This document shows positions 1 through 64,000 of a DNA stretch of 64,000 nt, one piece after another; the first letter of the stretch is position 1; each line of letters opens with the position of its first letter. Source of the DNA: Rhodospirillaceae bacterium. GTDB taxonomy: Bacteria; Pseudomonadota; Alphaproteobacteria; MPNO01; UBA2964. The stretch covers positions 62,001 to 126,000 of the forward strand of contig PBIN01000007.1 of NCBI GenBank assembly GCA_002720855.1, in the 5' to 3' direction. The position numbers and the translations under genes were made by a program. The notes below the pieces were generated by a model, which saw nothing but the letters and a program-made list of their open reading frames with translations, ran no database searches and was not told where the DNA came from.

Positions 1-918
1 ATTGGTCCTTCAGGGAAGATTATGGTCTATAGCGGCGCGGCGGCTATGGGACAAAGCACCCGTACAATGCTGACGCAGATCGTGGCGGAGCATCTGGGCG
101 GCGACATGAATAACATCGAGGTTGTTACAGGCGATAGCTCGGTCGTTGCGATGGGAATCGGCGGTTCCGCCAGCCGGCAAACGGTTACTGCGGGATCTTC
201 TGCGTTACTCGCAGCGCAGGAGGTTCGTGACAAAGCCCTAAAAGTCGCGGCGCACATATTGGAAGCATCAGAGGAAGACCTCGAGATTGAAGGTGGCGAA
301 ATTCGCGTGAAAGGCGTTCCTGACCTGAAAGTCGAGCTTGGAACAGTCGCTCATGCGGTCGCGGGTACACCCGGTTTCGCATTGCCCGGGGGTATAGAAC
401 CAGGGATGGAATCAACCCAGAATTTTATGATTGATGACCTGACATTCGTGAATGGCACTGCGGCGGTGGAGGTGGAGGTCGATCCAGAAACCGGAAAGGT
501 ATCATTTCTGAAATATGTCATCGTTCATGATTGTGGCACGGTCGTGAATCCGATGATTGTCGATGGCCAGGTTGTTGGTGGAACTGCGCACGGTATAGGA
601 AACACTCTGTTCGAGTGGATGGGGTATGATGAAACCGCTCAACCAATAACAACAAATTTTGCAGAATACTTGTTGGTCAGTGCACCGGAAATGCCTCATG
701 TCGAGTTAGGTCACATGGAAAGCCCAACCCCTCTAAACCCGCTCGGTGTAAAGGGCGTAGGGGAGTGCGGTGTGGTCCCTGCGCCGGCAGCGATCATCTC
801 CGCAGTTGAAAATGCACTATCACCGTTCGAAATTTCTATTGGCCAGGTACCACTACGCCCCCCCGAAATTGTTGAAAAGATTCAGGATTTCAAGGCGGCG
901 AATTCTCAAGCTGGGTGA
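1..918 (+). CDS. Molybdenum hydroxylase large subunit, C-terminal part (xanthine dehydrogenase/CO dehydrogenase family)
   Basis: The reading frame is open from base 1, so the gene begins upstream of the window and only about the last 305 residues are present. This part belongs to the molybdopterin-binding subunit of the xanthine oxidase family, which hydroxylates carbon atoms of aldehydes, purines or other heterocycles using a Mo-cytosine-dinucleotide or Mo-MPT cofactor. Family signs are the AMGQ segment near the start, the VHDCGTVVNP stretch, and the GVKGVGE segment near residue 255, which carries the usual catalytic Glu. FAD and 2Fe-2S subunits must lie upstream if present, and the substrate cannot be told from this part. 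A MarR gene follows on the same strand after 93 bases. Confidence 0.9.
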   Translation: MGPSGKIMVYSGAAAMGQSTRTMLTQIVAEHLGGDMNNIEVVTGDSSVVAMGIGGSASRQTVTAGSSALLAAQEVRDKALKVAAHILEASEEDLEIEGGEIRVKGVPDLKVELGTVAHAVAGTPGFALPGGIEPGMESTQNFMIDDLTFVNGTAAVEVEVDPETGKVSFLKYVIVHDCGTVVNPMIVDGQVVGGTAHGIGNTLFEWMGYDETAQPITTNFAEYLLVSAPEMPHVELGHMESPTPLNPLGVKGVGECGVVPAPAAIISAVENALSPFEISIGQVPLRPPEIVEKIQDFKAANSQAG

Positions 919-1011
919 TAACGCGTTTCGGCGGATCATTTTAACCAAATTTTTAACTTGTTCGGCGATCCTAATCGGTAGGAAGCATATCAAACTTTGT
1001 AGGCCGTTCCG

Positions 1012-1497
1012 GTGAAACAGGTATATCTCGACACAATTCTTCTCATCGAACGCCTTCATCGCCAGTTTCTTGAGGTGGTAAAGGCGGAACTCGATCGCCT
1101 GGGCATTGAAGATATCAATAATGTCCAAGCACTCATTCTCTCTCATATTGGAGAAGAAGAGCTAACTGTCGGTGAGTTGACCTATCGTGGCTATTATCAG
1201 GGGTCGAACGTTTCCTACAACGTCAAAAAGATGGTTGAAAACGGTTACCTTACGCAGGAACGGTCCGCTCACGACAGGCGTACCGTCCGCGTCAGTGTTT
1301 CCGAAAAAGGACTTGAAATCTGTCAGCTAGTTTCGGTTCTTTATGATCGACATATCGAACAATTAGCAGACGGTCCAATCGAAGAAGACGCAATGCAGGC
1401 AACAAACGAAGCGCTGCGCCGACTTGAACGTTTCTGGGCACATGAACTCGCATATGGTCCAAAAAGTCCAATGGACGTATCAACCTCCGCGGCCTAA
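1012..1497 (+). CDS. MarR-family winged-helix regulator (LdtR-like)
   Basis: 161-residue one-domain DNA-binding protein starting with GTG. It has the MarR layout: N-terminal helices, a winged helix-turn-helix around residues 45-105 with GYYQGSNVSYNVKKMVENGY as recognition region, and the wing motif DRRTVRVSVSEKG. The recognition helix sequence resembles LdtR, the alphaproteobacterial MarR protein linked to L,D-transpeptidase and osmotic stress genes in Liberibacter and Sinorhizobium; that assignment is from memory of the family. No transpeptidase gene is nearby, so the targets are elsewhere or different. It converges with rpoH, with 21 bases between the stops and no clear terminator. Confidence 0.8.
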   Translation: MKQVYLDTILLIERLHRQFLEVVKAELDRLGIEDINNVQALILSHIGEEELTVGELTYRGYYQGSNVSYNVKKMVENGYLTQERSAHDRRTVRVSVSEKGLEICQLVSVLYDRHIEQLADGPIEEDAMQATNEALRRLERFWAHELAYGPKSPMDVSTSAA

Positions 1498-1518
1498 AGC
1501 GACCGCGAAAAACCCTCG

Positions 1519-2412
1519 CTAATTCTCCAACAGTTCCTGAGAAAGTAGGTCGGCGTCGCCGTGCTGCTGTACAAGGGCAGTTTTAAGCTTATTCAACGCC
1601 CGGCTTTCAATTTGCCGAATTCGCTCTTTCGTCACACCATAATCGGCACCGATTTCGGCCAGGGTCGATTTGTCATCGTCCAAAAACCGATGCTGGATGA
1701 TATCCTGTTCGCGTGGTGACAGAATAGCGAGTGCATCCTCTAACCACTTAGATCTGATTTCACTATCATGTCGGTCGAGCACGATCTCTTCAGGCGTTGG
1801 ACGGTCATCCGCAAGGAAATCTTGTAAATCATCGCCGTCTTCTGGGCCGGCTGACGCATTTAAAGATTTTGTCGGACCGGAAAAATGCCCCTCCATTCGT
1901 TCCACTGCAGAGACCGAAACGTTGAGGCGCTCAGCGATATCGGCCCTATTCTGGTCCGTCATCAGGCCACCATTGTAGTCCGCAATTTTTGCCCGCAGAC
2001 GCCGAAGATTAAAAAAGAGGCTTTTCTGGGCTGGTGTCGATCCGATCCTGACGATAGACGAATTCCGAACGATGTATTCCTGAATTGCAGCTAGAATCCA
2101 CCAGGAAGCATATGTTGAAAACCGGACGCCTTTCTCGGGGTCGAAACGCTTTGCGGCTGTTAACAGCCCGATATTTCCTTCCTGGATTAAATCGGAAATT
2201 TGCATGCCGTAGCCTTTGAAGCCGGACGCCATTTTCACCACCAGCCGTATATGACTTGTGACTAATTCATTTAAAGCAGAATCGTCTGCATGATCCCGCC
2301 ACTTCCGGCCAAGCTCCGCTTCATACTCTTTTTCAAGCATTGGGGCTTTCATAACAGAGGTGATGTAACGACGATACTCTTTCGAAGCGGTCGTGTTAGC
2401 GCTTTTTCCCAT
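1519..2412 (-). CDS. rpoH: RNA polymerase sigma factor RpoH (sigma-32 family)
   Basis: 297-residue sigma-70 family factor of the heat-shock type. Region 2 contains the core-binding and -10 recognition segments (DLIQEGNIGLLTAAKRFDP, FSTYASWWI), followed by the RpoH-box-like segment QKSLFFNLRRLR, which separates RpoH from RpoD. The C-terminal region 4 HTH (TLAEIGADYGVTKERIRQIE) binds the -35 element. The ATG at 2412 is chosen because a strong AGGAGGGG ribosome-binding site precedes it; an upstream in-frame start at 2454 lacks one. Many alphaproteobacteria carry two or more rpoH paralogs, so this may be RpoH1 or RpoH2. The gene is divergent from a MarR regulator. Confidence 0.92.
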   Translation of the reverse strand: MGKSANTTASKEYRRYITSVMKAPMLEKEYEAELGRKWRDHADDSALNELVTSHIRLVVKMASGFKGYGMQISDLIQEGNIGLLTAAKRFDPEKGVRFSTYASWWILAAIQEYIVRNSSIVRIGSTPAQKSLFFNLRRLRAKIADYNGGLMTDQNRADIAERLNVSVSAVERMEGHFSGPTKSLNASAGPEDGDDLQDFLADDRPTPEEIVLDRHDSEIRSKWLEDALAILSPREQDIIQHRFLDDDKSTLAEIGADYGVTKERIRQIESRALNKLKTALVQQHGDADLLSQELLEN

Positions 2413-2578
2413 TTTTATTTCCCCTCCTACCAGATGTTCAGATCGACAGAACATTGATGGACAATAAATAGTATCGAGTCACTAAGATATGGACTCAATA
2501 CCACCCGTTCAAGGAAAAATATCGACTCGCTATCATTAATCGTCGCTTTTAGTTAAACTACTCACTAGTCAACTCCGG

Positions 2579-3184
2579 ATGAGGGTTCTAAGTTACGCTC
2601 CGATGACGATATCTGATGCCTTTCCTGTGCTCGTGAACCGGCTAAGCCGGGTTGCGCATGCGATGCAGTTTTCCAATGGCTTGAATCCGGCCCAATGGGA
2701 AGCGTTGCGTTATCTGGATAGGGCAAACCGATATTCTTCGACTCCGAGTGCTCTGGCTGACTACCTGGGAACCACCAAAGGTACGGTCTCACAGACATTG
2801 ATCGCGTTAGAATCGAAAGGCCTGGTGAGGAGGGACCGGTGTCCCGATGACCGTCGATCAATTATTTTGACAATTACAGATTTAGGTCGTCAGGTACTGG
2901 CAGAGGATCCTTTATGTCAGGTCTATGCTGCAACAGAAAAAGTTCCAGAATCTCAGCGAGAACAGCTTGCAGACGTAATGAGGTCTATCCTGGACGATTT
3001 GTGTGTCCGACATAATGCTTCGCAATTTGGCGTCTGCGGAGATTGTTGCCACCTCGATGGCGGAGATTGCGAGGGTGGAGGGACATGCGGCGTTACCGGC
3101 GATCCATTGGATGCAAACGACCTTGAACGCATTTGCATCGATTTTTCGTCGGGAAGCAGCGTAACCCGCCCAGTTCCTAAATAA
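2579..3184 (+). CDS. MarR-family regulator with Cys-rich C-terminal extension
   Basis: Winged-helix MarR protein (201 residues; a second ATG at 2603 would give 193). The DNA-binding part lies around residues 35-110 (LADYLGTTKGTVSQTLIALE, wing DDRRSIILT). After the dimerisation helices comes an unusual tail of about 40 residues with six cysteines: FGVCGDCC, then isolated Cys residues before GVTGDPL and IDF. The pattern suggests a Zn or Fe-S site that could sense metal or redox state; this is inference. Neither start has a good ribosome-binding site. It is divergent from rpoH (166 bases) and lies 101 bases upstream of the ornithine cyclodeaminase-like gene, a plausible target. Confidence 0.85.
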   Translation: MRVLSYAPMTISDAFPVLVNRLSRVAHAMQFSNGLNPAQWEALRYLDRANRYSSTPSALADYLGTTKGTVSQTLIALESKGLVRRDRCPDDRRSIILTITDLGRQVLAEDPLCQVYAATEKVPESQREQLADVMRSILDDLCVRHNASQFGVCGDCCHLDGGDCEGGGTCGVTGDPLDANDLERICIDFSSGSSVTRPVPK

Positions 3185-3223
3185 CTAATTTTTTCAGCAG
3201 TATAGCCTGATTCCTCCGGCTTC

Positions 3224-3240
3224 TGATATGGTTTATATCA
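3224..3240. promoter_or_regulatory. Inverted repeat upstream of the ornithine cyclodeaminase-like gene
   Basis: Perfect 6-bp inverted repeat TGATAT-ggttt-ATATCA, about 45 bases before the ATG at 3286. Position and symmetry fit an operator for a winged-helix regulator, for example the MarR protein encoded just upstream. No binding data can be read from sequence, and a 6-bp repeat can occur by chance. Confidence 0.35.
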
Positions 3241-3285
3241 ACTAAAGGGAAACGCTTTCCTATTGCCTGAGGGAATAACGTCAAT

Positions 3286-4356
3286 ATGGCTCTGCTGATC
3301 AACAACGATGTCCAGGAGCGCGTCCTTGATATGAAGGAGGCGGTTCACGCTATGGAGGCGGTCCTTAAGCAATATGCACAGGGCTTGGCTTGTTTCCAGC
3401 CTCGAACGGATTTGTGGGCACCGACTGCGACGAACGGGGATTATTACCGCTGGGGTTCGTTGCTTGGGGCTATGTATGACCCACCGACCCTGGCTCTACG
3501 GTTTAAATCAGACATTTTGACCTGGACCGAATATGACGGCGCCGTTACGGAAGAGTGGCACAATATGGAGCCGGGTACGTATTGCGGATTTGTCATTCTG
3601 ATCGATATGACAAATGGTGAAATCATCGCGTTAATGAATGATGGGTTCATTCAGCATGCACGTGTCGGTGCGACCGCTGCGGTAGGCGCTAAATATCTGT
3701 CTCGCGAGGACGCGAGCATATTGGGCGTCGTTGGGTCTGGAGGAATGGCCTACGCATATACAGAAGCGATTTGCACTGTCCGAGACATTCAGGAAGTTCG
3801 AGTCTGGAGCCCGACCAAGGCTAATCGTGAAAAATTTGCTACCGAAATGACGGAAAAGCTTGGAATTCCGGTAAATGTCGTTTCTGACAATTTTGCCGTT
3901 GCCGAGGGTGCCGACATTGTCTCGTTATGTACTGACTCCCGTGAACCTGTTTATACGAAAGAAATGTTGGAAGCCCAGAAACCTGGTGCCATGTTTATCC
4001 GTTGCCGGATTGACGAGATTGACGAGCCGGTATTCGACGCAGTTAATAAAATCATTGGGATGTCTCAGGATTCATATGACGACCTTATTATCGGCTCAGA
4101 GCAGGAAAGGGCGAGGCGACCGTCCGGAGAAGCGTATTTAAAGCGCTACGGGACGAATGATTGGCCGGTACTCGCGAGCGTCATCAACGGGGACGTCCCA
4201 GGACGCGAAAACGACGACGAGACAATCTTCTTTGACAACAATTCTGCTGGTTTGCAATTTGCAGCCGTGGGCCGGGTGATTTATGAAAAAGCGAAAGAAG
4301 CCAAACTGGGAATGCATATTCCAATGGAATGGTTTCAGCAGGACATTCGCAATTAA
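3286..4356 (+). CDS. Ornithine cyclodeaminase / mu-crystallin family protein
   Basis: 356-residue member of the ornithine cyclodeaminase/mu-crystallin family: N-terminal substrate domain, then a Rossmann NAD(P) domain beginning at LGVVGSGGMAYAYTEA (about residues 145-160). Relatives convert ornithine to proline, or act as alanine, lysine or ketimine dehydrogenases/reductases, so the exact reaction is unknown. The usual R-x-G-A-x-x-A pattern appears as HARVGATAAVGAKYL. It lies 17 bases before the DUF6898-like gene and the liv operon, which suggests a link to use or overflow of imported amino acids. Confidence 0.85.
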   Translation: MALLINNDVQERVLDMKEAVHAMEAVLKQYAQGLACFQPRTDLWAPTATNGDYYRWGSLLGAMYDPPTLALRFKSDILTWTEYDGAVTEEWHNMEPGTYCGFVILIDMTNGEIIALMNDGFIQHARVGATAAVGAKYLSREDASILGVVGSGGMAYAYTEAICTVRDIQEVRVWSPTKANREKFATEMTEKLGIPVNVVSDNFAVAEGADIVSLCTDSREPVYTKEMLEAQKPGAMFIRCRIDEIDEPVFDAVNKIIGMSQDSYDDLIIGSEQERARRPSGEAYLKRYGTNDWPVLASVINGDVPGRENDDETIFFDNNSAGLQFAAVGRVIYEKAKEAKLGMHIPMEWFQQDIRN

Positions 4357-4373
4357 CAGGCAATGATTTAGTC

Positions 4374-4571
4374 ATGTCTGAAGGCGGCAACGAAGTTCTG
4401 ATCGAAATTATGCAGGTTGGAAATGCCGTCAAGGTAATCGCTGTGGATCCTAAAACAGGGCTCGAGGTTTCCATCGTCGGATCTCCTTCAATGAGTGAAG
4501 AAATGCTCAAGCGAAATGCAGTAAAAAAGCTCACATATATGCTGGAAAAACAGGGTTCCGGCGGGGCCTAA
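4374..4571 (+). CDS. Small DUF6898-like protein
   Basis: 65-residue soluble protein starting MSEGGNEV at the ATG at 4374. The body reads like a compact beta-strand/helix fold: VLIEIMQVGNAVKVIAVDP, then TGLEVSIVGSPS and a C-terminal helix. It resembles the alphaproteobacterial family DUF6898, recalled as lying next to branched-chain amino-acid transport genes; function unknown. It sits 37 bases before livH and is probably cotranscribed. An in-frame GTG-type start further upstream would overlap the preceding gene and is less likely. Confidence 0.75.
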   Translation: MSEGGNEVLIEIMQVGNAVKVIAVDPKTGLEVSIVGSPSMSEEMLKRNAVKKLTYMLEKQGSGGA

Positions 4572-4608
4572 GAAACAGAAAAGCAGGGATCCCAAGTAAG
4601 CACCGAAT

Positions 4609-5523
4609 ATGGAGTATTTTCTTCAACAATTAATCAACGGTGTGACGCTCGGCGCGATCTATGGCCTGATCGCCATCGGGTACACCATGGTCTACGGCAT
4701 TATTGGGATGATCAATTTTGCTCATGGTGAAATTTTTATGATTGGTGCCTTTGTTGCCCTGATTTCATTTCTGATTTTGGGTGTGACAGGTGGTATTCCG
4801 ATCCCTTTGGTATTGTTAATCGTACTCCTGATAGGGATGTGTTTAACCGCTGTGTATGGTTGGGCGTTGGAGCGTGTCGCCTACAGGCCTTTGCGCGGTT
4901 CTCCCCGTCTTGCTGCGCTCATTTCCGCGATTGGCATGTCAATCGTTCTGCAGAACTACGTTCAATTGAGTCAGGGGGCGCGTGTCAAAACTCTGCAGCC
5001 TGTCATCGAAGGCGGTTTCAAAATTATGCAGTCGGGCAATTTTACCGTTGTTTTGAGCTACATGCAGATCATTATCGTGATCGTTACGGTTTCTCTAATG
5101 GCTGCATTTTGGACCATTATAGCGAAAACGGCACTCGGCCGCGCACAACGGGCCTGCGAACAAGACCGAACCATGGCGTCACTGCTTGGAATCGACGTCG
5201 ATAAGACGATTTCCATAACCTTCATTCTGGGGGCTTCGCTCGCTGCAGTAGCCGGAATGATGGTTACGCTCTACTACGGTGTTATTGATTTTTACGTGGG
5301 TTTTTTGGCTGGAATTAAGGCCTTTACGGCGGCCGTACTGGGCGGGATCGGGTCTATTCCCGGCGCAATGCTCGGCGGACTTTTAATTGGTCTTATCGAG
5401 GCGTTTTGGTCTGGCTATTTTTCCATCGAATACAAGGATGTCGCGGCGTTTTCGATACTTGTTCTCGTTCTTGTCTTCCGGCCGAGCGGTCTTTTGGGCC
5501 GTCCTGAAGTCGAAAAGGTTTAA
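4609..5523 (+). CDS. livH: Branched-chain amino-acid ABC transporter permease LivH
   Basis: 304-residue integral membrane protein, about eight hydrophobic segments, of the LivH permease family in high-affinity uptake of Leu/Ile/Val or related amides and acids. Signs are the N-terminal [20 protein letters not shown] segment, [16 protein letters not shown], the cytoplasmic EAA-like loop around RAQRACEQD and the late [21 protein letters not shown] motif. It is first of the four translocator genes and lies 8 bases before livM. Confidence 0.93.
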
Positions 5524-5531
5524 AGGATAGC

Positions 5532-6965
5532 GTGGCATCGATGCGACAGGATTGGTTTGCCACGCTAAAAGAAAGTGCCCTCACGGCAGCTGTCGCAGCC
5601 GCCCTTATGCTTCCCTTGATAGGCCTCTATACGTCGACGAAAGCGGGCGGGCTTGCCATTGGAACACGATGGACAGAGTTGGCTATCGGAGTTGTCCTCA
5701 TTTTTTTGGGTCGTTTTGCCCTTCTCCGAATCCAGAATGGGGATCGGCTGATACCTCTGATAGGCGGCGCAATCGTGATGATTGTCGGTTTCCTATTGCC
5801 GCTTCCGAACGGTCTTTTGACTGTCTGCTGTATAGCAGGTGGTGCAATTGTTTTTTTACGTTGTTGTTTGGCCTGGGTCACCGGGAACCTGGGTTTGGAG
5901 GCCGAGAAACAACCCATCGCTGCGCGGACGCAGGCCTTCCTCAAGAAATATGGTCTGTGGCTAGGTTTGGCCGTTCTTGTCTTTGCGATCATATTTCCCT
6001 GGCTGCCGTTTGTTGATCGGCGGTTTATTGATTTAGCAACGTTGGTTTTGATTTACGTGATGTTGGGGTGGGGCCTCAATATCGTCGTTGGGTTGGCTGG
6101 TCTTCTGGATCTTGGATATGTCGCATTTTATGCGATAGGCGCTTACAGCTTTGCGTTATTATCGAGTAATTACGACATGTCATTTTGGGCCTGTCTGCCT
6201 GTTGCAGCTATGTTGGCTGCCTTTCTCGGTATTCTGCTTGGATTTCCCGTACTTCGTCTTAGGGGCGATTATCTTGCAATTGTGACTTTGGGATTCGGGG
6301 AAATGATCCGGATCATACTTATTAATTGGGTTGACTTCACCAAGGGGCCAGACGGGATTTCGGGTATCCCAAAACCTACATTTTTTGGCTTATCGTTTAG
6401 CCGGCGACCGCCCGAAGATACTGAGTCGTTTCATCAGTTTTTTGACCTGCAGTATGCCTCGGTAGATCGGATCATATTTTTATTCTATGTCGTGCTTGGG
6501 CTCGCGCTTCTGACAAATGCCTTTATCTTGCGAATTCGAAAACTGCCTATCGGAAGAGCTTGGGAGGCCTTGAGGGAAGACGAGATTGCCTGCCGCTCAC
6601 TCGGTCTAAACCCAACAAATATCAAACTGTCTGCATTCGCATTGGGGGCGATGTTTGGTGGTCTGGCTGGCGCGGTATTTGCGGCACGTCAGAGTTTTAT
6701 TAGCCCCGAAAGTTTTACCTTTATCGAGTCGGCAATCATTCTGGCGATCGTTGTCTTGGGCGGCATGGGCAGCCAGGTGGGCGTCGCCATTGCGGCAGTT
6801 CTTTTAATAGGGCTGCCTGAATGGTTCAGAGAGCTTCAAGAATACCGAATGCTGGCATTCGGGGCACTCATGGTCGCCATTATGGTCTGGCGACCGAGGG
6901 GACTTCTCTCCTTCAGAGAGCCGACATTGCGACTGCATGATGATGATAGCGGGTTATCGCGATGA
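5532..6965 (+). CDS. livM: Branched-chain amino-acid ABC transporter permease LivM (long form)
   Basis: 477-residue permease, the partner of LivH in the inner membrane; the GTG at 5532 is taken as start. The conserved LivM core begins near residue 160 ([39 protein letters not shown]) and ends with the [13 protein letters not shown] and VWRPRGLL motifs. The first 150 residues add about three or four extra hydrophobic segments absent from short LivM proteins but seen in E. coli LivM and alphaproteobacterial forms. It overlaps livG by 4 bases (ATGA), indicating translational coupling. Confidence 0.93.
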
Positions 6966-7780
6966 CACCGTCTCTATTGACCGTAGAACATTTGTCTATG
7001 CGGTTCGGTGGTTTGACTGCCGTGGATGATCTTTCATTTGATGCTGGTGACAAGCAAATTACCGCAATAATTGGTCCAAATGGCGCGGGTAAGACGACAG
7101 TGTTTAACTGTCTGACAGGATTCTATCCGCCCACAGTTGGTAGGCTGCTGGTCACGATTGATTCCGAAAAATTTCAACTCGAGAGGATGGAGGGTTTTAG
7201 AATTGCCCGGGAGGCGCGCGTCGCACGCACATTCCAGAATATCCGGCTATTTCCTCAAATGTCGGTTTTGGAGAATCTTGTTGTTGCCCAGCATAATCCA
7301 TTGATGAAGGCATCTCTGTTTTCAGTGGCAGGTTTACTTGGGTTGCCAGTCTACAAAACGGCTGAGGCGTCAGCGGTTGAAAAAGCCAGAAATTGGCTGG
7401 ACCGGATCGGTCTGACATCCCGTGCGGATTGGGACGCTGGAAACTTGCCGTATGGAGATCAGCGACGGTTGGAGATCGCTAGAGCGATGTGCACGGACCC
7501 TGTTTTGTTGTGCCTTGATGAACCGGCTGCCGGCTTAAATCCAAGGGAGTCGGCGGAACTAAACAACCTGCTGCTTTCCATTCGCGATGACGATGGTATC
7601 GGCGTCTTGCTTATTGAGCATGATATGAGTGTCGTTATGGGAATCTCCGATAAAATCATCGTTCTCGATTATGGGAGAAAGATTGCTGACGGCAATCCAG
7701 AAACTGTCAGAAATGACCCAACAGTTATTAGAGCCTATCTCGGTGATGAAGAAACACCCGTGGATTCCGCCTATGACTGA
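6962..7780 (+). CDS. livG: Branched-chain amino-acid ABC transporter ATP-binding protein LivG
   Basis: 272-residue ABC ATPase. Walker A is GPNGAGKTT (about residues 38-46), the Q-loop region [17 protein letters not shown] follows, the signature is in [15 protein letters not shown], Walker B is [13 protein letters not shown] and the switch His is in [12 protein letters not shown]. It powers import with LivF on the cytoplasmic face of LivHM. The signature has Tyr-Gly-Asp where most ABC proteins have Ser-Gly-Gly, a variation common in LivG. It overlaps livF by 8 bases. Confidence 0.94.
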
Positions 7781-8513
7781 CACAATGTTGGAACTTACAA
7801 ATATTGAGACCTTTTATGGTCGAATCCAGGCGTTGCGGGGTGTCTCGATGACCGTGGAATCCGGTGAGATTGTTAGCCTGATTGGCGCCAATGGCGCTGG
7901 AAAAACGACATTATTGATGACGATCTGCGGCGAACCTCGTGCGACAGCCGGAAAAATATTGTTTGAAGGCGAGGACATCACGCAAAGACCCACCCATCAA
8001 ATAGCGCGCGCGGGAATTGCCCATTCGCCGGAAGGAAGAAGAATCTTCCCCCGCATGACTGTACTGGAAAATTTGCTGATGGGAGGCGTTGCGAACCCTA
8101 ACGCCAAACAGGAACAGGCTTTTGACCGCGTTTTCAACCTGTTTCCACGCTTGAAAGAACGCAGTGGACAAAGGGGTGGCACGCTTTCTGGCGGTGAGCA
8201 GCAGATGCTGGCAATTGGCCGGGCCCTTATGAGCAATCCAAAACTCCTGCTTTTGGATGAGCCATCTCTTGGTCTGGCACCGATGATTGTCGCGCAAATT
8301 TTTGATGCCATACGTCAATTGAATGAGCAGGAAGGGATGACAGTGTTTCTGGTTGAACAAAATGCCTATCACGCCCTCCGCCTGGCAGACCGTGGGTTTG
8401 TCATGGTCAATGGCGCAATTTCTTTGTCGGGAACTGGCGCCGAGTTACTCGGAAATAAAGAAGTGCAGGAGGCTTACTTGGAAGGTGCTACATCGAAGGC
8501 GACTACTTCGTGA
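7773..8513 (+). CDS. livF: Branched-chain amino-acid ABC transporter ATP-binding protein LivF
   Basis: 246-residue second ABC ATPase. Walker A is GANGAGKTT, the signature LSGGEQQMLAIGRALM, Walker B LLLLDEPSLGLAP, and the switch region VFLVEQNAYHAL has Gln-Asn after Glu as is typical of LivF. The start is the ATG at 7773, overlapping the end of livG; an ATG at 7785 is also possible. The stop overlaps the next small gene (GTGA), so translation is probably coupled. Confidence 0.94.
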   Translation: MTDTMLELTNIETFYGRIQALRGVSMTVESGEIVSLIGANGAGKTTLLMTICGEPRATAGKILFEGEDITQRPTHQIARAGIAHSPEGRRIFPRMTVLENLLMGGVANPNAKQEQAFDRVFNLFPRLKERSGQRGGTLSGGEQQMLAIGRALMSNPKLLLLDEPSLGLAPMIVAQIFDAIRQLNEQEGMTVFLVEQNAYHALRLADRGFVMVNGAISLSGTGAELLGNKEVQEAYLEGATSKATTS

Positions 8514-8845
8514 CGTTTGATTTGACCGTATTTCTGTTGTTCACCGTCGTTATCATGGGCGGCGCTGGGTATTTGACAGGTCAGGCGATTGCAGGAACCT
8601 GGCGACCGATTTGGCAACTTGTCGCTTATTCTTTGCTTCTCGGCGCCTTTGATCGATTTCTTGTTTATGCCTTGTTTAAAGGGCAACTCTTATCATTGAG
8701 TGCATTTGCCATTGATAGCCTGGTAATCCTGGCGATAGCGTTCTTGGGTTTTCGCCTTACGCGCGCCAGAATAATGGTCAAACAGTATCCGTGGATTTTT
8801 GAGCGCGCCGGCCCATTGAATTGGAAACGGAAAAGCGGCGAATAG
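8510..8845 (+). CDS. Small membrane protein, DUF6867-like
   Basis: 111-residue protein with GTG start inside the livF stop. It has three hydrophobic segments (about residues 5-27, 38-55 and 65-83) and a basic C-terminal tail (KQYPWIFERAGPLNWKRK). It matches my recollection of DUF6867, an alphaproteobacterial family found between livF and the binding-protein gene. Its place inside the operon suggests an accessory role in the Liv transporter, but no function is known. Confidence 0.78.
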   Translation: MTFDLTVFLLFTVVIMGGAGYLTGQAIAGTWRPIWQLVAYSLLLGAFDRFLVYALFKGQLLSLSAFAIDSLVILAIAFLGFRLTRARIMVKQYPWIFERAGPLNWKRKSGE

Positions 8846-8913
8846 TTACAATGGTTGCTGCGCGCCGTCAGTTCAGTAAGATTAACCATGAATTTTCGCG
8901 TTGGGAGAAAAAG

Positions 8914-10014
8914 ATGAAAACTCGTTCTATAGGGTTAATGGCGCTTTTGGCGTTGGGGGTATCAATAAATTCTGCAAAAGCGGACATCGTGATCGCCACT
9001 GCTGGTCCGATGACCGGCCAATATGCTTCTTTTGGGGAGCAAATGCGTAAGGGCGCCGAATTAGCGGTCAAGGATTTAAACGCGCGCGGCGGCGTACTTG
9101 GACAGAAGATCCGTCTTGAAATTGGTGATGACGCCTGCGATCCAAAACAGGCCGTTGCGGTTGCTAACCAGCTCGCCTCCAAAGGCGTTAAATTTGTAGC
9201 AGGGCATTTCTGTTCGGGGTCATCGATTCCAGCATCAAACGTCTATGCTGAAGAAGACGTTCTGCAAATTTCGCCGGCGTCTACCAACCCAAAACTTACG
9301 GAACGCGGTCTTGCAAATGTATTTCGTGTTTGTGGCCGTGATGATCAGCAGGGTCTGGTTGCAGGAAATTTTCTCGCCAAACAGTTTGGTGGGAAGAAGA
9401 TAGCGGTAGTTCATGACAAAACCGCATATGGCAAAGGACTCGCTGACGAAACTCATAAAACGCTGAAGAAGAATGGCGTTAAACCGGTGATGTACGAAGC
9501 CTATACAGCAGGAGAGAAGGACTACACTGCGCTTGTCACGAAGTTAAAAGCGGCAGCCGTCGATGTACTTTATGTTGGCGGTTATCACACTGAAGCTGGA
9601 TTAATGGTACGGCAAATGCGCCAGCAAGGCATGAAAACCGTTCTGGTTTCAGGAGATGCACTGGTGACCGATGAGTATTGGTCGATTACCGGTAAGGCTG
9701 GTCAAGGCACACTGATGACATTCAGTCCTGATCCGCGGAAAAATCCAAAAGCAGCGTCTGTAGTGGCAAAATCGAGAAAAGCCGGGTATGAGCCGGAGGG
9801 ATACACGCTTTATACCTATGGCGCCATTCAGGCCTGGGCACAAGCTGTCGAAAAACTTAAAACGACTGATACAGGTAAAATCATTAAAGCATTGAAATCC
9901 ATGCAGTTTGATACCGTTATCGGAAAGTTCGGATTTGATAAGAAGGGCGATGTAACCGCGCCCGGCTATGTGCTTTATGAATGGAAAAACGGCAAATATG
10001 ATTACGTAAAATAA
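8914..10014 (+). CDS. livK: Branched-chain amino-acid ABC transporter substrate-binding protein
   Basis: 366-residue periplasmic binding protein of the Leu/Ile/Val-binding (type I) family. The start at 8914 is chosen because it gives a proper signal peptide (MKTRS, hydrophobic core, cleavage after NSAKA) and follows GGGAG; an upstream in-frame start at 8821 would bury it. The mature part begins DIVIATAGPMTGQYASFGEQM, and the CDPKQAVAVANQLASKGVKFVAGHFCSG segment carries the Cys pair common in these proteins. It delivers ligand to LivHMGF; specificity is not certain. It is the last gene before a strong terminator. Confidence 0.93.
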   Translation: MKTRSIGLMALLALGVSINSAKADIVIATAGPMTGQYASFGEQMRKGAELAVKDLNARGGVLGQKIRLEIGDDACDPKQAVAVANQLASKGVKFVAGHFCSGSSIPASNVYAEEDVLQISPASTNPKLTERGLANVFRVCGRDDQQGLVAGNFLAKQFGGKKIAVVHDKTAYGKGLADETHKTLKKNGVKPVMYEAYTAGEKDYTALVTKLKAAAVDVLYVGGYHTEAGLMVRQMRQQGMKTVLVSGDALVTDEYWSITGKAGQGTLMTFSPDPRKNPKAASVVAKSRKAGYEPEGYTLYTYGAIQAWAQAVEKLKTTDTGKIIKALKSMQFDTVIGKFGFDKKGDVTAPGYVLYEWKNGKYDYVK

Positions 10015-10033
10015 AATACGTAATCCTGTTCAA

Positions 10034-10076
10034 AATTAAGCCCGCCGGAATTACCCGCGCGGGCTTAATTGCTTTT
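10034..10076 (+). terminator. Rho-independent terminator of the liv operon
   Basis: A perfect 12-bp inverted repeat (AATTAAGCCCGC at 10034-10045 pairing with 10059-10070), loop of 13 bases, followed by GCTTTTTA. It lies 20 bases after the binding-protein stop. Because the arms begin with AATTAAG, it may also work for the convergent mucR transcript. Confidence 0.85.
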
Positions 10077-10091
10077 TAAAAGACATAAATA

Positions 10092-10535
10092 TTATTTGCG
10101 ACGACGTGGAACTTTCTCACCTTTTTTGCGGCCAAGACCGATACGTTTTGCGAAGTTAGACCGTTGTTCCGCATAGTTGGGGGCAACCATTGGATAATCC
10201 GGAGGCAAGCCCCATTTTGCGCGATATTCGTCGGGTGTCATTCCGTATGACGCTCGTAAATGACGCTTAAGCATTTTGAGCTTCTTTCCGTCTTCCAGAC
10301 AGACTATGTAGTCGGGCGTAACCGATCTTCGAATACTAACAGCGGGTTTTGGTGGTTCGGCGCCACTGTCTGCAGATTGATCATTCAAGGAACTCAAAGA
10401 TGTATAAACAGTATTTATGACTTCAGGGACTTGCGCCGCACCCACGGTGTTGTTGCTAACGTATGCTGAGACAATTTCTACAGCCATTTTAAGGACTTCG
10501 CCGTTCGGCACAGTTGGGTTATTTTCTTCGGCCAT
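10092..10535 (-). CDS. mucR: MucR/Ros-family zinc-finger regulator
   Basis: 147-residue protein of the MucR/Ros family, nucleoid-associated regulators binding AT-rich DNA that control exopolysaccharide, motility, virulence and cell-cycle genes in alphaproteobacteria. The N-terminal half holds the oligomerisation region; the C-terminal half carries the prokaryotic zinc finger, with Cys-x2-Asp in VCLEDGKK and a His in KRHL, then MTPDEYRAKWGLPPDYPMVAPNYAEQRS. The usual His four residues after KRHL's His in Ros-type fingers is Ser here. A basic tail (RKKGEKVPRRRK) ends the protein. The AT-rich upstream region fits autoregulation, as known for MucR. Confidence 0.9.
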   Translation of the reverse strand: MAEENNPTVPNGEVLKMAVEIVSAYVSNNTVGAAQVPEVINTVYTSLSSLNDQSADSGAEPPKPAVSIRRSVTPDYIVCLEDGKKLKMLKRHLRASYGMTPDEYRAKWGLPPDYPMVAPNYAEQRSNFAKRIGLGRKKGEKVPRRRK

Positions 10536-10862
10536 TTAAAGAATACCTGATTTAAGGAAAGAATAGAGTCGACGAAGCCTACAATTCCTTAATTATCTGT
10601 CAATATAAATCATAGAATTGTTTCTATTTTTTCTACCCTTAACTTTACTGACGGTTTGTATTTTCTGTTTTATGAAATATAGAAAAATAAAGAACAAACT
10701 TCTTAAAATATATGACTTTGCAAGACATACCTCAGCCATGTTAGTTGGGCAAATGGGCGCTGAGTTTTCGCGTATAACTCGATAATTAGCGCGGGCTGGT
10801 CTTTCACCAACAACATATGGTATCATTAGCCGTAATTTCCATTCCCTCTCGGACAGATACGG
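10536..10862. promoter_or_regulatory. AT-rich divergent region between mucR and rpiB
   Basis: A 327-base stretch without a convincing gene. The part from about 10590 to 10720 is strongly A/T-rich with T- and A-runs on either strand (near 10615-10635 and 10675-10700), the kind of DNA MucR proteins prefer, so it probably holds the mucR promoter with autoregulation. The part from about 10730 to 10862 is less AT-rich and should hold the promoter of the rpiB-glyA-rib run. No riboswitch or RNA gene was recognised. Confidence 0.5.
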
Positions 10863-11297
10863 ATGTCTCAGAAAACGATAGCTGTCGGTGCTGATCACGG
10901 CGGCTATGAAATGAAAGAAGAATTAGCAAAGCAACTCGACGGGATGGGTTTCAAAGTTCTCAATCTAGGTACTGATAGCTCAGATTCCGTCGATTATCCC
11001 GATTTTGCTTTACTCGTTGTAAAAGCAATTGAGGATGGCAATGCCGATCAGGGTGTTCTGGTTTGTGGTAGCGGGATCGGAATGTCAATTGCAGCCAACC
11101 GCCATAAAGGAATACGAGCGGCGCTTTGTAACGACGCAATATCCGCTGAACTTGCACGACAACATAATGACGCGAACATTCTCGTGCTTGGTGAGAGGCT
11201 AACAGAAATAGTTAAGGCAAAACAATGTGTTGAAAGGTTTTTTTCAACTGATTTCGAAGGTGGTCGACATGAGCGTCGGGTTAAGAAGCTTGGTTGA
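10863..11297 (+). CDS. rpiB: Ribose 5-phosphate isomerase B
   Basis: 144-residue cytoplasmic enzyme interconverting ribose 5-phosphate and ribulose 5-phosphate, the pentose that feeds riboflavin synthesis a few genes downstream. RpiB signs are VGADHGGYEMKEEL at the N-terminus, the catalytic Cys in VLVCGSGIGMSIAANRHKGIRAALC, and NDANILVLGER. The length is normal. It heads a same-strand run (rpiB-glyA-nrdR-rib genes) and lies 29 bases before glyA. Confidence 0.94.
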   Translation: MSQKTIAVGADHGGYEMKEELAKQLDGMGFKVLNLGTDSSDSVDYPDFALLVVKAIEDGNADQGVLVCGSGIGMSIAANRHKGIRAALCNDAISAELARQHNDANILVLGERLTEIVKAKQCVERFFSTDFEGGRHERRVKKLG

Positions 11298-11326
11298 ACC
11301 CGAGTCTTTTTGGAGGGGTTTAAATA

Positions 11327-12637
11327 ATGGCGAATAGTGCATCTGGCAATGTTGGTCCGGTCGATAAAGCGTTTTTCACAGACAGTTTGAGTACCCGTGA
11401 CCCGGACCTTTTCGGAGCTGTTCGTGGTGAGCTGGGCCGGTTGCAAAATCAGATTGAGTTAATCGCCTCTGAAAATGTTGTTTCATCCGCAGTATTGGAA
11501 GCTGCAGGTTCGGTGATGACCAACAAGTATGCCGAGGGATATCCAGGAAGACGGTATTACGGCGGCTGTGAATATGTAGATGTAGCGGAGCAGCTTGCCT
11601 TGGATCGGGCCAAGAAGCTTTTCAATTGCGCTTTTGCGAATGTTCAACCTCATGCAGGAGCGCAGGCAAATTTGGGGGTATACGTCGCTTTATGTCAGCC
11701 CGGCGACACGTTGTTGGGCATGTCACTTGCGGCGGGAGGGCATTTGACGCATGGGGCGAAACCAAATTTTTCCGGGAAATGGTTAAATGCAGTGCAGTAC
11801 GGTGTTCGTGAAGAGGACCAACTGATTGATTACGATGATGTAGAGGCACTTGCTCAGGAACACAAACCGAAGATTATAATTGCCGGCGGATCCGCCTATC
11901 CGCGAATTATTGATTTCGCCCGGTTTCGAGAGATTGCAGACTCCGTTGGGGCATTCCTGATGGTCGATATGGCGCATTTCGCTGGATTGGTCGCTGGCGG
12001 TGTGCACCCAAGCCCTCTACCGCATGCTCATGTTGTAACGACAACAACGCATAAGACATTGCGGGGGCCTCGGGGAGGAATGATCCTGTCCAATGATGAA
12101 GAGATTAGTAAAAAGATAAATTCATCAATTTTTCCTGGCACTCAGGGCGGTCCGTTGATGCATGTAATTGCGGCTAAAGCTGTTGCGTTTGGCGAAGCAT
12201 TGCGCCCCGAATTCAGTGGATATGCTGCCCAAGTGGTGGAAAACGCCAAAACATTGGCGGCAACGCTCGCAGGTCAGGGCCTTTATATCGTTTCTGGCGG
12301 AACAGATACCCATCTAATGCTGGTTGATCTCCGTCCAAAGGGGCTTACGGGTAAGGATGCAGAGGCCAGCCTCGAGAATGCTGGTATTACCTGCAATAAA
12401 AACGGCATTCCGTTTGATCCTGAGAAACCAACCATTACCTCGGGTATTCGGTTAGGGACCCCTGCAGCGACGACACGCGGGTTTGGACCGGAAGAATTTA
12501 AGACTGTCGGAAACATGATTGTGGAGGTCCTTGACGGGTTGGCCGCAAGCAATGGTGATAACAGCGCGGTTGAAGAAAAAGTTCGCAAACAGGTAGGCGG
12601 ACTTTGTGATCAATTTCCGATTTACCAAAATCAATAA
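11327..12637 (+). CDS. glyA: Serine hydroxymethyltransferase
   Basis: 436-residue PLP enzyme converting serine and tetrahydrofolate to glycine and 5,10-methylene-THF, the main one-carbon source. The PLP Lys is in [15 protein letters not shown], and [11 protein letters not shown] and [18 protein letters not shown] are hallmark segments. A typical GGAGG ribosome-binding site lies before the ATG. It is followed after 18 bases by nrdR, an order common in alphaproteobacteria. Confidence 0.96.
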
Positions 12638-12655
12638 CTAGTGGGGCTCTGAGAC

Positions 12656-13117
12656 ATGCATTGTCCGTTCTGTGGTGTAGAAGATACACAAGTAAAAGAT
12701 TCCCGACCGACGGAGGAGGGCGCGGCTATTCGCCGTCGGCGTGCTTGCACCGGATGCGGGGCGAGATTTACGACTTTTGAAAGGGTACAGCTTCGTGAGC
12801 TGACCGTAGTCAAACAAAATGGTAAGCGCGAGCCGTTTGATCGCGATAAATTGGCGCGATCGCTTAATATCTCGTTACGGAAGCGACAGGTTGAACCCGA
12901 GCGAATAGAACGATTGATCAATAGTATCGTCCGTCGTTTGGAAAGCAGCGGTGAAAGCGATGTACCTTCGCAACGTGTCGGCGAATTAGTGATGGATGGG
13001 TTATCGACCCTGGACTCAGTTGCCTATGTTCGGTTTGCCTCTGTATATCGAAATTTCCGTGAAGCAAGTGACTTCGAAGATTTTGTAGGAACGCTTGGTG
13101 ATCACGACAACGACTGA
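12656..13117 (+). CDS. nrdR: Transcriptional repressor NrdR
   Basis: 153-residue repressor of ribonucleotide reductase genes. The N-terminal zinc ribbon is MHCPFCG with a second Cys pair in [15 protein letters not shown], followed by the ATP-cone domain ([21 protein letters not shown]) that senses ATP/dATP. Length and start are as expected. It sits between glyA and ribD, and its 3' end overlaps the probable ribD start by 20 bases. Confidence 0.96.
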
Positions 13118-14219
13118 TGTCGATAATTCGTTTATGCAGGCCGCAATCGGTCTTGCCGAGCGCGGTTTGGGACGAACCTGGCCTAACCCATCGGTTGGCT
13201 GCATTATTGTCAACGACGGGAGAGTTGTCGGCAGAGGATGGACGCAGCCGGGCGGTCGTCCACATGCCGAGACAGAAGCTCTACTGCGTGCTGGCGATGA
13301 TGCGAAAGGCGGCATTGCCTATGTCACGTTGGAGCCATGCGCCCATCAAGGTGAAACACCCCCATGCGCCCAGTCCTTGATAGATGCTGGCATCGCCCGA
13401 GTGGTCATTGGAGTGGAAGATCCGGACCCTCGCGTCAGTGGTGGCGGTATAGAAATGCTTCGTGACGCTGGGGTTGCCGTCGATGTCGGTGTCAAAGCGG
13501 CAGAGGTCGCTCAAGTTACAAACGGATTTTTGAAGAGGATGGTAGAGTCGCGACCGCATGTGACCCTAAAAGTCGCGACAACGCTGGACGGACGAATAGC
13601 GACAAAATCTGGCGATAGCGAATGGGTTACCTCCGATGGAGCACGGCGATCGGGGCAAATGCTGCGGGCTAATCATGACGCAATTCTTGTAGGGGCACGA
13701 ACCGCAGCTGAAGACAACCCGTCTCTTACCTGCAGATTGGCGGGATTGGAAGATCGTTCGCCGGTTCGTATCGTTGTTGACGGACGCATGCGTTTACCAC
13801 TTACCCATGAGCTGGTAACCAGCGCAAACAAACATCCAACCTGGCTGTTTACTTTCGCGAAAACGCCCCAAAACGCTGATCGTCGGCGCGCCTATAATGG
13901 GGCTGGGGTGGAAATTTTTGATGTTACACCGGATCCAGCGGGAAATCCGGACTTGAATGAAATTGTAAATTTGATGGCTGAGAAGGGGCTTACACGGGTG
14001 CTTGTGGAAGGCGGTGGAATCATTGCCGCTGCATTCCTGAAACAAGGCCTCATTGATGAGGTCTTGTGGTATCGTGCAGCAAAAATAGTTGGCGGCGATG
14101 GGTTGCCTGCAATCGCCGGGATCGGTATTGAGCGTCTGATAGATGCAAAACGCATGAATAGGCTTTATGTAGAGGGTATAGGCGACGATGTCGTCGAACG
14201 GTATAGTCTGACAGGTTAG
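13098..14219 (+). CDS. ribD: Bifunctional riboflavin deaminase/reductase RibD
   Basis: 373-residue cytosolic enzyme for the second and third steps of riboflavin synthesis from GTP. The N-terminal CDA-like deaminase domain has the zinc motifs PHAETEAL and [11 protein letters not shown] (about residues 54-90), and the C-terminal part is the NADPH reductase ([21 protein letters not shown] and [13 protein letters not shown]). The GTG at 13098 is preferred because an AGGAA precedes it; a TTG at 13095 or ATG at 13134 are alternatives. It overlaps nrdR and is 3 bases from ribE. Confidence 0.94.
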
Positions 14220-14222
14220 AAA

Positions 14223-14810
14223 ATGTTTACCGGCATAATTACAGACGTTGGCGATGTTCGCGCTATTGAAAAGCGTGGCGATACGCGGATTGAAATTGCC
14301 ACGAAGTACGATACGACAGACATTGAACTGGGTGCGTCAATTGCCTGTTCAGGACCTTGTCTGACGGTCGTCGAAAAAGGGAATGATTGGTTCGCGATCG
14401 AAGCCTCTGCGGAAACTCTTGACCGCACAACGATTGGCGATTGGAAGGTTGGCAGCAAAGTAAATCTGGAAAGAGCGCTTAAGCTCGGTGAGGAACTCGG
14501 CGGACATATAGTTTCAGGTCATGTTGATGGCATTGCCCGGATTGTTTCGACAAAAGTAGAAGGTGATAGCAAACGTTTCGAGTTTGAAGCGCCTGAAGAT
14601 TTGAAGAGTTTTATCGCGGAGAAGGGTTCCGTGGCCCTTGAAGGGGTATCTTTGACGGTGAATGAAGTCTCAGGCAACCGATTTGGCGTCAATATTATAA
14701 GTCATACGCAAGCCTGCACGACCTTCGGGGAAATGTCTGAGGGCGACAGGATCAATCTGGAAATAGATATGTTGGCGCGGTATGTAAGTCGCCTTCTAGA
14801 AAAGGAATAA
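14223..14810 (+). CDS. ribE: Riboflavin synthase alpha subunit
   Basis: 195-residue enzyme catalysing dismutation of two 6,7-dimethyl-8-ribityllumazine molecules to riboflavin. Two internal beta-barrel repeats are visible: the first begins MFTGIITDVGDVR and contains GASIACSGPCLTVVE; the second contains GHIVSGHVDGIARI and GSVALEGVSLTVNEV. The length is normal. It is also called ribC in some naming schemes. It lies 2 bases before the ribB-type gene. Confidence 0.95.
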   Translation: MFTGIITDVGDVRAIEKRGDTRIEIATKYDTTDIELGASIACSGPCLTVVEKGNDWFAIEASAETLDRTTIGDWKVGSKVNLERALKLGEELGGHIVSGHVDGIARIVSTKVEGDSKRFEFEAPEDLKSFIAEKGSVALEGVSLTVNEVSGNRFGVNIISHTQACTTFGEMSEGDRINLEIDMLARYVSRLLEKE

Positions 14811-14812
14811 AT

Positions 14813-16012
14813 GTGGCAGAACAACCAGCCGCCTCACAGGAAAATGTGAATGTAGCTGAAGCAAGCGAATTGCATGCAGCTTTATCCTCGCCAGAGGAGT
14901 TAATTGCGGATATAGCCGCCGGAAAAATGGTGGTACTTGTCGATGATGAAGATCGCGAAAACGAGGGCGATTTAATCATCGCGGGGGAAAAATGCGATGC
15001 GGACGCCGTCAATTTTATGGCAACCCATGGGCGAGGCTTGGTCTGTCTGTCATTGACGAATGAACGTGTAAATGGTCTCGGCCTGTCTATGATGGTTTCG
15101 GAAAACAAGGCGCCGCTTACAACTGCATTCACTGTATCGATTGAAGCGCGTGAAGGCGTTACGACCGGCATATCTGCGGGAGATAGAGCGAAAACCATCG
15201 AGGTTGCGATCAGGGATGACAGTGGTCCCATGTCGATTGTTAGCCCTGGTCACGTATTCCCGCTTGTGGCACGCGATGGCGGTGTTCTGGTGAGGGCGGG
15301 ACATACAGAAGCGGCGGTAGACCTCTCTCGCCTTGCGGGACTCAATCCGTCGGGGGTCATTTGTGAAATCATGAAAGATGATGGAACGATGGCCCGGTTG
15401 CCAGACCTCGTCGGATTTTGCCAGGAACATGATCTTAAACTTGGCACTATTGCCGACCTGATCGCTTATCGATTGCGGCACGATGCCACTGTCGAGCGCA
15501 CGATTGAAACGACCCTTAAAAGAGCAGTCGGCGGCGATTTTGATCTGATGATATATGAGAGCCAGGTGAATGGAACCGAACACGTTGCAGTCGTCAAAGG
15601 CGATGTCACTACGGATGATCCGGTTCTGGTTCGTATGCATGCTTTGAATGTTTTGGACGACACTTTACGCGATATTCAGAACCCGCGTGCTGGCGAGTTG
15701 GAGATGTCACTGAGAATGATCGCTGAAGAAGGTCGTGGTGCTGCGGTTCTCATACGGGATTCATGGAACGCGCGGTTTTCGAATCAGGTCAATTTGAGAG
15801 CCGCTGCATCCGGTGTGCAACCAATTAAACCGCAGGGAGATAAACCGGCGCCGGTGATTAGAGACTATGGAATCGGAGCTCAGATTTTGCGCGACCTCGG
15901 TATTTCAGAAATGCGGCTCCTGACTAATACGAAAGAAAGCACGATCAAGGGAATAGATGGATACGGTCTTAGCATCACTGAACGGGTGCCCATTCCGCGT
16001 CTGGAAGATTGA
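14813..16012 (+). CDS. ribB: 3,4-dihydroxy-2-butanone 4-phosphate synthase with degenerate GTP cyclohydrolase II domain (RibBX type)
   Basis: 399-residue fusion starting with GTG. Residues about 24-225 form an intact DHBP synthase: acidic motif DDEDRENEGDLI (44-55), THGRGLVCLSL (71-81), HTEAAVDL (164-171). Residues about 240-399 align with GTP cyclohydrolase II, but the zinc-binding Cys triad and arginine finger segment expected near 280-320 are missing; the stretch reads NVLDDTLRDIQN, and there is no cysteine after residue 203. The late segment RDYGIGAQILRDLG is kept. This matches the RibBX proteins described in rhizobia, where only DHBP synthase is active. GTP cyclohydrolase II must therefore be encoded elsewhere. 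Confidence 0.93.
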   Translation: MAEQPAASQENVNVAEASELHAALSSPEELIADIAAGKMVVLVDDEDRENEGDLIIAGEKCDADAVNFMATHGRGLVCLSLTNERVNGLGLSMMVSENKAPLTTAFTVSIEAREGVTTGISAGDRAKTIEVAIRDDSGPMSIVSPGHVFPLVARDGGVLVRAGHTEAAVDLSRLAGLNPSGVICEIMKDDGTMARLPDLVGFCQEHDLKLGTIADLIAYRLRHDATVERTIETTLKRAVGGDFDLMIYESQVNGTEHVAVVKGDVTTDDPVLVRMHALNVLDDTLRDIQNPRAGELEMSLRMIAEEGRGAAVLIRDSWNARFSNQVNLRAAASGVQPIKPQGDKPAPVIRDYGIGAQILRDLGISEMRLLTNTKESTIKGIDGYGLSITERVPIPRLED

Positions 16013-16037
16013 TCTGTAAGAAGAAGAGGAATTTGAG

Positions 16038-16502
16038 ATGGCTGATGCTCCCCATATTATGATCGTCGAGTCGCGTTATTACGAAGAGGTTGCGCAGGAG
16101 CTTATTACAAGTGTCATCAAGGAACTCGATGATGCCGGCGCAACTTATGAACGTTTTGAGGTGCCTGGAGCGTTCGAAATTCCTACTGCCATAAAATATG
16201 CCATCCGTTCGATGGATTTTTATTCCGCTCGACAGCGGTTCGACGGCTACATTGCGTTGGGCTGCGTTATTCGCGGTCAAACCACACATTACGACTATGT
16301 TTGCGAAGAAAGCGCCCGTGGTCTTCAGGATCTGGCGCTGCAATATTCTTTAGCCTTGGGTTACGGCATCCTGACTGTTGAGAATAAAGATCAGGCACTG
16401 GCTCGGGCTAAGCGCAGTGAACAAGATCGGGGCGGGCATGCGGCAAGAGCCTGTCTGAGAATGATTGAGCTTAAGCGCCACTTTCATCTTTACCCGCGAT
16501 GA
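16038..16502 (+). CDS. ribH: 6,7-dimethyl-8-ribityllumazine synthase
   Basis: 154-residue lumazine synthase, condensing the RibD-derived pyrimidine with the DHBP made by the preceding gene. Family segments are EVPGAFEIPTAIKYA, GYIALGCVIRGQTTHYDYVCEE with the active-site His, and YGILTVENKDQALARA. It is encoded next to nusB, the classical ribH-nusB order, and overlaps it by 4 bases (ATGA). Confidence 0.95.
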   Translation: MADAPHIMIVESRYYEEVAQELITSVIKELDDAGATYERFEVPGAFEIPTAIKYAIRSMDFYSARQRFDGYIALGCVIRGQTTHYDYVCEESARGLQDLALQYSLALGYGILTVENKDQALARAKRSEQDRGGHAARACLRMIELKRHFHLYPR

Positions 16503-17044
16503 CCGAGAAGTCCGACGTCTCCGCTGGCAAGAGAAAGACGTCACGGACACGGCGTAGGGCGACAGTCAGACATAGCGCAGCGCGCCTTGCTGCGGTCCAA
16601 GCACTCTATCAAATTGACTTTAGTGACTCACCTGTAAACACCGTTATCGAGGAGTTTCGTTTACACCGGTTGGGTGCTGCTGATGCTGAGGTTAGTGGCG
16701 GCGCTAAAGCGAACGATGTTCTGTTCCAGGAACTCGTGCGTGGTGCAATTAGTCGCCAGGATGAGATTGATACGCATATCAGCAACGCGCTGGACCCAGC
16801 GTGGCCTCTCGAGCGAATTGCCATCGTTATGCAATGCATACTGCGCGTAGGAACTTTCGAATTGATTTCACGATTTGATGTTCCGGCGCGTGTCGTTGTG
16901 AAAGAATTTGTAGACCTTGCCCACTCTTTCTTTTCCGGCGGCGAACCTGGCATGGTTAATGGCGTGCTTGACAAGCTTGCACATCAATTAAGGCCTGGGG
17001 AACTGGAGACAAGCCTTGAACAACAAGAAAATTCGTCCGAGTGA
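16499..17044 (+). CDS. nusB: Transcription antitermination factor NusB
   Basis: 181-residue RNA-binding protein that, with NusE(S10), binds boxA in rRNA leaders. The basic N-terminal tail (SAGKRKTSRTRRRATVRHS) is longer than in E. coli; the helical core begins ARLAAVQALYQIDFS and includes WPLERIAIVMQCILRVGTFELI and the C-terminal AHSFFSGGEPGMVNGVLDKLA. It overlaps ribH and thiL. Confidence 0.94.
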   Translation: MTEKSDVSAGKRKTSRTRRRATVRHSAARLAAVQALYQIDFSDSPVNTVIEEFRLHRLGAADAEVSGGAKANDVLFQELVRGAISRQDEIDTHISNALDPAWPLERIAIVMQCILRVGTFELISRFDVPARVVVKEFVDLAHSFFSGGEPGMVNGVLDKLAHQLRPGELETSLEQQENSSE

Positions 17045-18008
17045 GTTTGAATTAATTGAAGAATTGTTCGCGCCACTTGCGAAATCGCAGATCGGTGCCG
17101 TAGGCCTCTTAGATGATTGCGCAACCTTATCACTTAGCACGGGCAATGAAGCTCTCTATTCCTTGGATACCCTGGTGGCGGGTGTTCATTTTTTTCCCGA
17201 TGACCCGGCCGACCTGATCGCGAAAAAACTATTGCGCGTAAGTTTGTCTGATCTTGCATCTTCAGGCGGGACACCAAAAGGCTATTTGTTAGCGGCCAAT
17301 ATACCTGAAGATATTTCCTATGATTGGTTAAAGTTGTTTACGGATGGGCTCGCGGAGGACCAAATTGAGTTTGGGATCGCGTTACTCGGTGGCGATACTA
17401 CCGCGACGACAGGACCGCTTTCTTTATCTTTAACAGCGATTGGTGAAGTTCCTGCCGGTAAAGCAATCCGGCGCAGTGGCGCCGTCATTGGTGACGAAAT
17501 TTTTGTCACCGGAACAGTTGGCGATGCAGCACTGGCATTAAGGAAACTTGATGAAATCGGACGGGAGGCAACCGCCGGTGAATTCCCCGAGCTTTATAAT
17601 CGGTACGTCTTGCCTCAGCCGCGATCTGTACTCGGTTCAATGCTTCTCGATATTGCTACAGCGTGTATTGATATTTCCGACGGGATATACGCTGACCTAC
17701 AACATATTTGTTCAGCATCGGATGTCGGTGCAGAAATTCTCCAGAATGAAATCCCTTTGTCGCAAAGTGCCCAGAAACTGGTTCAGGGAAACGAAGATCT
17801 CTGGCAGTTTGTGTATGGCGGTGGGGATGACTATGAACTTCTATTTTCGGCAAATTCGGAAAATAGAACGTTGATTGAGTCTCTCGGAGAAAGAAGCGGA
17901 ATACAGATTTCCTTTATAGGCAGAGTCATTCCTGATGGCGGAGTGTCAATTCTTGATCCCGCCGGTAAGAAAATTTCCGTTGAAAATGTAGGTTGGCGGC
18001 ATTTTTAA
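17016..18008 (+). CDS. thiL: Thiamine-monophosphate kinase
   Basis: 330-residue kinase making thiamine diphosphate from thiamine phosphate. ThiL/PurM-fold signs: SEFELIEELFAP at the N-terminus, GLLDDCATLSL, LDTLVAGVHF, KLLRVSLSDLASSGGTPKGYLL, LLGGDTTATTGP and the late DISDGIYADLQHI and VYGGGDDYELLF. The start is a TTG at 17016 that overlaps nusB by 29 bases; the N-terminal homology makes this the likely start despite the rare codon. nusB-thiL is a common pair. Confidence 0.93.
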   Translation: MNNKKIRPSEFELIEELFAPLAKSQIGAVGLLDDCATLSLSTGNEALYSLDTLVAGVHFFPDDPADLIAKKLLRVSLSDLASSGGTPKGYLLAANIPEDISYDWLKLFTDGLAEDQIEFGIALLGGDTTATTGPLSLSLTAIGEVPAGKAIRRSGAVIGDEIFVTGTVGDAALALRKLDEIGREATAGEFPELYNRYVLPQPRSVLGSMLLDIATACIDISDGIYADLQHICSASDVGAEILQNEIPLSQSAQKLVQGNEDLWQFVYGGGDDYELLFSANSENRTLIESLGERSGIQISFIGRVIPDGGVSILDPAGKKISVENVGWRHF

Positions 18009-18087
18009 AAGATAAATTCGTAGGTATTTACGCTCTGTTTGCTTTTAGACGTTCAAATCGGGTTCATAAACAACTTGAGCAGGCCCG

Positions 18088-18552
18088 ATGTTTTTCCGCC
18101 TATTTCGAATTTTGCTTGTGTCTTTTTCTTTGGCTGCAGCGACGACGTTGGCAACGAGCCCGATGACTGCCAATGAGGCTGAGGCTGCTAAGTCTAAAGG
18201 GAAGAAAAAAAAGAGTGGTAAACGGTTGTCTGCGAACCGTTACTACACAATGCGGCCATTCACACTTCCTTTGATGCAAAACGGTCAGGTAATGGAACAG
18301 TTTACGATCGTTATTGCGATGGAGCTTGGATATGAGGATGCCCGAAGCGATGTTCATAGGATGATTCCCAGATTTCGCAATGAAATTTACAAAACGCTTT
18401 ATAGCCTGGTCACGTTCAGACGGCGCGGGTCGGCTCTTCCAGAAATTGAAATATTCAAAAAGCGATTGTTAAAAGTTGCTCAGCGCGTGAGTTCAAAAAG
18501 GATGATCAAGAACCTGCTCATTCAGCAGGCTTTTAAACGAGATATTCGCTAG
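18088..18552 (+). CDS. Exported FliL-like small protein
   Basis: 154-residue protein with an N-terminal hydrophobic segment (FRLFRILLVSFSLAAATTLAT), probably a signal peptide or anchor, then a Lys-rich linker (KSKGKKKKSGKR). The C-terminal half (RPFTLPLMQNGQVMEQFTIVIAMEL to VKNLL-like MIKNLLIQQAFKRDIR) looks like the periplasmic domain of the FliL flagellar-stator family, including the pattern of charged helices after a strand repeat. No flagellar genes are nearby. It lies between thiL and hppA and may be cotranscribed with either. The family relation is moderately sure; the role is unknown. Confidence 0.65.
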   Translation: MFFRLFRILLVSFSLAAATTLATSPMTANEAEAAKSKGKKKKSGKRLSANRYYTMRPFTLPLMQNGQVMEQFTIVIAMELGYEDARSDVHRMIPRFRNEIYKTLYSLVTFRRRGSALPEIEIFKKRLLKVAQRVSSKRMIKNLLIQQAFKRDIR

Positions 18553-18701
18553 ACACATATGCCGCGGTGATTCGGCGGGGGTGTTGCTTCACAAGGTCTA
18601 TTCTGGCATGTTCCGCGCGGTTTTCCGCGTATCTGGTGCCTTGATTTTTATAGGCGTAGCTACGTAGATTTTACGACCTGATAAAACAAGGACCTAACTC
18701 C

Positions 18702-20795
18702 ATGTCAGTAGCATATTGGATTATACTTATTTGCGGCGCATTAGCCGTAATTTATGGCGCTTATGCAATTCGTGCCGTTAACGCCGTCAGTGCAGGAAAC
18801 GAACGAATGCAAGAGATCGCAACAGCGATTCAAGAAGGCGCTAGTGCTTATTTGAACCGTCAGTATACGACAATTGCTGTTGTCGGTGTCCTAATGGGCA
18901 TTGTTTTGGGTATTGGGCTGAACTGGTTTGTCGCTATTGGATACTTCATCGGCGCTATACTTTCAGGTGTGACCGGGTATATCGGCATGAATGTCTCGGT
19001 CCGCGCAAATGTTCGTACCGCAGATGCTGCACGAACCGGTGGTTTGGCACCAGCCTTGGATGTTGCCTTTAAGTCGGGGGCTGTGACTGGAATATTGGTC
19101 GTTGGTCTGGGTCTGCTTGGTGTCGCAGGTTATTACTTTATTTTGCGTGGTGTATTCGATGCCGGAACACCAGATGGCATGCGGCATATCCTGGAAGCCA
19201 TGGTTGCGCTGGGCTTCGGTGCGTCGCTCATTTCGATCTTTGCCCGACTTGGCGGCGGTATCTTCACGAAAGGTGCGGATGTTGGCGCTGACCTTGTCGG
19301 CAAAATTGAAGCCGGTATTCCTGAAGATGATCCGCGAAATGCTGCGGTAATTGCAGACAACGTTGGAGACAATGTTGGCGATTGCGCAGGTATGGCAGCT
19401 GATCTGTTTGAGACATATGCCGTGACGATGGTCGCTACGATGCTCCTCGCCGTTATTTATTTCTCAGGCGCAATGCAAGATTTGCTTATAACGCTCCCGC
19501 TTTTAATCGGCGGTGTTTGCATCGTTGGTTCTCTAATAGGGTTTTTCTTTGTTCGACTGGGCAGCGGGAATAATATTATGGGTGCCCTTTACAAAGGGCT
19601 CATCGTTTCTGTTATTGCTTCCGCCATCCTCATTGGTGCAGCGATTTATTGGATGTTCGGTTCGCTAATGGCGGAAATTTCATCCGGTGTTCAAGCGGTC
19701 CACATGCTTTATTGCGCTCTCGTTGGTCTTGCGGTTACCGGTCTCCTGGTTTGGATTACCGAATACTACACCGGGACAAATCATCGACCGGTCAAGATGG
19801 TTGCGAAGGCCTCTGAAACGGGTCATGGAACCAATGTTATTCAGGGTCTTGCCATTTCGATGGAATCCACGGCATTGCCGGTATTGGTAATCTGTGCGGG
19901 GATCGTGGTTTCCTTCTTCTCTGGCGGCCTGTATGGCATCGCTATCGCCGCAACGACAATGCTGGCGCTAGGCGGTGTGATTGTTGCGCTCGACGCTTAC
20001 GGTCCGGTCACGGATAACGCCGGCGGCATCGCCGAAATGGCAGAGCTTCCTGATGAAGTGCGCAATTATACCGATGCACTTGATGCGGTTGGAAACACCA
20101 CGAAGGCAGTTACCAAGGGCTATGCAATTGGATCTGCGGCTCTCGCTGCTCTAGTTCTGTTTGCCGCCTACACTGCAGATATTGCCCATTATTTTCCGGA
20201 TCTGGCTGGCAAAATTAAATTTGAACTGCAGGATCCGTTTGTCGTAATCGGACTGTTCTTGGGAGGGCTGCTTCCATATCTGTTCGGTGCTCTAGGTATG
20301 CAGGCTGTTGGCCGTGCCGCGGGCTCCGTGGTGATCGAAGTACGTCGCCAGTTCAAGGAAATACCCGGAATTATGGAAGGTACTGCAAAGCCTGAATATG
20401 GGCGCGCAGTTGATCTGCTTACGAAATCAGCGATCAAGGAAATGATTATACCGTCGCTGCTTCCCGTTTTGGCACCGATCATTATTTTCTTCGTGTTCCG
20501 TGCGATTGGCGGGATTGAAGCAGCATTGACGACTTTGGGCGCCTTGCTTCTTGGTACAATTGTTACCGGAATATTCGTTGCAATTTCGATGACGTCCGGC
20601 GGTGGCGCCTGGGACAACGCCAAGAAACTGATCGAAGATGGCCATCACGGTGGCAAGGGTTCAGAAGCCCACCACGCCGCGGTCACTGGCGATACGGTCG
20701 GTGATCCCTACAAGGACACGGCAGGACCGGCAATTAATCCGATGATTAAAATCATTAACATTGTCGCGATCTTACTTTTGGCAATGGTTGCCTAA
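18702..20795 (+). CDS. hppA: K+-insensitive H+-translocating pyrophosphatase
   Basis: 697-residue membrane-bound proton pump with about 15-16 transmembrane segments, coupling PPi hydrolysis to H+ export. The PPi/Mg site is in [21 protein letters not shown] and [20 protein letters not shown]; a second acidic cluster is [16 protein letters not shown] and a third [19 protein letters not shown] near the C-terminus. K+ dependence is set by the [10 protein letters not shown] segment: Lys (instead of Ala) and Thr (instead of Gly) are typical of the K+-independent, H+-pumping subfamily known from Rhodospirillum rubrum. It is followed by a strong terminator. Confidence 0.96.
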
Positions 20796-20813
20796 TCGAG
20801 CTGGATTTCAATT

Positions 20814-20846
20814 AAAAAGCCCCGATGTTTCCATCGGGGCTTTTTT
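20814..20846. terminator. Bidirectional terminator between hppA and bamE
   Basis: A perfect stem AAAAAGCCCCGATG/CATCGGGGCTTTTT with a 4-base loop (TTTC), 18 bases after the hppA stop. The A-run before and T-run after the GC stem make it work for the plus-strand hppA transcript and for the convergent minus-strand bamE transcript. Confidence 0.9.
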
Positions 20847-20860
20847 CTGACTCAATAACC

Positions 20861-21340
20861 CTAGCGATCAGGGTCGCTAGCTGCATTTCCAAACTTCCCG
20901 ATATTACCAATAATTTGCTGGATAAAAGTAAGCTCTTTGCCTTTGGTTGGCGTTTCCCGTTTTACGAATTCTACTTCTTTCAGCTTTGTAGCGTCGATCT
21001 GCTGAATTTTTTGAACGATGCCCTTTTTATCGAACCGCACCGTGAGAACTCTTCTCTCCAATAATTCAGGTTTGAAAAACGATACGTTTTTGACGCGACC
21101 GTGGATGTAGAACCAGACTTCATTATCGAAAGTAGCGATGGTCGAAGGCGCTCCCAGGCGCTTCTCGACGTCCCGTCGTTTATGAACGCCGGGTTTTAAC
21201 TCCGCGACCAGTTTGGGATCAGGGGCATTACCGCGGACATCTATACGTTCCTCGCACCCGGTCGTGATTAAGAGTGCCGCAGCGCCGGCGAATATCAATG
21301 GGACTAAGTTTCGTCGAAACTGCATTTGGTTGACCGTCAT
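20861..21340 (-). CDS. bamE: Outer membrane protein assembly factor BamE
   Basis: 159-residue lipoprotein of the BamE/SmpA family, part of the BAM complex inserting beta-barrel proteins. The signal peptide ends in the lipobox LITTGC, so the Cys is lipidated. The core has LKPGVHKRRDVEKRLGAPSTIATFDNEVWFYIHGRVK, the typical two-helix/three-strand BamE fold. An ATG five codons downstream is an alternative start. It is divergent from the bc1 chaperone gene, an order conserved in alphaproteobacteria. Confidence 0.92.
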   Translation of the reverse strand: MTVNQMQFRRNLVPLIFAGAAALLITTGCEERIDVRGNAPDPKLVAELKPGVHKRRDVEKRLGAPSTIATFDNEVWFYIHGRVKNVSFFKPELLERRVLTVRFDKKGIVQKIQQIDATKLKEVEFVKRETPTKGKELTFIQQIIGNIGKFGNAASDPDR

Positions 21341-21419
21341 TACAATTTTCTGTCAATACATATAATCATTCAGGTGACACAAGAAAAGCCGCCTAATAGT
21401 TCATTGGAGAAAAACGGAG

Positions 21420-21962
21420 ATGGGGATATTTAGGCGGAAGAAACCGGTAGATGAAGCGCATGCGCTGTATGTAGAGATCGTCAGGCAAGCTCGACAGCCC
21501 TTTTTGTTTGAGAAGTATGGCGCTCCCGACTCGGTAGATGGGCGGTTCGACATGATTTCGCTGCATTTGTTTTTGATATTGCGGCGGTTAAAGGCTGATG
21601 CGGATAGGACGAGTGATCTGTCCCAATGTCTTTTCGATACCATGTTCGCCGACATGGACCGCTCATTGCGCGAAATGGGGGCAGGCGATCTTGGTGTTGG
21701 AAGACGTGTGAAAGCGATGGCAACCGCCTTTTACGGACGATTGTCCGCCTATGAAAAGGCAATCGCCGCCAGTGACGACGCTGCACTAACTGACGCGATT
21801 TTAAGAAATATTTTTCGAGAAGACGAAAGCAGAGGAGAGGACGCACAACAAATCGGACGGTATGTTCTCTGGCTGGAAGTAGAACTTGCCAGGTTTCCTC
21901 TGGAAGAATTACTCGATGGTGCCATCAGATTTCCGGATATATCCGGCTTGGATAATTCCTAG
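21420..21962 (+). CDS. Ubiquinol-cytochrome c chaperone family protein (CBP3-like)
   Basis: 180-residue soluble helical protein of the ubiquinol-cytochrome c chaperone family, bacterial relatives of mitochondrial Cbp3, which help assemble cytochrome b of the bc1 complex. Matching segments are ALYVEIVRQARQPFLFEKYGAPDSVDGRFDMISLHLFLILRRLK and QCLFDTMFADMDRSLREMGAGDLGVGRRVKAMATAFYGR. It is 17 bases before a DUF177 gene, the usual neighbour. The bc1 genes themselves are not in this window. Confidence 0.88.
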   Translation: MGIFRRKKPVDEAHALYVEIVRQARQPFLFEKYGAPDSVDGRFDMISLHLFLILRRLKADADRTSDLSQCLFDTMFADMDRSLREMGAGDLGVGRRVKAMATAFYGRLSAYEKAIAASDDAALTDAILRNIFREDESRGEDAQQIGRYVLWLEVELARFPLEELLDGAIRFPDISGLDNS

Positions 21963-21979
21963 AATAGGGATTGAAGATT

Positions 21980-22507
21980 ATGATCGAAAATCCTGAACCT
22001 GAATTCTCGTATATTGTTCAACCTTCGGAACTCGCTGAGAATGAAATTAAGCATGAATTACTAGTCGAATCAGAGGCTTGTGCAGCCCTGGCAGAACGAT
22101 TTGGCTTGCAGGCAATTAAGAACTTCTCTGCTCAGGTAAAAATACAACGTTTGGTGCGCGAAAAGGCCATCCGGGTTTCGGGCGAAATAGCGGCTGAAGT
22201 TGTTCAGACCTGTGTCGTCTCAATGACGCCCGTGGAGAATATCATCAGTGAGACATTCGAAATCCATTTTCGTGAACAATCTCAAATAGATGAGGGGGAA
22301 ACCGAAGAGATTGAAGAGTTTGAACCTTTTTCAGATGACACGATAGATATCGGCGAGGTCGTGTCGGAGGAACTTGCGTTGGCTCTGGATCCTTATCCAC
22401 GGGCTTCCGGTATCGCTGATGATGTGCTGGGTCCATATTTGCCCGAACCGGAGGACCCCGAAACCAAGCCTTTTGCAGCACTGGCGGCTCTCAAGCGAAC
22501 AAAGTAG
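21980..22507 (+). CDS. DUF177 / YceD family protein
   Basis: 175-residue YceD/DUF177 protein. The family lies just upstream of rpmF in most bacteria and is implicated in 23S rRNA processing or ribosome assembly. Segments: FSAQVKIQRLVREKAIRVSGEIAAEVVQTCVVSMTPVENIISETFEI with the single Cys, then an acidic stretch (EGETEEIEEFEPFSDDTIDIGEVVSEELALALDPYPR) characteristic of the family. The ATG at 21980 is preferred over an in-frame TTG at 21971. Confidence 0.87.
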   Translation: MIENPEPEFSYIVQPSELAENEIKHELLVESEACAALAERFGLQAIKNFSAQVKIQRLVREKAIRVSGEIAAEVVQTCVVSMTPVENIISETFEIHFREQSQIDEGETEEIEEFEPFSDDTIDIGEVVSEELALALDPYPRASGIADDVLGPYLPEPEDPETKPFAALAALKRTK

Positions 22508-22627
22508 AATGCGGAGATGTTTAAAATCTATTTAATGGAATTATTCGGTAACGAAGCGGCTTGCCGTCGAGGTATAACTTCGGTAAGAGAACTGCCGCTT
22601 TGCCAAGATCGACTGGAAATTTGAATT

Positions 22628-22813
22628 ATGGCTGTACCCAAGAAGAAGACCTCTAAATCGCGTCGCAATATGCGCCGGTCGCACCATGCTCTGACTGGAG
22701 ATGCAATTGTTGAATGCCCTGAATGTGGGGAACCTACACGTCCGCACCATATTTGTGCGTCATGTGGAAGTTATCATGATCGTCAAGTCATCGTTGACAC
22801 GGCTGAAGTTTAA
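22628..22813 (+). CDS. rpmF: 50S ribosomal protein L32
   Basis: 61-residue ribosomal protein with the usual [22 protein letters not shown] start and a Cys4 zinc ribbon: [18 protein letters not shown]. Presence of all four cysteines makes it the zinc-binding (C+) form, which matters because this window also has a Zur-type box. It is encoded between DUF177 and plsX, the classical order. Confidence 0.96.
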
Positions 22814-22851
22814 GCCCGCGATAGGCTTGATATAAGCGAACGGCACCCAAA

Positions 22852-23895
22852 TTGAGTCAGAGGCTCACGATCGCACTAGATGCAATGGGTGGAGATGACG
22901 CCCCGGAAATTGTAGTGGCGGGCGCAGCTCTGGCGCGAGTCCGGTTTCCTGATGTTCATTTTTTGATGTTTGGCGATGAAAAGAAGATTGCACCTCTTGT
23001 CGAAAAACATGAAAAACTGAGGGATTCAGTTACGATCCATCACACCGACGACGCAGTAAGTTCTGAGGAACGACCTGCGGTGGCGCTACGGCAGGGCCGT
23101 AATTCCAGCATGCAGCTTGCGATTAACGCTGTAAATTCTGGTGAAGCTTCCGGCATCGTATCCGCTGGTAATACCGGTGCATTAATGGCCATGTCTAAAG
23201 TATCGCTCAAAATGCTACCCGGAATCGACCGGCCAGCCATTGCAGCGCCTTGTCCGACCAGTGTAGGGGAAAGCGTCATGCTTGATCTCGGCGCGAATGT
23301 AGAAGGGGACGCAGAAAACCTAGTTCAATTCGGTATGCTTGGCGCAGCTTTTGCGAGGACCGTATTTGGCATTGAACAACCCACAGTAGGTCTCCTTAAC
23401 GTTGGTGCTGAAGAAGTGAAGGGACGAGATGCGGTACGTCAGGCGGCGGCATTATTCCGCGAACGCAAAATGCCTTTTACTTTTCACGGGTTTGTGGAAG
23501 GGGACGATATTGGCGCCGGTACAGTCGATGTATTTGTTGTAGACGGATTTACCGGCAATATCACATTGAAAACGCTAGAGGGGACTGTTCGTCTATACTC
23601 TGAATATATACGTCAAACGTTCAAGAGTTCCATTGTTGCCAAATTCTCCTATCTATTGGCACGTCGGGCTTTTGCAAAGATGCGTGCCCGGATTGATCCA
23701 AGACGTTATAATGGTGCAACGTTCTTAGGTTTGAACGGCGTTGTTGTTAAAAGCCACGGCGGTACTGATGCATTTGGCTTTGCTAATGCCATAGGGGTTG
23801 CTGTTGATATGGTTGCAAATGATATCAACGATTTTATCATGCGTGAGTTGGCCGAATATGGCGAACAAGAAGTACCACAGGCGCAATTGGGATGA
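22852..23895 (+). CDS. plsX: Phosphate acyltransferase PlsX
   Basis: 347-residue peripheral membrane enzyme making acyl-phosphate from acyl-ACP for phospholipid synthesis. It begins [24 protein letters not shown] and contains [13 protein letters not shown] and [12 protein letters not shown]-like [26 protein letters not shown], plus [16 protein letters not shown]. The start is a TTG at 22852 and no better start is available. It overlaps fabH by 4 bases. Confidence 0.95.
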
Positions 23896-24866
23896 ACCGT
23901 CGATCAGTCGTAGTAGGTTGCGGAAGTTATTTGCCGGACCGTATTGTCACGAATGAAGAACTGGCGCAACGCGTCGATACTTCTGATGAATGGATCCAGC
24001 AGAGAACCGGTATACGTGAAAGACGCATTGCTGCTGACGATCAAAAAACCTCAGATTTAGCTATTAAAGCCGCGCAAACTGCGTTGGAAAATGCCAGCGT
24101 TCGGGGAGAGGATGTCGATCTCATTGTCCTGGCGACAGCTACACCCGATGAGACTTTTCCTGCGACAGCGACGCGCGTACAGGCAGCTCTCGAAATGTCT
24201 CAGGGAGCAGCATTTGACGTTCAGGCAGTTTGCACGGGATTTATTTATGCTTTGAATGTCGCAGATAATTTTATTCGTCTCGGTCAAGCCAACACCGTTT
24301 TGGTTATTGGCGCTGAAACATTCTCGCGAATCCTCGATTGGGAAGACCGGACAACCTGTGTTTTATTTGGCGATGGCGCGGGTGCTATTGTTTTGCAGGG
24401 TCAGGATGAAAACGGGTCAGAGCATCCGCGGGGAATTTTAAGCAACCATCTCCATTCTGATGGTCGACACCACGACTGCCTGTATGTCGATGGGGGGCCC
24501 TCATCCACGCAAACGGTGGGTCATTTGCGTATGGAAGGCCCAGAAGTATTTCGCCATGCTGTGACAAACATGGCTTCCGTTTTGAGAGAGGCTTTAGCCG
24601 CCAATAATATGGAGCCTAAGGATATCGATTGGTTAGTGCCACATCAGGCAAATAAACGCATTCTTGATAGCACGGCGCGGAAATTGAAATTGCCAGCTGA
24701 GAAAGTCGTCGTTTCCGTCGATCGTCACGCCAATACTTCCGCTGCTTCGATCCCATTGGCGCTCTCCGAAGCAGTTGAAGATGGACGAATTCAGCAAAAC
24801 AACATCGTGGCGATGGAGGCGATGGGCGGTGGTTTTACCTGGGGGGCAAGCCTAATCCGCTGGTAG
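23892..24866 (+). CDS. fabH: 3-oxoacyl-ACP synthase III
   Basis: 324-residue KAS III, starting fatty-acid synthesis by condensing acetyl-CoA with malonyl-ACP. The catalytic triad is visible: Cys in [10 protein letters not shown], His in VPHQANKRI, Asn in [13 protein letters not shown]. The N-terminal [17 protein letters not shown] is typical. It forms a unit with plsX and precedes ihfA by 118 bases, the usual alphaproteobacterial rpmF-plsX-fabH-ihfA order. Confidence 0.96.
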
Positions 24867-24984
24867 CCGACCCTACTGGCAATTAGTCTCCGGTTCGAAC
24901 TTTAACTCAATGCGTTATGTTATTGATATTGACGGCAATATCCGCTTTGGGTACCGTTCCGCCAGATGAATTACGGGGGTAACC

Positions 24985-25323
24985 ATGGCAGGATCGACAG
25001 TAACGCGAGCCCAGCTCAGCGAAGCAGTCTACCAGGAGGTAGGTTTGTCGCGGAATGAATCCGCGGATTTGGTTGAAGGCGTCCTAAATGAAATCTCTGA
25101 TACTCTGGTAAGAGGCGAGTCTGTCAAGATTTCGTCGTTTGGCAGTTTCTCTGTTCGGCAAAAAGGTGAAAGAAAAGGCCGCAATCCCAAAACTGGGGAA
25201 GAAGTACCAATCAAGCCCCGGCGTGTGCTCGTATTCAGGGCATCAAACGTTCTAAAACAGAGGATTAATACATCTCTTAATCCACCCGCCGGCAATGGTG
25301 AGGATAGCTCTGGCACGATATGA
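24985..25323 (+). CDS. ihfA: Integration host factor subunit alpha
   Basis: 112-residue DNA-bending protein, partner of IhfB. It has [30 protein letters not shown], the signature [31 protein letters not shown], and [24 protein letters not shown] precedes the ATG. It is encoded between fabH and a MerR-type gene, with which it overlaps by 4 bases. Confidence 0.94.
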
Positions 25324-25766
25324 CTGATGTCCTCGGAGCGGGTCCAATAGCGGAAAGAACTGCTCGTCCTGGACGAAAATCAGCAGCGGCGTTTCGTACG
25401 ATCAGCGAGGTTGCCTCGGAACTGGATGTCCCGTCTCATGTGCTTCGGTTTTGGGAAACCAAATTTGCTCAAATCCGGCCAATGAAACGCGGTGGTGGGC
25501 GCCGCTACTATCGTCCTGAAGATATCGCGCTTTTACAGCGGATAAGATCACTCCTATACGATGACGGGTACACCATCAAAGGTGTTCAAAAATTGCTGCG
25601 GGATGGTGGGTTCAAAAAAGCAAGCGCAACGGAAGCCGCGTCACCAAATAACCTGAGCACAACAGAGGCTAACGAGGGACCGGAGATCAGTTCAGCAAAG
25701 CGTGCGGAACTTCAGGACGTATTGACGGAGCTGGTTTCCATAAAAAAAATGCTCAGTGGGAATTGA
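25320..25766 (+). CDS. MerR-family transcriptional regulator
   Basis: 148-residue regulator with an N-terminal MerR HTH at about residues 25-95: [55 protein letters not shown] and [14 protein letters not shown]. The C-terminal part has no Cys and is low in complexity ([21 protein letters not shown]), then a short helix, so no metal site is seen. This gene follows ihfA in most alphaproteobacteria; its target is unknown. A terminator follows. Confidence 0.88.
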
Positions 25767-25807
25767 AAATTCGATCGTTGCGTTGATAACGCGACGGACG
25801 TAAATTG

Positions 25808-25830
25808 CCCGCCAATTCGCGGGATTTTTT
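25808..25830 (+). terminator. Terminator after the merR gene
   Basis: Stem CCCGC (25808-25812) with GCGGG (25819-25823), loop CAATTC, then A and six T. It ends the ihfA-merR transcript 15 bases before tRNA-Pro. Confidence 0.7.
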
Positions 25831-25845
25831 ATGCGGATTCAGTAA

Positions 25846-25922
<77 letters not shown>

Positions 25923-25927
25923 ACATC

Positions 25928-25962
25928 TAAGGGTTTAGGTTTACCGCCTAAACCCTTATTTC
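25928..25962 (+). terminator. Terminator after tRNA-Pro
   Basis: Perfect 12-bp stem TAAGGGTTTAGG (25928-25939) with CCTAAACCCTTA (25947-25958), 7-base loop, then TTTC. It lies 5 bases after the tRNA CCA end. Confidence 0.8.
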
Positions 25963-26035
25963 ATCCGAGACTGGTGCGTGATCCTAATCCTCTGGTATTT
26001 TGTGCGCAGCTCATACTGATTTTTCAGAAGACTCA

Positions 26036-27289
26036 ATGACCCAATCAATTAGCAGTCCCGGGTATACCAGCGCTCAAACTATTTCAGTTCTTACGGGCGC
26101 AAGTGTATTGCTTACCATGAGTATGGGTATGCGTCAGAGTTTTGGTCTCTTTGTGTCGCCCGTTACTCAGGATTTAGGTATTTCCGTTGCGGATTTCACG
26201 CTTGCGATTGCAATCCAGAATTTTACCTGGGGTTTAAGTCAGCCCTTGATCGGTGCGGTGGCCGACCGGTTCGGTTGCCGGGTGATGACGATCTTGGGTT
26301 CTTTGCTCTATGCGGGAGGACTCGGTGTTACCATGGTGGCACAAGGCCCGATCGCTCTCTGGATCGGATTGGGTGTCATGGTGGGTCTGGCGCTGGCCTG
26401 CACAGGCCTTAGCCTTGCACTCGCGGCCGCTGCGCGCGCCGTATCCCCCATTAAAAGAAGTGTAACGCTGGGGACGATATCGGCCGCCGGATCGATCGGT
26501 ACTTTTATTGCGGCGCCTCTCGCGCAAGGCCTCATCGATAGCAATGGTTGGCTCGTTGCGATGGTGGGTTTTTTAGGTCTGTGTGTCGTTATGATTCCCG
26601 CAGCGTTTTTTACTGGTGCGGGGGATAAAGCGGGTCTTGATCAAGCAACAAACGCAAACGACAGCGACGCCGGGATGTCCTTGAAAGAAGTCTTGATCGA
26701 GGCCTGGCAGCATAAGGGCTACGTTACGATGGCTGTGGCCTATTTCGTCTGCGGGTTACAGCTGATTTTTATCGCGACGCACTTGCCTGCTTATCTGGAG
26801 ATTTGTGGCCAGTCGCCGATACTCGGGGCGCAGGCCCTTGGTGTAATAGGAGGGTTTAACGCTATCGGGTGTTATATTCTCGGATGGTTGGGTGGCAAAT
26901 ATCCCAAACATTACCTGCTCGGCGGCGTCTATCTTTTGCGTTCTGGTTTTATCGTCGTCTACTTCCTTTTACCTGCGACGCCTACGACGACGCTTGTGTT
27001 TGCGGCAGTAATGGGTCTCCTTTGGCTCGGTGTCGCGCCATTGGTGACCGGGCTCGTAGGACAGATTTTTGGATTACGCAACATGGCAACGCTGACCGGT
27101 GTGGCATTTTTCTGTCACCAGACCGGCTCCTTCGTTGGCGCATGGGGTGCCGGTCTTTTGTTTGATGCAATGCAAAACTATGACTTGGCCTGGCAAATCG
27201 GTGTTGCGATCGGTGTAACAGCAGGTCTCGCGCAAATGTGTATGAACGACAAACCAACCGACCGTATGCAAGGCGCCGTACCAGCCTGA
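26036..27289 (+). CDS. MFS transporter (oxalate/formate antiporter-like)
   Basis: 417-residue major facilitator protein with 12 hydrophobic segments. The MFS loop motif after TM2 reads GAVADRFGCRVMTILGS, and MSMGMRQSFGLFVSPVTQDLGISVADF resembles the OFA/monocarboxylate-type MFS group that moves organic acids. The ATG at 26036 is chosen over an in-frame start at 26000 because the translated upstream part is not family-like. The substrate is not deducible; the dioxygenase gene 65 bases downstream suggests import of a compound that it then oxidises. Confidence 0.85.
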   Translation: MTQSISSPGYTSAQTISVLTGASVLLTMSMGMRQSFGLFVSPVTQDLGISVADFTLAIAIQNFTWGLSQPLIGAVADRFGCRVMTILGSLLYAGGLGVTMVAQGPIALWIGLGVMVGLALACTGLSLALAAAARAVSPIKRSVTLGTISAAGSIGTFIAAPLAQGLIDSNGWLVAMVGFLGLCVVMIPAAFFTGAGDKAGLDQATNANDSDAGMSLKEVLIEAWQHKGYVTMAVAYFVCGLQLIFIATHLPAYLEICGQSPILGAQALGVIGGFNAIGCYILGWLGGKYPKHYLLGGVYLLRSGFIVVYFLLPATPTTTLVFAAVMGLLWLGVAPLVTGLVGQIFGLRNMATLTGVAFFCHQTGSFVGAWGAGLLFDAMQNYDLAWQIGVAIGVTAGLAQMCMNDKPTDRMQGAVPA

Positions 27290-27354
27290 TGACAGGCCGG
27301 ATTTAGACCCTTATCATCTTCTGAAAATAACTTAAATAAATTCGGGTTGATGTC

Positions 27355-28242
27355 ATGACGTTGTCAATTACGAAGAGATCAGAGGCGTTGGGGGCGGAAA
27401 TTGGAGGCGTCGATTTATCTCGACCTGTTTCCAAAGATGATTTTGAGGAAATCCTCGCTGCCTGGTACGAAAATATCGTGGTCGTATTTCCTGACCAGAA
27501 TCTGACGAACGAACAACACATTGCGTTCAGCGAGCGATTTGGACCTTTGGAGGTCCATCCCAGCGGCAAATATGTTCTGAAGGATTATCCAGCGCTTTTG
27601 CTTCTGACGAACAAACGGGACGACCAGGGCAAATATGTAAGCCTCAGAGATGGCGGTTCTGTCTGGCACTCCGACCTCTCCTATATGGGGGAACCAAGTC
27701 TTGGGTCGCTGCTCTATAGCCTTGAGGTCCCTGAGACGGGCGGCGATACCGAATGGGCAAATATGTATCTGGCCTATGATGCTCTTCCTGATGATTTGAA
27801 GAACCGTATCGATGGGCTAAAAGCCATTCATCAGTTTGATCAAAACGACAATCCGAGACTGGGGCCGCCTCCTGGAATGACCGCTGAAGAAATGAAAGGG
27901 TCAATCTGGGAGAAAAAATCAGCAGAAGTTAAGGCACGGACGCCTGATGTTATTCACCCAATCGTGCGAACCCACCCTGTTACCGGTCGCAAAGCGTTGT
28001 TTGTGAACCGGCGCTTCACGACATACGTCGTGGATATGGACCCAGATGAAGGGGAATCTCTCCTATTGGATTTATTCGAGTATGCCGAAAGGCGGGAGAA
28101 TATTTATCGCCATAAATGGCGCAAAAACGAGCTCGTTTTATGGGACAACCGTTGCACAATTCATTTAGCGTGCGGTGGTTTTCCCGATGAACAAATTAGA
28201 ACGATGCAGCGGACGACGGTACGCGGAGAAGTTCCGGTCTAG
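27355..28242 (+). CDS. TauD/TfdA-family 2-oxoglutarate dioxygenase
   Basis: 295-residue non-haem Fe(II)/2-oxoglutarate enzyme. The facial triad is His105 and Asp107 in SVWHSDLSY and a distal His in CTIHLACGG; the 2-OG-binding Arg is in MQRTTVRGE. Relatives hydroxylate taurine, 2,4-D, alkyl sulfates or other acids, releasing sulfite, phenol or aldehyde. The 26 bases to the next gene and the same strand suggest cotranscription with the lipocalin-like gene. The substrate is unknown. Confidence 0.88.
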   Translation: MTLSITKRSEALGAEIGGVDLSRPVSKDDFEEILAAWYENIVVVFPDQNLTNEQHIAFSERFGPLEVHPSGKYVLKDYPALLLLTNKRDDQGKYVSLRDGGSVWHSDLSYMGEPSLGSLLYSLEVPETGGDTEWANMYLAYDALPDDLKNRIDGLKAIHQFDQNDNPRLGPPPGMTAEEMKGSIWEKKSAEVKARTPDVIHPIVRTHPVTGRKALFVNRRFTTYVVDMDPDEGESLLLDLFEYAERRENIYRHKWRKNELVLWDNRCTIHLACGGFPDEQIRTMQRTTVRGEVPV

Positions 28243-28267
28243 CTGTTTCATTGGAGAGAGAATTGAA

Positions 28268-28630
28268 ATGCTACGCGACAGAATGATTGGGACATGGCGA
28301 CTGGTCGGCTTCAGGTTTACCGATGCGGAGGGCAACGCCGGTCGTGAAGAAGATGCACCGAAGGGTGGGCGGATGGAATATACGCCGGACGGACATATGG
28401 CGACAGCTACGCGGCAGGCAAACGGCGATTATTTCAGTTATTTCGGAGAATTCGAGCTAAAGGACGAACAGGTCTTCCATCATATTGAGCTTTCAGCGCA
28501 TCCCAATCTCGAAGGGACGACGACGGTTCGCGATGTATCTTTTGAGGGTGAAAACCTTATTTTGACTGCCTCACCCCCCGTGATGGGCGGCCCGGGTAGC
28601 AAAGCATCTTTGGTTTGGGAAAAAATTTAA
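28268..28630 (+). CDS. Lipocalin-like domain protein
   Basis: 120-residue soluble protein beginning MLRDRMIGTWRLVGFRF, the start pattern of the lipocalin-like family (Lipocalin_5), with YTPDGHMATATRQANGDYFSYFGEFEL and C-terminal strands. The ATG at 28268 follows GGAGAG. Members lie in catabolic clusters and may bind or isomerise small hydrophobic compounds; no activity is assigned. Its stop is 1 base from the stop of the convergent racemase-family gene. Confidence 0.75.
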   Translation: MLRDRMIGTWRLVGFRFTDAEGNAGREEDAPKGGRMEYTPDGHMATATRQANGDYFSYFGEFELKDEQVFHHIELSAHPNLEGTTTVRDVSFEGENLILTASPPVMGGPGSKASLVWEKI

Positions 28631-28631
28631 A

Positions 28632-29345
28632 CTACGCGGCGAGTTTTCCGAGGCCGGGTAGCGGCTCGTTTATTCCAGCCATACGAAGCGCCTGCCAAAT
28701 GACCAATTGATTGCTGGTCACAACCGGAGCGTCCAACACCTCTTCCATTTCCTCGAGTGCATCAAGCGCCTGAATATTAGCGCAACTTACAAAGTATATA
28801 TCGGCATCTTTGTTTTTCATTGAAACTAACGTTTCGGTCCATTCTGAAGCAGGCATGTCGCTGTATGCGTTTGAACCGTTCAATCCCAGGTTTTTCTCAC
28901 CGACAATTTCACAGCCGGATTCCTCCAGAAATTCCAGTTCATGTTCATGGGATGCGCGCGGGTAGGGCGAAAGCAGAACAACGCGTTTTGCCTGGAAATG
29001 TTCGAAGGCCGCCATCGTGGCAGATGCCGTCGTGACAGCCGGGCGGCCCGACGCATCCTCAATGGCACCCTTAATGCGTTTCTCGCCATCAACGCCGTCG
29101 GACATGGAGTTTGCGGTGCAATGGAAAACGATAGGATCGCAACCGGCATCCGCGAGCAATTCCGCGGCCTCGGTAACTTTCGGCAATAAATCATCAAGCG
29201 GCATGAAGTAGGGGCCTGTCATGCGGAGGCGCGTAACATGGCACGCGACGTCCCGCGGTGTGTATTGACTAGCATGGGGTTCCGCCATCCTGTTGGACGA
29301 TGGCACAATCAGCCCATATCGAGCACGTGGATTTTCATTTTTCAT
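28632..29345 (-). CDS. Maleate isomerase / arylmalonate decarboxylase-like protein (Asp/Glu racemase superfamily)
   Basis: 237-residue protein with the two-domain racemase fold. Cys residues lie at the two expected active-site positions: FHCTANSMSDG (about residue 75) and VSCANIQALDALEEME (about residue 190). The start YGLIVPSSNRMAEP matches maleate cis-trans isomerases and arylmalonate decarboxylases rather than hydantoin racemase. The substrate may be a dicarboxylate, such as a ring-cleavage product of the nearby LigAB-type enzyme; that link is inference. A GGGAG precedes the ATG. Confidence 0.8.
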   Translation of the reverse strand: MKNENPRARYGLIVPSSNRMAEPHASQYTPRDVACHVTRLRMTGPYFMPLDDLLPKVTEAAELLADAGCDPIVFHCTANSMSDGVDGEKRIKGAIEDASGRPAVTTASATMAAFEHFQAKRVVLLSPYPRASHEHELEFLEESGCEIVGEKNLGLNGSNAYSDMPASEWTETLVSMKNKDADIYFVSCANIQALDALEEMEEVLDAPVVTSNQLVIWQALRMAGINEPLPGLGKLAA

Positions 29346-29439
29346 TGTTTGATCTCCCTATCCCGCCTTTTGGCTGTGCGTATACGCAAAGTACAGGAGT
29401 CCAATTCGATTTGAACATTTCTGGATGCCTCCTGAAAGA

Positions 29440-30381
29440 TCAGTTCCAGGCTTCGCGAAGCCGTGCCAATTCGTCCATCTGTTTTTGGTCTTCGCTTCCG
29501 GTGAACCTGACGCAAATATGGCTTGCACCACCTTCAACAAACTCGTTGAGCCAATCTGTTACGGCATTTCGATCGCCCGCGACGCAATATTGCTGATCGC
29601 GAATTTCTTCTCCCGGTCGAAGGTAGTAGCTGGTGAGATACTCAATGAGCTCAGCCTCCGCTTTGGCAACATCGTCATTGATGGCCACTGTCACGTAGGC
29701 TGCGCCAACAATATCTGCGGGATCGCGATTGGCCTCTCTGGCATACCCTTGCAGTTCGTTCCAGCTTTCGCTCCAGTTTTTGCCGTTGCCAGGACCAGAA
29801 GGGAACCATCCGTCGAAATACCTGGCTGAACGTTTTAGGGCAGCGGGGACGCCGCCGCCACTCCATATAGGAGGGCCTCCCTTGGTATATGGGACAGGGG
29901 CGAGTTCGGCACCCTTTACGGTCCAGCGGCCTTCCCAGTCGGTTTTCTCGCCAGTCCATAGCGCACGACAAAGACGCATCTGTTCAAGCATCGTGCCTAT
30001 GCGTTTTTCAAACGGAACACCGGCCGCTTCAAATTCGTTGCGAATGGCAGGAACATCTCGCGCTGTCCCGATACCCAGGATAATCCGGCCCTCACTGATG
30101 TGATCCATCGTCGAGACCTGATGTGCCAGCAAAACCGGATTACGCAGCATGGGCAGAAGGACTGCTGTTCCCATTTGGATCTTTTCGGTCCGGCCAGCAA
30201 TTGCCGATATCAGCGAAAGAGGATCATGGCGCGGTTTCGCCAATAACGAGTCGCCGATCCAGACAGAGTCGAGACCAATATTATCCGCGTGGTCACCGAG
30301 TTTAAGTATTTGTCCTGTTTCATGGACTCCCACCATTATGCGTTCGCGGGTGGGCAATAAGTATCCAAGACTTAAGGTCAT
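29440..30381 (-). CDS. LLM-class flavin-dependent oxidoreductase
   Basis: 313-residue TIM-barrel protein of the bacterial luciferase-like family, using FMN or F420. Signs: LGYLLPTRER, LGDHADNIGLDSVWIGDSLLAKPRHDPLSLISAIAGRTEKIQMGTAVLLPMLRNPVLLAHQVSTMDHISEGRIILGIGTA and WSGGGVPAALKRSARYFDGWFP. The family includes monooxygenases of alkanesulfonates, nitrilotriacetate and others. It is on the minus strand, 94 bases upstream of the racemase-family gene, and divergent from the ring-cleavage genes. Confidence 0.88.
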   Translation of the reverse strand: MTLSLGYLLPTRERIMVGVHETGQILKLGDHADNIGLDSVWIGDSLLAKPRHDPLSLISAIAGRTEKIQMGTAVLLPMLRNPVLLAHQVSTMDHISEGRIILGIGTARDVPAIRNEFEAAGVPFEKRIGTMLEQMRLCRALWTGEKTDWEGRWTVKGAELAPVPYTKGGPPIWSGGGVPAALKRSARYFDGWFPSGPGNGKNWSESWNELQGYAREANRDPADIVGAAYVTVAINDDVAKAEAELIEYLTSYYLRPGEEIRDQQYCVAGDRNAVTDWLNEFVEGGASHICVRFTGSEDQKQMDELARLREAWN

Positions 30382-30529
30382 GATTTGTGCTTTTTAATAG
30401 AGTTAGGGTGACAAAAAATTAAAGTTCGTATGTTGGCATTGTCAACTGAGCGCCGTTGCGATTTAGGGCTCGCTAATCACTTAAACATCCGTAATATTGG
30501 CTTACAACCAAATTGCTGGGAAATTCTCA

Positions 30530-30805
30530 ATGGCTACTGATTATTGGCTCAACAAACTAATTTTCGATTTGCAAGGACCCGATGGCAAAGATCAATGGTC
30601 TAATCATAGAGAAGAGACTATCGACAAATACCCCGTATCGGCAGAAATTCGTCAGGCGCTGATCGATGACAATTATGCGTATTTATATCCGCTTACAAAT
30701 CCGTATTTGATGCGTTTTTTCCTTCTGATATCCGGTAATGACGATCAAAAATCGATTGAAATCTTGTCCGCAATAGAGGTGAACGAGGAGACAGCGCATG
30801 GCTAA
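30530..30805 (+). CDS. Extradiol dioxygenase small subunit, LigA-like
   Basis: 91-residue helical protein of the LigA family, the alpha subunit that caps the active site of protocatechuate 4,5-dioxygenase-type enzymes. WLNKLIFDL at the start and YAYLYPLTNPYLMRFFLLISG match the family pattern weakly but in order. The ATG at 30530 has a GGGA nine bases upstream. It overlaps the LigB-type gene by 8 bases, as expected for an alpha-beta pair. Confidence 0.78.
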   Translation: MATDYWLNKLIFDLQGPDGKDQWSNHREETIDKYPVSAEIRQALIDDNYAYLYPLTNPYLMRFFLLISGNDDQKSIEILSAIEVNEETAHG

Positions 30806-31631
30806 ATTGGTTGGTAGCTTTGCAGCAGGGCATGCCCCAAATGTCGCTCGGCTTTGGGATACCATGTCTCAGGAATCACGTGATTGGCTGACGACACATT
30901 ACGATGAGATGGGCCGAAGGCTTAAGGCCCTGAAACCTGACGTTCTAATTATTCATTCGACCGACCATTGGGTGAATTTCTTTCTCGACAACATGCCAGC
31001 CTTCTGTGTTGGTATTGGTGACGAACATCAGGGACCTCCAGAACCATTTATGAAGCCTGTTTTTCCGCATGACTCACTTGCCGGTCATGCCAAATTGGGT
31101 CGGCATATCATGGAATTTGCCCTAAATGACGATTTCGATCCGTCTTATTCGCGTCAGCTGATGCTTGATCATGGCATGTGTGTACCTGTTTGGCGCATGG
31201 GCCTTGAAAAAATACCGGCAATTATTCCGGTTTACATGAACCTCGTAGAGAAACCGTTTCCGACACCGAAACGATGCCTGGCTTGGGGGCATATGCTACG
31301 GAACGCCATCGAGTCCTATCCTGAAGATTTACGGGTGGTTGTTATGGGGACCGGTGGACTAAGTCATTCCATCGGTGAGACAACGATGGGCTGGGTGGAT
31401 GAGCCCTTTGATTATGCCTGTATAGAACTGTTTAAATCAGCATCGGATGAAAAATTTGCCGCTGATCTAAGCGAGATGCTGGAAAAAACCGGCAATGGTG
31501 GCGCAGAACTCCGCGCATGGATCGTCGCGCACGCAGCAGCAGGTAGTCAGGGTTTCGATTTGATTGGCTACGCGCCGATGCCCGACATGCTGATTGGTTG
31601 CGGCGTTGCAGAGTGGAAAGTAGCCGCCTAA
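30798..31631 (+). CDS. Class III extradiol ring-cleavage dioxygenase, LigB-like beta subunit
   Basis: 277-residue catalytic subunit. Fe(II) ligand and catalytic residues are in place by comparison with LigB: His12 (FAAGHAPN), His57 (HSTDHWVNFF), His125 (LDHGMCVPVW) and His190 (TGGLSHSIGE), the proposed acid-base; the last ligand Glu is probably in the stretch near residue 210. LigAB enzymes cleave protocatechuate, gallate, 2,3-dihydroxyphenylpropionate or aminophenols. None of the usual downstream lig genes are here, so the substrate is open. Confidence 0.87.
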   Translation: MAKLVGSFAAGHAPNVARLWDTMSQESRDWLTTHYDEMGRRLKALKPDVLIIHSTDHWVNFFLDNMPAFCVGIGDEHQGPPEPFMKPVFPHDSLAGHAKLGRHIMEFALNDDFDPSYSRQLMLDHGMCVPVWRMGLEKIPAIIPVYMNLVEKPFPTPKRCLAWGHMLRNAIESYPEDLRVVVMGTGGLSHSIGETTMGWVDEPFDYACIELFKSASDEKFAADLSEMLEKTGNGGAELRAWIVAHAAAGSQGFDLIGYAPMPDMLIGCGVAEWKVAA

Positions 31632-31693
31632 CACTTTTCTTTGAATATTCTGCCCAAAACGGGAAATCGTCGTTTTCAGCTTTAAAAAAGCGA

Positions 31694-31794
31694 ACGGCGG
31701 CCCCAGTACGCTGGGCCGCCGTCCTAAGGTCAGGCTGTCCGGGGTTGGCGTCAAACAGCCCGCCTGCACCTGACGTAACCGCTTCCGGTTACGT
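31694..31794. other. Pair of strong hairpins after the ring-cleavage genes
   Basis: Part of a 359-base gene-free stretch (31632-31990). First hairpin: ACGGCGGCCCcAG (31694-31706) with CTGGGCCGCCGT (31711-31722), one bulged C and loop TACG. Second: ACGTAACCG (31773-31781) with CGGTTACGT (31786-31794), loop CTTC, then GTAGTTTTG. Between them GTCAGGCTGT and ACAGCC...CCTGAC can also pair. The second may be the terminator of the LigAB transcript, though its T-run is short. A structured small RNA is possible; no known class was recognised. Confidence 0.5.
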
Positions 31795-31909
31795 GTAGTT
31801 TTGACAGCGCCGTCAACTCGGGGGAGTAGGGCAGTGTCAAACTCTTATCCATCCCAGTATGTGCAAGAAATGTGCCAAATTAATTATTTATTAATTATCA
31901 GTGCGTTGC

Positions 31910-31932
31910 TTGCCTACTATGTAATTAGGCAA
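31910..31932. promoter_or_regulatory. Inverted repeat downstream of the minus-strand dehydrogenase gene
   Basis: Perfect 7-bp inverted repeat TTGCCTA (31910-31916) and TAGGCAA (31926-31932) separated by nine bases, inside an AT-rich stretch (31880-31980). It lies 3' of the minus-strand dehydrogenase-like gene (stop at 31991) and 279 bases 3' of the LigB-type gene, so it may be a weak terminator stem or a protein site with no obvious target gene. Remaining bases of 31632-31990 show nothing else recognisable. Confidence 0.3.
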
Positions 31933-31990
31933 CACCAACTGTAAAATAAACCGACAGTTTGTCCCATTTTGCGCCAAAAACCTCAGGTTT

Positions 31991-32803
31991 TTAGATAATT
32001 ATGGTACGTGTTTCCTTAAGGATTGCGTGCGCCAACGATAAGGCGGTTGTTGCGGAAGTCTTAGGGTTGTCGGGTGCCGGCATACCACGACATTCTACTG
32101 TGAGGGTGCCGAATTCGCCTTCGGCATCAATGCGGCCAACATTGTTCGGCGCAACCTCCGGGTCGGCGACGAGTTGAATTTCCGTGGCATCCATTCCGAG
32201 GCCTGCCAGTGCGACCGTTGCCGCTAGATTTGCATTTTTTGGGTAAAGTTTTGCTGCTTCGCGGGCCGGGCCTGTGAATAGTTCCGTCCGACTTGAAATC
32301 GATTCCAGCTCAAACTCTTCATCGGCAGGCGTGCCTTTCCATGCCAAAGGTGGCTTTGTTGATGTATAGCGAACCGATTTCAGGCCGCCGATGTGCAGTG
32401 AATTCATCCCGTCTATGCCCGCGATCGCTCCCGATGGCATCAAGAATCGCGAGCCATTTCGGGCGCAAATTCCGATGAGGTGATTGCGCAGCTCATCATT
32501 TGCAAGCGCCCCGGTCGAAATGACGATAAAATTAATCCCAGCCAATAAGACGGATTCAGCATATTCAGCGACCGCTCCTTGACCAGCGCATTCCGCGACA
32601 ACGTTGGGTGAAAGTCGAATTAAATCCTCTATTGAAGTTACAACCTTAATCGACCCATTCAACGCTGCATTTGCTTCCTCTTCGCGATTTTCCCGAACCA
32701 GTACGCCAACAATCTTTATTTGTTGACCCTTATCGTGTTCAGCAATTTTATCGAGTGCAATGCGGGCGATGGCACCATATCCAATCAGGGCTACTTTTTT
32801 CAT
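31991..32803 (-). CDS. Aspartate dehydrogenase-like protein
   Basis: 270-residue protein with an N-terminal Rossmann NAD(P) domain (VALIGYGAIARIAL) and the AspDH catalytic-domain pattern (LMPSGAIAGIDGMNSL, YPKNANLAATVALAGLG, C-terminal KTSATTALSLAHAIL). In true aspartate dehydrogenases a catalytic His lies in an N-x-H-x-I segment; here the corresponding segment is NVGRI, with Gly at about residue 223. The activity may thus differ from NAD-dependent aspartate oxidation. The ATG at 32803 follows GAGGT. No nadA or nadC is nearby. Confidence 0.8.
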   Translation of the reverse strand: MKKVALIGYGAIARIALDKIAEHDKGQQIKIVGVLVRENREEEANAALNGSIKVVTSIEDLIRLSPNVVAECAGQGAVAEYAESVLLAGINFIVISTGALANDELRNHLIGICARNGSRFLMPSGAIAGIDGMNSLHIGGLKSVRYTSTKPPLAWKGTPADEEFELESISSRTELFTGPAREAAKLYPKNANLAATVALAGLGMDATEIQLVADPEVAPNNVGRIDAEGEFGTLTVECRGMPAPDNPKTSATTALSLAHAILKETRTIII

Positions 32804-32934
32804 CAATACCTCATATCGAAAACTTCGTATGATGGTATCGGAGACAGGACTTTGATGCCAACGGGTGACTTATGCGTTTATGCAAACTAGATTCCGATAC
32901 TTGCTCATGCTGATTGCATTGGCGGAGGATAAAA

Positions 32935-33756
32935 ATGGGTAAAGCGCTTACAACAGAACAGGTGAATCAGTATCACAATGACGGATTCTTGTTTCCGTTC
33001 GATGTATTTACCGAGAGTGAAGCGGCGGGAATTGCTGATCGATTTGCTGAAATGGAACGCAATCTCGGTGAAGAGATGCAGAGTCGTTTTCGTAATAAAG
33101 CGCAGCTTCCGTTTCCATGGTTGTGTGATTTAGTTGCCAATGAGCGATTGCTCGACGCTGTCGAGGACCTGATCGGTCCTGACATTCTTTGTTGGGGTTC
33201 GTCCTTTTTTACCAAGAAAGCCCGAGATCCAAGATTTATTTCCTGGCACGCAGATGACTTCGTCTACGGATTCGAACCGGCGGAGACTGTTACGGCGTGG
33301 CTCGCCTTTCACCCGTCGACGGTCGAGTCGGGTTGCGTGCAATATATTCCGGGATCTCACCACGATGATCCGACATACGAATTTATACCCGATCCAAACA
33401 ACCTAGCCCGGAATGGGCAACACGCGATCGGAATCAATGAGGACGATGCAGTTTTTGCCGTCTTAAAAGCGGGCGAAGTCGTGTTTCATCATCAAAGTGT
33501 GGTTCATAGTTCTGGACCCAATAATGCGGACCATCCACGAGTCGGTCTCGCGATCCATTATACGGCACCGAATGTAAGAGAGACCCGGTTTAATGGCGCC
33601 ACAGCGACCCTGTTACGTGGCGAAGATAAATACGGATTCTGGGGAAAAGACCCTGTGCCCGAAGTAGACTTCGACAAAAATTGTATCGAACATATGGAGC
33701 AAACTCGGGCGATTTTTGCGCAACTAAACAATAAAAAAATAGAGAGCGTCAAATAG
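32935..33756 (+). CDS. Phytanoyl-CoA dioxygenase (PhyH) family protein
   Basis: 273-residue Fe(II)/2-OG oxygenase. It has a His-x-Asp pair at His105 and Asp107 (SWHADDFVYG), distal His191 (HQSVVHSSGPN) and Arg202. The Asp is kept, so it should hydroxylate rather than halogenate (halogenases of this fold have Gly or Ala there). The sequence WHADDFVYGFEPAETVTAWLA resembles SyrB2-related and ectoine-hydroxylase-like branches. A GGAGG precedes the ATG at 32935. A bicupin gene follows after 4 bases. Confidence 0.87.
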   Translation: MGKALTTEQVNQYHNDGFLFPFDVFTESEAAGIADRFAEMERNLGEEMQSRFRNKAQLPFPWLCDLVANERLLDAVEDLIGPDILCWGSSFFTKKARDPRFISWHADDFVYGFEPAETVTAWLAFHPSTVESGCVQYIPGSHHDDPTYEFIPDPNNLARNGQHAIGINEDDAVFAVLKAGEVVFHHQSVVHSSGPNNADHPRVGLAIHYTAPNVRETRFNGATATLLRGEDKYGFWGKDPVPEVDFDKNCIEHMEQTRAIFAQLNNKKIESVK

Positions 33757-33760
33757 ACGA

Positions 33761-34435
33761 ATGACTGATCCGACCGGATTGAATGATGATTTCAACAAAC
33801 GGGTTGTGATCGATACCAATTTAATGGATTGGCAAGCCAGTCCGAGTCCGAATGTTTGGCGAAAACGACTTCATCATTCCGGCCCAGCGGAGGCCGGTGT
33901 TGTGACGTCAATTGTGCGTTACGAACCCGGCAGCGAATTCCCGGCTCATCCGCATCCTGATGGAGAAGAAATTTTCGTTTTAGACGGAATTTTTTCAGAT
34001 GACTCCGGGGATTATCCGGCAGGAACATATATTCTAAATCCGGAAGGTTTTTCCCACGCGCCGTCCTCTGGGCCGGGGTGCACACTTTTTGTGAAATTGC
34101 GTCAATACACGGGTGCCCGGTTGCAAGTTCGTAAAAATTCCAAGGTGCTGGATTGGCGCGAAAGTCCAGACGGACAATTCAAAACACTTTTGCTGGATGA
34201 TCAGGAAGGTTTTCTAGGTCGCACGGAGTTAATTCGAATTTTGCCTGACGCCAAAATGGTGGCTGGCAAATATCAAAATGGAACAGAAATCTTTGTTCTC
34301 GAAGGGGCGTTCGGGGATGAGAGCGGGGACTATTCCAGAGGATTCTGGATAAGGAATCCGCCAGCAAATGAGAACAACATATTACGCACTAGGGATGGAT
34401 GCACATTGCTGCTGAAATCGGATTGTTTTTCTTAG
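33761..34435 (+). CDS. Bicupin protein (ChrR-like cupin)
   Basis: 224-residue protein with two cupin domains. The first (about 40-120) has metal-ligand candidates in FPAHPHPDGEEIFVLDG; the second (about 155-220) keeps the fold (TEIFVLEGAFGDESGDY) but has no His in the matching place, so only the first should bind metal. It resembles the cupin part of the anti-sigma factor ChrR, but there is no zinc anti-sigma domain or sigma gene here. It is probably cotranscribed with the PhyH gene and may act on its product. Confidence 0.8.
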   Translation: MTDPTGLNDDFNKRVVIDTNLMDWQASPSPNVWRKRLHHSGPAEAGVVTSIVRYEPGSEFPAHPHPDGEEIFVLDGIFSDDSGDYPAGTYILNPEGFSHAPSSGPGCTLFVKLRQYTGARLQVRKNSKVLDWRESPDGQFKTLLLDDQEGFLGRTELIRILPDAKMVAGKYQNGTEIFVLEGAFGDESGDYSRGFWIRNPPANENNILRTRDGCTLLLKSDCFS

Positions 34436-34440
34436 TCTAC

Positions 34441-35205
34441 TTAAATCCAACCGGCGTCCTTTAATCCAGCATACAGCAATCGTAACGCAAGCGCGGTAAG
34501 CGTGACCTGAAATATGATTTTGAAGAGTTTTTCCGGCATCACTTTCAGCAACATTTTTCCGAGATAGCTGCCAAGAAAAGCCGTCGCAATCATGGCGAGG
34601 ATAAGGGGGAGGTAGCCCGCGAGCGTAAATCCGAGGAAACCGAATACGAGGATTTTGAGGCCGTGGATTAGCGACATATATGTGTATTGGGTGCCGACAT
34701 ATTCGTGCCGGTCGTTACAGACTTTTGCAACAAATGGAGCAATTACGACGCCGCTGGAGCCGATAAAGAGGGCAAGGATGGTACCACCAAATCCAAGACC
34801 AAAGAATTTTTTGTGGGAATAGGCCGATGAGGCAGGTGCCGGTGCCCAGCAGACATAAAGAATAAAGCATCCGAGGACCACTTGAAGGATAGCGGTGGGC
34901 AAGTTGATAACGATGTTGGCACCAACCGCTGCACCTAAAATTGCACCAATACCGAAAGCCGGTAGGAGATCCCGTCGTATAAATTTGAACATTAAAATGG
35001 CGCGACCAATGTTTGTGCCTAGAAGAACCGCTCCATGCAGCGGGATCAAAATTGCGGGTGAAAATATTGTCGTCATAAACGCCAGCAGCATGACGCCACC
35101 GCCCAATCCAGCACCAACACCCATCGCGCCCGAAAGGCAGCTGAGTACGCAAAGTAAAAGAAATGTTGCTGTTGAGATGTCGGCGGCTGAGGTTAGAAAT
35201 TCCAT
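34441..35205 (-). CDS. TauE/SafE-family sulfite exporter/permease
   Basis: 254-residue membrane protein with about eight hydrophobic segments in two homologous halves. The half-repeat motif is visible as GVGAGLGGGVMLLAFM near the N-terminus and GFGGTILALFIGSSGVVIAPFV in the middle. Members move sulfite, organosulfonates or other anions. It is convergent with the bicupin gene (5 bases apart) and 10 bases after an MFS gene on the same strand, probably one transcript. Confidence 0.85.
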   Translation of the reverse strand: MEFLTSAADISTATFLLLCVLSCLSGAMGVGAGLGGGVMLLAFMTTIFSPAILIPLHGAVLLGTNIGRAILMFKFIRRDLLPAFGIGAILGAAVGANIVINLPTAILQVVLGCFILYVCWAPAPASSAYSHKKFFGLGFGGTILALFIGSSGVVIAPFVAKVCNDRHEYVGTQYTYMSLIHGLKILVFGFLGFTLAGYLPLILAMIATAFLGSYLGKMLLKVMPEKLFKIIFQVTLTALALRLLYAGLKDAGWI

Positions 35206-35215
35206 TATGAGATAA

Positions 35216-36418
35216 TCATCGTTGTGACTCTTGCTGGTCCCTCAATAGCAGGGCAATTACCGTTCCAATTGCCATTGCGGCGCTGCCAGCAAGGAAAATC
35301 GGGACATAGCTCCCACTGACGTCGAACAACGTTACATAGCCGTATGCGGCAAACGCTTGCAGGACTGTCGATACGAGAGCTGACATGCGCCAGACCGGTG
35401 CCATGCCGTCTGAGCCCATCAACTGATGAAAGCGGCCAGACATAATCGCGGTGAGACCGGGTTGGGCACCAACGACCAAAGATGAAAAAATTAGCGCCCA
35501 GCCGGCCGAGTTTATGACGGGCAACGCAATACCGCTGGCAACAGCGGCGAATGCGAGGGCCAGGCCGACGCGGAAGCCTACTCTGTCAGCGAAGCGTCCC
35601 CACAGGTACGTTCCCCCAATAGCACCGAGCCCAAAAAGTGCCCAGTGCAGCCCACCAAATTCGATGGGGTTGCCGAGTCCACGTACCAAATAGTCGACCC
35701 AGTAAATGGAGTGTGGAATTAGGCCAAGTGAAAACAGCACACGTGTTGAGATCAACCCAACGACAGTTAAATTCCAATCTATTTTCGGATGAGGTGTGGG
35801 GTTAGCGGCATTTCCTGTTGTTTCTTCGTGTTTTGACAGGCTCTGCCAGCCCCAAAGCGCAATTATGCCTGCAATAATGCCGATACATCCTATTCCGGTC
35901 CAAGCCGTTGCAAGGCTGTGCGAAAGCAGCCAGGGGACCAAGGAACCGGATAGCAATATCCCGATACCGACACCCGTATAGACTATACCGGTAGCGGCAC
36001 CGAGTTTGCCGGTAGGCGCAAAACGTGTAGCGATCGCGAGGCAGTAAATCATCATGGCGCCGACAATGGCACCAAGCAGGCCGCGCCAGAATATAAGCCA
36101 AAGAAATCCCCATGGAAGTACGCAAGCGAATAGGGAGATCAATGCCGCAATAAGGCAGATCCGCATTGTGTTGGCTTCTCCCCAGTGTTGACGCATCCAG
36201 GGTGCTGCGAGTGCTCCAGCGAGGTATCCGGTAAAGTTTGAAGCAGCAATAGCACCGGCTTCCCATTCTGTGAGGTGTCCGGCCTCAATTAGGGAAGGAA
36301 TCAAGGGTGAGTAGGAAAACCGTCCAAGCCCCATACCAATGAGAAGCGTCGCGCCACCTGCAATTGACAGTTTAAGCCAGACGTTTTGCGAGATTACGGA
36401 GGATATATGATTAGTCAC
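35216..36418 (-). CDS. MFS transporter, YbfB/YjiJ family
   Basis: 400-residue protein with about 12 hydrophobic segments. LIGMGLGRFSYSPLIPSLIEAGHLTEWEAGAIAASNFTGYLAGAL is the typical start of the YbfB/YjiJ group. The GTG at 36418 is chosen; an in-frame TTG at 36466 would add 16 polar residues. It is divergent from another MFS gene, with 118 bases between starts. The substrate is unknown. Confidence 0.82.
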   Translation of the reverse strand: MTNHISSVISQNVWLKLSIAGGATLLIGMGLGRFSYSPLIPSLIEAGHLTEWEAGAIAASNFTGYLAGALAAPWMRQHWGEANTMRICLIAALISLFACVLPWGFLWLIFWRGLLGAIVGAMMIYCLAIATRFAPTGKLGAATGIVYTGVGIGILLSGSLVPWLLSHSLATAWTGIGCIGIIAGIIALWGWQSLSKHEETTGNAANPTPHPKIDWNLTVVGLISTRVLFSLGLIPHSIYWVDYLVRGLGNPIEFGGLHWALFGLGAIGGTYLWGRFADRVGFRVGLALAFAAVASGIALPVINSAGWALIFSSLVVGAQPGLTAIMSGRFHQLMGSDGMAPVWRMSALVSTVLQAFAAYGYVTLFDVSGSYVPIFLAGSAAMAIGTVIALLLRDQQESQR

Positions 36419-36536
36419 GTTTCTAAGATTGACTGTTCGGACGAATTCCGTCCAGCCAAAGCGCAATTTATCAGATCATGATACACTGTTTGTAGTATCG
36501 CGTTAGCCGCGTTCCACAGCGCTCCACAGGAATTTT

Positions 36537-37745
36537 ATGAGTGACGAAGTAGAGAAATCACTGCCGGTGAAAGTACAGCTGCCGGTCTATGGCGTTGCTT
36601 TGTTCAGCAACTCTGTTCCCGATCTCGTTTTGGTAGTGATGGGTCTTTGGCTCGTTGAATTGGAAACGCCGCTCATCCTGATCGGCTTGCTGATCGGGCT
36701 ACGATATGCAGGACCACTGCTGTTCGCTATTCATGGCGGAGCGATGATGGATCGAATTGGTACTCGCCGTGTCCTGAAATTCGTCGCAATGGTTATGCTG
36801 ATATTTCCGTTTTTGTATCCGGTATCGCCATGGATTCCGGCGATTATGGCCCTGCAGCTAATTTGCGGTCTGGCAGATTCCTTGGGTTGGGTTGGCGCAC
36901 AGACATTGACCGGGCAAGTCTTGCGTGGAAACCCGACCTACACGGGAAGACTGGTATTTGCGACGCGCATCGGGACTTTCGCAGGTCCTCCACTCGCTGG
37001 CATCGCATGGGACCTTTTTCTGCCTTGGGGCGGTTTTGCAGCTCTTGGTGTTTGGGGGGCAGGGTTACTTATTTCTGTTCTGGCGCTTCCTGAAAAAGCA
37101 TTGTCGCCACCGACGGAACATCGCCAGTCGATTTTCAAGTCGGTCATGCCGCGTTTGGTAGATTACATCGAGGCCATTAAGCTTTTTGCCATCCCGTTAA
37201 TGGCGCTTGTTCTGGCGATGACGATCATTCGCCAGTTGGGCAGCGGTATGCAAAGTGCGTTTTACGCGGTGTACCTCGAAGGTATTGGGATGTCCGGTTT
37301 TTTAATTGGCATTTTGGTATCAGCAAACGGTTTGATGGGGATTGCTGCACTAGGGAGTGGTCCCCTTGTGAAGAAAATAAGCGAATTTAAGCTCCTCGTT
37401 TGGTGCATCGTAATTTCTATTATTTCGATCGCCATTGTTCCGTTGTTTACGAATTTTATTCCGCTTTTCGTTTCGTCGAGCGTTAGGGGTGCCGTGATGG
37501 CTATAAGTGTCGTTATTATCGTGTCGTTAATCGCCCGGACCGTCGGGTCGACGGTGCAGGGTAGGGCCATGGGACTTCGCACAACCTGTAATCAAGCAGC
37601 GAATGTCATGATTCCAATCATAATGGGTGGTTTGGCCGATTTCTTCGGATTGGAAATGGCCTTCTATATAGTAGGCATTATGGGTGTCGGGATAACTCTT
37701 ATCGTCGCATTTGCTGCGCGAAATGTCGAAACACCGCCAATTTGA
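36537..37745 (+). CDS. MFS transporter
   Basis: 402-residue 12-TM protein of the major facilitator superfamily. The MFS loop appears as HGGAMMDRIGTRRVLKFVAMV after TM2, and a second is seen near residue 340 (VQGRAMGLRTTCNQAANVMIPIIMGGLADFFG). Overall it is nearer to drug/sugar-type MFS exporters than to the OFA group. It is convergent with the next gene, with no bases between the stops. Confidence 0.85.
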   Translation: MSDEVEKSLPVKVQLPVYGVALFSNSVPDLVLVVMGLWLVELETPLILIGLLIGLRYAGPLLFAIHGGAMMDRIGTRRVLKFVAMVMLIFPFLYPVSPWIPAIMALQLICGLADSLGWVGAQTLTGQVLRGNPTYTGRLVFATRIGTFAGPPLAGIAWDLFLPWGGFAALGVWGAGLLISVLALPEKALSPPTEHRQSIFKSVMPRLVDYIEAIKLFAIPLMALVLAMTIIRQLGSGMQSAFYAVYLEGIGMSGFLIGILVSANGLMGIAALGSGPLVKKISEFKLLVWCIVISIISIAIVPLFTNFIPLFVSSSVRGAVMAISVVIIVSLIARTVGSTVQGRAMGLRTTCNQAANVMIPIIMGGLADFFGLEMAFYIVGIMGVGITLIVAFAARNVETPPI

Positions 37746-38018
37746 CTAGTTTTCTTCGGCGACCACCCGTCCAAGATGGGTCAATTTACAAACCATCCAG
37801 TCTTTTTTGAGCGGATTGTTGAACCAGGGTTCAGCCCAGCCGAGACGTATGCAGCTTTGTACAGTTCGGTCGGAGATCCGTTGCCCATCTTCATCAAAAA
37901 GTGGCAGTTTTCCACCGGGTTGCGTTAGCCCACGTTTTAGCCAACGGCTCTGTACAGATGACGGTTTCGTTATCACGCCGGGTTTGGACGCGGCGCTCGC
38001 TAACGCAGTTTGTGGCAT
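37746..38018 (-). CDS. Small conserved-looking hypothetical protein
   Basis: 90-residue soluble protein. The C-terminal two thirds have natural composition with a Trp-rich core (WLKRGLTQPGGKLPLFDEDG, GWAEPWFNNPLKKDW) and remind me of short alphaproteobacterial proteins annotated only as hypothetical. The ATG at 38018 follows GGGG at a suitable distance. The stop abuts that of the convergent MFS gene. A compact fold similar to a winged helix is possible but not shown. Confidence 0.6.
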   Translation of the reverse strand: MPQTALASAASKPGVITKPSSVQSRWLKRGLTQPGGKLPLFDEDGQRISDRTVQSCIRLGWAEPWFNNPLKKDWMVCKLTHLGRVVAEEN

Positions 38019-38159
38019 GATCTTTACCCCGAAAGATGCAGGTCGGTCCCCCCGGATCGCCCGCGTATACCCTGTCGAATCGGGTCAAGTGTTAAACTAA
38101 CTGAATCCGTAAATCAATTTTTCTCTATATCGGTTAAATTTTGCCTGGGTGTTCATCAA

Positions 38160-38480
38160 ATGGAGAATAGGGCTCAAATTGTTTATATGACTGCCTCTTC
38201 GAAGGAAGAAGCTACACAAATTGGTCAGTGTTTGGTCGATGAAAATCTTGCCGCCTGTGTCAATATTATTGACGGTATGACGTCTATTTTTCGATGGGAA
38301 GGCGAAGTAAATAGCTCAACAGAAATAATATTAATCGCGAAATCGACATCGTCTAACATCGATGCACTAACAAAGCGGGTAAAGCTGCTTCACTCCTATG
38401 ATTGCCCATGCATCGTCTCATTGCCGATTGTCGGTGGAAACCCTGAATTTCTTGATTGGATAGAAGGTCAAGTTAATTAA
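38160..38480 (+). CDS. cutA: Divalent-cation tolerance protein CutA
   Basis: 106-residue trimeric PII-like protein. Family segments: VYMTASSKEEATQIGQCLVDENLAACVNIIDGMTSIFRWEGEVNSSTEIILIAKS and LHSYDCPCIVSLPIVGGNPEFLDWI. The ATG at 38160 gives the normal length; an open frame further upstream is not family-like. The role in metal tolerance was first proposed in E. coli and remains debated. It stands alone between the 90-residue gene and an MFS gene. Confidence 0.92.
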   Translation: MENRAQIVYMTASSKEEATQIGQCLVDENLAACVNIIDGMTSIFRWEGEVNSSTEIILIAKSTSSNIDALTKRVKLLHSYDCPCIVSLPIVGGNPEFLDWIEGQVN

Positions 38481-38591
38481 TAATTACAATGTGTTAACGG
38501 ATTGTCTTAATGCGGACGGGAACAAGATGGGGCCATTGCGTATGATCGGCGGGCGTGTCATCTTTAAATATTACAGCAGAAATTCCGTTTT

Positions 38592-39836
38592 ATGACTTCG
38601 ACATTAACTCCACGGCCCAATCGGGCACTAATGTTCGTGAATTTCGGTCATTTTCTGAACCACGTCATAATGTTGATTTATCCAACTGTGGCACTGACGT
38701 TAGTCGATGTCTGGTCCATGTCATACGGGGAATTGTTCAAACTATTCTTTTTTTCTTCATTGCTGTACGGCGTGGCCGCGTTACCAGCCGGCTGGCTTGG
38801 GGATAGATGGAGCAGTTGGGGAATGCTCGCCATTTATATGATCGGCACCGGCATCACGACGTTTCTCACTGGTTTTGCGAATTCTCCGACGCAAATTGCC
38901 TTAGGGTTAGCGACAATCGGTGTATTTGCCTCAATTTATCATCCTGTCGGAACAAATTTTGTCGTTCAACATGCTGTAAACCGTGCAAAAGACCTTGGTT
39001 TTAATGGTGCATTCGGAACGGTGGGCCTGGCGGCCGCGGCGTTTATTGCTGCCGGATTGACACAGTTATGGGGCTGGAGGGCTGCATTTTTCGTTCCTGG
39101 CGCCGCATGCTTTCTCCTGGGAATCGGATTTGTTTTATTTACCCGAAATGCAGCCAAAGACGATGATCAATCTCATCAAGCCGTGGTGGATACGCCAGTT
39201 ACGATCAATACAACGCGTCTTGCTCTCGGTTTGATGGCGATAACAGCGCTTTCGGTAGGTCTTATTACACAGGCGTATACATCGGGCCTGCCAAAGGTCT
39301 TCGATGACACGATGCGCTCACTGGTAGCTGCTTTCACGCTGGATAGAGAGGGTGGCCTGACTTTAAGCTCCGGCCTCGTTACTTTGGTGATTTTAGCGGG
39401 TGCAGCGGGTCAAATCGTCGGTGGCAGCCTCGCATCAAGGTTCTCACCCAAAGCGGTTTACATTGCTATGTTTGTAATTATGATTCCGTTGGCGGTACTC
39501 GCTTCCCAACTTGACGGATTTTCTCTTGTAATCGTTGCGGCGGTAATGATGTTGGTGATCACCGGATGCTTACCTGCAGAAAACTGCATCATTGTCCGGT
39601 TTTGTCCCGAACATTGGCGTGCACGCGTATTTAGCGCGAAATTTGTCATGGCGCTTGGAGGAGGATCCTTTGCTGTGCTTGTCGTCGGCGAGATTTTTGA
39701 TCGCACAACCACCTTCATCATGTTCTACGGGTTTTTAATTGCCCTGGCTTTGATTGTCGTGATTTTCGCAGCCTTCGTTCCATCGATGAAAGATTCAGCG
39801 CAAACGCCCGCACCTGTAGCTGGGCCCGCTGAGTAA
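38592..39836 (+). CDS. MFS transporter, fosmidomycin-resistance-like
   Basis: 414-residue 12-TM protein. The N-terminal FGHFLNHVIMLIYPTVAL, the loop PAGWLGDRWSSWGM and the segment GVFASIYHPVGTNFV (HP-G pattern) are like the FSR (fosmidomycin resistance) branch. The stop overlaps the VOC gene start by one base, so the two are cotranscribed; transporter and glyoxalase-fold protein together may serve export or resistance to one compound. Confidence 0.84.
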   Translation: MTSTLTPRPNRALMFVNFGHFLNHVIMLIYPTVALTLVDVWSMSYGELFKLFFFSSLLYGVAALPAGWLGDRWSSWGMLAIYMIGTGITTFLTGFANSPTQIALGLATIGVFASIYHPVGTNFVVQHAVNRAKDLGFNGAFGTVGLAAAAFIAAGLTQLWGWRAAFFVPGAACFLLGIGFVLFTRNAAKDDDQSHQAVVDTPVTINTTRLALGLMAITALSVGLITQAYTSGLPKVFDDTMRSLVAAFTLDREGGLTLSSGLVTLVILAGAAGQIVGGSLASRFSPKAVYIAMFVIMIPLAVLASQLDGFSLVIVAAVMMLVITGCLPAENCIIVRFCPEHWRARVFSAKFVMALGGGSFAVLVVGEIFDRTTTFIMFYGFLIALALIVVIFAAFVPSMKDSAQTPAPVAGPAE

Positions 39837-40225
39837 TGATGGCACCTACAATCTCATCACTCGATCATATCGTTCTCACCGTAGCGGATATCGAAATTAC
39901 CTGTGAATTTTATAAACGTACTCTTGGTTTCGTAGCCGAAACTTTTGCTTCGGGACGAAAAGCGCTCAAATTCGGCAATCAGAAAATCAATCTCCATGAA
40001 AAGGGGAGGGAATTCGAGCCGAAGGCAGGTTATGCCACGCCCGGGTCAGCGGATTTGTGTTTCCTCACCGATGACCCGGTTCAGGAGGTCGTAGCTCACT
40101 TGGCTAGTGCGGGGGTATTCGTTATCGACGGTCCGATAAAAAGAACCGGGGCGGCAGGGCCGATTATGTCAATTTACTTTCGCGATCCCGACGAAAATTT
40201 AATTGAAGTTGCCAATCAGCTTTAA
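39836..40225 (+). CDS. VOC-family (glyoxalase/bleomycin-resistance fold) protein
   Basis: 129-residue protein of the vicinal oxygen chelate fold: SLDHIVLTVADIEITCEFYKRTLGF (His ligand in LDHIVL) and YFRDPDENLIEVANQL with Glu near the C-terminus, plus an internal His in INLHEKGREFEPKAGYATPGSADLCFL. Virulence-family VOC proteins and glyoxalases share this pattern. The ATG at 39836 overlaps the MFS stop; an ATG follows at 39839. The end overlaps the convergent ArsC-family gene by 4 bases. Confidence 0.85.
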   Translation: MMAPTISSLDHIVLTVADIEITCEFYKRTLGFVAETFASGRKALKFGNQKINLHEKGREFEPKAGYATPGSADLCFLTDDPVQEVVAHLASAGVFVIDGPIKRTGAAGPIMSIYFRDPDENLIEVANQL

Positions 40226-40572
40226 GCGTCGGCCTTAATTTTTTCCTGAACATCCGCGGAAAACCCAACCATCCGGGCATTTCCGAGATCGAAAACCGGC
40301 CGTTTGATCAAAGTTGGGCTTTCAGTGAGAAGACTGGTTGCGTTCCCCGATTCTGCCTTGTTCTTGTCTGTCTTCGATAGCTGTCGCCAGCTCGTTCCAC
40401 GCTTGTTGAGAAGTGTTTCGATACCGATTTCGTTGAGCCAGTTCGCTACTGTGTTTTGATCCAGGCCGTCTTTTCGAAAGTCGTGAAATTCGTGTTCGAT
40501 GCCTTCGCTCTCCAACCATTTCAGAGCTTTTCGACAGGTATCGCAATTTTTAATTCCGTAAACTGTTACCAT
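40222..40572 (-). CDS. ArsC/Spx-family protein (YffB-like)
   Basis: 116-residue thioredoxin-fold protein. It has Cys10-Asp-Thr-Cys13 in YGIKNCDTCRKAL and LNKRGTSWRQL, LIKRPVFDLG as in YffB/ArsC family reductases. Unlike glutaredoxin-dependent ArsC (single Cys), it has a CxxC, as in the Spx/YffB group; glutathione-dependent thiol reductase activity is proposed for YffB. It is in a minus-strand run with the CoA-binding and isopenicillin N synthase-like genes. Confidence 0.85.
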   Translation of the reverse strand: MVTVYGIKNCDTCRKALKWLESEGIEHEFHDFRKDGLDQNTVANWLNEIGIETLLNKRGTSWRQLSKTDKNKAESGNATSLLTESPTLIKRPVFDLGNARMVGFSADVQEKIKADA

Positions 40573-40593
40573 CGATTTTTTACACTCCCTATA

Positions 40594-41010
40594 CTACGCC
40601 ATTCCCAAACGGCGATATTCGATTACCGGACACCGGTCCATTATTACTCTGAGCCCCGCTTTCTGAGCCCGCTCCGCCGCCGCTCGGTCGATCACATCGA
40701 GCTGCATCCAAACCGTGTTTGCCTTAACCCTGATTGCATCGTCCACTGCTGCACCCGCAAATTCAGATCTACGGAATATATCGACCATATCGATCTTGCC
40801 AGGGATCTCATCAATGGCCTCGAATACTGTTTCGCCGTGAATTTTATCACCACCACATGTCGGGTTGACTGGAAATACCTTGTGACCCTTGCTCTGTAAA
40901 AAACGCATAACCCTGTTTGATGCCCTTTCGGGGCGGGGACTTGCTCCGACGAGCGCAACAACCGGACTGGTAGAAAGGATATCTCGGATGAGATCGTCTG
41001 AATATTCCAC
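40594..41010 (-). CDS. CoA-binding domain protein
   Basis: 138-residue stand-alone CoA-binding (Rossmann-like) protein: ILSTSPVVALVGASPRPERASNRVMRFLQSKGHKVFPVNPTCGGDKIHGETVF and VKANTVWMQLDVIDRAAAERAQKAGLRVIMDRCPVIEY. The Cys in DRCPVIE near the C-terminus is typical of this YccU-like family. Function is not established. It lies 6 bases after the isopenicillin N synthase-like gene on the same strand. Confidence 0.88.
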   Translation of the reverse strand: MEYSDDLIRDILSTSPVVALVGASPRPERASNRVMRFLQSKGHKVFPVNPTCGGDKIHGETVFEAIDEIPGKIDMVDIFRRSEFAGAAVDDAIRVKANTVWMQLDVIDRAAAERAQKAGLRVIMDRCPVIEYRRLGMA

Positions 41011-41016
41011 GCTTAA

Positions 41017-42045
41017 TTATGCCTGTTCACGTTTAGCAGCATCGGCGGCTTGCGCGTTTAGCCTTGCGTGGGCGGCCTTCATGACTTTTCCCAAATAGTG
41101 TTCTGCAAACGTTATCGGTTCGTACTTTGGCCCCTTCGCACCGACACAGCTGGGTATGCATTCAATTAAGGCATCATGATTTGGACTATGAAAATAAACG
41201 AGTGAAATCCGGTCCATTCTTTTGGCATCGGCGGGCGGGTTACCGACACGATGAAGGGTCGACCTCCAACGGTCGTTTGTCCATCGCGCCAAAGCATCGC
41301 CAATATTGCAAACAAATCCGCCCGGGGGACAGGTAACCTCAATCCAATCGCCGTCTCGGGTCATTACCTCTGTACCACCCGGAACCGCATCGCCTCTGAG
41401 GAAGGTGACCGTTCCATAGTCGGTGTGTTCACCGGCGCGAAGTTGCCCATCGTCGGCGGGTCCGGCCGGGGCAGGGTAACGAATGACACGACCAACACTG
41501 GATTGATGGTCAAACTTATCATTGAAATATCGCCGGTCGACTTCGAGAGTGGCTGCAATAATGTCCAGAATTCGATCGCCAAGCCACCGCATTGCCTGAT
41601 CGAACTCTTGAATCGTATCGTAAAAATCAGGTGGATTTTGGGGCCATCGGTTTGGTGCAAGCATCGCAGTACTAGGATCGTCTTTTACCCAATCTTCGCC
41701 GGTGAATTCCTCCGGCCCAAAGGCGAAAGCTTCCTGAAGGTCTGGCGGTGCTTCTTTTCCGATTGAATAGGACAACGAACGATCCATAAATCGGTTATAG
41801 CCACGGCTTACCTTTTCGGGTGGCCTTTCCACTTTTAGTTTTTCTTCGAGAGGGAGTGAAAAAAAGTCGACGACAGATTTTCTCGTTCGCGCTAAGAGAT
41901 CTTCATCAACGCCGTGACCAGTAATGGCAAAAAACCCGGTATCTGAACACGCTCTGTCCAGGTCTTCGGTTATTGCGACTTTATCGGCCGCGTCTCCGTT
42001 AAAAAACGGACCAATGTCGATTACGGGTACCGCTGATGACGCCAT
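41017..42045 (-). CDS. Isopenicillin N synthase-family Fe(II) oxygenase
   Basis: 342-residue enzyme of the 2OG-Fe(II) oxygenase/IPNS family. It has an N-terminal DIOX_N part (VPVIDIGPFFNGDAA, GFFAITGHGVDEDLL) and the catalytic jelly roll: His207 and Asp209 (GEHTDYGTVTFL), His265 (RSTLHRVGNP) and the 2-OG clamp Arg279-Ile-Ser281. Bacterial relatives are mostly uncharacterised 2-OG oxygenases. It is divergent from rplM, with about 226 bases between starts, and marks the right end of the accessory block. Confidence 0.88.
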   Translation of the reverse strand: MASSAVPVIDIGPFFNGDAADKVAITEDLDRACSDTGFFAITGHGVDEDLLARTRKSVVDFFSLPLEEKLKVERPPEKVSRGYNRFMDRSLSYSIGKEAPPDLQEAFAFGPEEFTGEDWVKDDPSTAMLAPNRWPQNPPDFYDTIQEFDQAMRWLGDRILDIIAATLEVDRRYFNDKFDHQSSVGRVIRYPAPAGPADDGQLRAGEHTDYGTVTFLRGDAVPGGTEVMTRDGDWIEVTCPPGGFVCNIGDALARWTNDRWRSTLHRVGNPPADAKRMDRISLVYFHSPNHDALIECIPSCVGAKGPKYEPITFAEHYLGKVMKAAHARLNAQAADAAKREQA

Positions 42046-42271
42046 TTATTACTCCGGTAACAGGCGTAAATGTTACCTTCGCTATTGTTCATGAGCAAGG
42101 TGGGGTTTGCTTTGAAAAGATAATTAGGGGTAATATAATACCGTGGTGTTAAGTGGTTGTAAATTAATGAAAACCTTTCATTGACAATCCAATTCTGGCT
42201 GGCATAATCCGCGCCTTTCAAAGGTGGCATAAGGCTACCTGTTATTGGGACATAATCTGATGATGCAGGCG

Positions 42272-42736
42272 ATGAAGACCTATTCTGCGACACCATCTGA
42301 TGTCGACCGCAAATGGTATTTGGTTGATGCCGAGGACGTGGTGTTGGGCCGTTTAGCGGTGGTCATTGCGAATATGCTGCGTGGTAAACATAAGCCGATG
42401 TATACGCCCAACATTGATTGTGGGGACAACATTGTCGTTATCAACGCGGAAAAAGTTTTGCTAACGGGTAATAAACGGGCAAATAAGACTTATTACTGGC
42501 ATACGGGATATCCTGGAGGTATCAAAAGCCGAACAGCTGAGAAGATACTCGATGGTAACCATCCAGAGCGGGTTATTTCAAAAGCTGTCGAGCGTATGTT
42601 GCCGAAAACGGTTATGGGCCGTCAGCAAATCCGTAAATTGAAAATTTATACCGGTTCCGAACATCCACATGAAGCCCAGGCTCCGGAGGTTTTGGATGTT
42701 GCTTCTATGAACCCGAAGAATAAGAGGAGCGCCTGA
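42272..42736 (+). CDS. rplM: 50S ribosomal protein L13
   Basis: 154-residue L13: [41 protein letters not shown], then [22 protein letters not shown] and [16 protein letters not shown]. The ATG at 42272 gives the canonical start MKTYSA; earlier ATGs at 42260 and 42263 are in frame but lie before the family start. It lies 2 bases before rpsI in the usual pair. Confidence 0.96.
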
Positions 42737-42738
42737 CA

Positions 42739-43239
42739 ATGGCTGATGATAGTGGTGCCACGCTTGCAGATGTAATGCCGGAGGAAGCTACCGGAACAGC
42801 GCCTCCTGCCGAAATTGTTGAAGCGCCGGTCTACGAAAAGGTTGTGGATGACCAGGGTCGTTCTTATGCCACGGGGAAACGGAAAAACGCTGTCGCCCGT
42901 GTATGGGTAAAGCCCGGAAATGGTCAAATAGAGGTCAACGGACGTGACGGTAACATTTACTTCAGTCGTCCGACATTGCAGATGATTATCCGTCAGCCGT
43001 TCGATGTCGCTGAACGTAAAGATCAGTTCGACGTGTATTGCACGGTTAAGGGTGGTGGTTTGTCAGGACAGGCTGGCGCCGTTCGGCACGGAATTTCAAA
43101 GGCGCTGACATTGCAGGAGCCTGAGTTAAGAGGGGCGTTGAAAAAGGGCGGTTTCTTGACTCGTGACTCACGTGTTGTTGAACGGAAAAAATACGGTAAA
43201 CCAAAAGCCCGCCGTAGCTTCCAATTCTCGAAACGGTAA
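42739..43239 (+). CDS. rpsI: 30S ribosomal protein S9
   Basis: 166-residue S9. The first 45 residues (acidic, [19 protein letters not shown]) form an N-terminal extension common in alphaproteobacteria; the core begins [28 protein letters not shown] and ends [17 protein letters not shown] as expected for the P-site-contacting tail. In related genomes argC often follows directly; here about 2.7 kb of other sequence intervenes. Confidence 0.96.
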
Positions 43240-43430
43240 ACTAAAGAAACATACACAAAGAATTATAGAACTCGAACGCCTTTCGGGGTGGAGAATACTG
43301 TAGTTTAAGGACGTGTGAGGTCAGGTATCGGCCTTAGCCAAGTGAGAGTTGTCCTTTTTTCTGTTTCCTGAAATTGACTTTTTACTATGGAAAATCGGTT
43401 CATTCGGAGGCCCCCTACCTTTTTCAAAAA

Positions 43431-43448
43431 GTTATGTTATAACATAAC
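43431..43448. promoter_or_regulatory. Zur-box-like perfect palindrome
   Basis: The 18-base sequence GTTATGTTATAACATAAC is a perfect inverted repeat. It differs from the alphaproteobacterial Zur consensus recalled from comparative work (GATATGTTATAACATATC) only at two symmetric outer positions, with the ATGTTATAACAT core intact. It lies about 190 bases after the rpsI stop and 107 bases before a possible short ORF, so it would control the flavoprotein-transporter cassette. The rest of 43240-43550 holds no gene; a weak stem (AAGGAC 43308-43313 with GTCCTT 43352-43357, then T-run) may end rpsI transcription. An ArsR-type operator is the alternative reading. Confidence 0.7.
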
Positions 43449-43554
43449 ATCATTTTCTAGATGGGCAATGTGAGCCCGTTTGCAATGAAGGGCGTGGCCA
43501 TAAAACATCGGCAGTATTAACAGCCTAGGAATAGGACAAGGAGGCAGAAATATA

Positions 43555-43761
43555 TTGGGTAGCTACAAACTTTGGTTGCCGTGTTTCAAAGCACAATTCC
43601 GATCGCCTGTTGAGGCACATTCCGCTAAGAGATCCAATCTGTACCTTAACGATACGATGGAACAGCGGATAAAAAGTTCTCAAAATTTTTGGGTGATGAA
43701 ACCTCCCTGTTTTTGCCCAAGCGATTCTAATAAACGAAGAGAAACCGCGGTAAATGGATAA
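43555..43761 (+). CDS. Possible short ORF ahead of the flavoprotein gene
   Basis: Open frame of 68 codons starting with TTG, nine bases after a good GGAGG. It ends in an 8-base overlap (ATGGATAA) with the flavoprotein start, as in translationally coupled genes. The product would be basic with three cysteines (one near residue 10, two in PPCFCPSD). I do not recognise it. It could be a leader or a real small protein; composition is not strongly coding. Confidence 0.35.
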   Translation: MGSYKLWLPCFKAQFRSPVEAHSAKRSNLYLNDTMEQRIKSSQNFWVMKPPCFCPSDSNKRRETAVNG

Positions 43762-44821
43762 ACACCCTGTGATCATTGTTGGGTCTGGGCCGGCAGGTGT
43801 TGGTGTCGCGGCACTGCTTTCGCAATGTGCAATACCGGCTGTTATTTTAGAGCGCGGCCGGATCGGTGAGAGTTTTTACCGCTGGCCAAAAGAAACACGG
43901 TTTATCTCACCGTCATTCACCGGAAATTTTTTTGGCGCGGTAGACTTAAACGCGATTACGCCAAAAAGTTCTCCCGCTTTTGGTTTGCAAAGGGAGCATC
44001 CTTCAGGCCGCCAGTTCACACAATATCTGCGAGATGTCGTGAATTTCCACGCACTCGAAATAAAAGAGAACGTCGACGTCAAGGATTTTAGGGTCACCGA
44101 TGATGGGTCAATCGCGCTGATAACCAGTAAAGGGAGATTTTTTTGCCGCGCCTTGATTTGGGCTGGTGGTGAGGCTCAATATCCAAAGAAAATTCCGCAT
44201 ACGGTGCGCGTGGGTTCAACCTATAAAACATTCCCCGAAGGCCATCATGTCATAATTGGTGGCGCGGAAAGCGGCATGGAGGCAGCTTATAATCTGATTA
44301 GAAACGGTTCTACTGTAAGCGTAATTGACCCATCTGCGCCTTGGGAAAAGTGGTACAGCGATTCAAGTTATGGCCTAAGCCCCTACACCTTTGCGCGTGT
44401 TCGGTTTATGGAAAAATCCGGCAAAGTAGAATTCATCCCCGAATGCGCCGAAGACATTTCTGAAAACACGGTCCGCACAGAAAGCAATTTTATTCAATTG
44501 CAGTATCCGGCCATCGATTCTACAGGATTCGATACCAAGCAAAGCCTCGCTGGCAAACTGTTTCACTTTGTCGATGGCCATGCAGAACTCACCGAACATG
44601 ACGAAAGCACGAAGCACAGAAACGTTTATTTGGTTGGGCCGACAGTCCAACACGACAAGGCCATATTTTGTTTTATTTATAAATACCGTCAGAGATTTGC
44701 AGTCGTCGTCGACAATATATTGAACCGGTGGGGAGAATATAGTCCGGTAATTGCCGAGTATGCTGACCAGGGATTTCTTCTCGATGATTTGAGTTGCTGT
44801 GATGGGGAATGCGCTTGCTGA
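43754..44821 (+). CDS. FAD-dependent NAD(P)-binding oxidoreductase with Cys-rich tail
   Basis: 355-residue flavoprotein. It has the FAD dinucleotide fold at the N-terminus (PVIIVGSGPAGVGVAALLSQ, ERGRIGESFYRWPKETRFIS) and a second NAD(P) fold near residue 175 (HHVIIGGAESGMEAAYNLI). The group includes ArsO-like, YpdA-like and flavin monooxygenase-like proteins. The last eight residues are CCDGECAC, four cysteines able to bind Zn(II), Cu(I) or As(III). No paired CxxC redox site is seen in the NAD domain. It is followed after 28 bases by an ACR3/BASS transporter and preceded by the Zur-type box. The reaction is unknown. Confidence 0.8.
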   Translation: MDKHPVIIVGSGPAGVGVAALLSQCAIPAVILERGRIGESFYRWPKETRFISPSFTGNFFGAVDLNAITPKSSPAFGLQREHPSGRQFTQYLRDVVNFHALEIKENVDVKDFRVTDDGSIALITSKGRFFCRALIWAGGEAQYPKKIPHTVRVGSTYKTFPEGHHVIIGGAESGMEAAYNLIRNGSTVSVIDPSAPWEKWYSDSSYGLSPYTFARVRFMEKSGKVEFIPECAEDISENTVRTESNFIQLQYPAIDSTGFDTKQSLAGKLFHFVDGHAELTEHDESTKHRNVYLVGPTVQHDKAIFCFIYKYRQRFAVVVDNILNRWGEYSPVIAEYADQGFLLDDLSCCDGECAC

Positions 44822-44849
44822 GAGATTCTAGAGTTGGGCTACCACAAAC

Positions 44850-45821
44850 ATGACCGATCGGCTCACAATCGTCATTCTAATCATTGCTATACTTTCCGGG
44901 TCGACGGTTGGATTAGTATATCCCCAAACCACTGCTCTACTCGCCAGTCAATTAGATAACATGATTTTGTTGTTGGTATTTCTAATTTTCTTTGAGGTGC
45001 GGGTCCAAGACTTTTTCACAAGCTTACATCGTGTTCACTTTATCATTGTGGCTTTGATCGTAAATTTTGTTGTCATACCCGGAATTGGGTTTGCCATATC
45101 CACTGCTTTTCTATCGAGCCATCCGCTGATTGTATTCGGGCTAACTATTTATTTCATGGCACCTTGTACCGACTGGTTTTTGGGCTTCACGCATTTGGCG
45201 AAAGGCAACACCGCACTGGGCGCGGCACTTTTACCGGCGAATTTGGTTATCCAGTTATTGCTTTATCCGGTGTATCTGAATCTTTTTGGCATAGGTGAGT
45301 TAGAAGGCGATGTAAGTAAAATCCCTGATACTCTTCTGCAATGGTTTCTAATTCCACTACTATCGGCTTTCATCCTACGTATTGTTGTGGAGAGGCTCGC
45401 AAATAAAATACAGGTCAGTCGCTTCAGTTCTTTCCTCTCATGTGTGATACCGATTTTATTGGCTCTACTGGTAGGGCAAATATTTGCGAGCAATATTAGT
45501 AAGTTAATTACTTACGCCGATATTCTGCCGCTGGTCTTATGTGCGATTTTAGTCTTTTTCCTTTTGACCCTCTCTTTGAGCGAATTGTTGGCCAGGCTGT
45601 TGAGACTGAATTACGGTGATCATGTACTGCTGACTATGACGACGTCGGCCAGGAACGCGCCTCTCATGCTCGCGGTTACCATTGCTGTTTTGCCGCACCA
45701 ATCTCTTATGCATGCTGCAATTATTCTCGGTATGATAATCGAACTCCCTTATTTGGTCGCTTTAAACGTAGTCTTCCAACGAAGACTGGCTAAGAAAAGA
45801 ATGATGTCAGTCCAATTTTGA
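44850..45821 (+). CDS. ACR3/BASS-type membrane transporter (arsenite or organic anion efflux family)
   Basis: 323-residue membrane protein with about ten hydrophobic segments, of the bile acid:sodium symporter superfamily near the ACR3 branch. The MAPCTDWFLGFTHLAKGNTALGAALLP segment holds the Cys that is essential in ACR3 arsenite pumps, and the TM9 region reads TTSARNAPLMLAVTIAVLPHQSLMHAAIILGMIIELPYL, with Glu in IELP. It might export arsenite, or a metal-related anion. Together with the flavoprotein it forms a two-gene unit under the palindrome at 43431. Confidence 0.82.
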   Translation: MTDRLTIVILIIAILSGSTVGLVYPQTTALLASQLDNMILLLVFLIFFEVRVQDFFTSLHRVHFIIVALIVNFVVIPGIGFAISTAFLSSHPLIVFGLTIYFMAPCTDWFLGFTHLAKGNTALGAALLPANLVIQLLLYPVYLNLFGIGELEGDVSKIPDTLLQWFLIPLLSAFILRIVVERLANKIQVSRFSSFLSCVIPILLALLVGQIFASNISKLITYADILPLVLCAILVFFLLTLSLSELLARLLRLNYGDHVLLTMTTSARNAPLMLAVTIAVLPHQSLMHAAIILGMIIELPYLVALNVVFQRRLAKKRMMSVQF

Positions 45822-45975
45822 CGCGACTTCAATAGATCGTAGGGATAAAAAGCAAACTTTATTTTGGAATAAAATTTCGTTAGATGCATTAGGTTGCCCA
45901 GATTGTGGTTAGTGAAGCGTCAACCCATTTTTGTTCTGTATGATATTGTCTGCACCGAAAAGGGTCGGATTTAGA

Positions 45976-46926
45976 ATGACATACAAAATTTTTATAGACG
46001 GCGAAGAAGGAACGACGGGTCTCCAAATAAAGGAACGGCTCGAGAGTCGCTCCGAATTATCGCTCATTCATCTGGAAGACGCTCAACGGAAAGATACCGA
46101 AGCTCGTCGTCAGGCATTGATCGAAGCGGATGTTGCAATCCTCTGTCTGCCTGACGACGCGGCGCGCGAAGCAGTCTCTCTTGTTGAGGGTGAAAAAACG
46201 AGGTTAATCGATGCGTCGACCGCGCACCGAACCGCAGAGGACTGGATTTACGGGTTTCCTGAAATGTCCGCCGAACAAAAACAACTCATCGCCAATGCGT
46301 CGCGTGTGACAAATCCAGGATGCTATCCAACGGGTGCAATTGCGTTACTCCAGCCACTCATAAGTGCGGAAATAATTCCGGCCGAATATCCAATCACAAT
46401 AAATGCGGTTTCAGGATATAGCGGCGGCGGAAAACCCCTAATCGCTCGAATGGAAAACGATGATAGCCAGGACGCTATTTTGAGCGAATATTTTGTTTAT
46501 GGCCTGGGGTTGGAACACAAACACGTCCCCGAAATTCTATTGTATAGCGGTCTGGTAAATCGGCCCATTTTCGTTCCGAGTGTAGGCAAATTCAGTCAGG
46601 GAATGATTGTTCAGATTCCGCTTCATCTATGGTCGCTTCCGGGGATGCCATCTGTTGACCAAATTCTCGGCGCTCTCAAGGATTATTATGAAGATCAACT
46701 ATTTGTTTCAGTGGCCGACACAGATGAAACAAGTTCCCGGTTGGCACTTTTCGATCCGGAAGAACTCAATAGTACCAATAAGTTACGACTATTTGGTTTC
46801 GGTAATTCTGAACAGGGACATTTGGTTTTGGCGGCGCAACTCGATAATCTTGGAAAAGGAGCGTCGGGACAGGCGGTACAAAATCTAAATTTGATGCTTG
46901 GACTGCCCGAAAATGAGGGACTTTAA
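45976..46926 (+). CDS. argC: N-acetyl-gamma-glutamyl-phosphate reductase
   Basis: 316-residue short-form (type 2) ArgC, third step of arginine synthesis. The active-site Cys116 is in VTNPGCYPTGAIALL, with the N-terminal NADP part FIDGEEGTTGLQI and the downstream SGYSGGGKPLI and HKHVPEI segments with the catalytic His. The ATG at 45976 is preferred to one at 45931, since MTYKIFIDGEEGTTG is the normal start. In related genomes argC lies right behind rpsI. Confidence 0.94.
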   Translation: MTYKIFIDGEEGTTGLQIKERLESRSELSLIHLEDAQRKDTEARRQALIEADVAILCLPDDAAREAVSLVEGEKTRLIDASTAHRTAEDWIYGFPEMSAEQKQLIANASRVTNPGCYPTGAIALLQPLISAEIIPAEYPITINAVSGYSGGGKPLIARMENDDSQDAILSEYFVYGLGLEHKHVPEILLYSGLVNRPIFVPSVGKFSQGMIVQIPLHLWSLPGMPSVDQILGALKDYYEDQLFVSVADTDETSSRLALFDPEELNSTNKLRLFGFGNSEQGHLVLAAQLDNLGKGASGQAVQNLNLMLGLPENEGL

Positions 46927-47056
46927 AAGCATGAATTTATTTGCAATCAGCGCCGTAGACCGTTAATCACCGGTTTGCAGTTATTTGATAATTTGATCCA
47001 CTTTATTACTAAGGTAAATCATTGGTTCTAAATGCGTTAGGCGTTTAAGTCGGATT

Positions 47057-48142
47057 ATGGGGGCACTGGCTATTATGTTTGAAGCGACCAAAAAAAGTTC
47101 TACCTCAAAAATTAACAGGCAAATCATTGTGGTTTGTGCTGCTGCGTTCCTGGCCACAGGTTGTTCATCCGTCCCCGATTGGGCAAATCCGGCGGAATGG
47201 TACCGGGATACAAAAGACTGGGTAACGGGTTCCTCACGTGATAGCGCACAACCGCCTCAGGCGGCCACTCCTATCCCCAATGCCGATAAGAATTTCCCTA
47301 AACTTTCGAGCGTCCCAGCCCGGCCTGCTGCCCCGAGCGAAGCCGATCGCAAGAAAATGGCAAAGAGTCTGACCGCGGACCGTCAGGCTGCACGTTATTC
47401 GGATGATCAAATTCGTAGGCAGGGAGATGCTGTTACAAGGGCACCTGCGCCTGCTCCCGTGGCAAAAACCCCGCCTGCTGTAGTTCCGAAACCCGTAGTT
47501 CGTGCGACGCCGCCAGCGCAAGTCGCCCGGTCAGTGCCAAGACCGGCACCAGTACCTCAGCGCGCCCCTGTTGCGAAACCTGTAGAGAGAATGGCGCAGC
47601 CAGTTTTCAGACAGGCACCAGCAGATATTATTCGACGTGCTCAGCCGGTTGCGATTGGTGGTGGTTTAACAGCGCCGCTTGCAGCGCCATCCGCAACGTC
47701 GCGTCAGGTATTTGTTCAAGCCAAACCGTTTTCGACGCGGTTTCCCGCAGGAGCCGGTACAGTAGCTTCACCAGTCTTGACTGGTGCGGGGAACAAGATT
47801 GCGACCGTGTTGTTTAAGGTGGGATCCTCGAAACTGTCGAGTGCTGCCCGACAGGACATCCGCAAAGCAGCGGCTCTATATAAACAGCGTGGCGGAAATG
47901 TTCACGTAATCGGTCACGCCAGCAGCAGAACCCGCAATTTAGATCCGCGGCGCCATCAATTGGCCAATTTTAGGGTTTCTTATGACCGTGCGAATGCCGT
48001 TGCACGTGAGCTAAGACGACTCGGTGTCGCTGCGACGGCAATTCGTGTAAGTGCGCTATCCGACTCCCAGCCGGTATTTTTGGAAGTTATGCCGGCAGGC
48101 GAAGCCGGAAATCGGCGCGCAGAGATAGTGTTAGAAAATTAA
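47057..48142 (+). CDS. OmpA-family lipoprotein
   Basis: 361-residue outer-membrane lipoprotein. The signal peptide ends in the lipobox LATGC (Cys near residue 36). Then come a short Trp-rich part (WANPAEWYRDTKDWV), a long Pro/Ala-rich region (about 100-230) and a C-terminal OmpA-type peptidoglycan-binding domain (about 245-361: VLFKVGSSKLSSAARQDIRKAA, HVIGHASS, NRRAEIVLEN). An ATG at 47075 is an alternative start. It should tether the outer membrane to peptidoglycan. Confidence 0.85.
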   Translation: MGALAIMFEATKKSSTSKINRQIIVVCAAAFLATGCSSVPDWANPAEWYRDTKDWVTGSSRDSAQPPQAATPIPNADKNFPKLSSVPARPAAPSEADRKKMAKSLTADRQAARYSDDQIRRQGDAVTRAPAPAPVAKTPPAVVPKPVVRATPPAQVARSVPRPAPVPQRAPVAKPVERMAQPVFRQAPADIIRRAQPVAIGGGLTAPLAAPSATSRQVFVQAKPFSTRFPAGAGTVASPVLTGAGNKIATVLFKVGSSKLSSAARQDIRKAAALYKQRGGNVHVIGHASSRTRNLDPRRHQLANFRVSYDRANAVARELRRLGVAATAIRVSALSDSQPVFLEVMPAGEAGNRRAEIVLEN

Positions 48143-48206
48143 CCCCAGCACATTTTCAGTGCACGACGAGTTCGGGCCTGAGAATAGGCAACAGGACTCT
48201 AGTTAG

Positions 48207-49427
48207 ATGAATCAGGAATTTCACAGAGTGCGGCGATTGCCGCCTTACGTCTTCGCAGAAGTTAATCAAATGAAGGCGGAGGCCCGCGCCGCCGGAGAGG
48301 ACGTACTGGATTTTGGGATGGGTAATCCCGATTTGCCTTCGCCTCCGCATGTTGTTGAAAAACTTGTTGAAGCCGTTCAAAACCCGCGCACCCATCGATA
48401 TTCGGTTTCGCGGGGTATCACCGGCTTGCGACGCGCCAACGCGGAATATTATGGCCGTCGCTTCGATGTGGATATCGATCCGGAAACTGAAACCATCGTT
48501 ACCTTGGGTTCAAAAGAAGGGTTTGCAAACCTCGCAATGGCGATTACCAGCCCAGGCGACGTCGTTCTGGTGCCGAACCCGAGCTATCCCATCCATGCCT
48601 ATGGATTTATTATCGCGGGTGGCGCTCTGAGGCATATGCCCGTCGGGCCAAACGTTGATCTTCGGACAGAATTGGAACGAGCGGTACGACATAGCGTTCC
48701 GCCACCGCTGGCACTGGTTTTGAACTTTCCGTCAAATCCGACAGCGCAGGTTGTTGGTCTGAATTTTTATAAGGAGGTAGTGGATTTCTGTAAGGAACAC
48801 GGGATCTATATCCTTTCCGATCTTGCCTATGCTGAAATCTATTTTGATGGCGAGCCACCGCCATCGATTTTCCAGGTGCCTGGTGCCAAGGATATCGCAG
48901 TTGAATTTACGTCGTTGAGTAAAACCTATTCCATGCCGGGTTGGCGAATGGGGTTTGCGACGGGTAACCAAAAGCTGATTGCGGCGTTGGCCAGGATAAA
49001 ATCATACCTGGATTATGGGGCATTTACGCCAATTCAGGTCGCTGCAACCGCGGCATTGAATGGGCCCCAGGAATGTATCGACGAAGTACGCGATATTTAC
49101 AGGCGTCGTAGAGACGTTTTGGTCGAAAGTTTTGCGCGTTCGGGTTGGGAAATTCCATCGCCGAGCGCAACAATGTTTGCGTGGGCGCCGATTCCCGAGC
49201 CGTTTCGTGAACTGGGGTCACTAGAGTTTTCAAAACTTCTGCTCGAGAAAGCGCAGGTCGCCGTTTCGCCTGGCATTGGCTTTGGAGAACATGGCGAAGG
49301 ATATGTTCGCGTTGCATTGGTTGAAAACCGGCAACGTATATTGCAGGCCGCCCGTAATATTAAAGGGTTTATGTCCGATAGCTCGGAAATTGTCGAAGCG
49401 GCCCAGAAGCAGGCGGTAGCAAGTTGA
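48207..49427 (+). CDS. alaC: PLP-dependent aminotransferase class I (AlaC / LL-DAP aminotransferase-like)
   Basis: 406-residue fold-type I aminotransferase. The PLP Lys is in FTSLSKTYSMPGWRMGF, the Asn and Tyr contacts in NFPSNPTAQVVGL and SDLAYAEIYFDG. The start FHRVRRLPPYVFAEVNQMKAEARAAGEDVLDFGMGNPDLPSP matches the alanine transaminase AlaC/YfdZ group, annotated in many alphaproteobacteria as LL-diaminopimelate aminotransferase. It overlaps hom by 4 bases; alaC-hom-glpX-recJ is a conserved block. Confidence 0.9.
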   Translation: MNQEFHRVRRLPPYVFAEVNQMKAEARAAGEDVLDFGMGNPDLPSPPHVVEKLVEAVQNPRTHRYSVSRGITGLRRANAEYYGRRFDVDIDPETETIVTLGSKEGFANLAMAITSPGDVVLVPNPSYPIHAYGFIIAGGALRHMPVGPNVDLRTELERAVRHSVPPPLALVLNFPSNPTAQVVGLNFYKEVVDFCKEHGIYILSDLAYAEIYFDGEPPPSIFQVPGAKDIAVEFTSLSKTYSMPGWRMGFATGNQKLIAALARIKSYLDYGAFTPIQVAATAALNGPQECIDEVRDIYRRRRDVLVESFARSGWEIPSPSATMFAWAPIPEPFRELGSLEFSKLLLEKAQVAVSPGIGFGEHGEGYVRVALVENRQRILQAARNIKGFMSDSSEIVEAAQKQAVAS

Positions 49428-50722
49428 GTGAACCCCTAAAAATAGCCATCGCCGGTCTTGGGACCGTCGGTGTCGGTGTTGTGCGTGTTCTGCATGAAAA
49501 TGGTGAGGAGATTTCGCGCCGATGCGGACGGGAAATAATCATATCCGCTATTTCGGCACGGGACGAAAAACGGGACCGCGGAATAGATCTTTCGAACTAC
49601 ACGTGGTTTGACGATCCAGTCGATATGGCCCGCGACGCTGAAGCTGATGTATTTGTTGAACTAATTGGCGGCGAAGACGGCGTGGCTAAGACCTCTTGCG
49701 AAGCAGCGATCAGCGCTCAAAAGTCAGTTGTGACAGCGAATAAGGCACTGATCGCGCATCACGGTACCGATCTGGCCGTAGAGGCGGAGAAGAATGACTT
49801 AGGACTTGCCTATGAAGCGGCTGTTGCAGGCGGAATTCCCGTAGTCAAATCTCTGCGGGAAGGTCTTGCAGGTAACCGTGTAACCGGGCTCTACGGAATT
49901 TTGAACGGAACATGCAACTATATTCTGACGACTATGCGGGAAACCGGACGAGAATTCGATGATGTCCTCTCCGAAGCGCAAGACCTAGGTTATGCCGAAG
50001 CAGATCCCAGTTTCGATGTGGATGGCGTTGACGCTGCCCATAAGCTTGCCATCCTTGCGAGTCTGGCATTCGGATGTCAGGTAAATTTTGATGATACCTA
50101 TGTTGAAGGTATTCGCCATATTTCGGCTTTAGATATCCAATATGCAGGTGAACTTGGATACCGGATCAAGCTCCTGGGAATTGCCAGTTCATCTGAGGAT
50201 GGCATCGTTCAACGGGTTCACCCCTGTTTGGTTAAATTGGACTCACCTGTGGCTCATGTCGAGGGCGTTTATAACGCTGTCGTGGCGCAGGGCGATTTCG
50301 TCGGTTCAACTGTTTATGAAGGTAAGGGGGCTGGCGAAGGACCGACAGCTTCTGCTGTTGTCGCTGACTTGGTAGACATTGCCCGCGGTATGAAATCTAC
50401 AGCATTTGGAATACCTGCATCACAGTTGGGACCTTTATCCACTGTCCCCATGGACCGTCACGTTGGCTCATATTACATTCGGCTGATGGTGCGTGACCGT
50501 CCGGGTGTTTTCGCTGATGTCGCGGGTGTCTTGAGGGATGAAGAAGTGTCGATGGAAGCCATTTTGCAGCGAACTCACTCTCCGGACGAATCCGTTCCTG
50601 TGGTAATGACTACCCACGATGTAGAAGAAGCTTCAATGATGCGGGCGCTTGAACGGTTTGCTCAATACGATACTGTCGTTGAACAGCCGCGAATGATTAG
50701 AATTGAGCCATTATCGTTGTAA
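49424..50722 (+). CDS. hom: Homoserine dehydrogenase
   Basis: 432-residue enzyme turning aspartate semialdehyde into homoserine for Thr and Met synthesis. It has the NAD(P) fold (KIAIAGLGTVGVGVVRVL), the catalytic domain (YGILNGTCNYILTTM, EADPSFDVDGVDAAHKLAILASLAFG) and a C-terminal ACT domain (MVRDRPGVFADVAGVLRDEEVSMEAILQR) for feedback inhibition by threonine. The start is TTG at 49424; no ATG or GTG is placed better. Confidence 0.95.
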   Translation: MSEPLKIAIAGLGTVGVGVVRVLHENGEEISRRCGREIIISAISARDEKRDRGIDLSNYTWFDDPVDMARDAEADVFVELIGGEDGVAKTSCEAAISAQKSVVTANKALIAHHGTDLAVEAEKNDLGLAYEAAVAGGIPVVKSLREGLAGNRVTGLYGILNGTCNYILTTMRETGREFDDVLSEAQDLGYAEADPSFDVDGVDAAHKLAILASLAFGCQVNFDDTYVEGIRHISALDIQYAGELGYRIKLLGIASSSEDGIVQRVHPCLVKLDSPVAHVEGVYNAVVAQGDFVGSTVYEGKGAGEGPTASAVVADLVDIARGMKSTAFGIPASQLGPLSTVPMDRHVGSYYIRLMVRDRPGVFADVAGVLRDEEVSMEAILQRTHSPDESVPVVMTTHDVEEASMMRALERFAQYDTVVEQPRMIRIEPLSL

Positions 50723-50803
50723 CAAATATGAATTAGGGAATTTCTATTTTAAAGGAAATCGCCCTAAAAATGAGACCGAATAGTACCTAGGAGGATGGGA
50801 GAT

Positions 50804-51793
50804 ATGCCGGAATCCATTCCGATGGATAGAAACCTGGCCTTGGAGGCCGTACGGGTCACTGAAGCGGCGGCACTTGCGGCTTCACGACAGATGGGTCGTG
50901 GTGATGAGAAGGCAGCGGACCAGGTTGCCGTTGACGCGATGAGAACGGCGCTAAACAGCCTTGCGATCAAGGGAACTGTCGTGATTGGCGAAGGCGAACG
51001 CGATGAAGCGCCGATGCTCTATATTGGCGAGGAAGTTGGGTTGGGCGAGGGACCGGAAATCGATATCGCTCTGGACCCGCTGGAGGGAACGACAATTACT
51101 GCTAAAGGCCTGACTAACGCCTTGGCTGTTGTTGCAATGGCGGAACATGGCGGTTTTTTAAACGCGCCTGATGTTTATATGGACAAGATTGCAGTTGGTG
51201 GCGGGTTGCCAGACGGTGTCGTTGATCTCGATCAAACACCGGAAGAGAATCTGAAAAGCCTTGCGAAAGCTAAGAACGTCGATGTTTCTGACCTTGTTGT
51301 TTGCATTTTGGACCGGCCGCGCCACGAAGAGCTGATTGCCAAAGTACGGGAAGCCAAAGCAAGGATCATGCTGATTTCCGACGGCGATATCAGTGGTGTC
51401 ATGGCAACCTCCGAAGAAGCAAGTGGTGTCGACCTATATCTCGGGTCAGGTGGTTCACCTGAAGGCGTGTTGGCGGCATCTGCTCTGCGCTGTATCGGTG
51501 GCCAAATGCAAGGTCGTCTGTTGTTCCGAAACGACGATGAACGCGACCGGGCCCGCAAATGGGGTATCGAAGACCTTGATCGAAAATACAGCATGGAGGA
51601 CCTGGCGAGCGGTGATGTGATGTTTGCCGCTACCGGGGTTACCAATGGCACTATGCTTAAAGGCGTACGCCGGTTTTCCGGTGGCGCCATGACGCATTCG
51701 ATGGTTATGCGCTCTCGGTCCGGCACCGTGCGGTATATTGAAGCCGTTCATAATTTTGATCGTAAAACCGGCTTTGATGCCGTCGATTCCTGA
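50804..51793 (+). CDS. glpX: Class II fructose-1,6-bisphosphatase GlpX
   Basis: 329-residue class II FBPase of gluconeogenesis. Motifs: GEGERDEAPMLYIGEEVG, DIALDPLEGTTITAKG (metal- and phosphate-binding), YLGSGGSPEGVLAASALRCIGG. The ATG at 50804 is chosen because AGGAGG at 50789-50794 abuts the alternative ATG at 50795 and is nine bases from 50804. It lies between hom and recJ, as in many alphaproteobacteria. Confidence 0.94.
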   Translation: MPESIPMDRNLALEAVRVTEAAALAASRQMGRGDEKAADQVAVDAMRTALNSLAIKGTVVIGEGERDEAPMLYIGEEVGLGEGPEIDIALDPLEGTTITAKGLTNALAVVAMAEHGGFLNAPDVYMDKIAVGGGLPDGVVDLDQTPEENLKSLAKAKNVDVSDLVVCILDRPRHEELIAKVREAKARIMLISDGDISGVMATSEEASGVDLYLGSGGSPEGVLAASALRCIGGQMQGRLLFRNDDERDRARKWGIEDLDRKYSMEDLASGDVMFAATGVTNGTMLKGVRRFSGGAMTHSMVMRSRSGTVRYIEAVHNFDRKTGFDAVDS

Positions 51794-51805
51794 TTGGTAC
51801 GCTAG

Positions 51806-53590
51806 ATGCCAGAAGACCCTGAAGCGCCATACCTGGGCGTTGAGCGGTCGGTAACCGGCAAAAGATGGCAGGCACGCCTAAAGGATGAGCGGTTAGCAAC
51901 CGCCATTGCCCAACGTTTTGAATTGCACGAAGTCGTTGCACGTGTTCTTGCCGCACGTGATGTGCAGCTCGATGACGTCCATTCGTTTCTCAACCCCACA
52001 TTAAAATCGATGCTTCCTGATCCGGCTCATCTGCTGGATATGCAGCCCGCCGTTGACAGAATTACGCGCGCAATCAATGACGGCGAGACCATAGGAGTCC
52101 TTGGGGACTATGATGTTGATGGTGCGACATCTTCGTCATTGCTCGTCCGTTTCTTTGCTTCTCTGGGATTGAGTGTTCCGGTCTATATCCCTGACCGGCA
52201 AAAGGAAGGGTATGGTCCCAATCTACCGGCGCTGTTGAAGTTAAAAGAACAAGGCGCCTCTATCGTAATCACTGTCGATTGCGGAACGACGGCCTATGAG
52301 CCACTGGAGGCCGCAGCCGATGCCGGTCTGGAAGTCATCGTTGTGGATCATCATGTCGCGGAACCTCGGCTGCCGGCAGGCGCTTTGGTTATTAATCCTA
52401 ATCGCGCTGATGAAGCATCGGACTGCGGTCAACTTGCCGCGGTTGGCGTCACATTCCTTCTGCTGGTCGCGGTTAACAGAGCGTTGCGGGAAGCGTTTTG
52501 GTATGGAGAAGGTCATCCCGAACCTAATTTGCTATCACTGCTTGATCTCGTGGCTCTTGGAACAATTTGCGATGTTGTGCCGTTAACAGGGGTCAACAGA
52601 GCCTTTGTAAGTCAGGGACTTAAGGTCCTCGCCAACCGCGGTAATCCCGGGGTTGCGGCCTTGGCGGAGGTCGCAAATGTCGACAAACGTCTGGATGCCT
52701 ATCATGCAGGGTTTGTCCTTGGCCCAAGGGTGAATGCTGGCGGCAGGGTAGGAGACTCCGGATTGGGTGTAAGGCTGCTCACGACGCAGGATACAAACGA
52801 GGCCAAGGCAGTTGCCCAAATGCTGGATGGATACAATACCGAACGGCGGGAGATTGAACAGGCGGTTCTCGATGCTGCGATTACACAGGCGGAAGATCAG
52901 GCAAGGCAAGACAAACCATTGATACTGGTTGCCGCGAATGGGTGGCATCCAGGGGTAATCGGAATTGTCGCAGGTCGGTTACGCGAACGGTTTGATAAAC
53001 CCTCCTGTGTTGTCGCCTTATCCGAAGGTATCGGAAAGGGATCAGGTCGTTCAATTAAAGGCGTAGCTCTGGGACCGGCAATAATCGCGGCACATCAGGC
53101 CGGAATTCTCGTAAATGGCGGCGGGCACAATATGGCCGGCGGTTTTACGGTAGAACAGGACAAGTTGCAGGAACTCGATACCTATCTGTCTGAGCACATT
53201 TCAAGACAGATAGATGGGACTGAATTGACGCCCACATTATCGCTTGATGGAGCATTGTCGCCTTCCGGAGCCTCACCTGAAATTGTTGAGATGCTTGAAG
53301 AGGCTGGCCCATTTGGTAGTGGTAATCCCAGGCCGCGCTTTGCCATTCCCCAGGCGCATATCGTGGATTCAGGAATCGTTGGCAAGGATCATGTGCGGTG
53401 TGTTCTCACCGGGGCGGATGGAACCGGACGCCTCAAGGCAATCGCGTTTCGATCAGCGGATACAGCATTGGGACAGGCAATTCTCGATGCGCGAGGATTG
53501 CCGCTTCATATCGCGGGCAACCTGAGACTGGATGAATGGCAGGGTCGGGTGTCAGGGCAGCTATTTATTGACGACGCCGCAGCAACTTAA
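51806..53590 (+). CDS. recJ: Single-stranded-DNA-specific exonuclease RecJ
   Basis: 594-residue 5'-3' exonuclease of the RecFOR pathway. The DHH domain has GDYDVDGATSSS, VITVDCGTTAYE and VVDHHVAEPRLP; the DHHA1 domain has NGGGHNMAGGFT near residue 440; the C-terminal OB fold follows. The length is as expected. It ends the alaC-hom-glpX-recJ run. A possible Pho box lies 13 bases after its stop. Confidence 0.95.
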   Translation: MPEDPEAPYLGVERSVTGKRWQARLKDERLATAIAQRFELHEVVARVLAARDVQLDDVHSFLNPTLKSMLPDPAHLLDMQPAVDRITRAINDGETIGVLGDYDVDGATSSSLLVRFFASLGLSVPVYIPDRQKEGYGPNLPALLKLKEQGASIVITVDCGTTAYEPLEAAADAGLEVIVVDHHVAEPRLPAGALVINPNRADEASDCGQLAAVGVTFLLLVAVNRALREAFWYGEGHPEPNLLSLLDLVALGTICDVVPLTGVNRAFVSQGLKVLANRGNPGVAALAEVANVDKRLDAYHAGFVLGPRVNAGGRVGDSGLGVRLLTTQDTNEAKAVAQMLDGYNTERREIEQAVLDAAITQAEDQARQDKPLILVAANGWHPGVIGIVAGRLRERFDKPSCVVALSEGIGKGSGRSIKGVALGPAIIAAHQAGILVNGGGHNMAGGFTVEQDKLQELDTYLSEHISRQIDGTELTPTLSLDGALSPSGASPEIVEMLEEAGPFGSGNPRPRFAIPQAHIVDSGIVGKDHVRCVLTGADGTGRLKAIAFRSADTALGQAILDARGLPLHIAGNLRLDEWQGRVSGQLFIDDAAAT

Positions 53591-53602
53591 TCGATCACGA
53601 AA

Positions 53603-53620
53603 CTGTCACATTGTTATCAC
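53603..53620 (+). promoter_or_regulatory. Possible Pho box
   Basis: Two direct 7-base repeats CTGTCAC and TTATCAC with a 4-base spacer, matching the PhoB layout CTGTCAT-N4-CTGTCAT in 11 or 12 of 14 repeat positions. It lies about 75 bases before a small membrane ORF and about 260 before the DUF2062 gene. No clear -10 is seen at the best distance, so confidence is low. Confidence 0.35.
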
Positions 53621-53694
53621 GGGTTGAGCGTTGCGATGCCTTAATTTGACGTCATGGTTTCATCATGGGTGGAACGCATGGGAGTTATGCCGTG

Positions 53695-53778
53695 ATGGAA
53701 ATTTTGGTGGTCGAAGTCGTTCAGATAACAGTGTTATTGATTGTTGGGCTGGGAGTGGTTTTGACGATGAAATATTGA
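53695..53778 (+). CDS. Possible 27-residue membrane peptide
   Basis: Short frame ATG to TGA coding for a peptide that starts MEILVVEVVQ and is almost wholly hydrophobic (ITVLLIVGLGVVLTM) before KY: one transmembrane helix with an acidic N-terminus and a basic end. GGGAG lies about 10 bases upstream of the ATG. It fills the otherwise empty 291-base gap between recJ and the DUF2062 gene. Function unknown; a chance ORF cannot be excluded. Confidence 0.4.
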   Translation: MEILVVEVVQITVLLIVGLGVVLTMKY

Positions 53779-53881
53779 ATTTCGAACGGAAAATAATTTC
53801 TTCAAAAGCCCTCGAAGACCCGTTCGGGTCTGTGTAAAATCCCCGCACCTTTGTACAAATTTGTTGGTTTGCGGCAATTCA

Positions 53882-54523
53882 ATGACGGAAGCGGATCAGT
53901 TTGAGCGACCGCAGCGTGGGCAGAACATTTCCCGCTGGGAAAATTTTAAGCGCGCTTGCCGGTATCGACTCGTTGTCCCTTTAAAACGGAGCGTACATTC
54001 GCCGGAACACGTTGCGCGCGGTGTGGCTGTCGGAGTGGCATGGGCGCTAACGCCAACCGTCGGGATTCAAATGATCTTTTGCCTGGCCACCTGGGTGGTT
54101 GCCAAGCGGTTATTCAACTGGGATTTCCATCTGATTATTTCGCTGGCCTGGACGTGGATAACCAATGTGGCCACGTTATTGCCGTCCTACTATTTGTTTT
54201 TTCTGACCGGTCAACTGATGCTCGGAAGATTCGATGATCTCTCGGGCTACAACGAATTCATTTCTTCCTATGAGAAGAATGTCGCCGCTGAGGGGTCCGT
54301 TGGCTATTGGGAAGAAATCTGGCTGTTTGTCGTGCTGCTGTTCAAAGGGTGGGGCGTGCCAATGCTGATTGGGTGCGTGCCTTGGGCGGCATTGGGTGGC
54401 TGGGCAGGCTATGTGTGGAGTTTGAAATTTATCAAACATCACCGAGAGTCCAAGCAACGCCGTGCTGAGCGACGTCGCGAGAAACTGGAAGCGATGACAA
54501 AGTCGTCACCACCAAACGACTGA
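53882..54523 (+). CDS. DUF2062 domain membrane protein
   Basis: 213-residue protein with the DUF2062 pattern: a basic N-terminal region (FKRACRYRLVVPLKRSVHSPEHVARGVAVGVAWALTPTVGIQM), about three or four membrane segments, and a highly charged C-terminal tail (KQRRAERRREKLEA). The family is widespread in proteobacteria with unknown function; some members are fused to glycosyltransferases. The ATG at 53882 is preferred to an in-frame start at 53861. Confidence 0.82.
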   Translation: MTEADQFERPQRGQNISRWENFKRACRYRLVVPLKRSVHSPEHVARGVAVGVAWALTPTVGIQMIFCLATWVVAKRLFNWDFHLIISLAWTWITNVATLLPSYYLFFLTGQLMLGRFDDLSGYNEFISSYEKNVAAEGSVGYWEEIWLFVVLLFKGWGVPMLIGCVPWAALGGWAGYVWSLKFIKHHRESKQRRAERRREKLEAMTKSSPPND

Positions 54524-54543
54524 ATATTGACCGCTAATTGCTA

Positions 54544-54570
54544 TTGATTTTCTGCCCGCGTCCCTATAGG
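54544..54570 (+). promoter_or_regulatory. Possible tRNA-Glu promoter
   Basis: TTGATT (54544-54549) and TATAGG (54565-54570) with a 15-base spacer, 15 bases upstream of the mature tRNA 5' end, followed by a GC-rich stretch (GGGCCG) like the discriminators of growth-controlled stable-RNA promoters. The spacer is short, so this is tentative. Confidence 0.35.
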
Positions 54571-54584
54571 TACAGGGCCGTAGC

Positions 54585-54660
54585 GACCCCATCGTCTAGA
54601 GGCCTAGGACACCGGCCTTTCACGCCGGCAACACGGGTTCAAATCCCGTTGGGGTCGCCA
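54585..54660 (+). tRNA. tRNA-Glu (anticodon TTC)
   Basis: 76-base cloverleaf with encoded CCA. Acceptor GACCCCA (54585-54591) pairs with TGGGGTC (54650-54656), discriminator G. The anticodon arm CCGGC-CTTTCAC-GCCGG gives TTC; the T arm is CGGG-TTCAAAT-CCCG with a long variable match to E. coli tRNA-Glu (GTCTAGAGGCC, AGGACACCG). A run of T follows the gene directly. It precedes a minus-strand accessory group. Confidence 0.95.
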
Positions 54661-54778
54661 TTTTTTTAGACTCTAGATGATCTTCTTTCGGGCTTTCGCT
54701 CACTTTTATTCTGACAGGCCTTGTTATGCTGTCCCTTCGACGTAATTGACGGCCAACACCGATATTAACCGCGCATAA

Positions 54779-55945
54779 CTAGGAATTGCTCAATTTGGGT
54801 CTCGTTAGGTCGAAACTCATCAAAACATTATAGGGCCTCAAACCGAAATTCATCCATCGCAATCCGTCCCTAATTGCCGGTTTGATGTCATGCATATCTC
54901 GGATTAGGCGGTAGTTAATCCGTGATGCCTGGAGCCAAGGTTCCGTCATATCGCCGGAGTCACCGAAAAATTCCGTTTCGCCGGCATCGCCGCGATATTC
55001 CGCAACCAAAAGCAGCGGGATGCCAAATGTGTAATGTCCCCGCATGAGTTGATAGGTTGACGCATAGAGGCCGAGATTTTCCATTATAGCTGCCGGTGTC
55101 AGGCCACCGAGCCATGCACCTGCACAGATTCCAACCCCGGTTCCTTCATTTGCCACAGGAACGTATTGTATCGATTGGTCTTCCATACATCGTCGTATGG
55201 TGTCTGCAAATCCACTGCATGGGAGTCCGACAACAAAATCGACCATGTTTTCACGCAAGCCATCAAATAGGACTTCGCCAACGGGATCTGTCTCCGTGAC
55301 GGGTGAAAATACAGGGTCAGGTTTCGGTGGTTCGCCATGCTCGCGGGCTGACGGTTTGAGAATGGTTTTTTGTTCGGATTGCTCAATATGACGGGCAAAA
55401 CGATATTTGTTTTCCTTTCCATCCATCAAGGATGTCCCAACAAAAGCCTGTTCGTCGTTTATTTTGGCGACGATGATTGTAGGCCCCGTTTGACTTGTGA
55501 TTGAGTCCAGCACCGCATCTCTAAAGCTCTCGACCGTTTGAACTTCATGAACATTATTTAGCCCTGATGCACGGGCCACTGCCGCGATATCAACGGTTCC
55601 GGCGGATAAGGAGGCGGTATGACCACCTCTACCTGTTGAGATGTAGCCTTCGTTATCCAAGATAACGATACATAAATTGGAGGGTGCCGTTTGAGCGATT
55701 ACGCCAAACACCGACATATCGAATAATATTCCGCCGTCACCATCGAATGCGACAACGGGACGGTTGGGGAGAGCCATTGCCAGGCCCAGCGCATAGGGGC
55801 ACACCATTCCCATACCGACAAAGAAAAGATTGCTGTCGTGTTCTCTTACCGAACGCCATTCAGTGGCGGTGTTTGCCAAGTTTGCGACAACTATCTCGTC
55901 TGTAAATTTGTCCGCGATAGCCGTAAAACAGTCATATCTTTTCAT
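54779..55945 (-). CDS. TPP-dependent decarboxylase with domains fused in reversed order (sulfopyruvate/phosphonopyruvate decarboxylase-like)
   Basis: 388-residue protein. Residues about 1-190 are a TPP pyrophosphate domain: GMGMVCPYALGLAMALP and the TPP/Mg motif GDG (69-71) ending at Asn98. Residues about 215-388 are a PYR domain with catalytic Glu267 in VANEGTGVGICAGAWLGG. In sulfopyruvate decarboxylase the PYR part (ComD) and PP part (ComE) are separate or in PYR-PP order; here the order is PP-PYR. A sulfo-, phosphono- or aromatic pyruvate may be the substrate. The ATG follows GAGGAA. A TauD-like gene lies 179 bases upstream. Confidence 0.85.
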   Translation of the reverse strand: MKRYDCFTAIADKFTDEIVVANLANTATEWRSVREHDSNLFFVGMGMVCPYALGLAMALPNRPVVAFDGDGGILFDMSVFGVIAQTAPSNLCIVILDNEGYISTGRGGHTASLSAGTVDIAAVARASGLNNVHEVQTVESFRDAVLDSITSQTGPTIIVAKINDEQAFVGTSLMDGKENKYRFARHIEQSEQKTILKPSAREHGEPPKPDPVFSPVTETDPVGEVLFDGLRENMVDFVVGLPCSGFADTIRRCMEDQSIQYVPVANEGTGVGICAGAWLGGLTPAAIMENLGLYASTYQLMRGHYTFGIPLLLVAEYRGDAGETEFFGDSGDMTEPWLQASRINYRLIRDMHDIKPAIRDGLRWMNFGLRPYNVLMSFDLTRPKLSNS

Positions 55946-56124
55946 TTATTCCTCGAAGCTTTCTGTCGACCCGGTATGAAGCGGATCGTTTTGGATAGTG
56001 TATCTGGTGTATTCGAGATTGAGATTGCTATAAATGTCGAAGCGACGCAAATAGGCATATTTGCGATAAAGTCAGTCGAATTGTTTGCCTTTTTAAACGG
56101 CTGATGTGACTTGTTTTTCTGAGT

Positions 56125-56988
56125 TTAATATTCTCTGCATGTAACCCTTCGCATATCGCGGACATGATTTTGATCGTCAAAATCTGTGCCACGATGCATC
56201 GTCGCCAGATTGTCCCAAATCAAAACGTCACCAACTGTCCACTCATAGGACAAAATATATTTCGGTTGGACAGCGATGTCTCTTAGCTCTTGCAGCAGGT
56301 CCATCGCTTCATCGTCAGGCATACCTATAATGCAGCGGACATGCGAGGCGATATAGAGAACCTTACGGCCTGATCTTGGATGATCATGGACGAGCGCATG
56401 CTGTGCAGGAGGACGCGTAGCGCGTTCTTCGGGAGTCGGTTCGGGGCCGCCACCCAGCACGCGCGAATGCCAATAGCAATGTTCGGCTTCAAGACCATTG
56501 AGGCGCGTTTTCATCTTTTCGGGCAGGTCGTCGTATACAGTGCGCATGTCAATGACTTCAGTTTCGCCCCCTTTGGGAGGAACGATATGTGCCGAGAGTA
56601 GGGACCAGGTCGCGCGGTTGCTCCGAAAACTCATATCGGTGTGCCATTGCCTATTAGCGCGTTTATAGGCCAGGCGTTTGTCCTGATCGGGATAGATTTT
56701 GCCCTTACCATCCAAATTGCTTTGATCGACAATTTCGTTGAAAGGTAAACGGACACCGGTGCCAGAGATATTCGGGCTGCTTTTGCGTGCTACCGGACCG
56801 AGAAGAGCGCTAAAGGCGATATGCTCTTCATTCGTAAGAGGTATGTCATGGGGCACAGCGCAGACGGCGTATTTATCGAGCAGAGATTTGAGTGCGGCAA
56901 TTGATTCCGGGTCAGTGTCGTGACGCATATCAAAACCAGTAATTTTGGCGCTGTAGAGCGGGTGCAGCTGTTCAACTTGAAGAGTCAT
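56125..56988 (-). CDS. TauD/TfdA-family 2-oxoglutarate dioxygenase (second copy)
   Basis: 287-residue enzyme. His116 and Asp118 (QWHTDMSFRS), distal His in LATMHRGTDFDD and Arg in RDMRRVTCREY form the Fe and 2-OG sites. It is only distantly like the TauD protein at 27355, with a different insert (HSRVLGGGPEPTPEERATRPPA) near residue 195 resembling 2,4-D dioxygenase (TfdA)-type proteins. The ATG at 56988 lacks a clear ribosome-binding site. It is flanked by the TPP enzyme and an MFS gene, suggesting import, oxidation and decarboxylation of one compound. Confidence 0.87.
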   Translation of the reverse strand: MTLQVEQLHPLYSAKITGFDMRHDTDPESIAALKSLLDKYAVCAVPHDIPLTNEEHIAFSALLGPVARKSSPNISGTGVRLPFNEIVDQSNLDGKGKIYPDQDKRLAYKRANRQWHTDMSFRSNRATWSLLSAHIVPPKGGETEVIDMRTVYDDLPEKMKTRLNGLEAEHCYWHSRVLGGGPEPTPEERATRPPAQHALVHDHPRSGRKVLYIASHVRCIIGMPDDEAMDLLQELRDIAVQPKYILSYEWTVGDVLIWDNLATMHRGTDFDDQNHVRDMRRVTCREY

Positions 56989-57015
56989 GTGGCGCTTGTA
57001 CAAATCCGATTAAAT

Positions 57016-58146
57016 TCATGTGACCGTAGGCCGTTTTTGTAGGATCAGGCCAATAATAACGATCGCAACTGTAATCCAGTATATATCGCTTAGGGACATT
57101 AGTGTCAGAATGCTCCCGACAATTAGCGGGCCGATTGCTGCACCGACATCGCGCCAGGTCTGACCGACGGCCAAACGGTGCATTGTGTCTTCCCGTGAAT
57201 TTCGGATCGCTGTTTCAGCCGGCCACAAAGCGGCAATAAAGGCTCTGCCGACAACGACCAGCGTGCCACCGGTATAGGCGGAACCCAGGGCGAGTAGGAT
57301 AAATCCGACAGCCATAACAATCGTCGCCATCCAAAGTAATCTGTGGGCTCCATAACGATCGCCAAGAATTCCGCCAACCGGAGACAAAAAAGCTTCCATG
57401 GCACGACGAATGCCGATAAGGACGCCACCGGTAATCATTGCTGTTCCGATAGAACTGGTTTCGGCGACTGTGAGCGTAATGGCTACAGCGAATACGCCGT
57501 CAACTGTGAGCCCTACCGTAAAGAGAAAGAGATCGAATTTCTTTGGTTTGGGGATCAAACGCGCTTTAGGTGGATTGGTCCGTCTTGCCTCTTTCGGCAG
57601 GAAAAACGCGATAGGGATACTGACGGCGGTGGCGACCCCAAGAATCACAAAGACGAATTTGGCCCCGAATTCGATAGCCAGAAATGGCCCAATGAGAGCA
57701 ACTAATGCTGGTCCGATTGAGTGGATTGCTCGGCCAAGACCCACCCGCGTCCCAGCCTTACTGCGATCGGCAACGGCGTAAGAGAATATCACCAATGTTA
57801 GAGAGGCGAAGCTCAATCCCCAGAGGAGACGCCCAATTAACAATATAGTTGGGCCAGTCGCCAACCCATAGATAAGCGTCGAAACAGTTGAGGTTACAGC
57901 GGCCGCGATAGCAAGATTACGCGGACCAACTCGTTCCGCCAGTGATGCAATGGCGCCAAGGGTGAAAATGCGGATGATACGGTTGGCGGCCAGCAACACA
58001 CCGACCCAAAATAAACTGACGCCAAAGAGCGGGGCGTTGACGGGTAATATGACATATATCAACACATCGCCTAGGAGAGCCAAAGACAGGACGCTTCCGG
58101 ACAACAGGGTAGGACCGACCCCGTAACTAGGTCGAGGATTGGTCAT
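57016..58146 (-). CDS. MFS transporter
   Basis: 376-residue protein with about 12 hydrophobic segments. The MFS loop motif appears as AIASLAERVGPRNLAIAA after TM2 and again as GGILGDRYGAHRLLW near residue 260. It resembles drug-efflux type MFS proteins. The ATG at 58146 has a weak ribosome-binding site; an in-frame TTG at 58185 is possible. It ends 27 bases before the TauD-like start and is probably cotranscribed. Confidence 0.84.
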   Translation of the reverse strand: MTNPRPSYGVGPTLLSGSVLSLALLGDVLIYVILPVNAPLFGVSLFWVGVLLAANRIIRIFTLGAIASLAERVGPRNLAIAAAVTSTVSTLIYGLATGPTILLIGRLLWGLSFASLTLVIFSYAVADRSKAGTRVGLGRAIHSIGPALVALIGPFLAIEFGAKFVFVILGVATAVSIPIAFFLPKEARRTNPPKARLIPKPKKFDLFLFTVGLTVDGVFAVAITLTVAETSSIGTAMITGGVLIGIRRAMEAFLSPVGGILGDRYGAHRLLWMATIVMAVGFILLALGSAYTGGTLVVVGRAFIAALWPAETAIRNSREDTMHRLAVGQTWRDVGAAIGPLIVGSILTLMSLSDIYWITVAIVIIGLILQKRPTVT

Positions 58147-58303
58147 TGCGGTACATTGGAGTTGTCGATCATGGCGTTTGTACACTGTTTGATTTGCATG
58201 GGATCACAATCGAGAGGAGGAGCTGGTTTTCCCCTGCTCGATGTAGTGACAAGAATCTAGGTTAGGGTATGGTTCATTCACGTGGAATAGGCATTTCAAA
58301 CAT

Positions 58304-59476
58304 ATGTTACGAAATATTTCTAAGAATTGCTGTCTAATCCTTGGCAGCCTCTTTGTTGGCTTTTTGATCATCGAATTTGTCCTGAGGCTTTTCGTACCGC
58401 TGCCGTCGTTGTTTATGCTGCCGGATTCGCGCCTGATCAAAGACGAACGGGGATTCTGGCTAAATCTTCCGGCGCAGAAACAAGTATTTTCCAATAACGT
58501 TGATTTTAATGGAGAGGACGTTTCCACTTATGATAACGGATTGCGTCAAGTTCCTTGCAGGCCAGATAAATTGGCGGACGAAACGCCGCGAATTTATATT
58601 TTCGGCGATAGCCAGACTTATGGGTGGGGATTATCGGATAGCGATACCTGGCCCAATCAACTGCAGTGCCTTTTGAATAAATCAGGTGAGCAATTTGCGG
58701 TGGTCAACCTGGGTGTACCGGGAACAAATCTTGATCAATACTATTATCGTACGCGAATGGTTTATGATTTTGTGCGCCCCAAGGACATTCTTATCTACAT
58801 GATTACCTGGAATGACTGGCATAGCGATCAGTCGAATATTCGTCCGATTTCCTTGAATGGAAAGTGCGGAGATGTAGCAGTAGTGGATATGAAGCCGATG
58901 TTTTGCCCGCTGAAGCCGACTACTTACTACGGTAAAAAAAGTAGTTGGCGTCAGTCTCTCTATGACAAGACGGGATTATTGATTCCGGCCTTTGACAGTC
59001 TAAAGGCATTTTCCGACACAGTTGTTTTCAGCTCTGCCGTGGCTCATCTGATGATACCCCCGATGAAAGCATTGTATTTAAGGTACCGAAAATCCGACAC
59101 CATTCAGAGGATTGGCACAAAAACATTGAAATCCAACGACGCATTGGTCCAGCAAATCGCCAAGGATACAGCCAAAACAGAACATGTTTATTTTGCGTTC
59201 CTGCCTTCCCGCATTTCCTATGCTGACAAAACTTACAATGTGTATTCCAAAAACCGGACGGTTTTTAAAAACCAGGATTTTCTGTTCGGATTTGCTAAAG
59301 AAGGTTGCGAACAAAATGGTTTGAATTGTTTTTCGTTATTTGCTGCGCTGCACGCCCCCGATATCGGAATAAAAGACTTTAAATTCGACGGGCATTTAAA
59401 TGTTATCGGTGCAAAAGCCGTTGCCCGGAGTGTGTTTGGAAATGTAGTCCGGCCAACCAGCGGTAAAACGCATTGA
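58304..59476 (+). CDS. SGNH/GDSL hydrolase-like protein, membrane-anchored
   Basis: 390-residue protein with an N-terminal hydrophobic segment (LILGSLFVGFLIIEFVLRLFV) then an exported SGNH domain. The nucleophile Ser103 is in IYIFGDSQTYGWGLSD, the block with Gly is VVNLGVPGTNLDQYYY, and the block V Asp/His pair is in FDGHLNVIGAKAVA near residue 368. Such proteins act as acyl- or acetylesterases on surface polysaccharides. Neighbours give no hint; the gene is convergent with a lipoprotein gene. Confidence 0.8.
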   Translation: MLRNISKNCCLILGSLFVGFLIIEFVLRLFVPLPSLFMLPDSRLIKDERGFWLNLPAQKQVFSNNVDFNGEDVSTYDNGLRQVPCRPDKLADETPRIYIFGDSQTYGWGLSDSDTWPNQLQCLLNKSGEQFAVVNLGVPGTNLDQYYYRTRMVYDFVRPKDILIYMITWNDWHSDQSNIRPISLNGKCGDVAVVDMKPMFCPLKPTTYYGKKSSWRQSLYDKTGLLIPAFDSLKAFSDTVVFSSAVAHLMIPPMKALYLRYRKSDTIQRIGTKTLKSNDALVQQIAKDTAKTEHVYFAFLPSRISYADKTYNVYSKNRTVFKNQDFLFGFAKEGCEQNGLNCFSLFAALHAPDIGIKDFKFDGHLNVIGAKAVARSVFGNVVRPTSGKTH

Positions 59477-59568
59477 GGAAGGGATTGATCAATAGTACAG
59501 ATGTATTGCCTCGCCGCGGACAGAAACGGTGGAATAAAGCAATTCTTGGCTGATCGGGATGGATGTTT

Positions 59569-59946
59569 TTATACACCGTGCCTTTCTATCTTTTCCTTTA
59601 AGGTCAGGATCGATGTCACTAATAAAAGAGCGGATGCAACTTGTTTTGGTGGGTTGCGACCGACTACGACATAAGCTTGATCGAACCATTCACTCGTTAG
59701 GTCGTGGAAGACCGCCGTTCTTTCCATAATTCGACCGCCACAAATTCCAAGTGTGCCACCTTCGTTGTAGAGTTTCATATAGTAAACAGAAGTAGAGTCT
59801 TCGAAGGTACCGCGCCATTTGATAATCTTTTTATCATAGGAATAGTCAATAGATTGCTTAGACAATAAGGAGTAATCATCTGTGGTTTTGCATCCTGTGA
59901 GGAGGCAAAAGACGATGACGGTAAAGAGAGTTGGTTTGAACAGCAT
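59569..59946 (-). CDS. Hypothetical lipoprotein
   Basis: 125-residue protein with a clear lipoprotein signal peptide ([17 protein letters not shown]; Cys at residue 19). The mature part contains [52 protein letters not shown], beta-rich in appearance, with a central Cys. I do not recognise the family. It is convergent with the SGNH gene and divergent from glnS. Confidence 0.7.
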
Positions 59947-60080
59947 TAGTATCTATTTCTGATTGTACGAAAGTAGTCTCACTCGCCAAATTAGCACTTT
60001 ACGAAACAATTACGAACTTCTTGGCATTGAAAAATTTGCCATGCTATACGCACGCCAGAAATACGCCGATAGATGATAAT

Positions 60081-61766
60081 ATGAGCAAGATCGACGATAC
60101 TACAGAAGAGACGCCTCGGGATTTTATCCGCGAGCAAATTCAGGCTGATTTGGATTCCGGTAAACACAGTGAAATTGTTACCCGTTTTCCACCAGAACCG
60201 AACGGTTATTTACATATCGGTCACGCAAAATCTATTTGCCTGAACTTTGGTGTGGCGCAGGAGTTTGGCGGTGTGTGTCATTTGCGGTTTGATGATACGA
60301 ACCCCGCGAAAGAAGATCAGGAATTTATTGATGCCATTCAAAAAGATGTCGAATGGCTTGGGTGCGATTGGGGCGACCAGGTGTATTTCGCGTCTGATAA
60401 TTTCAAACAACTTTATGGATATGCCGAGGATTTGATCCGGGCGGGCAAAGCATACGTCGATGACTTAACCGCTGACGAGATACGTGATTATCGTGGAACG
60501 CTGACGGAACCGGGCAAAAATAGTCCTTTCCGGGATAGAACCGTTGAGGAAAACCTTGATTTGTTTCGAAAGATGAAAGCCGGTGAATTCGCCGATGGCG
60601 AACGGGTTCTGCGAGCGAAAATCGATATGGCTTCGGGCAATATTAATCTTCGGGACCCGGTGCTCTATCGAATATTAAAAATGCCACATCCTCGGACGGG
60701 TGATAGCTGGAAAATTTATCCCACGTATGACTTTGCGCATGGACAAACGGATGCCATTGAGAGAATTACACATTCGCTGTGTACTCTCGAGTTTGAGGAT
60801 CATCGACCGCTTTACGACTGGCTGATTGAAAACCTGCCTGTCCCGTCCCAACCTAAACAGTATGAATTTTCCAGGCTCAACATTACGAATACGGCACTGT
60901 CGAAACGACGATTGACGCAGCTGGTTGAGCAAAAACTTGTTTCGGGCTGGGACGACCCCAGGATGCCAACGGTTTCAGGCTTGCGACGTCGCGGAGTACC
61001 GCCGGAGGCTATCCGTGATTTTGTATCGCGCCTGGCGATCACGAAATCGGAAGGCGTAGTTGAAGCTGCGATGCTGGATCACTGCATTCGGGATTATTTA
61101 AACCAGCATGCCGAACGACGGATGGCTGTTTTGCGGCCTCTAAAACTCGTCATTGAGAATTACCCCGAAGGGCAAACCGAACAGTTGGTAGCGGCCAATC
61201 ATCCTGGTAATGAAGCGGCGGGTACAAGAGAGGTGCCTTTTTCGAGAGTGCTCTATGTTGAACGCGACGATTTCATGGAAGACCCGCCCAAGAAGTTTTT
61301 CAGGCTTGGCCCGGGGAGAGAGGTGCGCCTGCGATTTGCATATTTCGTAACCTGTAACGAAGTTATCAAAGATGCTTCGGGCAACGTGGAAGAGTTGCGC
61401 TGTACTTATGACCCTGAAACCAAGGGTGGGAATGCGCCTGACGGGCGGAAGGTTCGCGGTACGATTCACTGGGTTTCGGCGGAACATGCGATTCCGGCTG
61501 AAGTGAACCTTTATGAACCACTTTTTGAAGATCCTGAAGGAGGGAATTCGGAAGAATTCCTGAAAAATCTGAATCCCAATTCAATGAACAGGTTGCCTGA
61601 TTGTATGGTTGAACCATCCCTTTCTGAAGGCACTGTTGGAACCGCTATTCAGTTCGAGAGAACCGGCTATTTCTGCCTGGATACGAATTCAGAATACGGT
61701 CGAATGCTATTTAATCGCACCGTTGGACTGCGCGATACATGGGCAAAAGTTAAACAAAAAGCATAA
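60081..61766 (+). CDS. glnS: Glutaminyl-tRNA synthetase
   Basis: 561-residue class I synthetase. The HIGH motif is [15 protein letters not shown], the KMSKS-like motif [12 protein letters not shown], and [10 protein letters not shown] and [36 protein letters not shown] are hallmarks of GlnRS rather than GluRS. The C-terminal beta-barrel anticodon-binding part is complete (about 340-561). The ATG at 60081 gives the usual start. Presence of GlnRS means this organism can charge tRNA-Gln directly; many alphaproteobacteria instead use GatCAB transamidation. Confidence 0.95.
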
Positions 61767-61888
61767 AAATTTTCCTTAAGAACTATCTCGCGTAATCAGA
61801 ATATTTTTGAGTTTTGGAATTTGAGTGAAATTTTAGGCGTTCTTTAGGGTTAAAGAACGATTTACCGTTGTCTGGCAAAATTACGCCG

Positions 61889-63166
<1,278 letters not shown>

Positions 63167-63240
63167 CCAGTAAAAGCTTTACCCTTTTCGTGTCCTAAGT
63201 GGTCCGTTACCGTGCTTCCCAAACAGGAATAGGGTGCGCT

Positions 63241-64000
63241 ATGGATATTAAAGGCTGTGCGGCGATTGTTACGGGCTCATCTTCAGTGGTTGGCATTGGT
63301 GCTGAAACGGCGAAACTAATTGCCTCTCGCGGATGCAATGTTGTCGTCAACTACGTTACGAACCATGATGGCGCCGAAGAAACTGTAGCAGCGTGCCGAG
63401 CATTTGGTGTTGATAGCTTTGCCGTCAAAGGTGATGTAGCGGAGGATGATGACTGTCGCCGTATGGTCAAGGAGGCGGTTGATCGCTGGGGACAGTTGGA
63501 TGTGCTGGTCAATAATGCCGCCGTAACGAAGACAGTACCGCAAGCCGATCTGGCAGGTCTAACCGCACAGGATTTTCACGATATTTTTTCTGTGAATGTC
63601 GTGGGAAATTTTCAAATGACCCGTGCTGCAGCACCGCATCTGCGTGCATCTGGCGATGCGTCAGTTGTAAATATTTCGTCGATTGGTGCTTTTCGCGGAA
63701 ACGGCAGTTGTATGGCCTATTCAGCATCAAAGGGCGCATTAAATACGTTGACGATTTCTCTGGCACGCCAGCTTGCGCCGGAAGTACGGGTCAATGCAAT
63801 TTGCCCCGGCGGGTTATTGGGTAATTGGACCAGAAAGATAATGGACGACGAGGCCTATCAAAGACGGGTGCAAGAAGCCGAAACGAATTTTCCGCTACGT
63901 AAACCGGTAATGCCGACAGATGTTGCAAAGGTTGCGTTATGGCTTATAGAAGAGGCTGCCGTTATGACTGGTGAAGCCTTTAGAATGGATGCCGGTCAAC
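63241..64000 (+). CDS. SDR-family oxidoreductase, C-terminally cut by the window
   Basis: Open to the end of the window; about 253 residues visible. It has the SDR cofactor motif TGSSSVVGIGAETA near residue 12 (the usual GxxxGxG appears with Ser-Ser-Val inserts), NNAAVTK near 90, the catalytic Ser in NISSIGAF near 143 and Tyr-x3-Lys in YSASKGAL near 160, then RVNAICPGG and GEAFRMDAGQ close to the normal C-terminus, so only a few residues are missing. The substrate is unknown. Confidence 0.9.
   Translation, partial: MDIKGCAAIVTGSSSVVGIGAETAKLIASRGCNVVVNYVTNHDGAEETVAACRAFGVDSFAVKGDVAEDDDCRRMVKEAVDRWGQLDVLVNNAAVTKTVPQADLAGLTAQDFHDIFSVNVVGNFQMTRAAAPHLRASGDASVVNISSIGAFRGNGSCMAYSASKGALNTLTISLARQLAPEVRVNAICPGGLLGNWTRKIMDDEAYQRRVQEAETNFPLRKPVMPTDVAKVALWLIEEAAVMTGEAFRMDAGQ

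What the first reader, a model, noticed from the sequence alone, without database searches (positions are those of the whole stretch)
43754..44821. Four cysteines in the last eight residues of a flavoprotein
The C-terminus CCDGECAC follows a full two-fold flavoprotein without a classical CxxC redox motif. A soft-metal or arsenic-binding tail on an FAD enzyme next to a transporter suggests delivery of a metal or metalloid-bound substrate, or a redox relay like the C-terminal tails of some mercuric reductases and large thioredoxin reductases.
Basis: partly seen in the sequence, partly recalled or inferred. Interest (0 to 1): 0.6.

Follow-up and report, generated by a model that had tools for sequence, protein, structure and literature searches.

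The report
Zinc-starvation flavoenzyme with cysteine tail
The four-cysteine end is the near-invariant signature of a poorly understood flavoenzyme family often found with zinc-shortage genes in bacteria and archaea, and here its gene sits behind a predicted zinc-repressor site and is paired with an unusual transporter related to arsenite pumps.

Summary
ORF 43754-44821 (355 aa, Pyr_redox_3) ends LDDLSCCDGECAC and has no CxxC. In 60 of 60 full-length rows (window included; several phyla, archaea too) C-x3/4-C-x1/2-C lies at or near the end; C306 is also 60/60. The tail defines a family and does not depend on the adjacent transporter. The context points to zinc rather than arsenic: about half of the relatives examined lie among COG0523 GTPases, Fur/Zur-type, ZnuABC/Azt, HisI, CysS, FolE2, DksA or S14 genes. 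A perfect 18-bp palindrome upstream (43431-43448) matches the alphaproteobacterial Zur core; exact core matches occur at three places in this genome, the other two at zinc-uptake genes. PDB 3d1c (S. aureus 'putative monooxygenase') is a solved member. Next closest is bacillithiol disulfide reductase (Bdr), which lacks the tail; the window protein lacks Bdr's active Cys. Best reading: an NAD(P)H-FAD thiol enzyme of zinc starvation whose mobile tail carries Zn(II) and/or electrons between a membrane partner and clients. That mechanism is inferred. The partner is usually a small two-helix or FeoB-like protein; only the window and three relatives examined have an SBF/ACR3-related transporter, whose substrate is open.

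The parts
43431..43448 (.). Zur-type operator: perfect 18-bp palindrome GTTATGTTATAACATAAC, overlapping core TGTTATNNNATAACA (43435-43449)
   Evidence: Perfect 9-0-9 palindrome upstream; 1 match in the window at up to 3 mismatches against 0.01 expected; exact core at 3 places in the genome, two others at zinc-uptake genes.
43754..44821 (+). Flavoprotein of the 3d1c family (Pyr_redox_3), 355 aa, with Cys tail
43781..43798 (+). FAD-binding GSGPAG (residues 10-15); Bdr has a Cys in this motif, this protein has Ala14
   Evidence: Sequence; profile alignment with Bdr; column conservation.
44258..44275 (+). NAD(P)H-binding GGAESG (residues 169-174)
   Evidence: Sequence; invariant/near-invariant columns.
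44669..44671 (+). Cys306 in signature IFCFIYKYRQRF
   Evidence: 60 of 60 rows; aligned to Ile in S. aureus Bdr.
44795..44818 (+). C-terminal tail CCDGECAC (residues 348-355)
   Evidence: predicted flexible.
44850..45821 (+). SBF/ACR3-superfamily transporter, 323 aa, PCTDW subgroup; C106 (45165-45167) and E298 (45741-45743) align with Cys and Glu of a true ACR3

Best explanation
The gene pair is a zinc-starvation operon repressed by Zur when zinc is plentiful. The first gene encodes an NAD(P)H-dependent FAD enzyme of the Bdr/TrxR/FMO fold. Its invariant Cys306 and mobile C-terminal Cys3-4 tail form a thiol relay: electrons from NAD(P)H via FAD keep the tail (or a partner's zinc-site cysteines) reduced, and the reduced tail binds Zn(II) and passes it between the co-encoded membrane protein and clients such as COG0523 GTPases. 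In this lineage the membrane partner is an SBF/ACR3-related transporter standing where most relatives have a small two-helix protein or a FeoB-like permease; it most likely moves zinc or a zinc ligand. Shown by computation: tail and C306 conservation, zinc context of about half of the relatives, Zur-type box, a membrane gene downstream. Inferred: repression by Zur, zinc binding by the tail, electron flow through C306, hand-off, transporter substrate.
For: Zur core TGTTATNNNATAACA is exact at 3 places in 3.58 Mb: this operon, a ZnuA/AztC-type operon and znuA. A 1-mismatch site precedes a Fur-family gene followed by an ABC ATPase and ABC-3 permease. Like boxes precede the gene in L003, L004, L007, L049, L054, L056 and L073. 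Caulobacter Zur sites have the same core (PMC4176598, passage). 27 of 51 genome loci hold at least one zinc marker (26 with one of 60 bits or more) and 21 hold two or more; 12 of 12 further loci do. COG0523 is in 21 loci against 0.3-0.4 expected at this genome's density, a rough control. L023 has Fur, ZnuA, ABC parts, flavoprotein, COG0523, CysS and HisI in one run. A membrane gene lies downstream on the same strand in 48 of 51 loci. Closest solved folds: 3d1c Z 41.5, Bdr Z 29.6. In C. glutamicum a Zur-controlled oxidoreductase (cg0795) is divergent from a COG0523 gene and the authors suggested they may act together (PMC2823685, passages); whether cg0795 is this family could not be tested.
Against: No binding or activity data for any member was found. 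24 of 51 genome loci show no zinc marker, including the three closest relatives L002-L004; only 9 of these 24 are short (under 6.5 kb). L002 has no box within 4 mismatches. The box is 305 nt from the start codon (about 270-285 nt in L003 and L004, where a 70-aa ORF fills the gap). At up to 1 mismatch the box count (6, two of them the same box here) is not above the reversed-pattern control (5); one site, C15:371268, is by no recognised zinc gene. The window clade sits on a long branch (1.5) and lacks a Cys present in 50 of 60 rows, so its function may have shifted. 3d1c is annotated a monooxygenase, and FMO folds score Z 25-26.
Confidence: 0.55

Rival explanations
1. Monooxygenase of zinc-starvation metabolism: the enzyme hydroxylates or oxidises a small molecule (for example a zinc ligand), the transporter moves that molecule, and the tail is a zinc-responsive on/off switch or a structural element.
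For: Family member 3d1c is named a putative monooxygenase; FMO folds (4a9w, 4usr, 4usq) Z 25-26 and N-hydroxylases (SidA, PvdA, DfoA) Z 22-24. SBF transporters commonly carry organic anions (recall). Zinc control as in the best explanation.
Against: Bdr scores higher than any FMO in fold (Z 29.6) and in profile (90.1 against 49.7 bits). No biosynthetic gene was seen to recur beside the gene, but no metallophore-synthesis model was searched.
Confidence: 0.2
2. Arsenic enzyme: the CCxxxC tail binds As(III), like ArsR-type Cys sites, and the ACR3-like transporter exports arsenite or an arsenical.
For: Transporter's best NCBIfam match is acr3 (65.9 bits) with Cys and Glu aligned. Flavoprotein matches ArsO weakly (33.9 bits). 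The genome has no ACR3 over the cut-off. An ArsC-family gene lies 3.2 kb upstream. The genome's ArsR-type protein has a comparable CCDGQPEVC.
Against: ACR3 cut-off is 282.8 bits and the transporter scores 66; ArsO cut-off 425. The upstream box is Zur-type. The genome's ars group lies on another contig and has its own MIP channel. Relatives lie with zinc genes.
Confidence: 0.07
3. Zinc-site repair reductase: the flavin centre re-reduces disulfides formed in empty zinc sites of other proteins under zinc shortage; the tail is the catalytic thiol relay, as in high-Mr thioredoxin reductase, and does not itself ferry zinc.
For: Bdr is a disulfide reductase and the closest named fold. Invariant C306 plus a flexible Cys tail resembles tail relays of TrxR and MerA (recall).
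Against: Four Cys in eight residues is more than a two-Cys relay needs. The downstream membrane partner is unexplained.
Confidence: 0.15

Closest known systems
PDB 3d1c, S. aureus Mu50 NP_373108.1, 'flavin-containing putative monooxygenase'
   Same: Same family end to end, tail SCCEVSCTC included (E 7.2e-67; profile E 2.9e-117; Z 41.5 over 344 residues).
   Different: 36-38% identity. Only the entry's title was seen; its gene neighbours were not examined (a related S. epidermidis plasmid copy has FeoB-like and zinc-binding-protein neighbours).
Bacillithiol disulfide reductase Bdr/YpdA (7a7b, 7a76)
   Same: FAD plus NADPH domain layout; profile alignment 2-338 of 369; Z 29.6.
   Different: Bdr has a Cys in its GxGPCG motif, here Ala14; Bdr has Ile at C306's column and lacks the tail. 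TIGR04018 score 65.5 against cut-off 339.9.
Zur-regulated oxidoreductase Cg0795 with COG0523 GTPase Cg0794 (C. glutamicum)
   Same: Oxidoreductase under Zur beside a COG0523 gene; joint metallochaperone role proposed in PMC2823685 (passages).
   Different: Whether Cg0795 belongs to this family could not be tested.
SYNPCC7002_G0132, Zur-controlled FAD oxidoreductase (PMC4628125, passages)
   Same: FAD enzyme induced by TPEN and in the Zur-type mutant, beside a GTPase-like gene.
   Different: Not this family: no phmmer match. The protein read as G0132 is the FAD/NAD(P)-binding CDS at 150589-151854 of pAQ7, picked by gene order. It belongs to a second flavoprotein family also found in L019, L026, L037, L048 and L060.
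ACR3 arsenite exporters (compared with L085, Sphingopyxis)
   Same: Superfamily, aligned Cys and Glu.
   Different: 22% identity; PCTDWF in place of RCIAMV; 66 bits against cut-off 282.8; Zur-type box instead of an ars operon.
Mercuric reductase and high-Mr thioredoxin reductase C-terminal tails (recall)
   Same: Mobile C-terminal cysteine arm on an NADPH-FAD enzyme.
   Different: No CxxC and no Pfam dimerisation domain listed for this protein.

Membership tests
3d1c-type flavoprotein family | End-to-end similarity including the C-terminal tail | tested here: met
   Residues 1-355 align to 2-369 of 3d1c, E 7.2e-67.
3d1c-type flavoprotein family | Invariant C306 and C-x3/4-C-x1/2-C tail | tested here: met
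   60 of 60 full-length rows, window included.
Zur regulon (zinc-limitation response) | Operator matching the alphaproteobacterial Zur core, shared with zinc-uptake genes of the same genome | tested here: met
   Exact at 3 places in the genome: this operon and two zinc-uptake loci; core as in Caulobacter.
Zur regulon (zinc-limitation response) | Derepression in low zinc and Zur binding | not testable with these tools
   Needs expression and binding assays.
Bdr/YpdA | Active Cys in the first GxGxxG motif | tested here: not met
   Ala14 in GSGPAG; Bdr GGGPCG.
Bdr/YpdA | NCBIfam TIGR04018 above cut-off | tested here: not met
   65.5 against 339.9 bits.
Thioredoxin reductase (low Mr) | CxxC redox motif; TIGR01292 above cut-off | tested here: not met
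   No CxxC; 21.1 against 343.45 bits.
ArsO flavin monooxygenase | NF040505 above cut-off | tested here: not met
   33.9 against 425 bits.
MerA / high-Mr TrxR | Pyridine nucleotide-disulphide dimerisation domain and CxxxxC active site in the FAD domain | tested here: not met
   No such Pfam domain among the 9 listed at E 0.01. C348-C353 does have CxxxxC spacing but lies in the tail.
Flavin-containing monooxygenase | Oxygen-dependent substrate hydroxylation | not testable with these tools
   Fold similarity only (Z 25-26).
ACR3 (for 44850-45821) | TIGR00832 above cut-off | tested here: not met
   66 against 282.8 bits.
ACR3 (for 44850-45821) | Cys of the PCT region and Glu near the end (functional roles recalled) | tested here: met
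   C106 and E298 align with L085 ACR3.
SBF superfamily (for 44850-45821) | PF01758 above cut-off | tested here: met
   49.2 against 24.3 bits.

The most novel reading that the evidence does not exclude
A NAD(P)H/FAD-driven zinc shuttle: a Zur-controlled flavoenzyme that loads and unloads Zn(II) on a redox-switched C-terminal Cys tail and docks with interchangeable membrane partners. In this alphaproteobacterial lineage the partner would be a zinc permease (or zinc-ligand carrier) in the bile-acid/ACR3 transporter superfamily, the first one as far as I recall.
Probability: 0.2. Interest if true: 0.85.

Novelty: new variant of a known kind. Interest (0 to 1): 0.6.

Why it matters
Zinc is redox-inert, so a dedicated NAD(P)H-flavin enzyme recurring in zinc-starvation clusters from haloarchaea to Klebsiella plasmids (matches in 499 Klebsiella and 20 Escherichia plasmid records; two of these copies were read, both with the tail) points to a missing redox step in zinc supply. 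Knowing that a 2008 structure (3d1c) belongs to it, and that cysteines 306, 349, 353 and 355 are the ones to mutate, makes the question testable. The interchangeable membrane partner suggests candidate zinc transporters of two unrelated superfamilies.

Tried and rejected
Arsenic reading: considered because of the ACR3-like neighbour; set low by the Zur-type box, failed ACR3 and ArsO cut-offs and a separate ars group.

Tail tied to this transporter: rejected; only the window and three of 51 relatives have it.

Cyanobacterial G0132 as a member: rejected. Viral contigs: none of 19 pattern matches encoded a relative. Rfam over 43200-45900: 0 matches at gathering scores. Promoter/terminator scan: no excess over shuffles. 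A 70-aa ORF sits between box and flavoprotein in L003 and L004 but not in the window. Transporter fold model was weak (pLDDT 62.5 from 4 sequences), so no fold search was run with it. Start-stop overlap as proof of coupling: weak; an ATG overlaps the last tail codons or stop in 24 of 51 loci but could partly follow from the codons themselves, and the window has none. I first placed the extra 50-of-60 Cys column near residue 260; one search's consensus puts it between P144 and H149 (FxGSELCxH).

The gene is rare among the host's kin: 0 of 12 other family genomes, several of them incomplete; 1 of 384 other class genomes at E 1e-30; 0 of 397 other genomes of a phylum draw that shares genomes with the class draw. 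It was probably acquired. The two PCTDWF transporters of other alphaproteobacteria (L080, L081) had only their ORFs listed, with no family search of their neighbours.

Literature: the ten searches (open-licence PMC only) listed no paper that I recognised as describing this family's function or tail; subscription journals are not covered. Passages only were seen of PMC2770081, PMC6103462, PMC2823685, PMC4628125, PMC7174638, PMC13339975, PMC4176598 and PMC7029138; abstract and passages of PMC12288471. Term look-ups in PMC5387054, PMC10563805 and PMC6336718 gave nothing relevant. The rest were seen as listings only.

Full report
What was claimed and what is there. The ORF at 43754-44821 encodes a 355-residue flavoprotein that ends CCDGECAC, with no CxxC anywhere. 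It matches Pyr_redox_3 strongly, and none of the NCBIfam models shown (25 of 28 hits) above its cut-off.

The tail is a family signature. One scan of genome contigs gave 51 relatives from Alphaproteobacteria, Planctomycetota, Lentisphaerota, Gemmatimonadota, Acidobacteriota, Chloroflexota, Bacillaceae, archaea and others. With plasmid and other records there were 65 rows including the window; five were truncated or broken and dropped. In all 60 remaining rows C-x3/4-C-x1/2-C lies at or near the end. Columns: C348 54, C349 59, C353 60, C355 60 and C306 60 of 60. A further Cys, in FxGSELCxH, is in 50 of 60 but absent in the window. The tail is thus independent of the neighbouring transporter.

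Context elsewhere is often zinc limitation. In annotated plasmids the gene sits with cysS, folE2, dksA, carbonate dehydratase, Fur-type repressors, zigA or other COG0523 GTPases, hisI, S14 or aztABC, in varying sets. In S. epidermidis it is next to a zinc-binding-protein gene, a FeoB-like gene and a GTPase gene. These 11 plasmid records were chosen from 538-542 hits, and some are near copies. A phmmer marker scan (E 1e-6, ABC ATPases not counted) found at least one zinc marker in 27 of 51 genome loci (26 with a marker of 60 bits or more), two or more kinds in 21, and in 12 of 12 other loci; L074 was not scanned. COG0523 is in 21 of 51 loci and Fur-type in 16. At the density of the window's own genome (3 strong of 4 cobW matches; 3 Fur matches) about 0.3-0.4 each would be expected, a rough control because methods differ. 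24 of 51 show none; 9 of these are under 6.5 kb, 15 are not. The 64-kb window itself has no other marker apart from ABC ATPases. The Klebsiella plasmid pLVPK cluster was already called Zur-regulated by Haas and others (PMC2770081, passage).

Regulation here. The region upstream holds a perfect palindrome GTTATGTTATAACATAAC at 43431-43448, expected 0.01 times in the window at up to three mismatches. In the whole genome the 18-mer within three mismatches occurs at three places, against one for the reversed control. The exact core TGTTATNNNATAACA occurs at the same three: this operon, the start of a ZnuA/AztC-type operon, and just upstream of a His-rich znuA. A one-mismatch site precedes a Fur-family gene that is followed by an ABC ATPase and an ABC-3 permease, a zur-znuCB layout. 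At up to one mismatch the total (6) does not exceed the reversed control (5), and one site (C15:371268) is by no recognised zinc gene, so the weight rests on the exact sites and where they fall. Caulobacter Zur sites share the core (PMC4176598, passage). Among the closest relatives L003 and L004 carry the box and L002 does not. The box lies 305 nt before the start codon; in L003 and L004 the gap is about 270-285 nt and holds a 70-aa ORF.

The membrane slot. A membrane protein gene lies downstream in most loci: a small two-helix protein in 41 of 51, a FeoB-like protein in 4, the SBF transporter in 3, none detected in 3; in the 12 other loci FeoB-like in 9, none detected in 3. All 48 lie on the flavoprotein's strand and run past its stop. 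Two-helix topology is read from sequence. An ATG overlaps the last tail codons or stop in 24 of 51 loci, which allows translational coupling but does not prove it; in the window there is a short gap instead. On the tree the slot types cluster (9 changes against 21.4 in shuffles), and the SBF group is one clade with support 100/100 on a long stem; its deeper place is unsure.

The transporter. It is an SBF-superfamily protein far below the ACR3 cut-off. It shares PCTDW[FY] with proteins of Staphylococcus, Macrococcoides and Planococcus that lie beside an ArsR/SmtB regulator and a cation diffusion facilitator, or a ZIP transporter. This hints at divalent metals but rests on three records of one bacterial order.

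Structure. The AF2 model is good (pLDDT 86.6) except for the tail (residues 350-355 below 50). The best solved match is 3d1c, Z 41.5, then Bdr, Z 29.6, then flavin monooxygenases, Z 25-26. Bdr's profile alignment stops before the tail, and its motif Cys corresponds to Ala14 here (that this Cys is the active one is recalled). In 3d1c the aligned chain reaches residue 368, so the tail may be ordered in the crystal.

Mechanism. Conservation, regulation and context support a zinc-starvation enzyme (my estimate about 0.9). That the tail binds Zn(II) (about 0.6) and that the flavin passes electrons to C306 and the tail (about 0.55) are inferences. The most economical picture is a redox-maintained zinc arm working between a membrane partner and zinc clients. 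A pure disulfide reductase and a monooxygenase remain open.

Verdict. The family is represented by an unexplained structure. The pairing with an ACR3-like transporter behind a Zur-type box is the unusual variant.

Noticed in passing
L016:1151-1387 and 40 more of the 51 relatives, downstream of the flavoprotein: A family of about 75-aa two-helix proteins (EWLGQTIAS..W..SVFVYG....GDWLQL.AASAWL.ANI); L016's copy has no Pfam match.
   Followed up: partly
L019:3641-4906, L026, L037, L048, L060; L063:15590-16855: A second flavoprotein family in the same clusters; by gene order it includes SYNPCC7002_G0132, reported Zur-controlled and TPEN-induced.
   Followed up: partly
L029:5252-5887, L024, L025, L033, L035, L038, L044: An uncharacterised protein of about 200 aa recurring beside the flavoprotein; L033's copy has no Pfam match.
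   Followed up: no
G000 contig C14, L093:4103-7921: A Fur-family gene with an ABC ATPase and ABC-3 permease is divergent from an arsR / low-Mr-phosphatase / MIP channel group; the ArsR-type protein carries CCDGQPEVC near its end.
   Followed up: partly
L003:3793-3997 region and L004:3780-3990 region: A roughly 70-aa ORF (NLATYEDWKHCIT.LCGIPLTP) between Zur box and flavoprotein, missing in the window.
   Followed up: no
L075:5001-6029 (Haloarcula halophila plasmid): The flavoprotein gene is unannotated and its reading frame is broken; intact copies exist in other haloarchaea.
   Followed up: no
L087:1167-1469: A 100-aa His-containing exported-looking protein without a Pfam match is the first gene behind the Zur-type box of the genome's second zinc-uptake operon.
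   Followed up: no
window 40222-40572 (-): An ArsC-family (PF03960) protein 3.2 kb upstream of the finding, four genes away on the other strand.
   Followed up: partly
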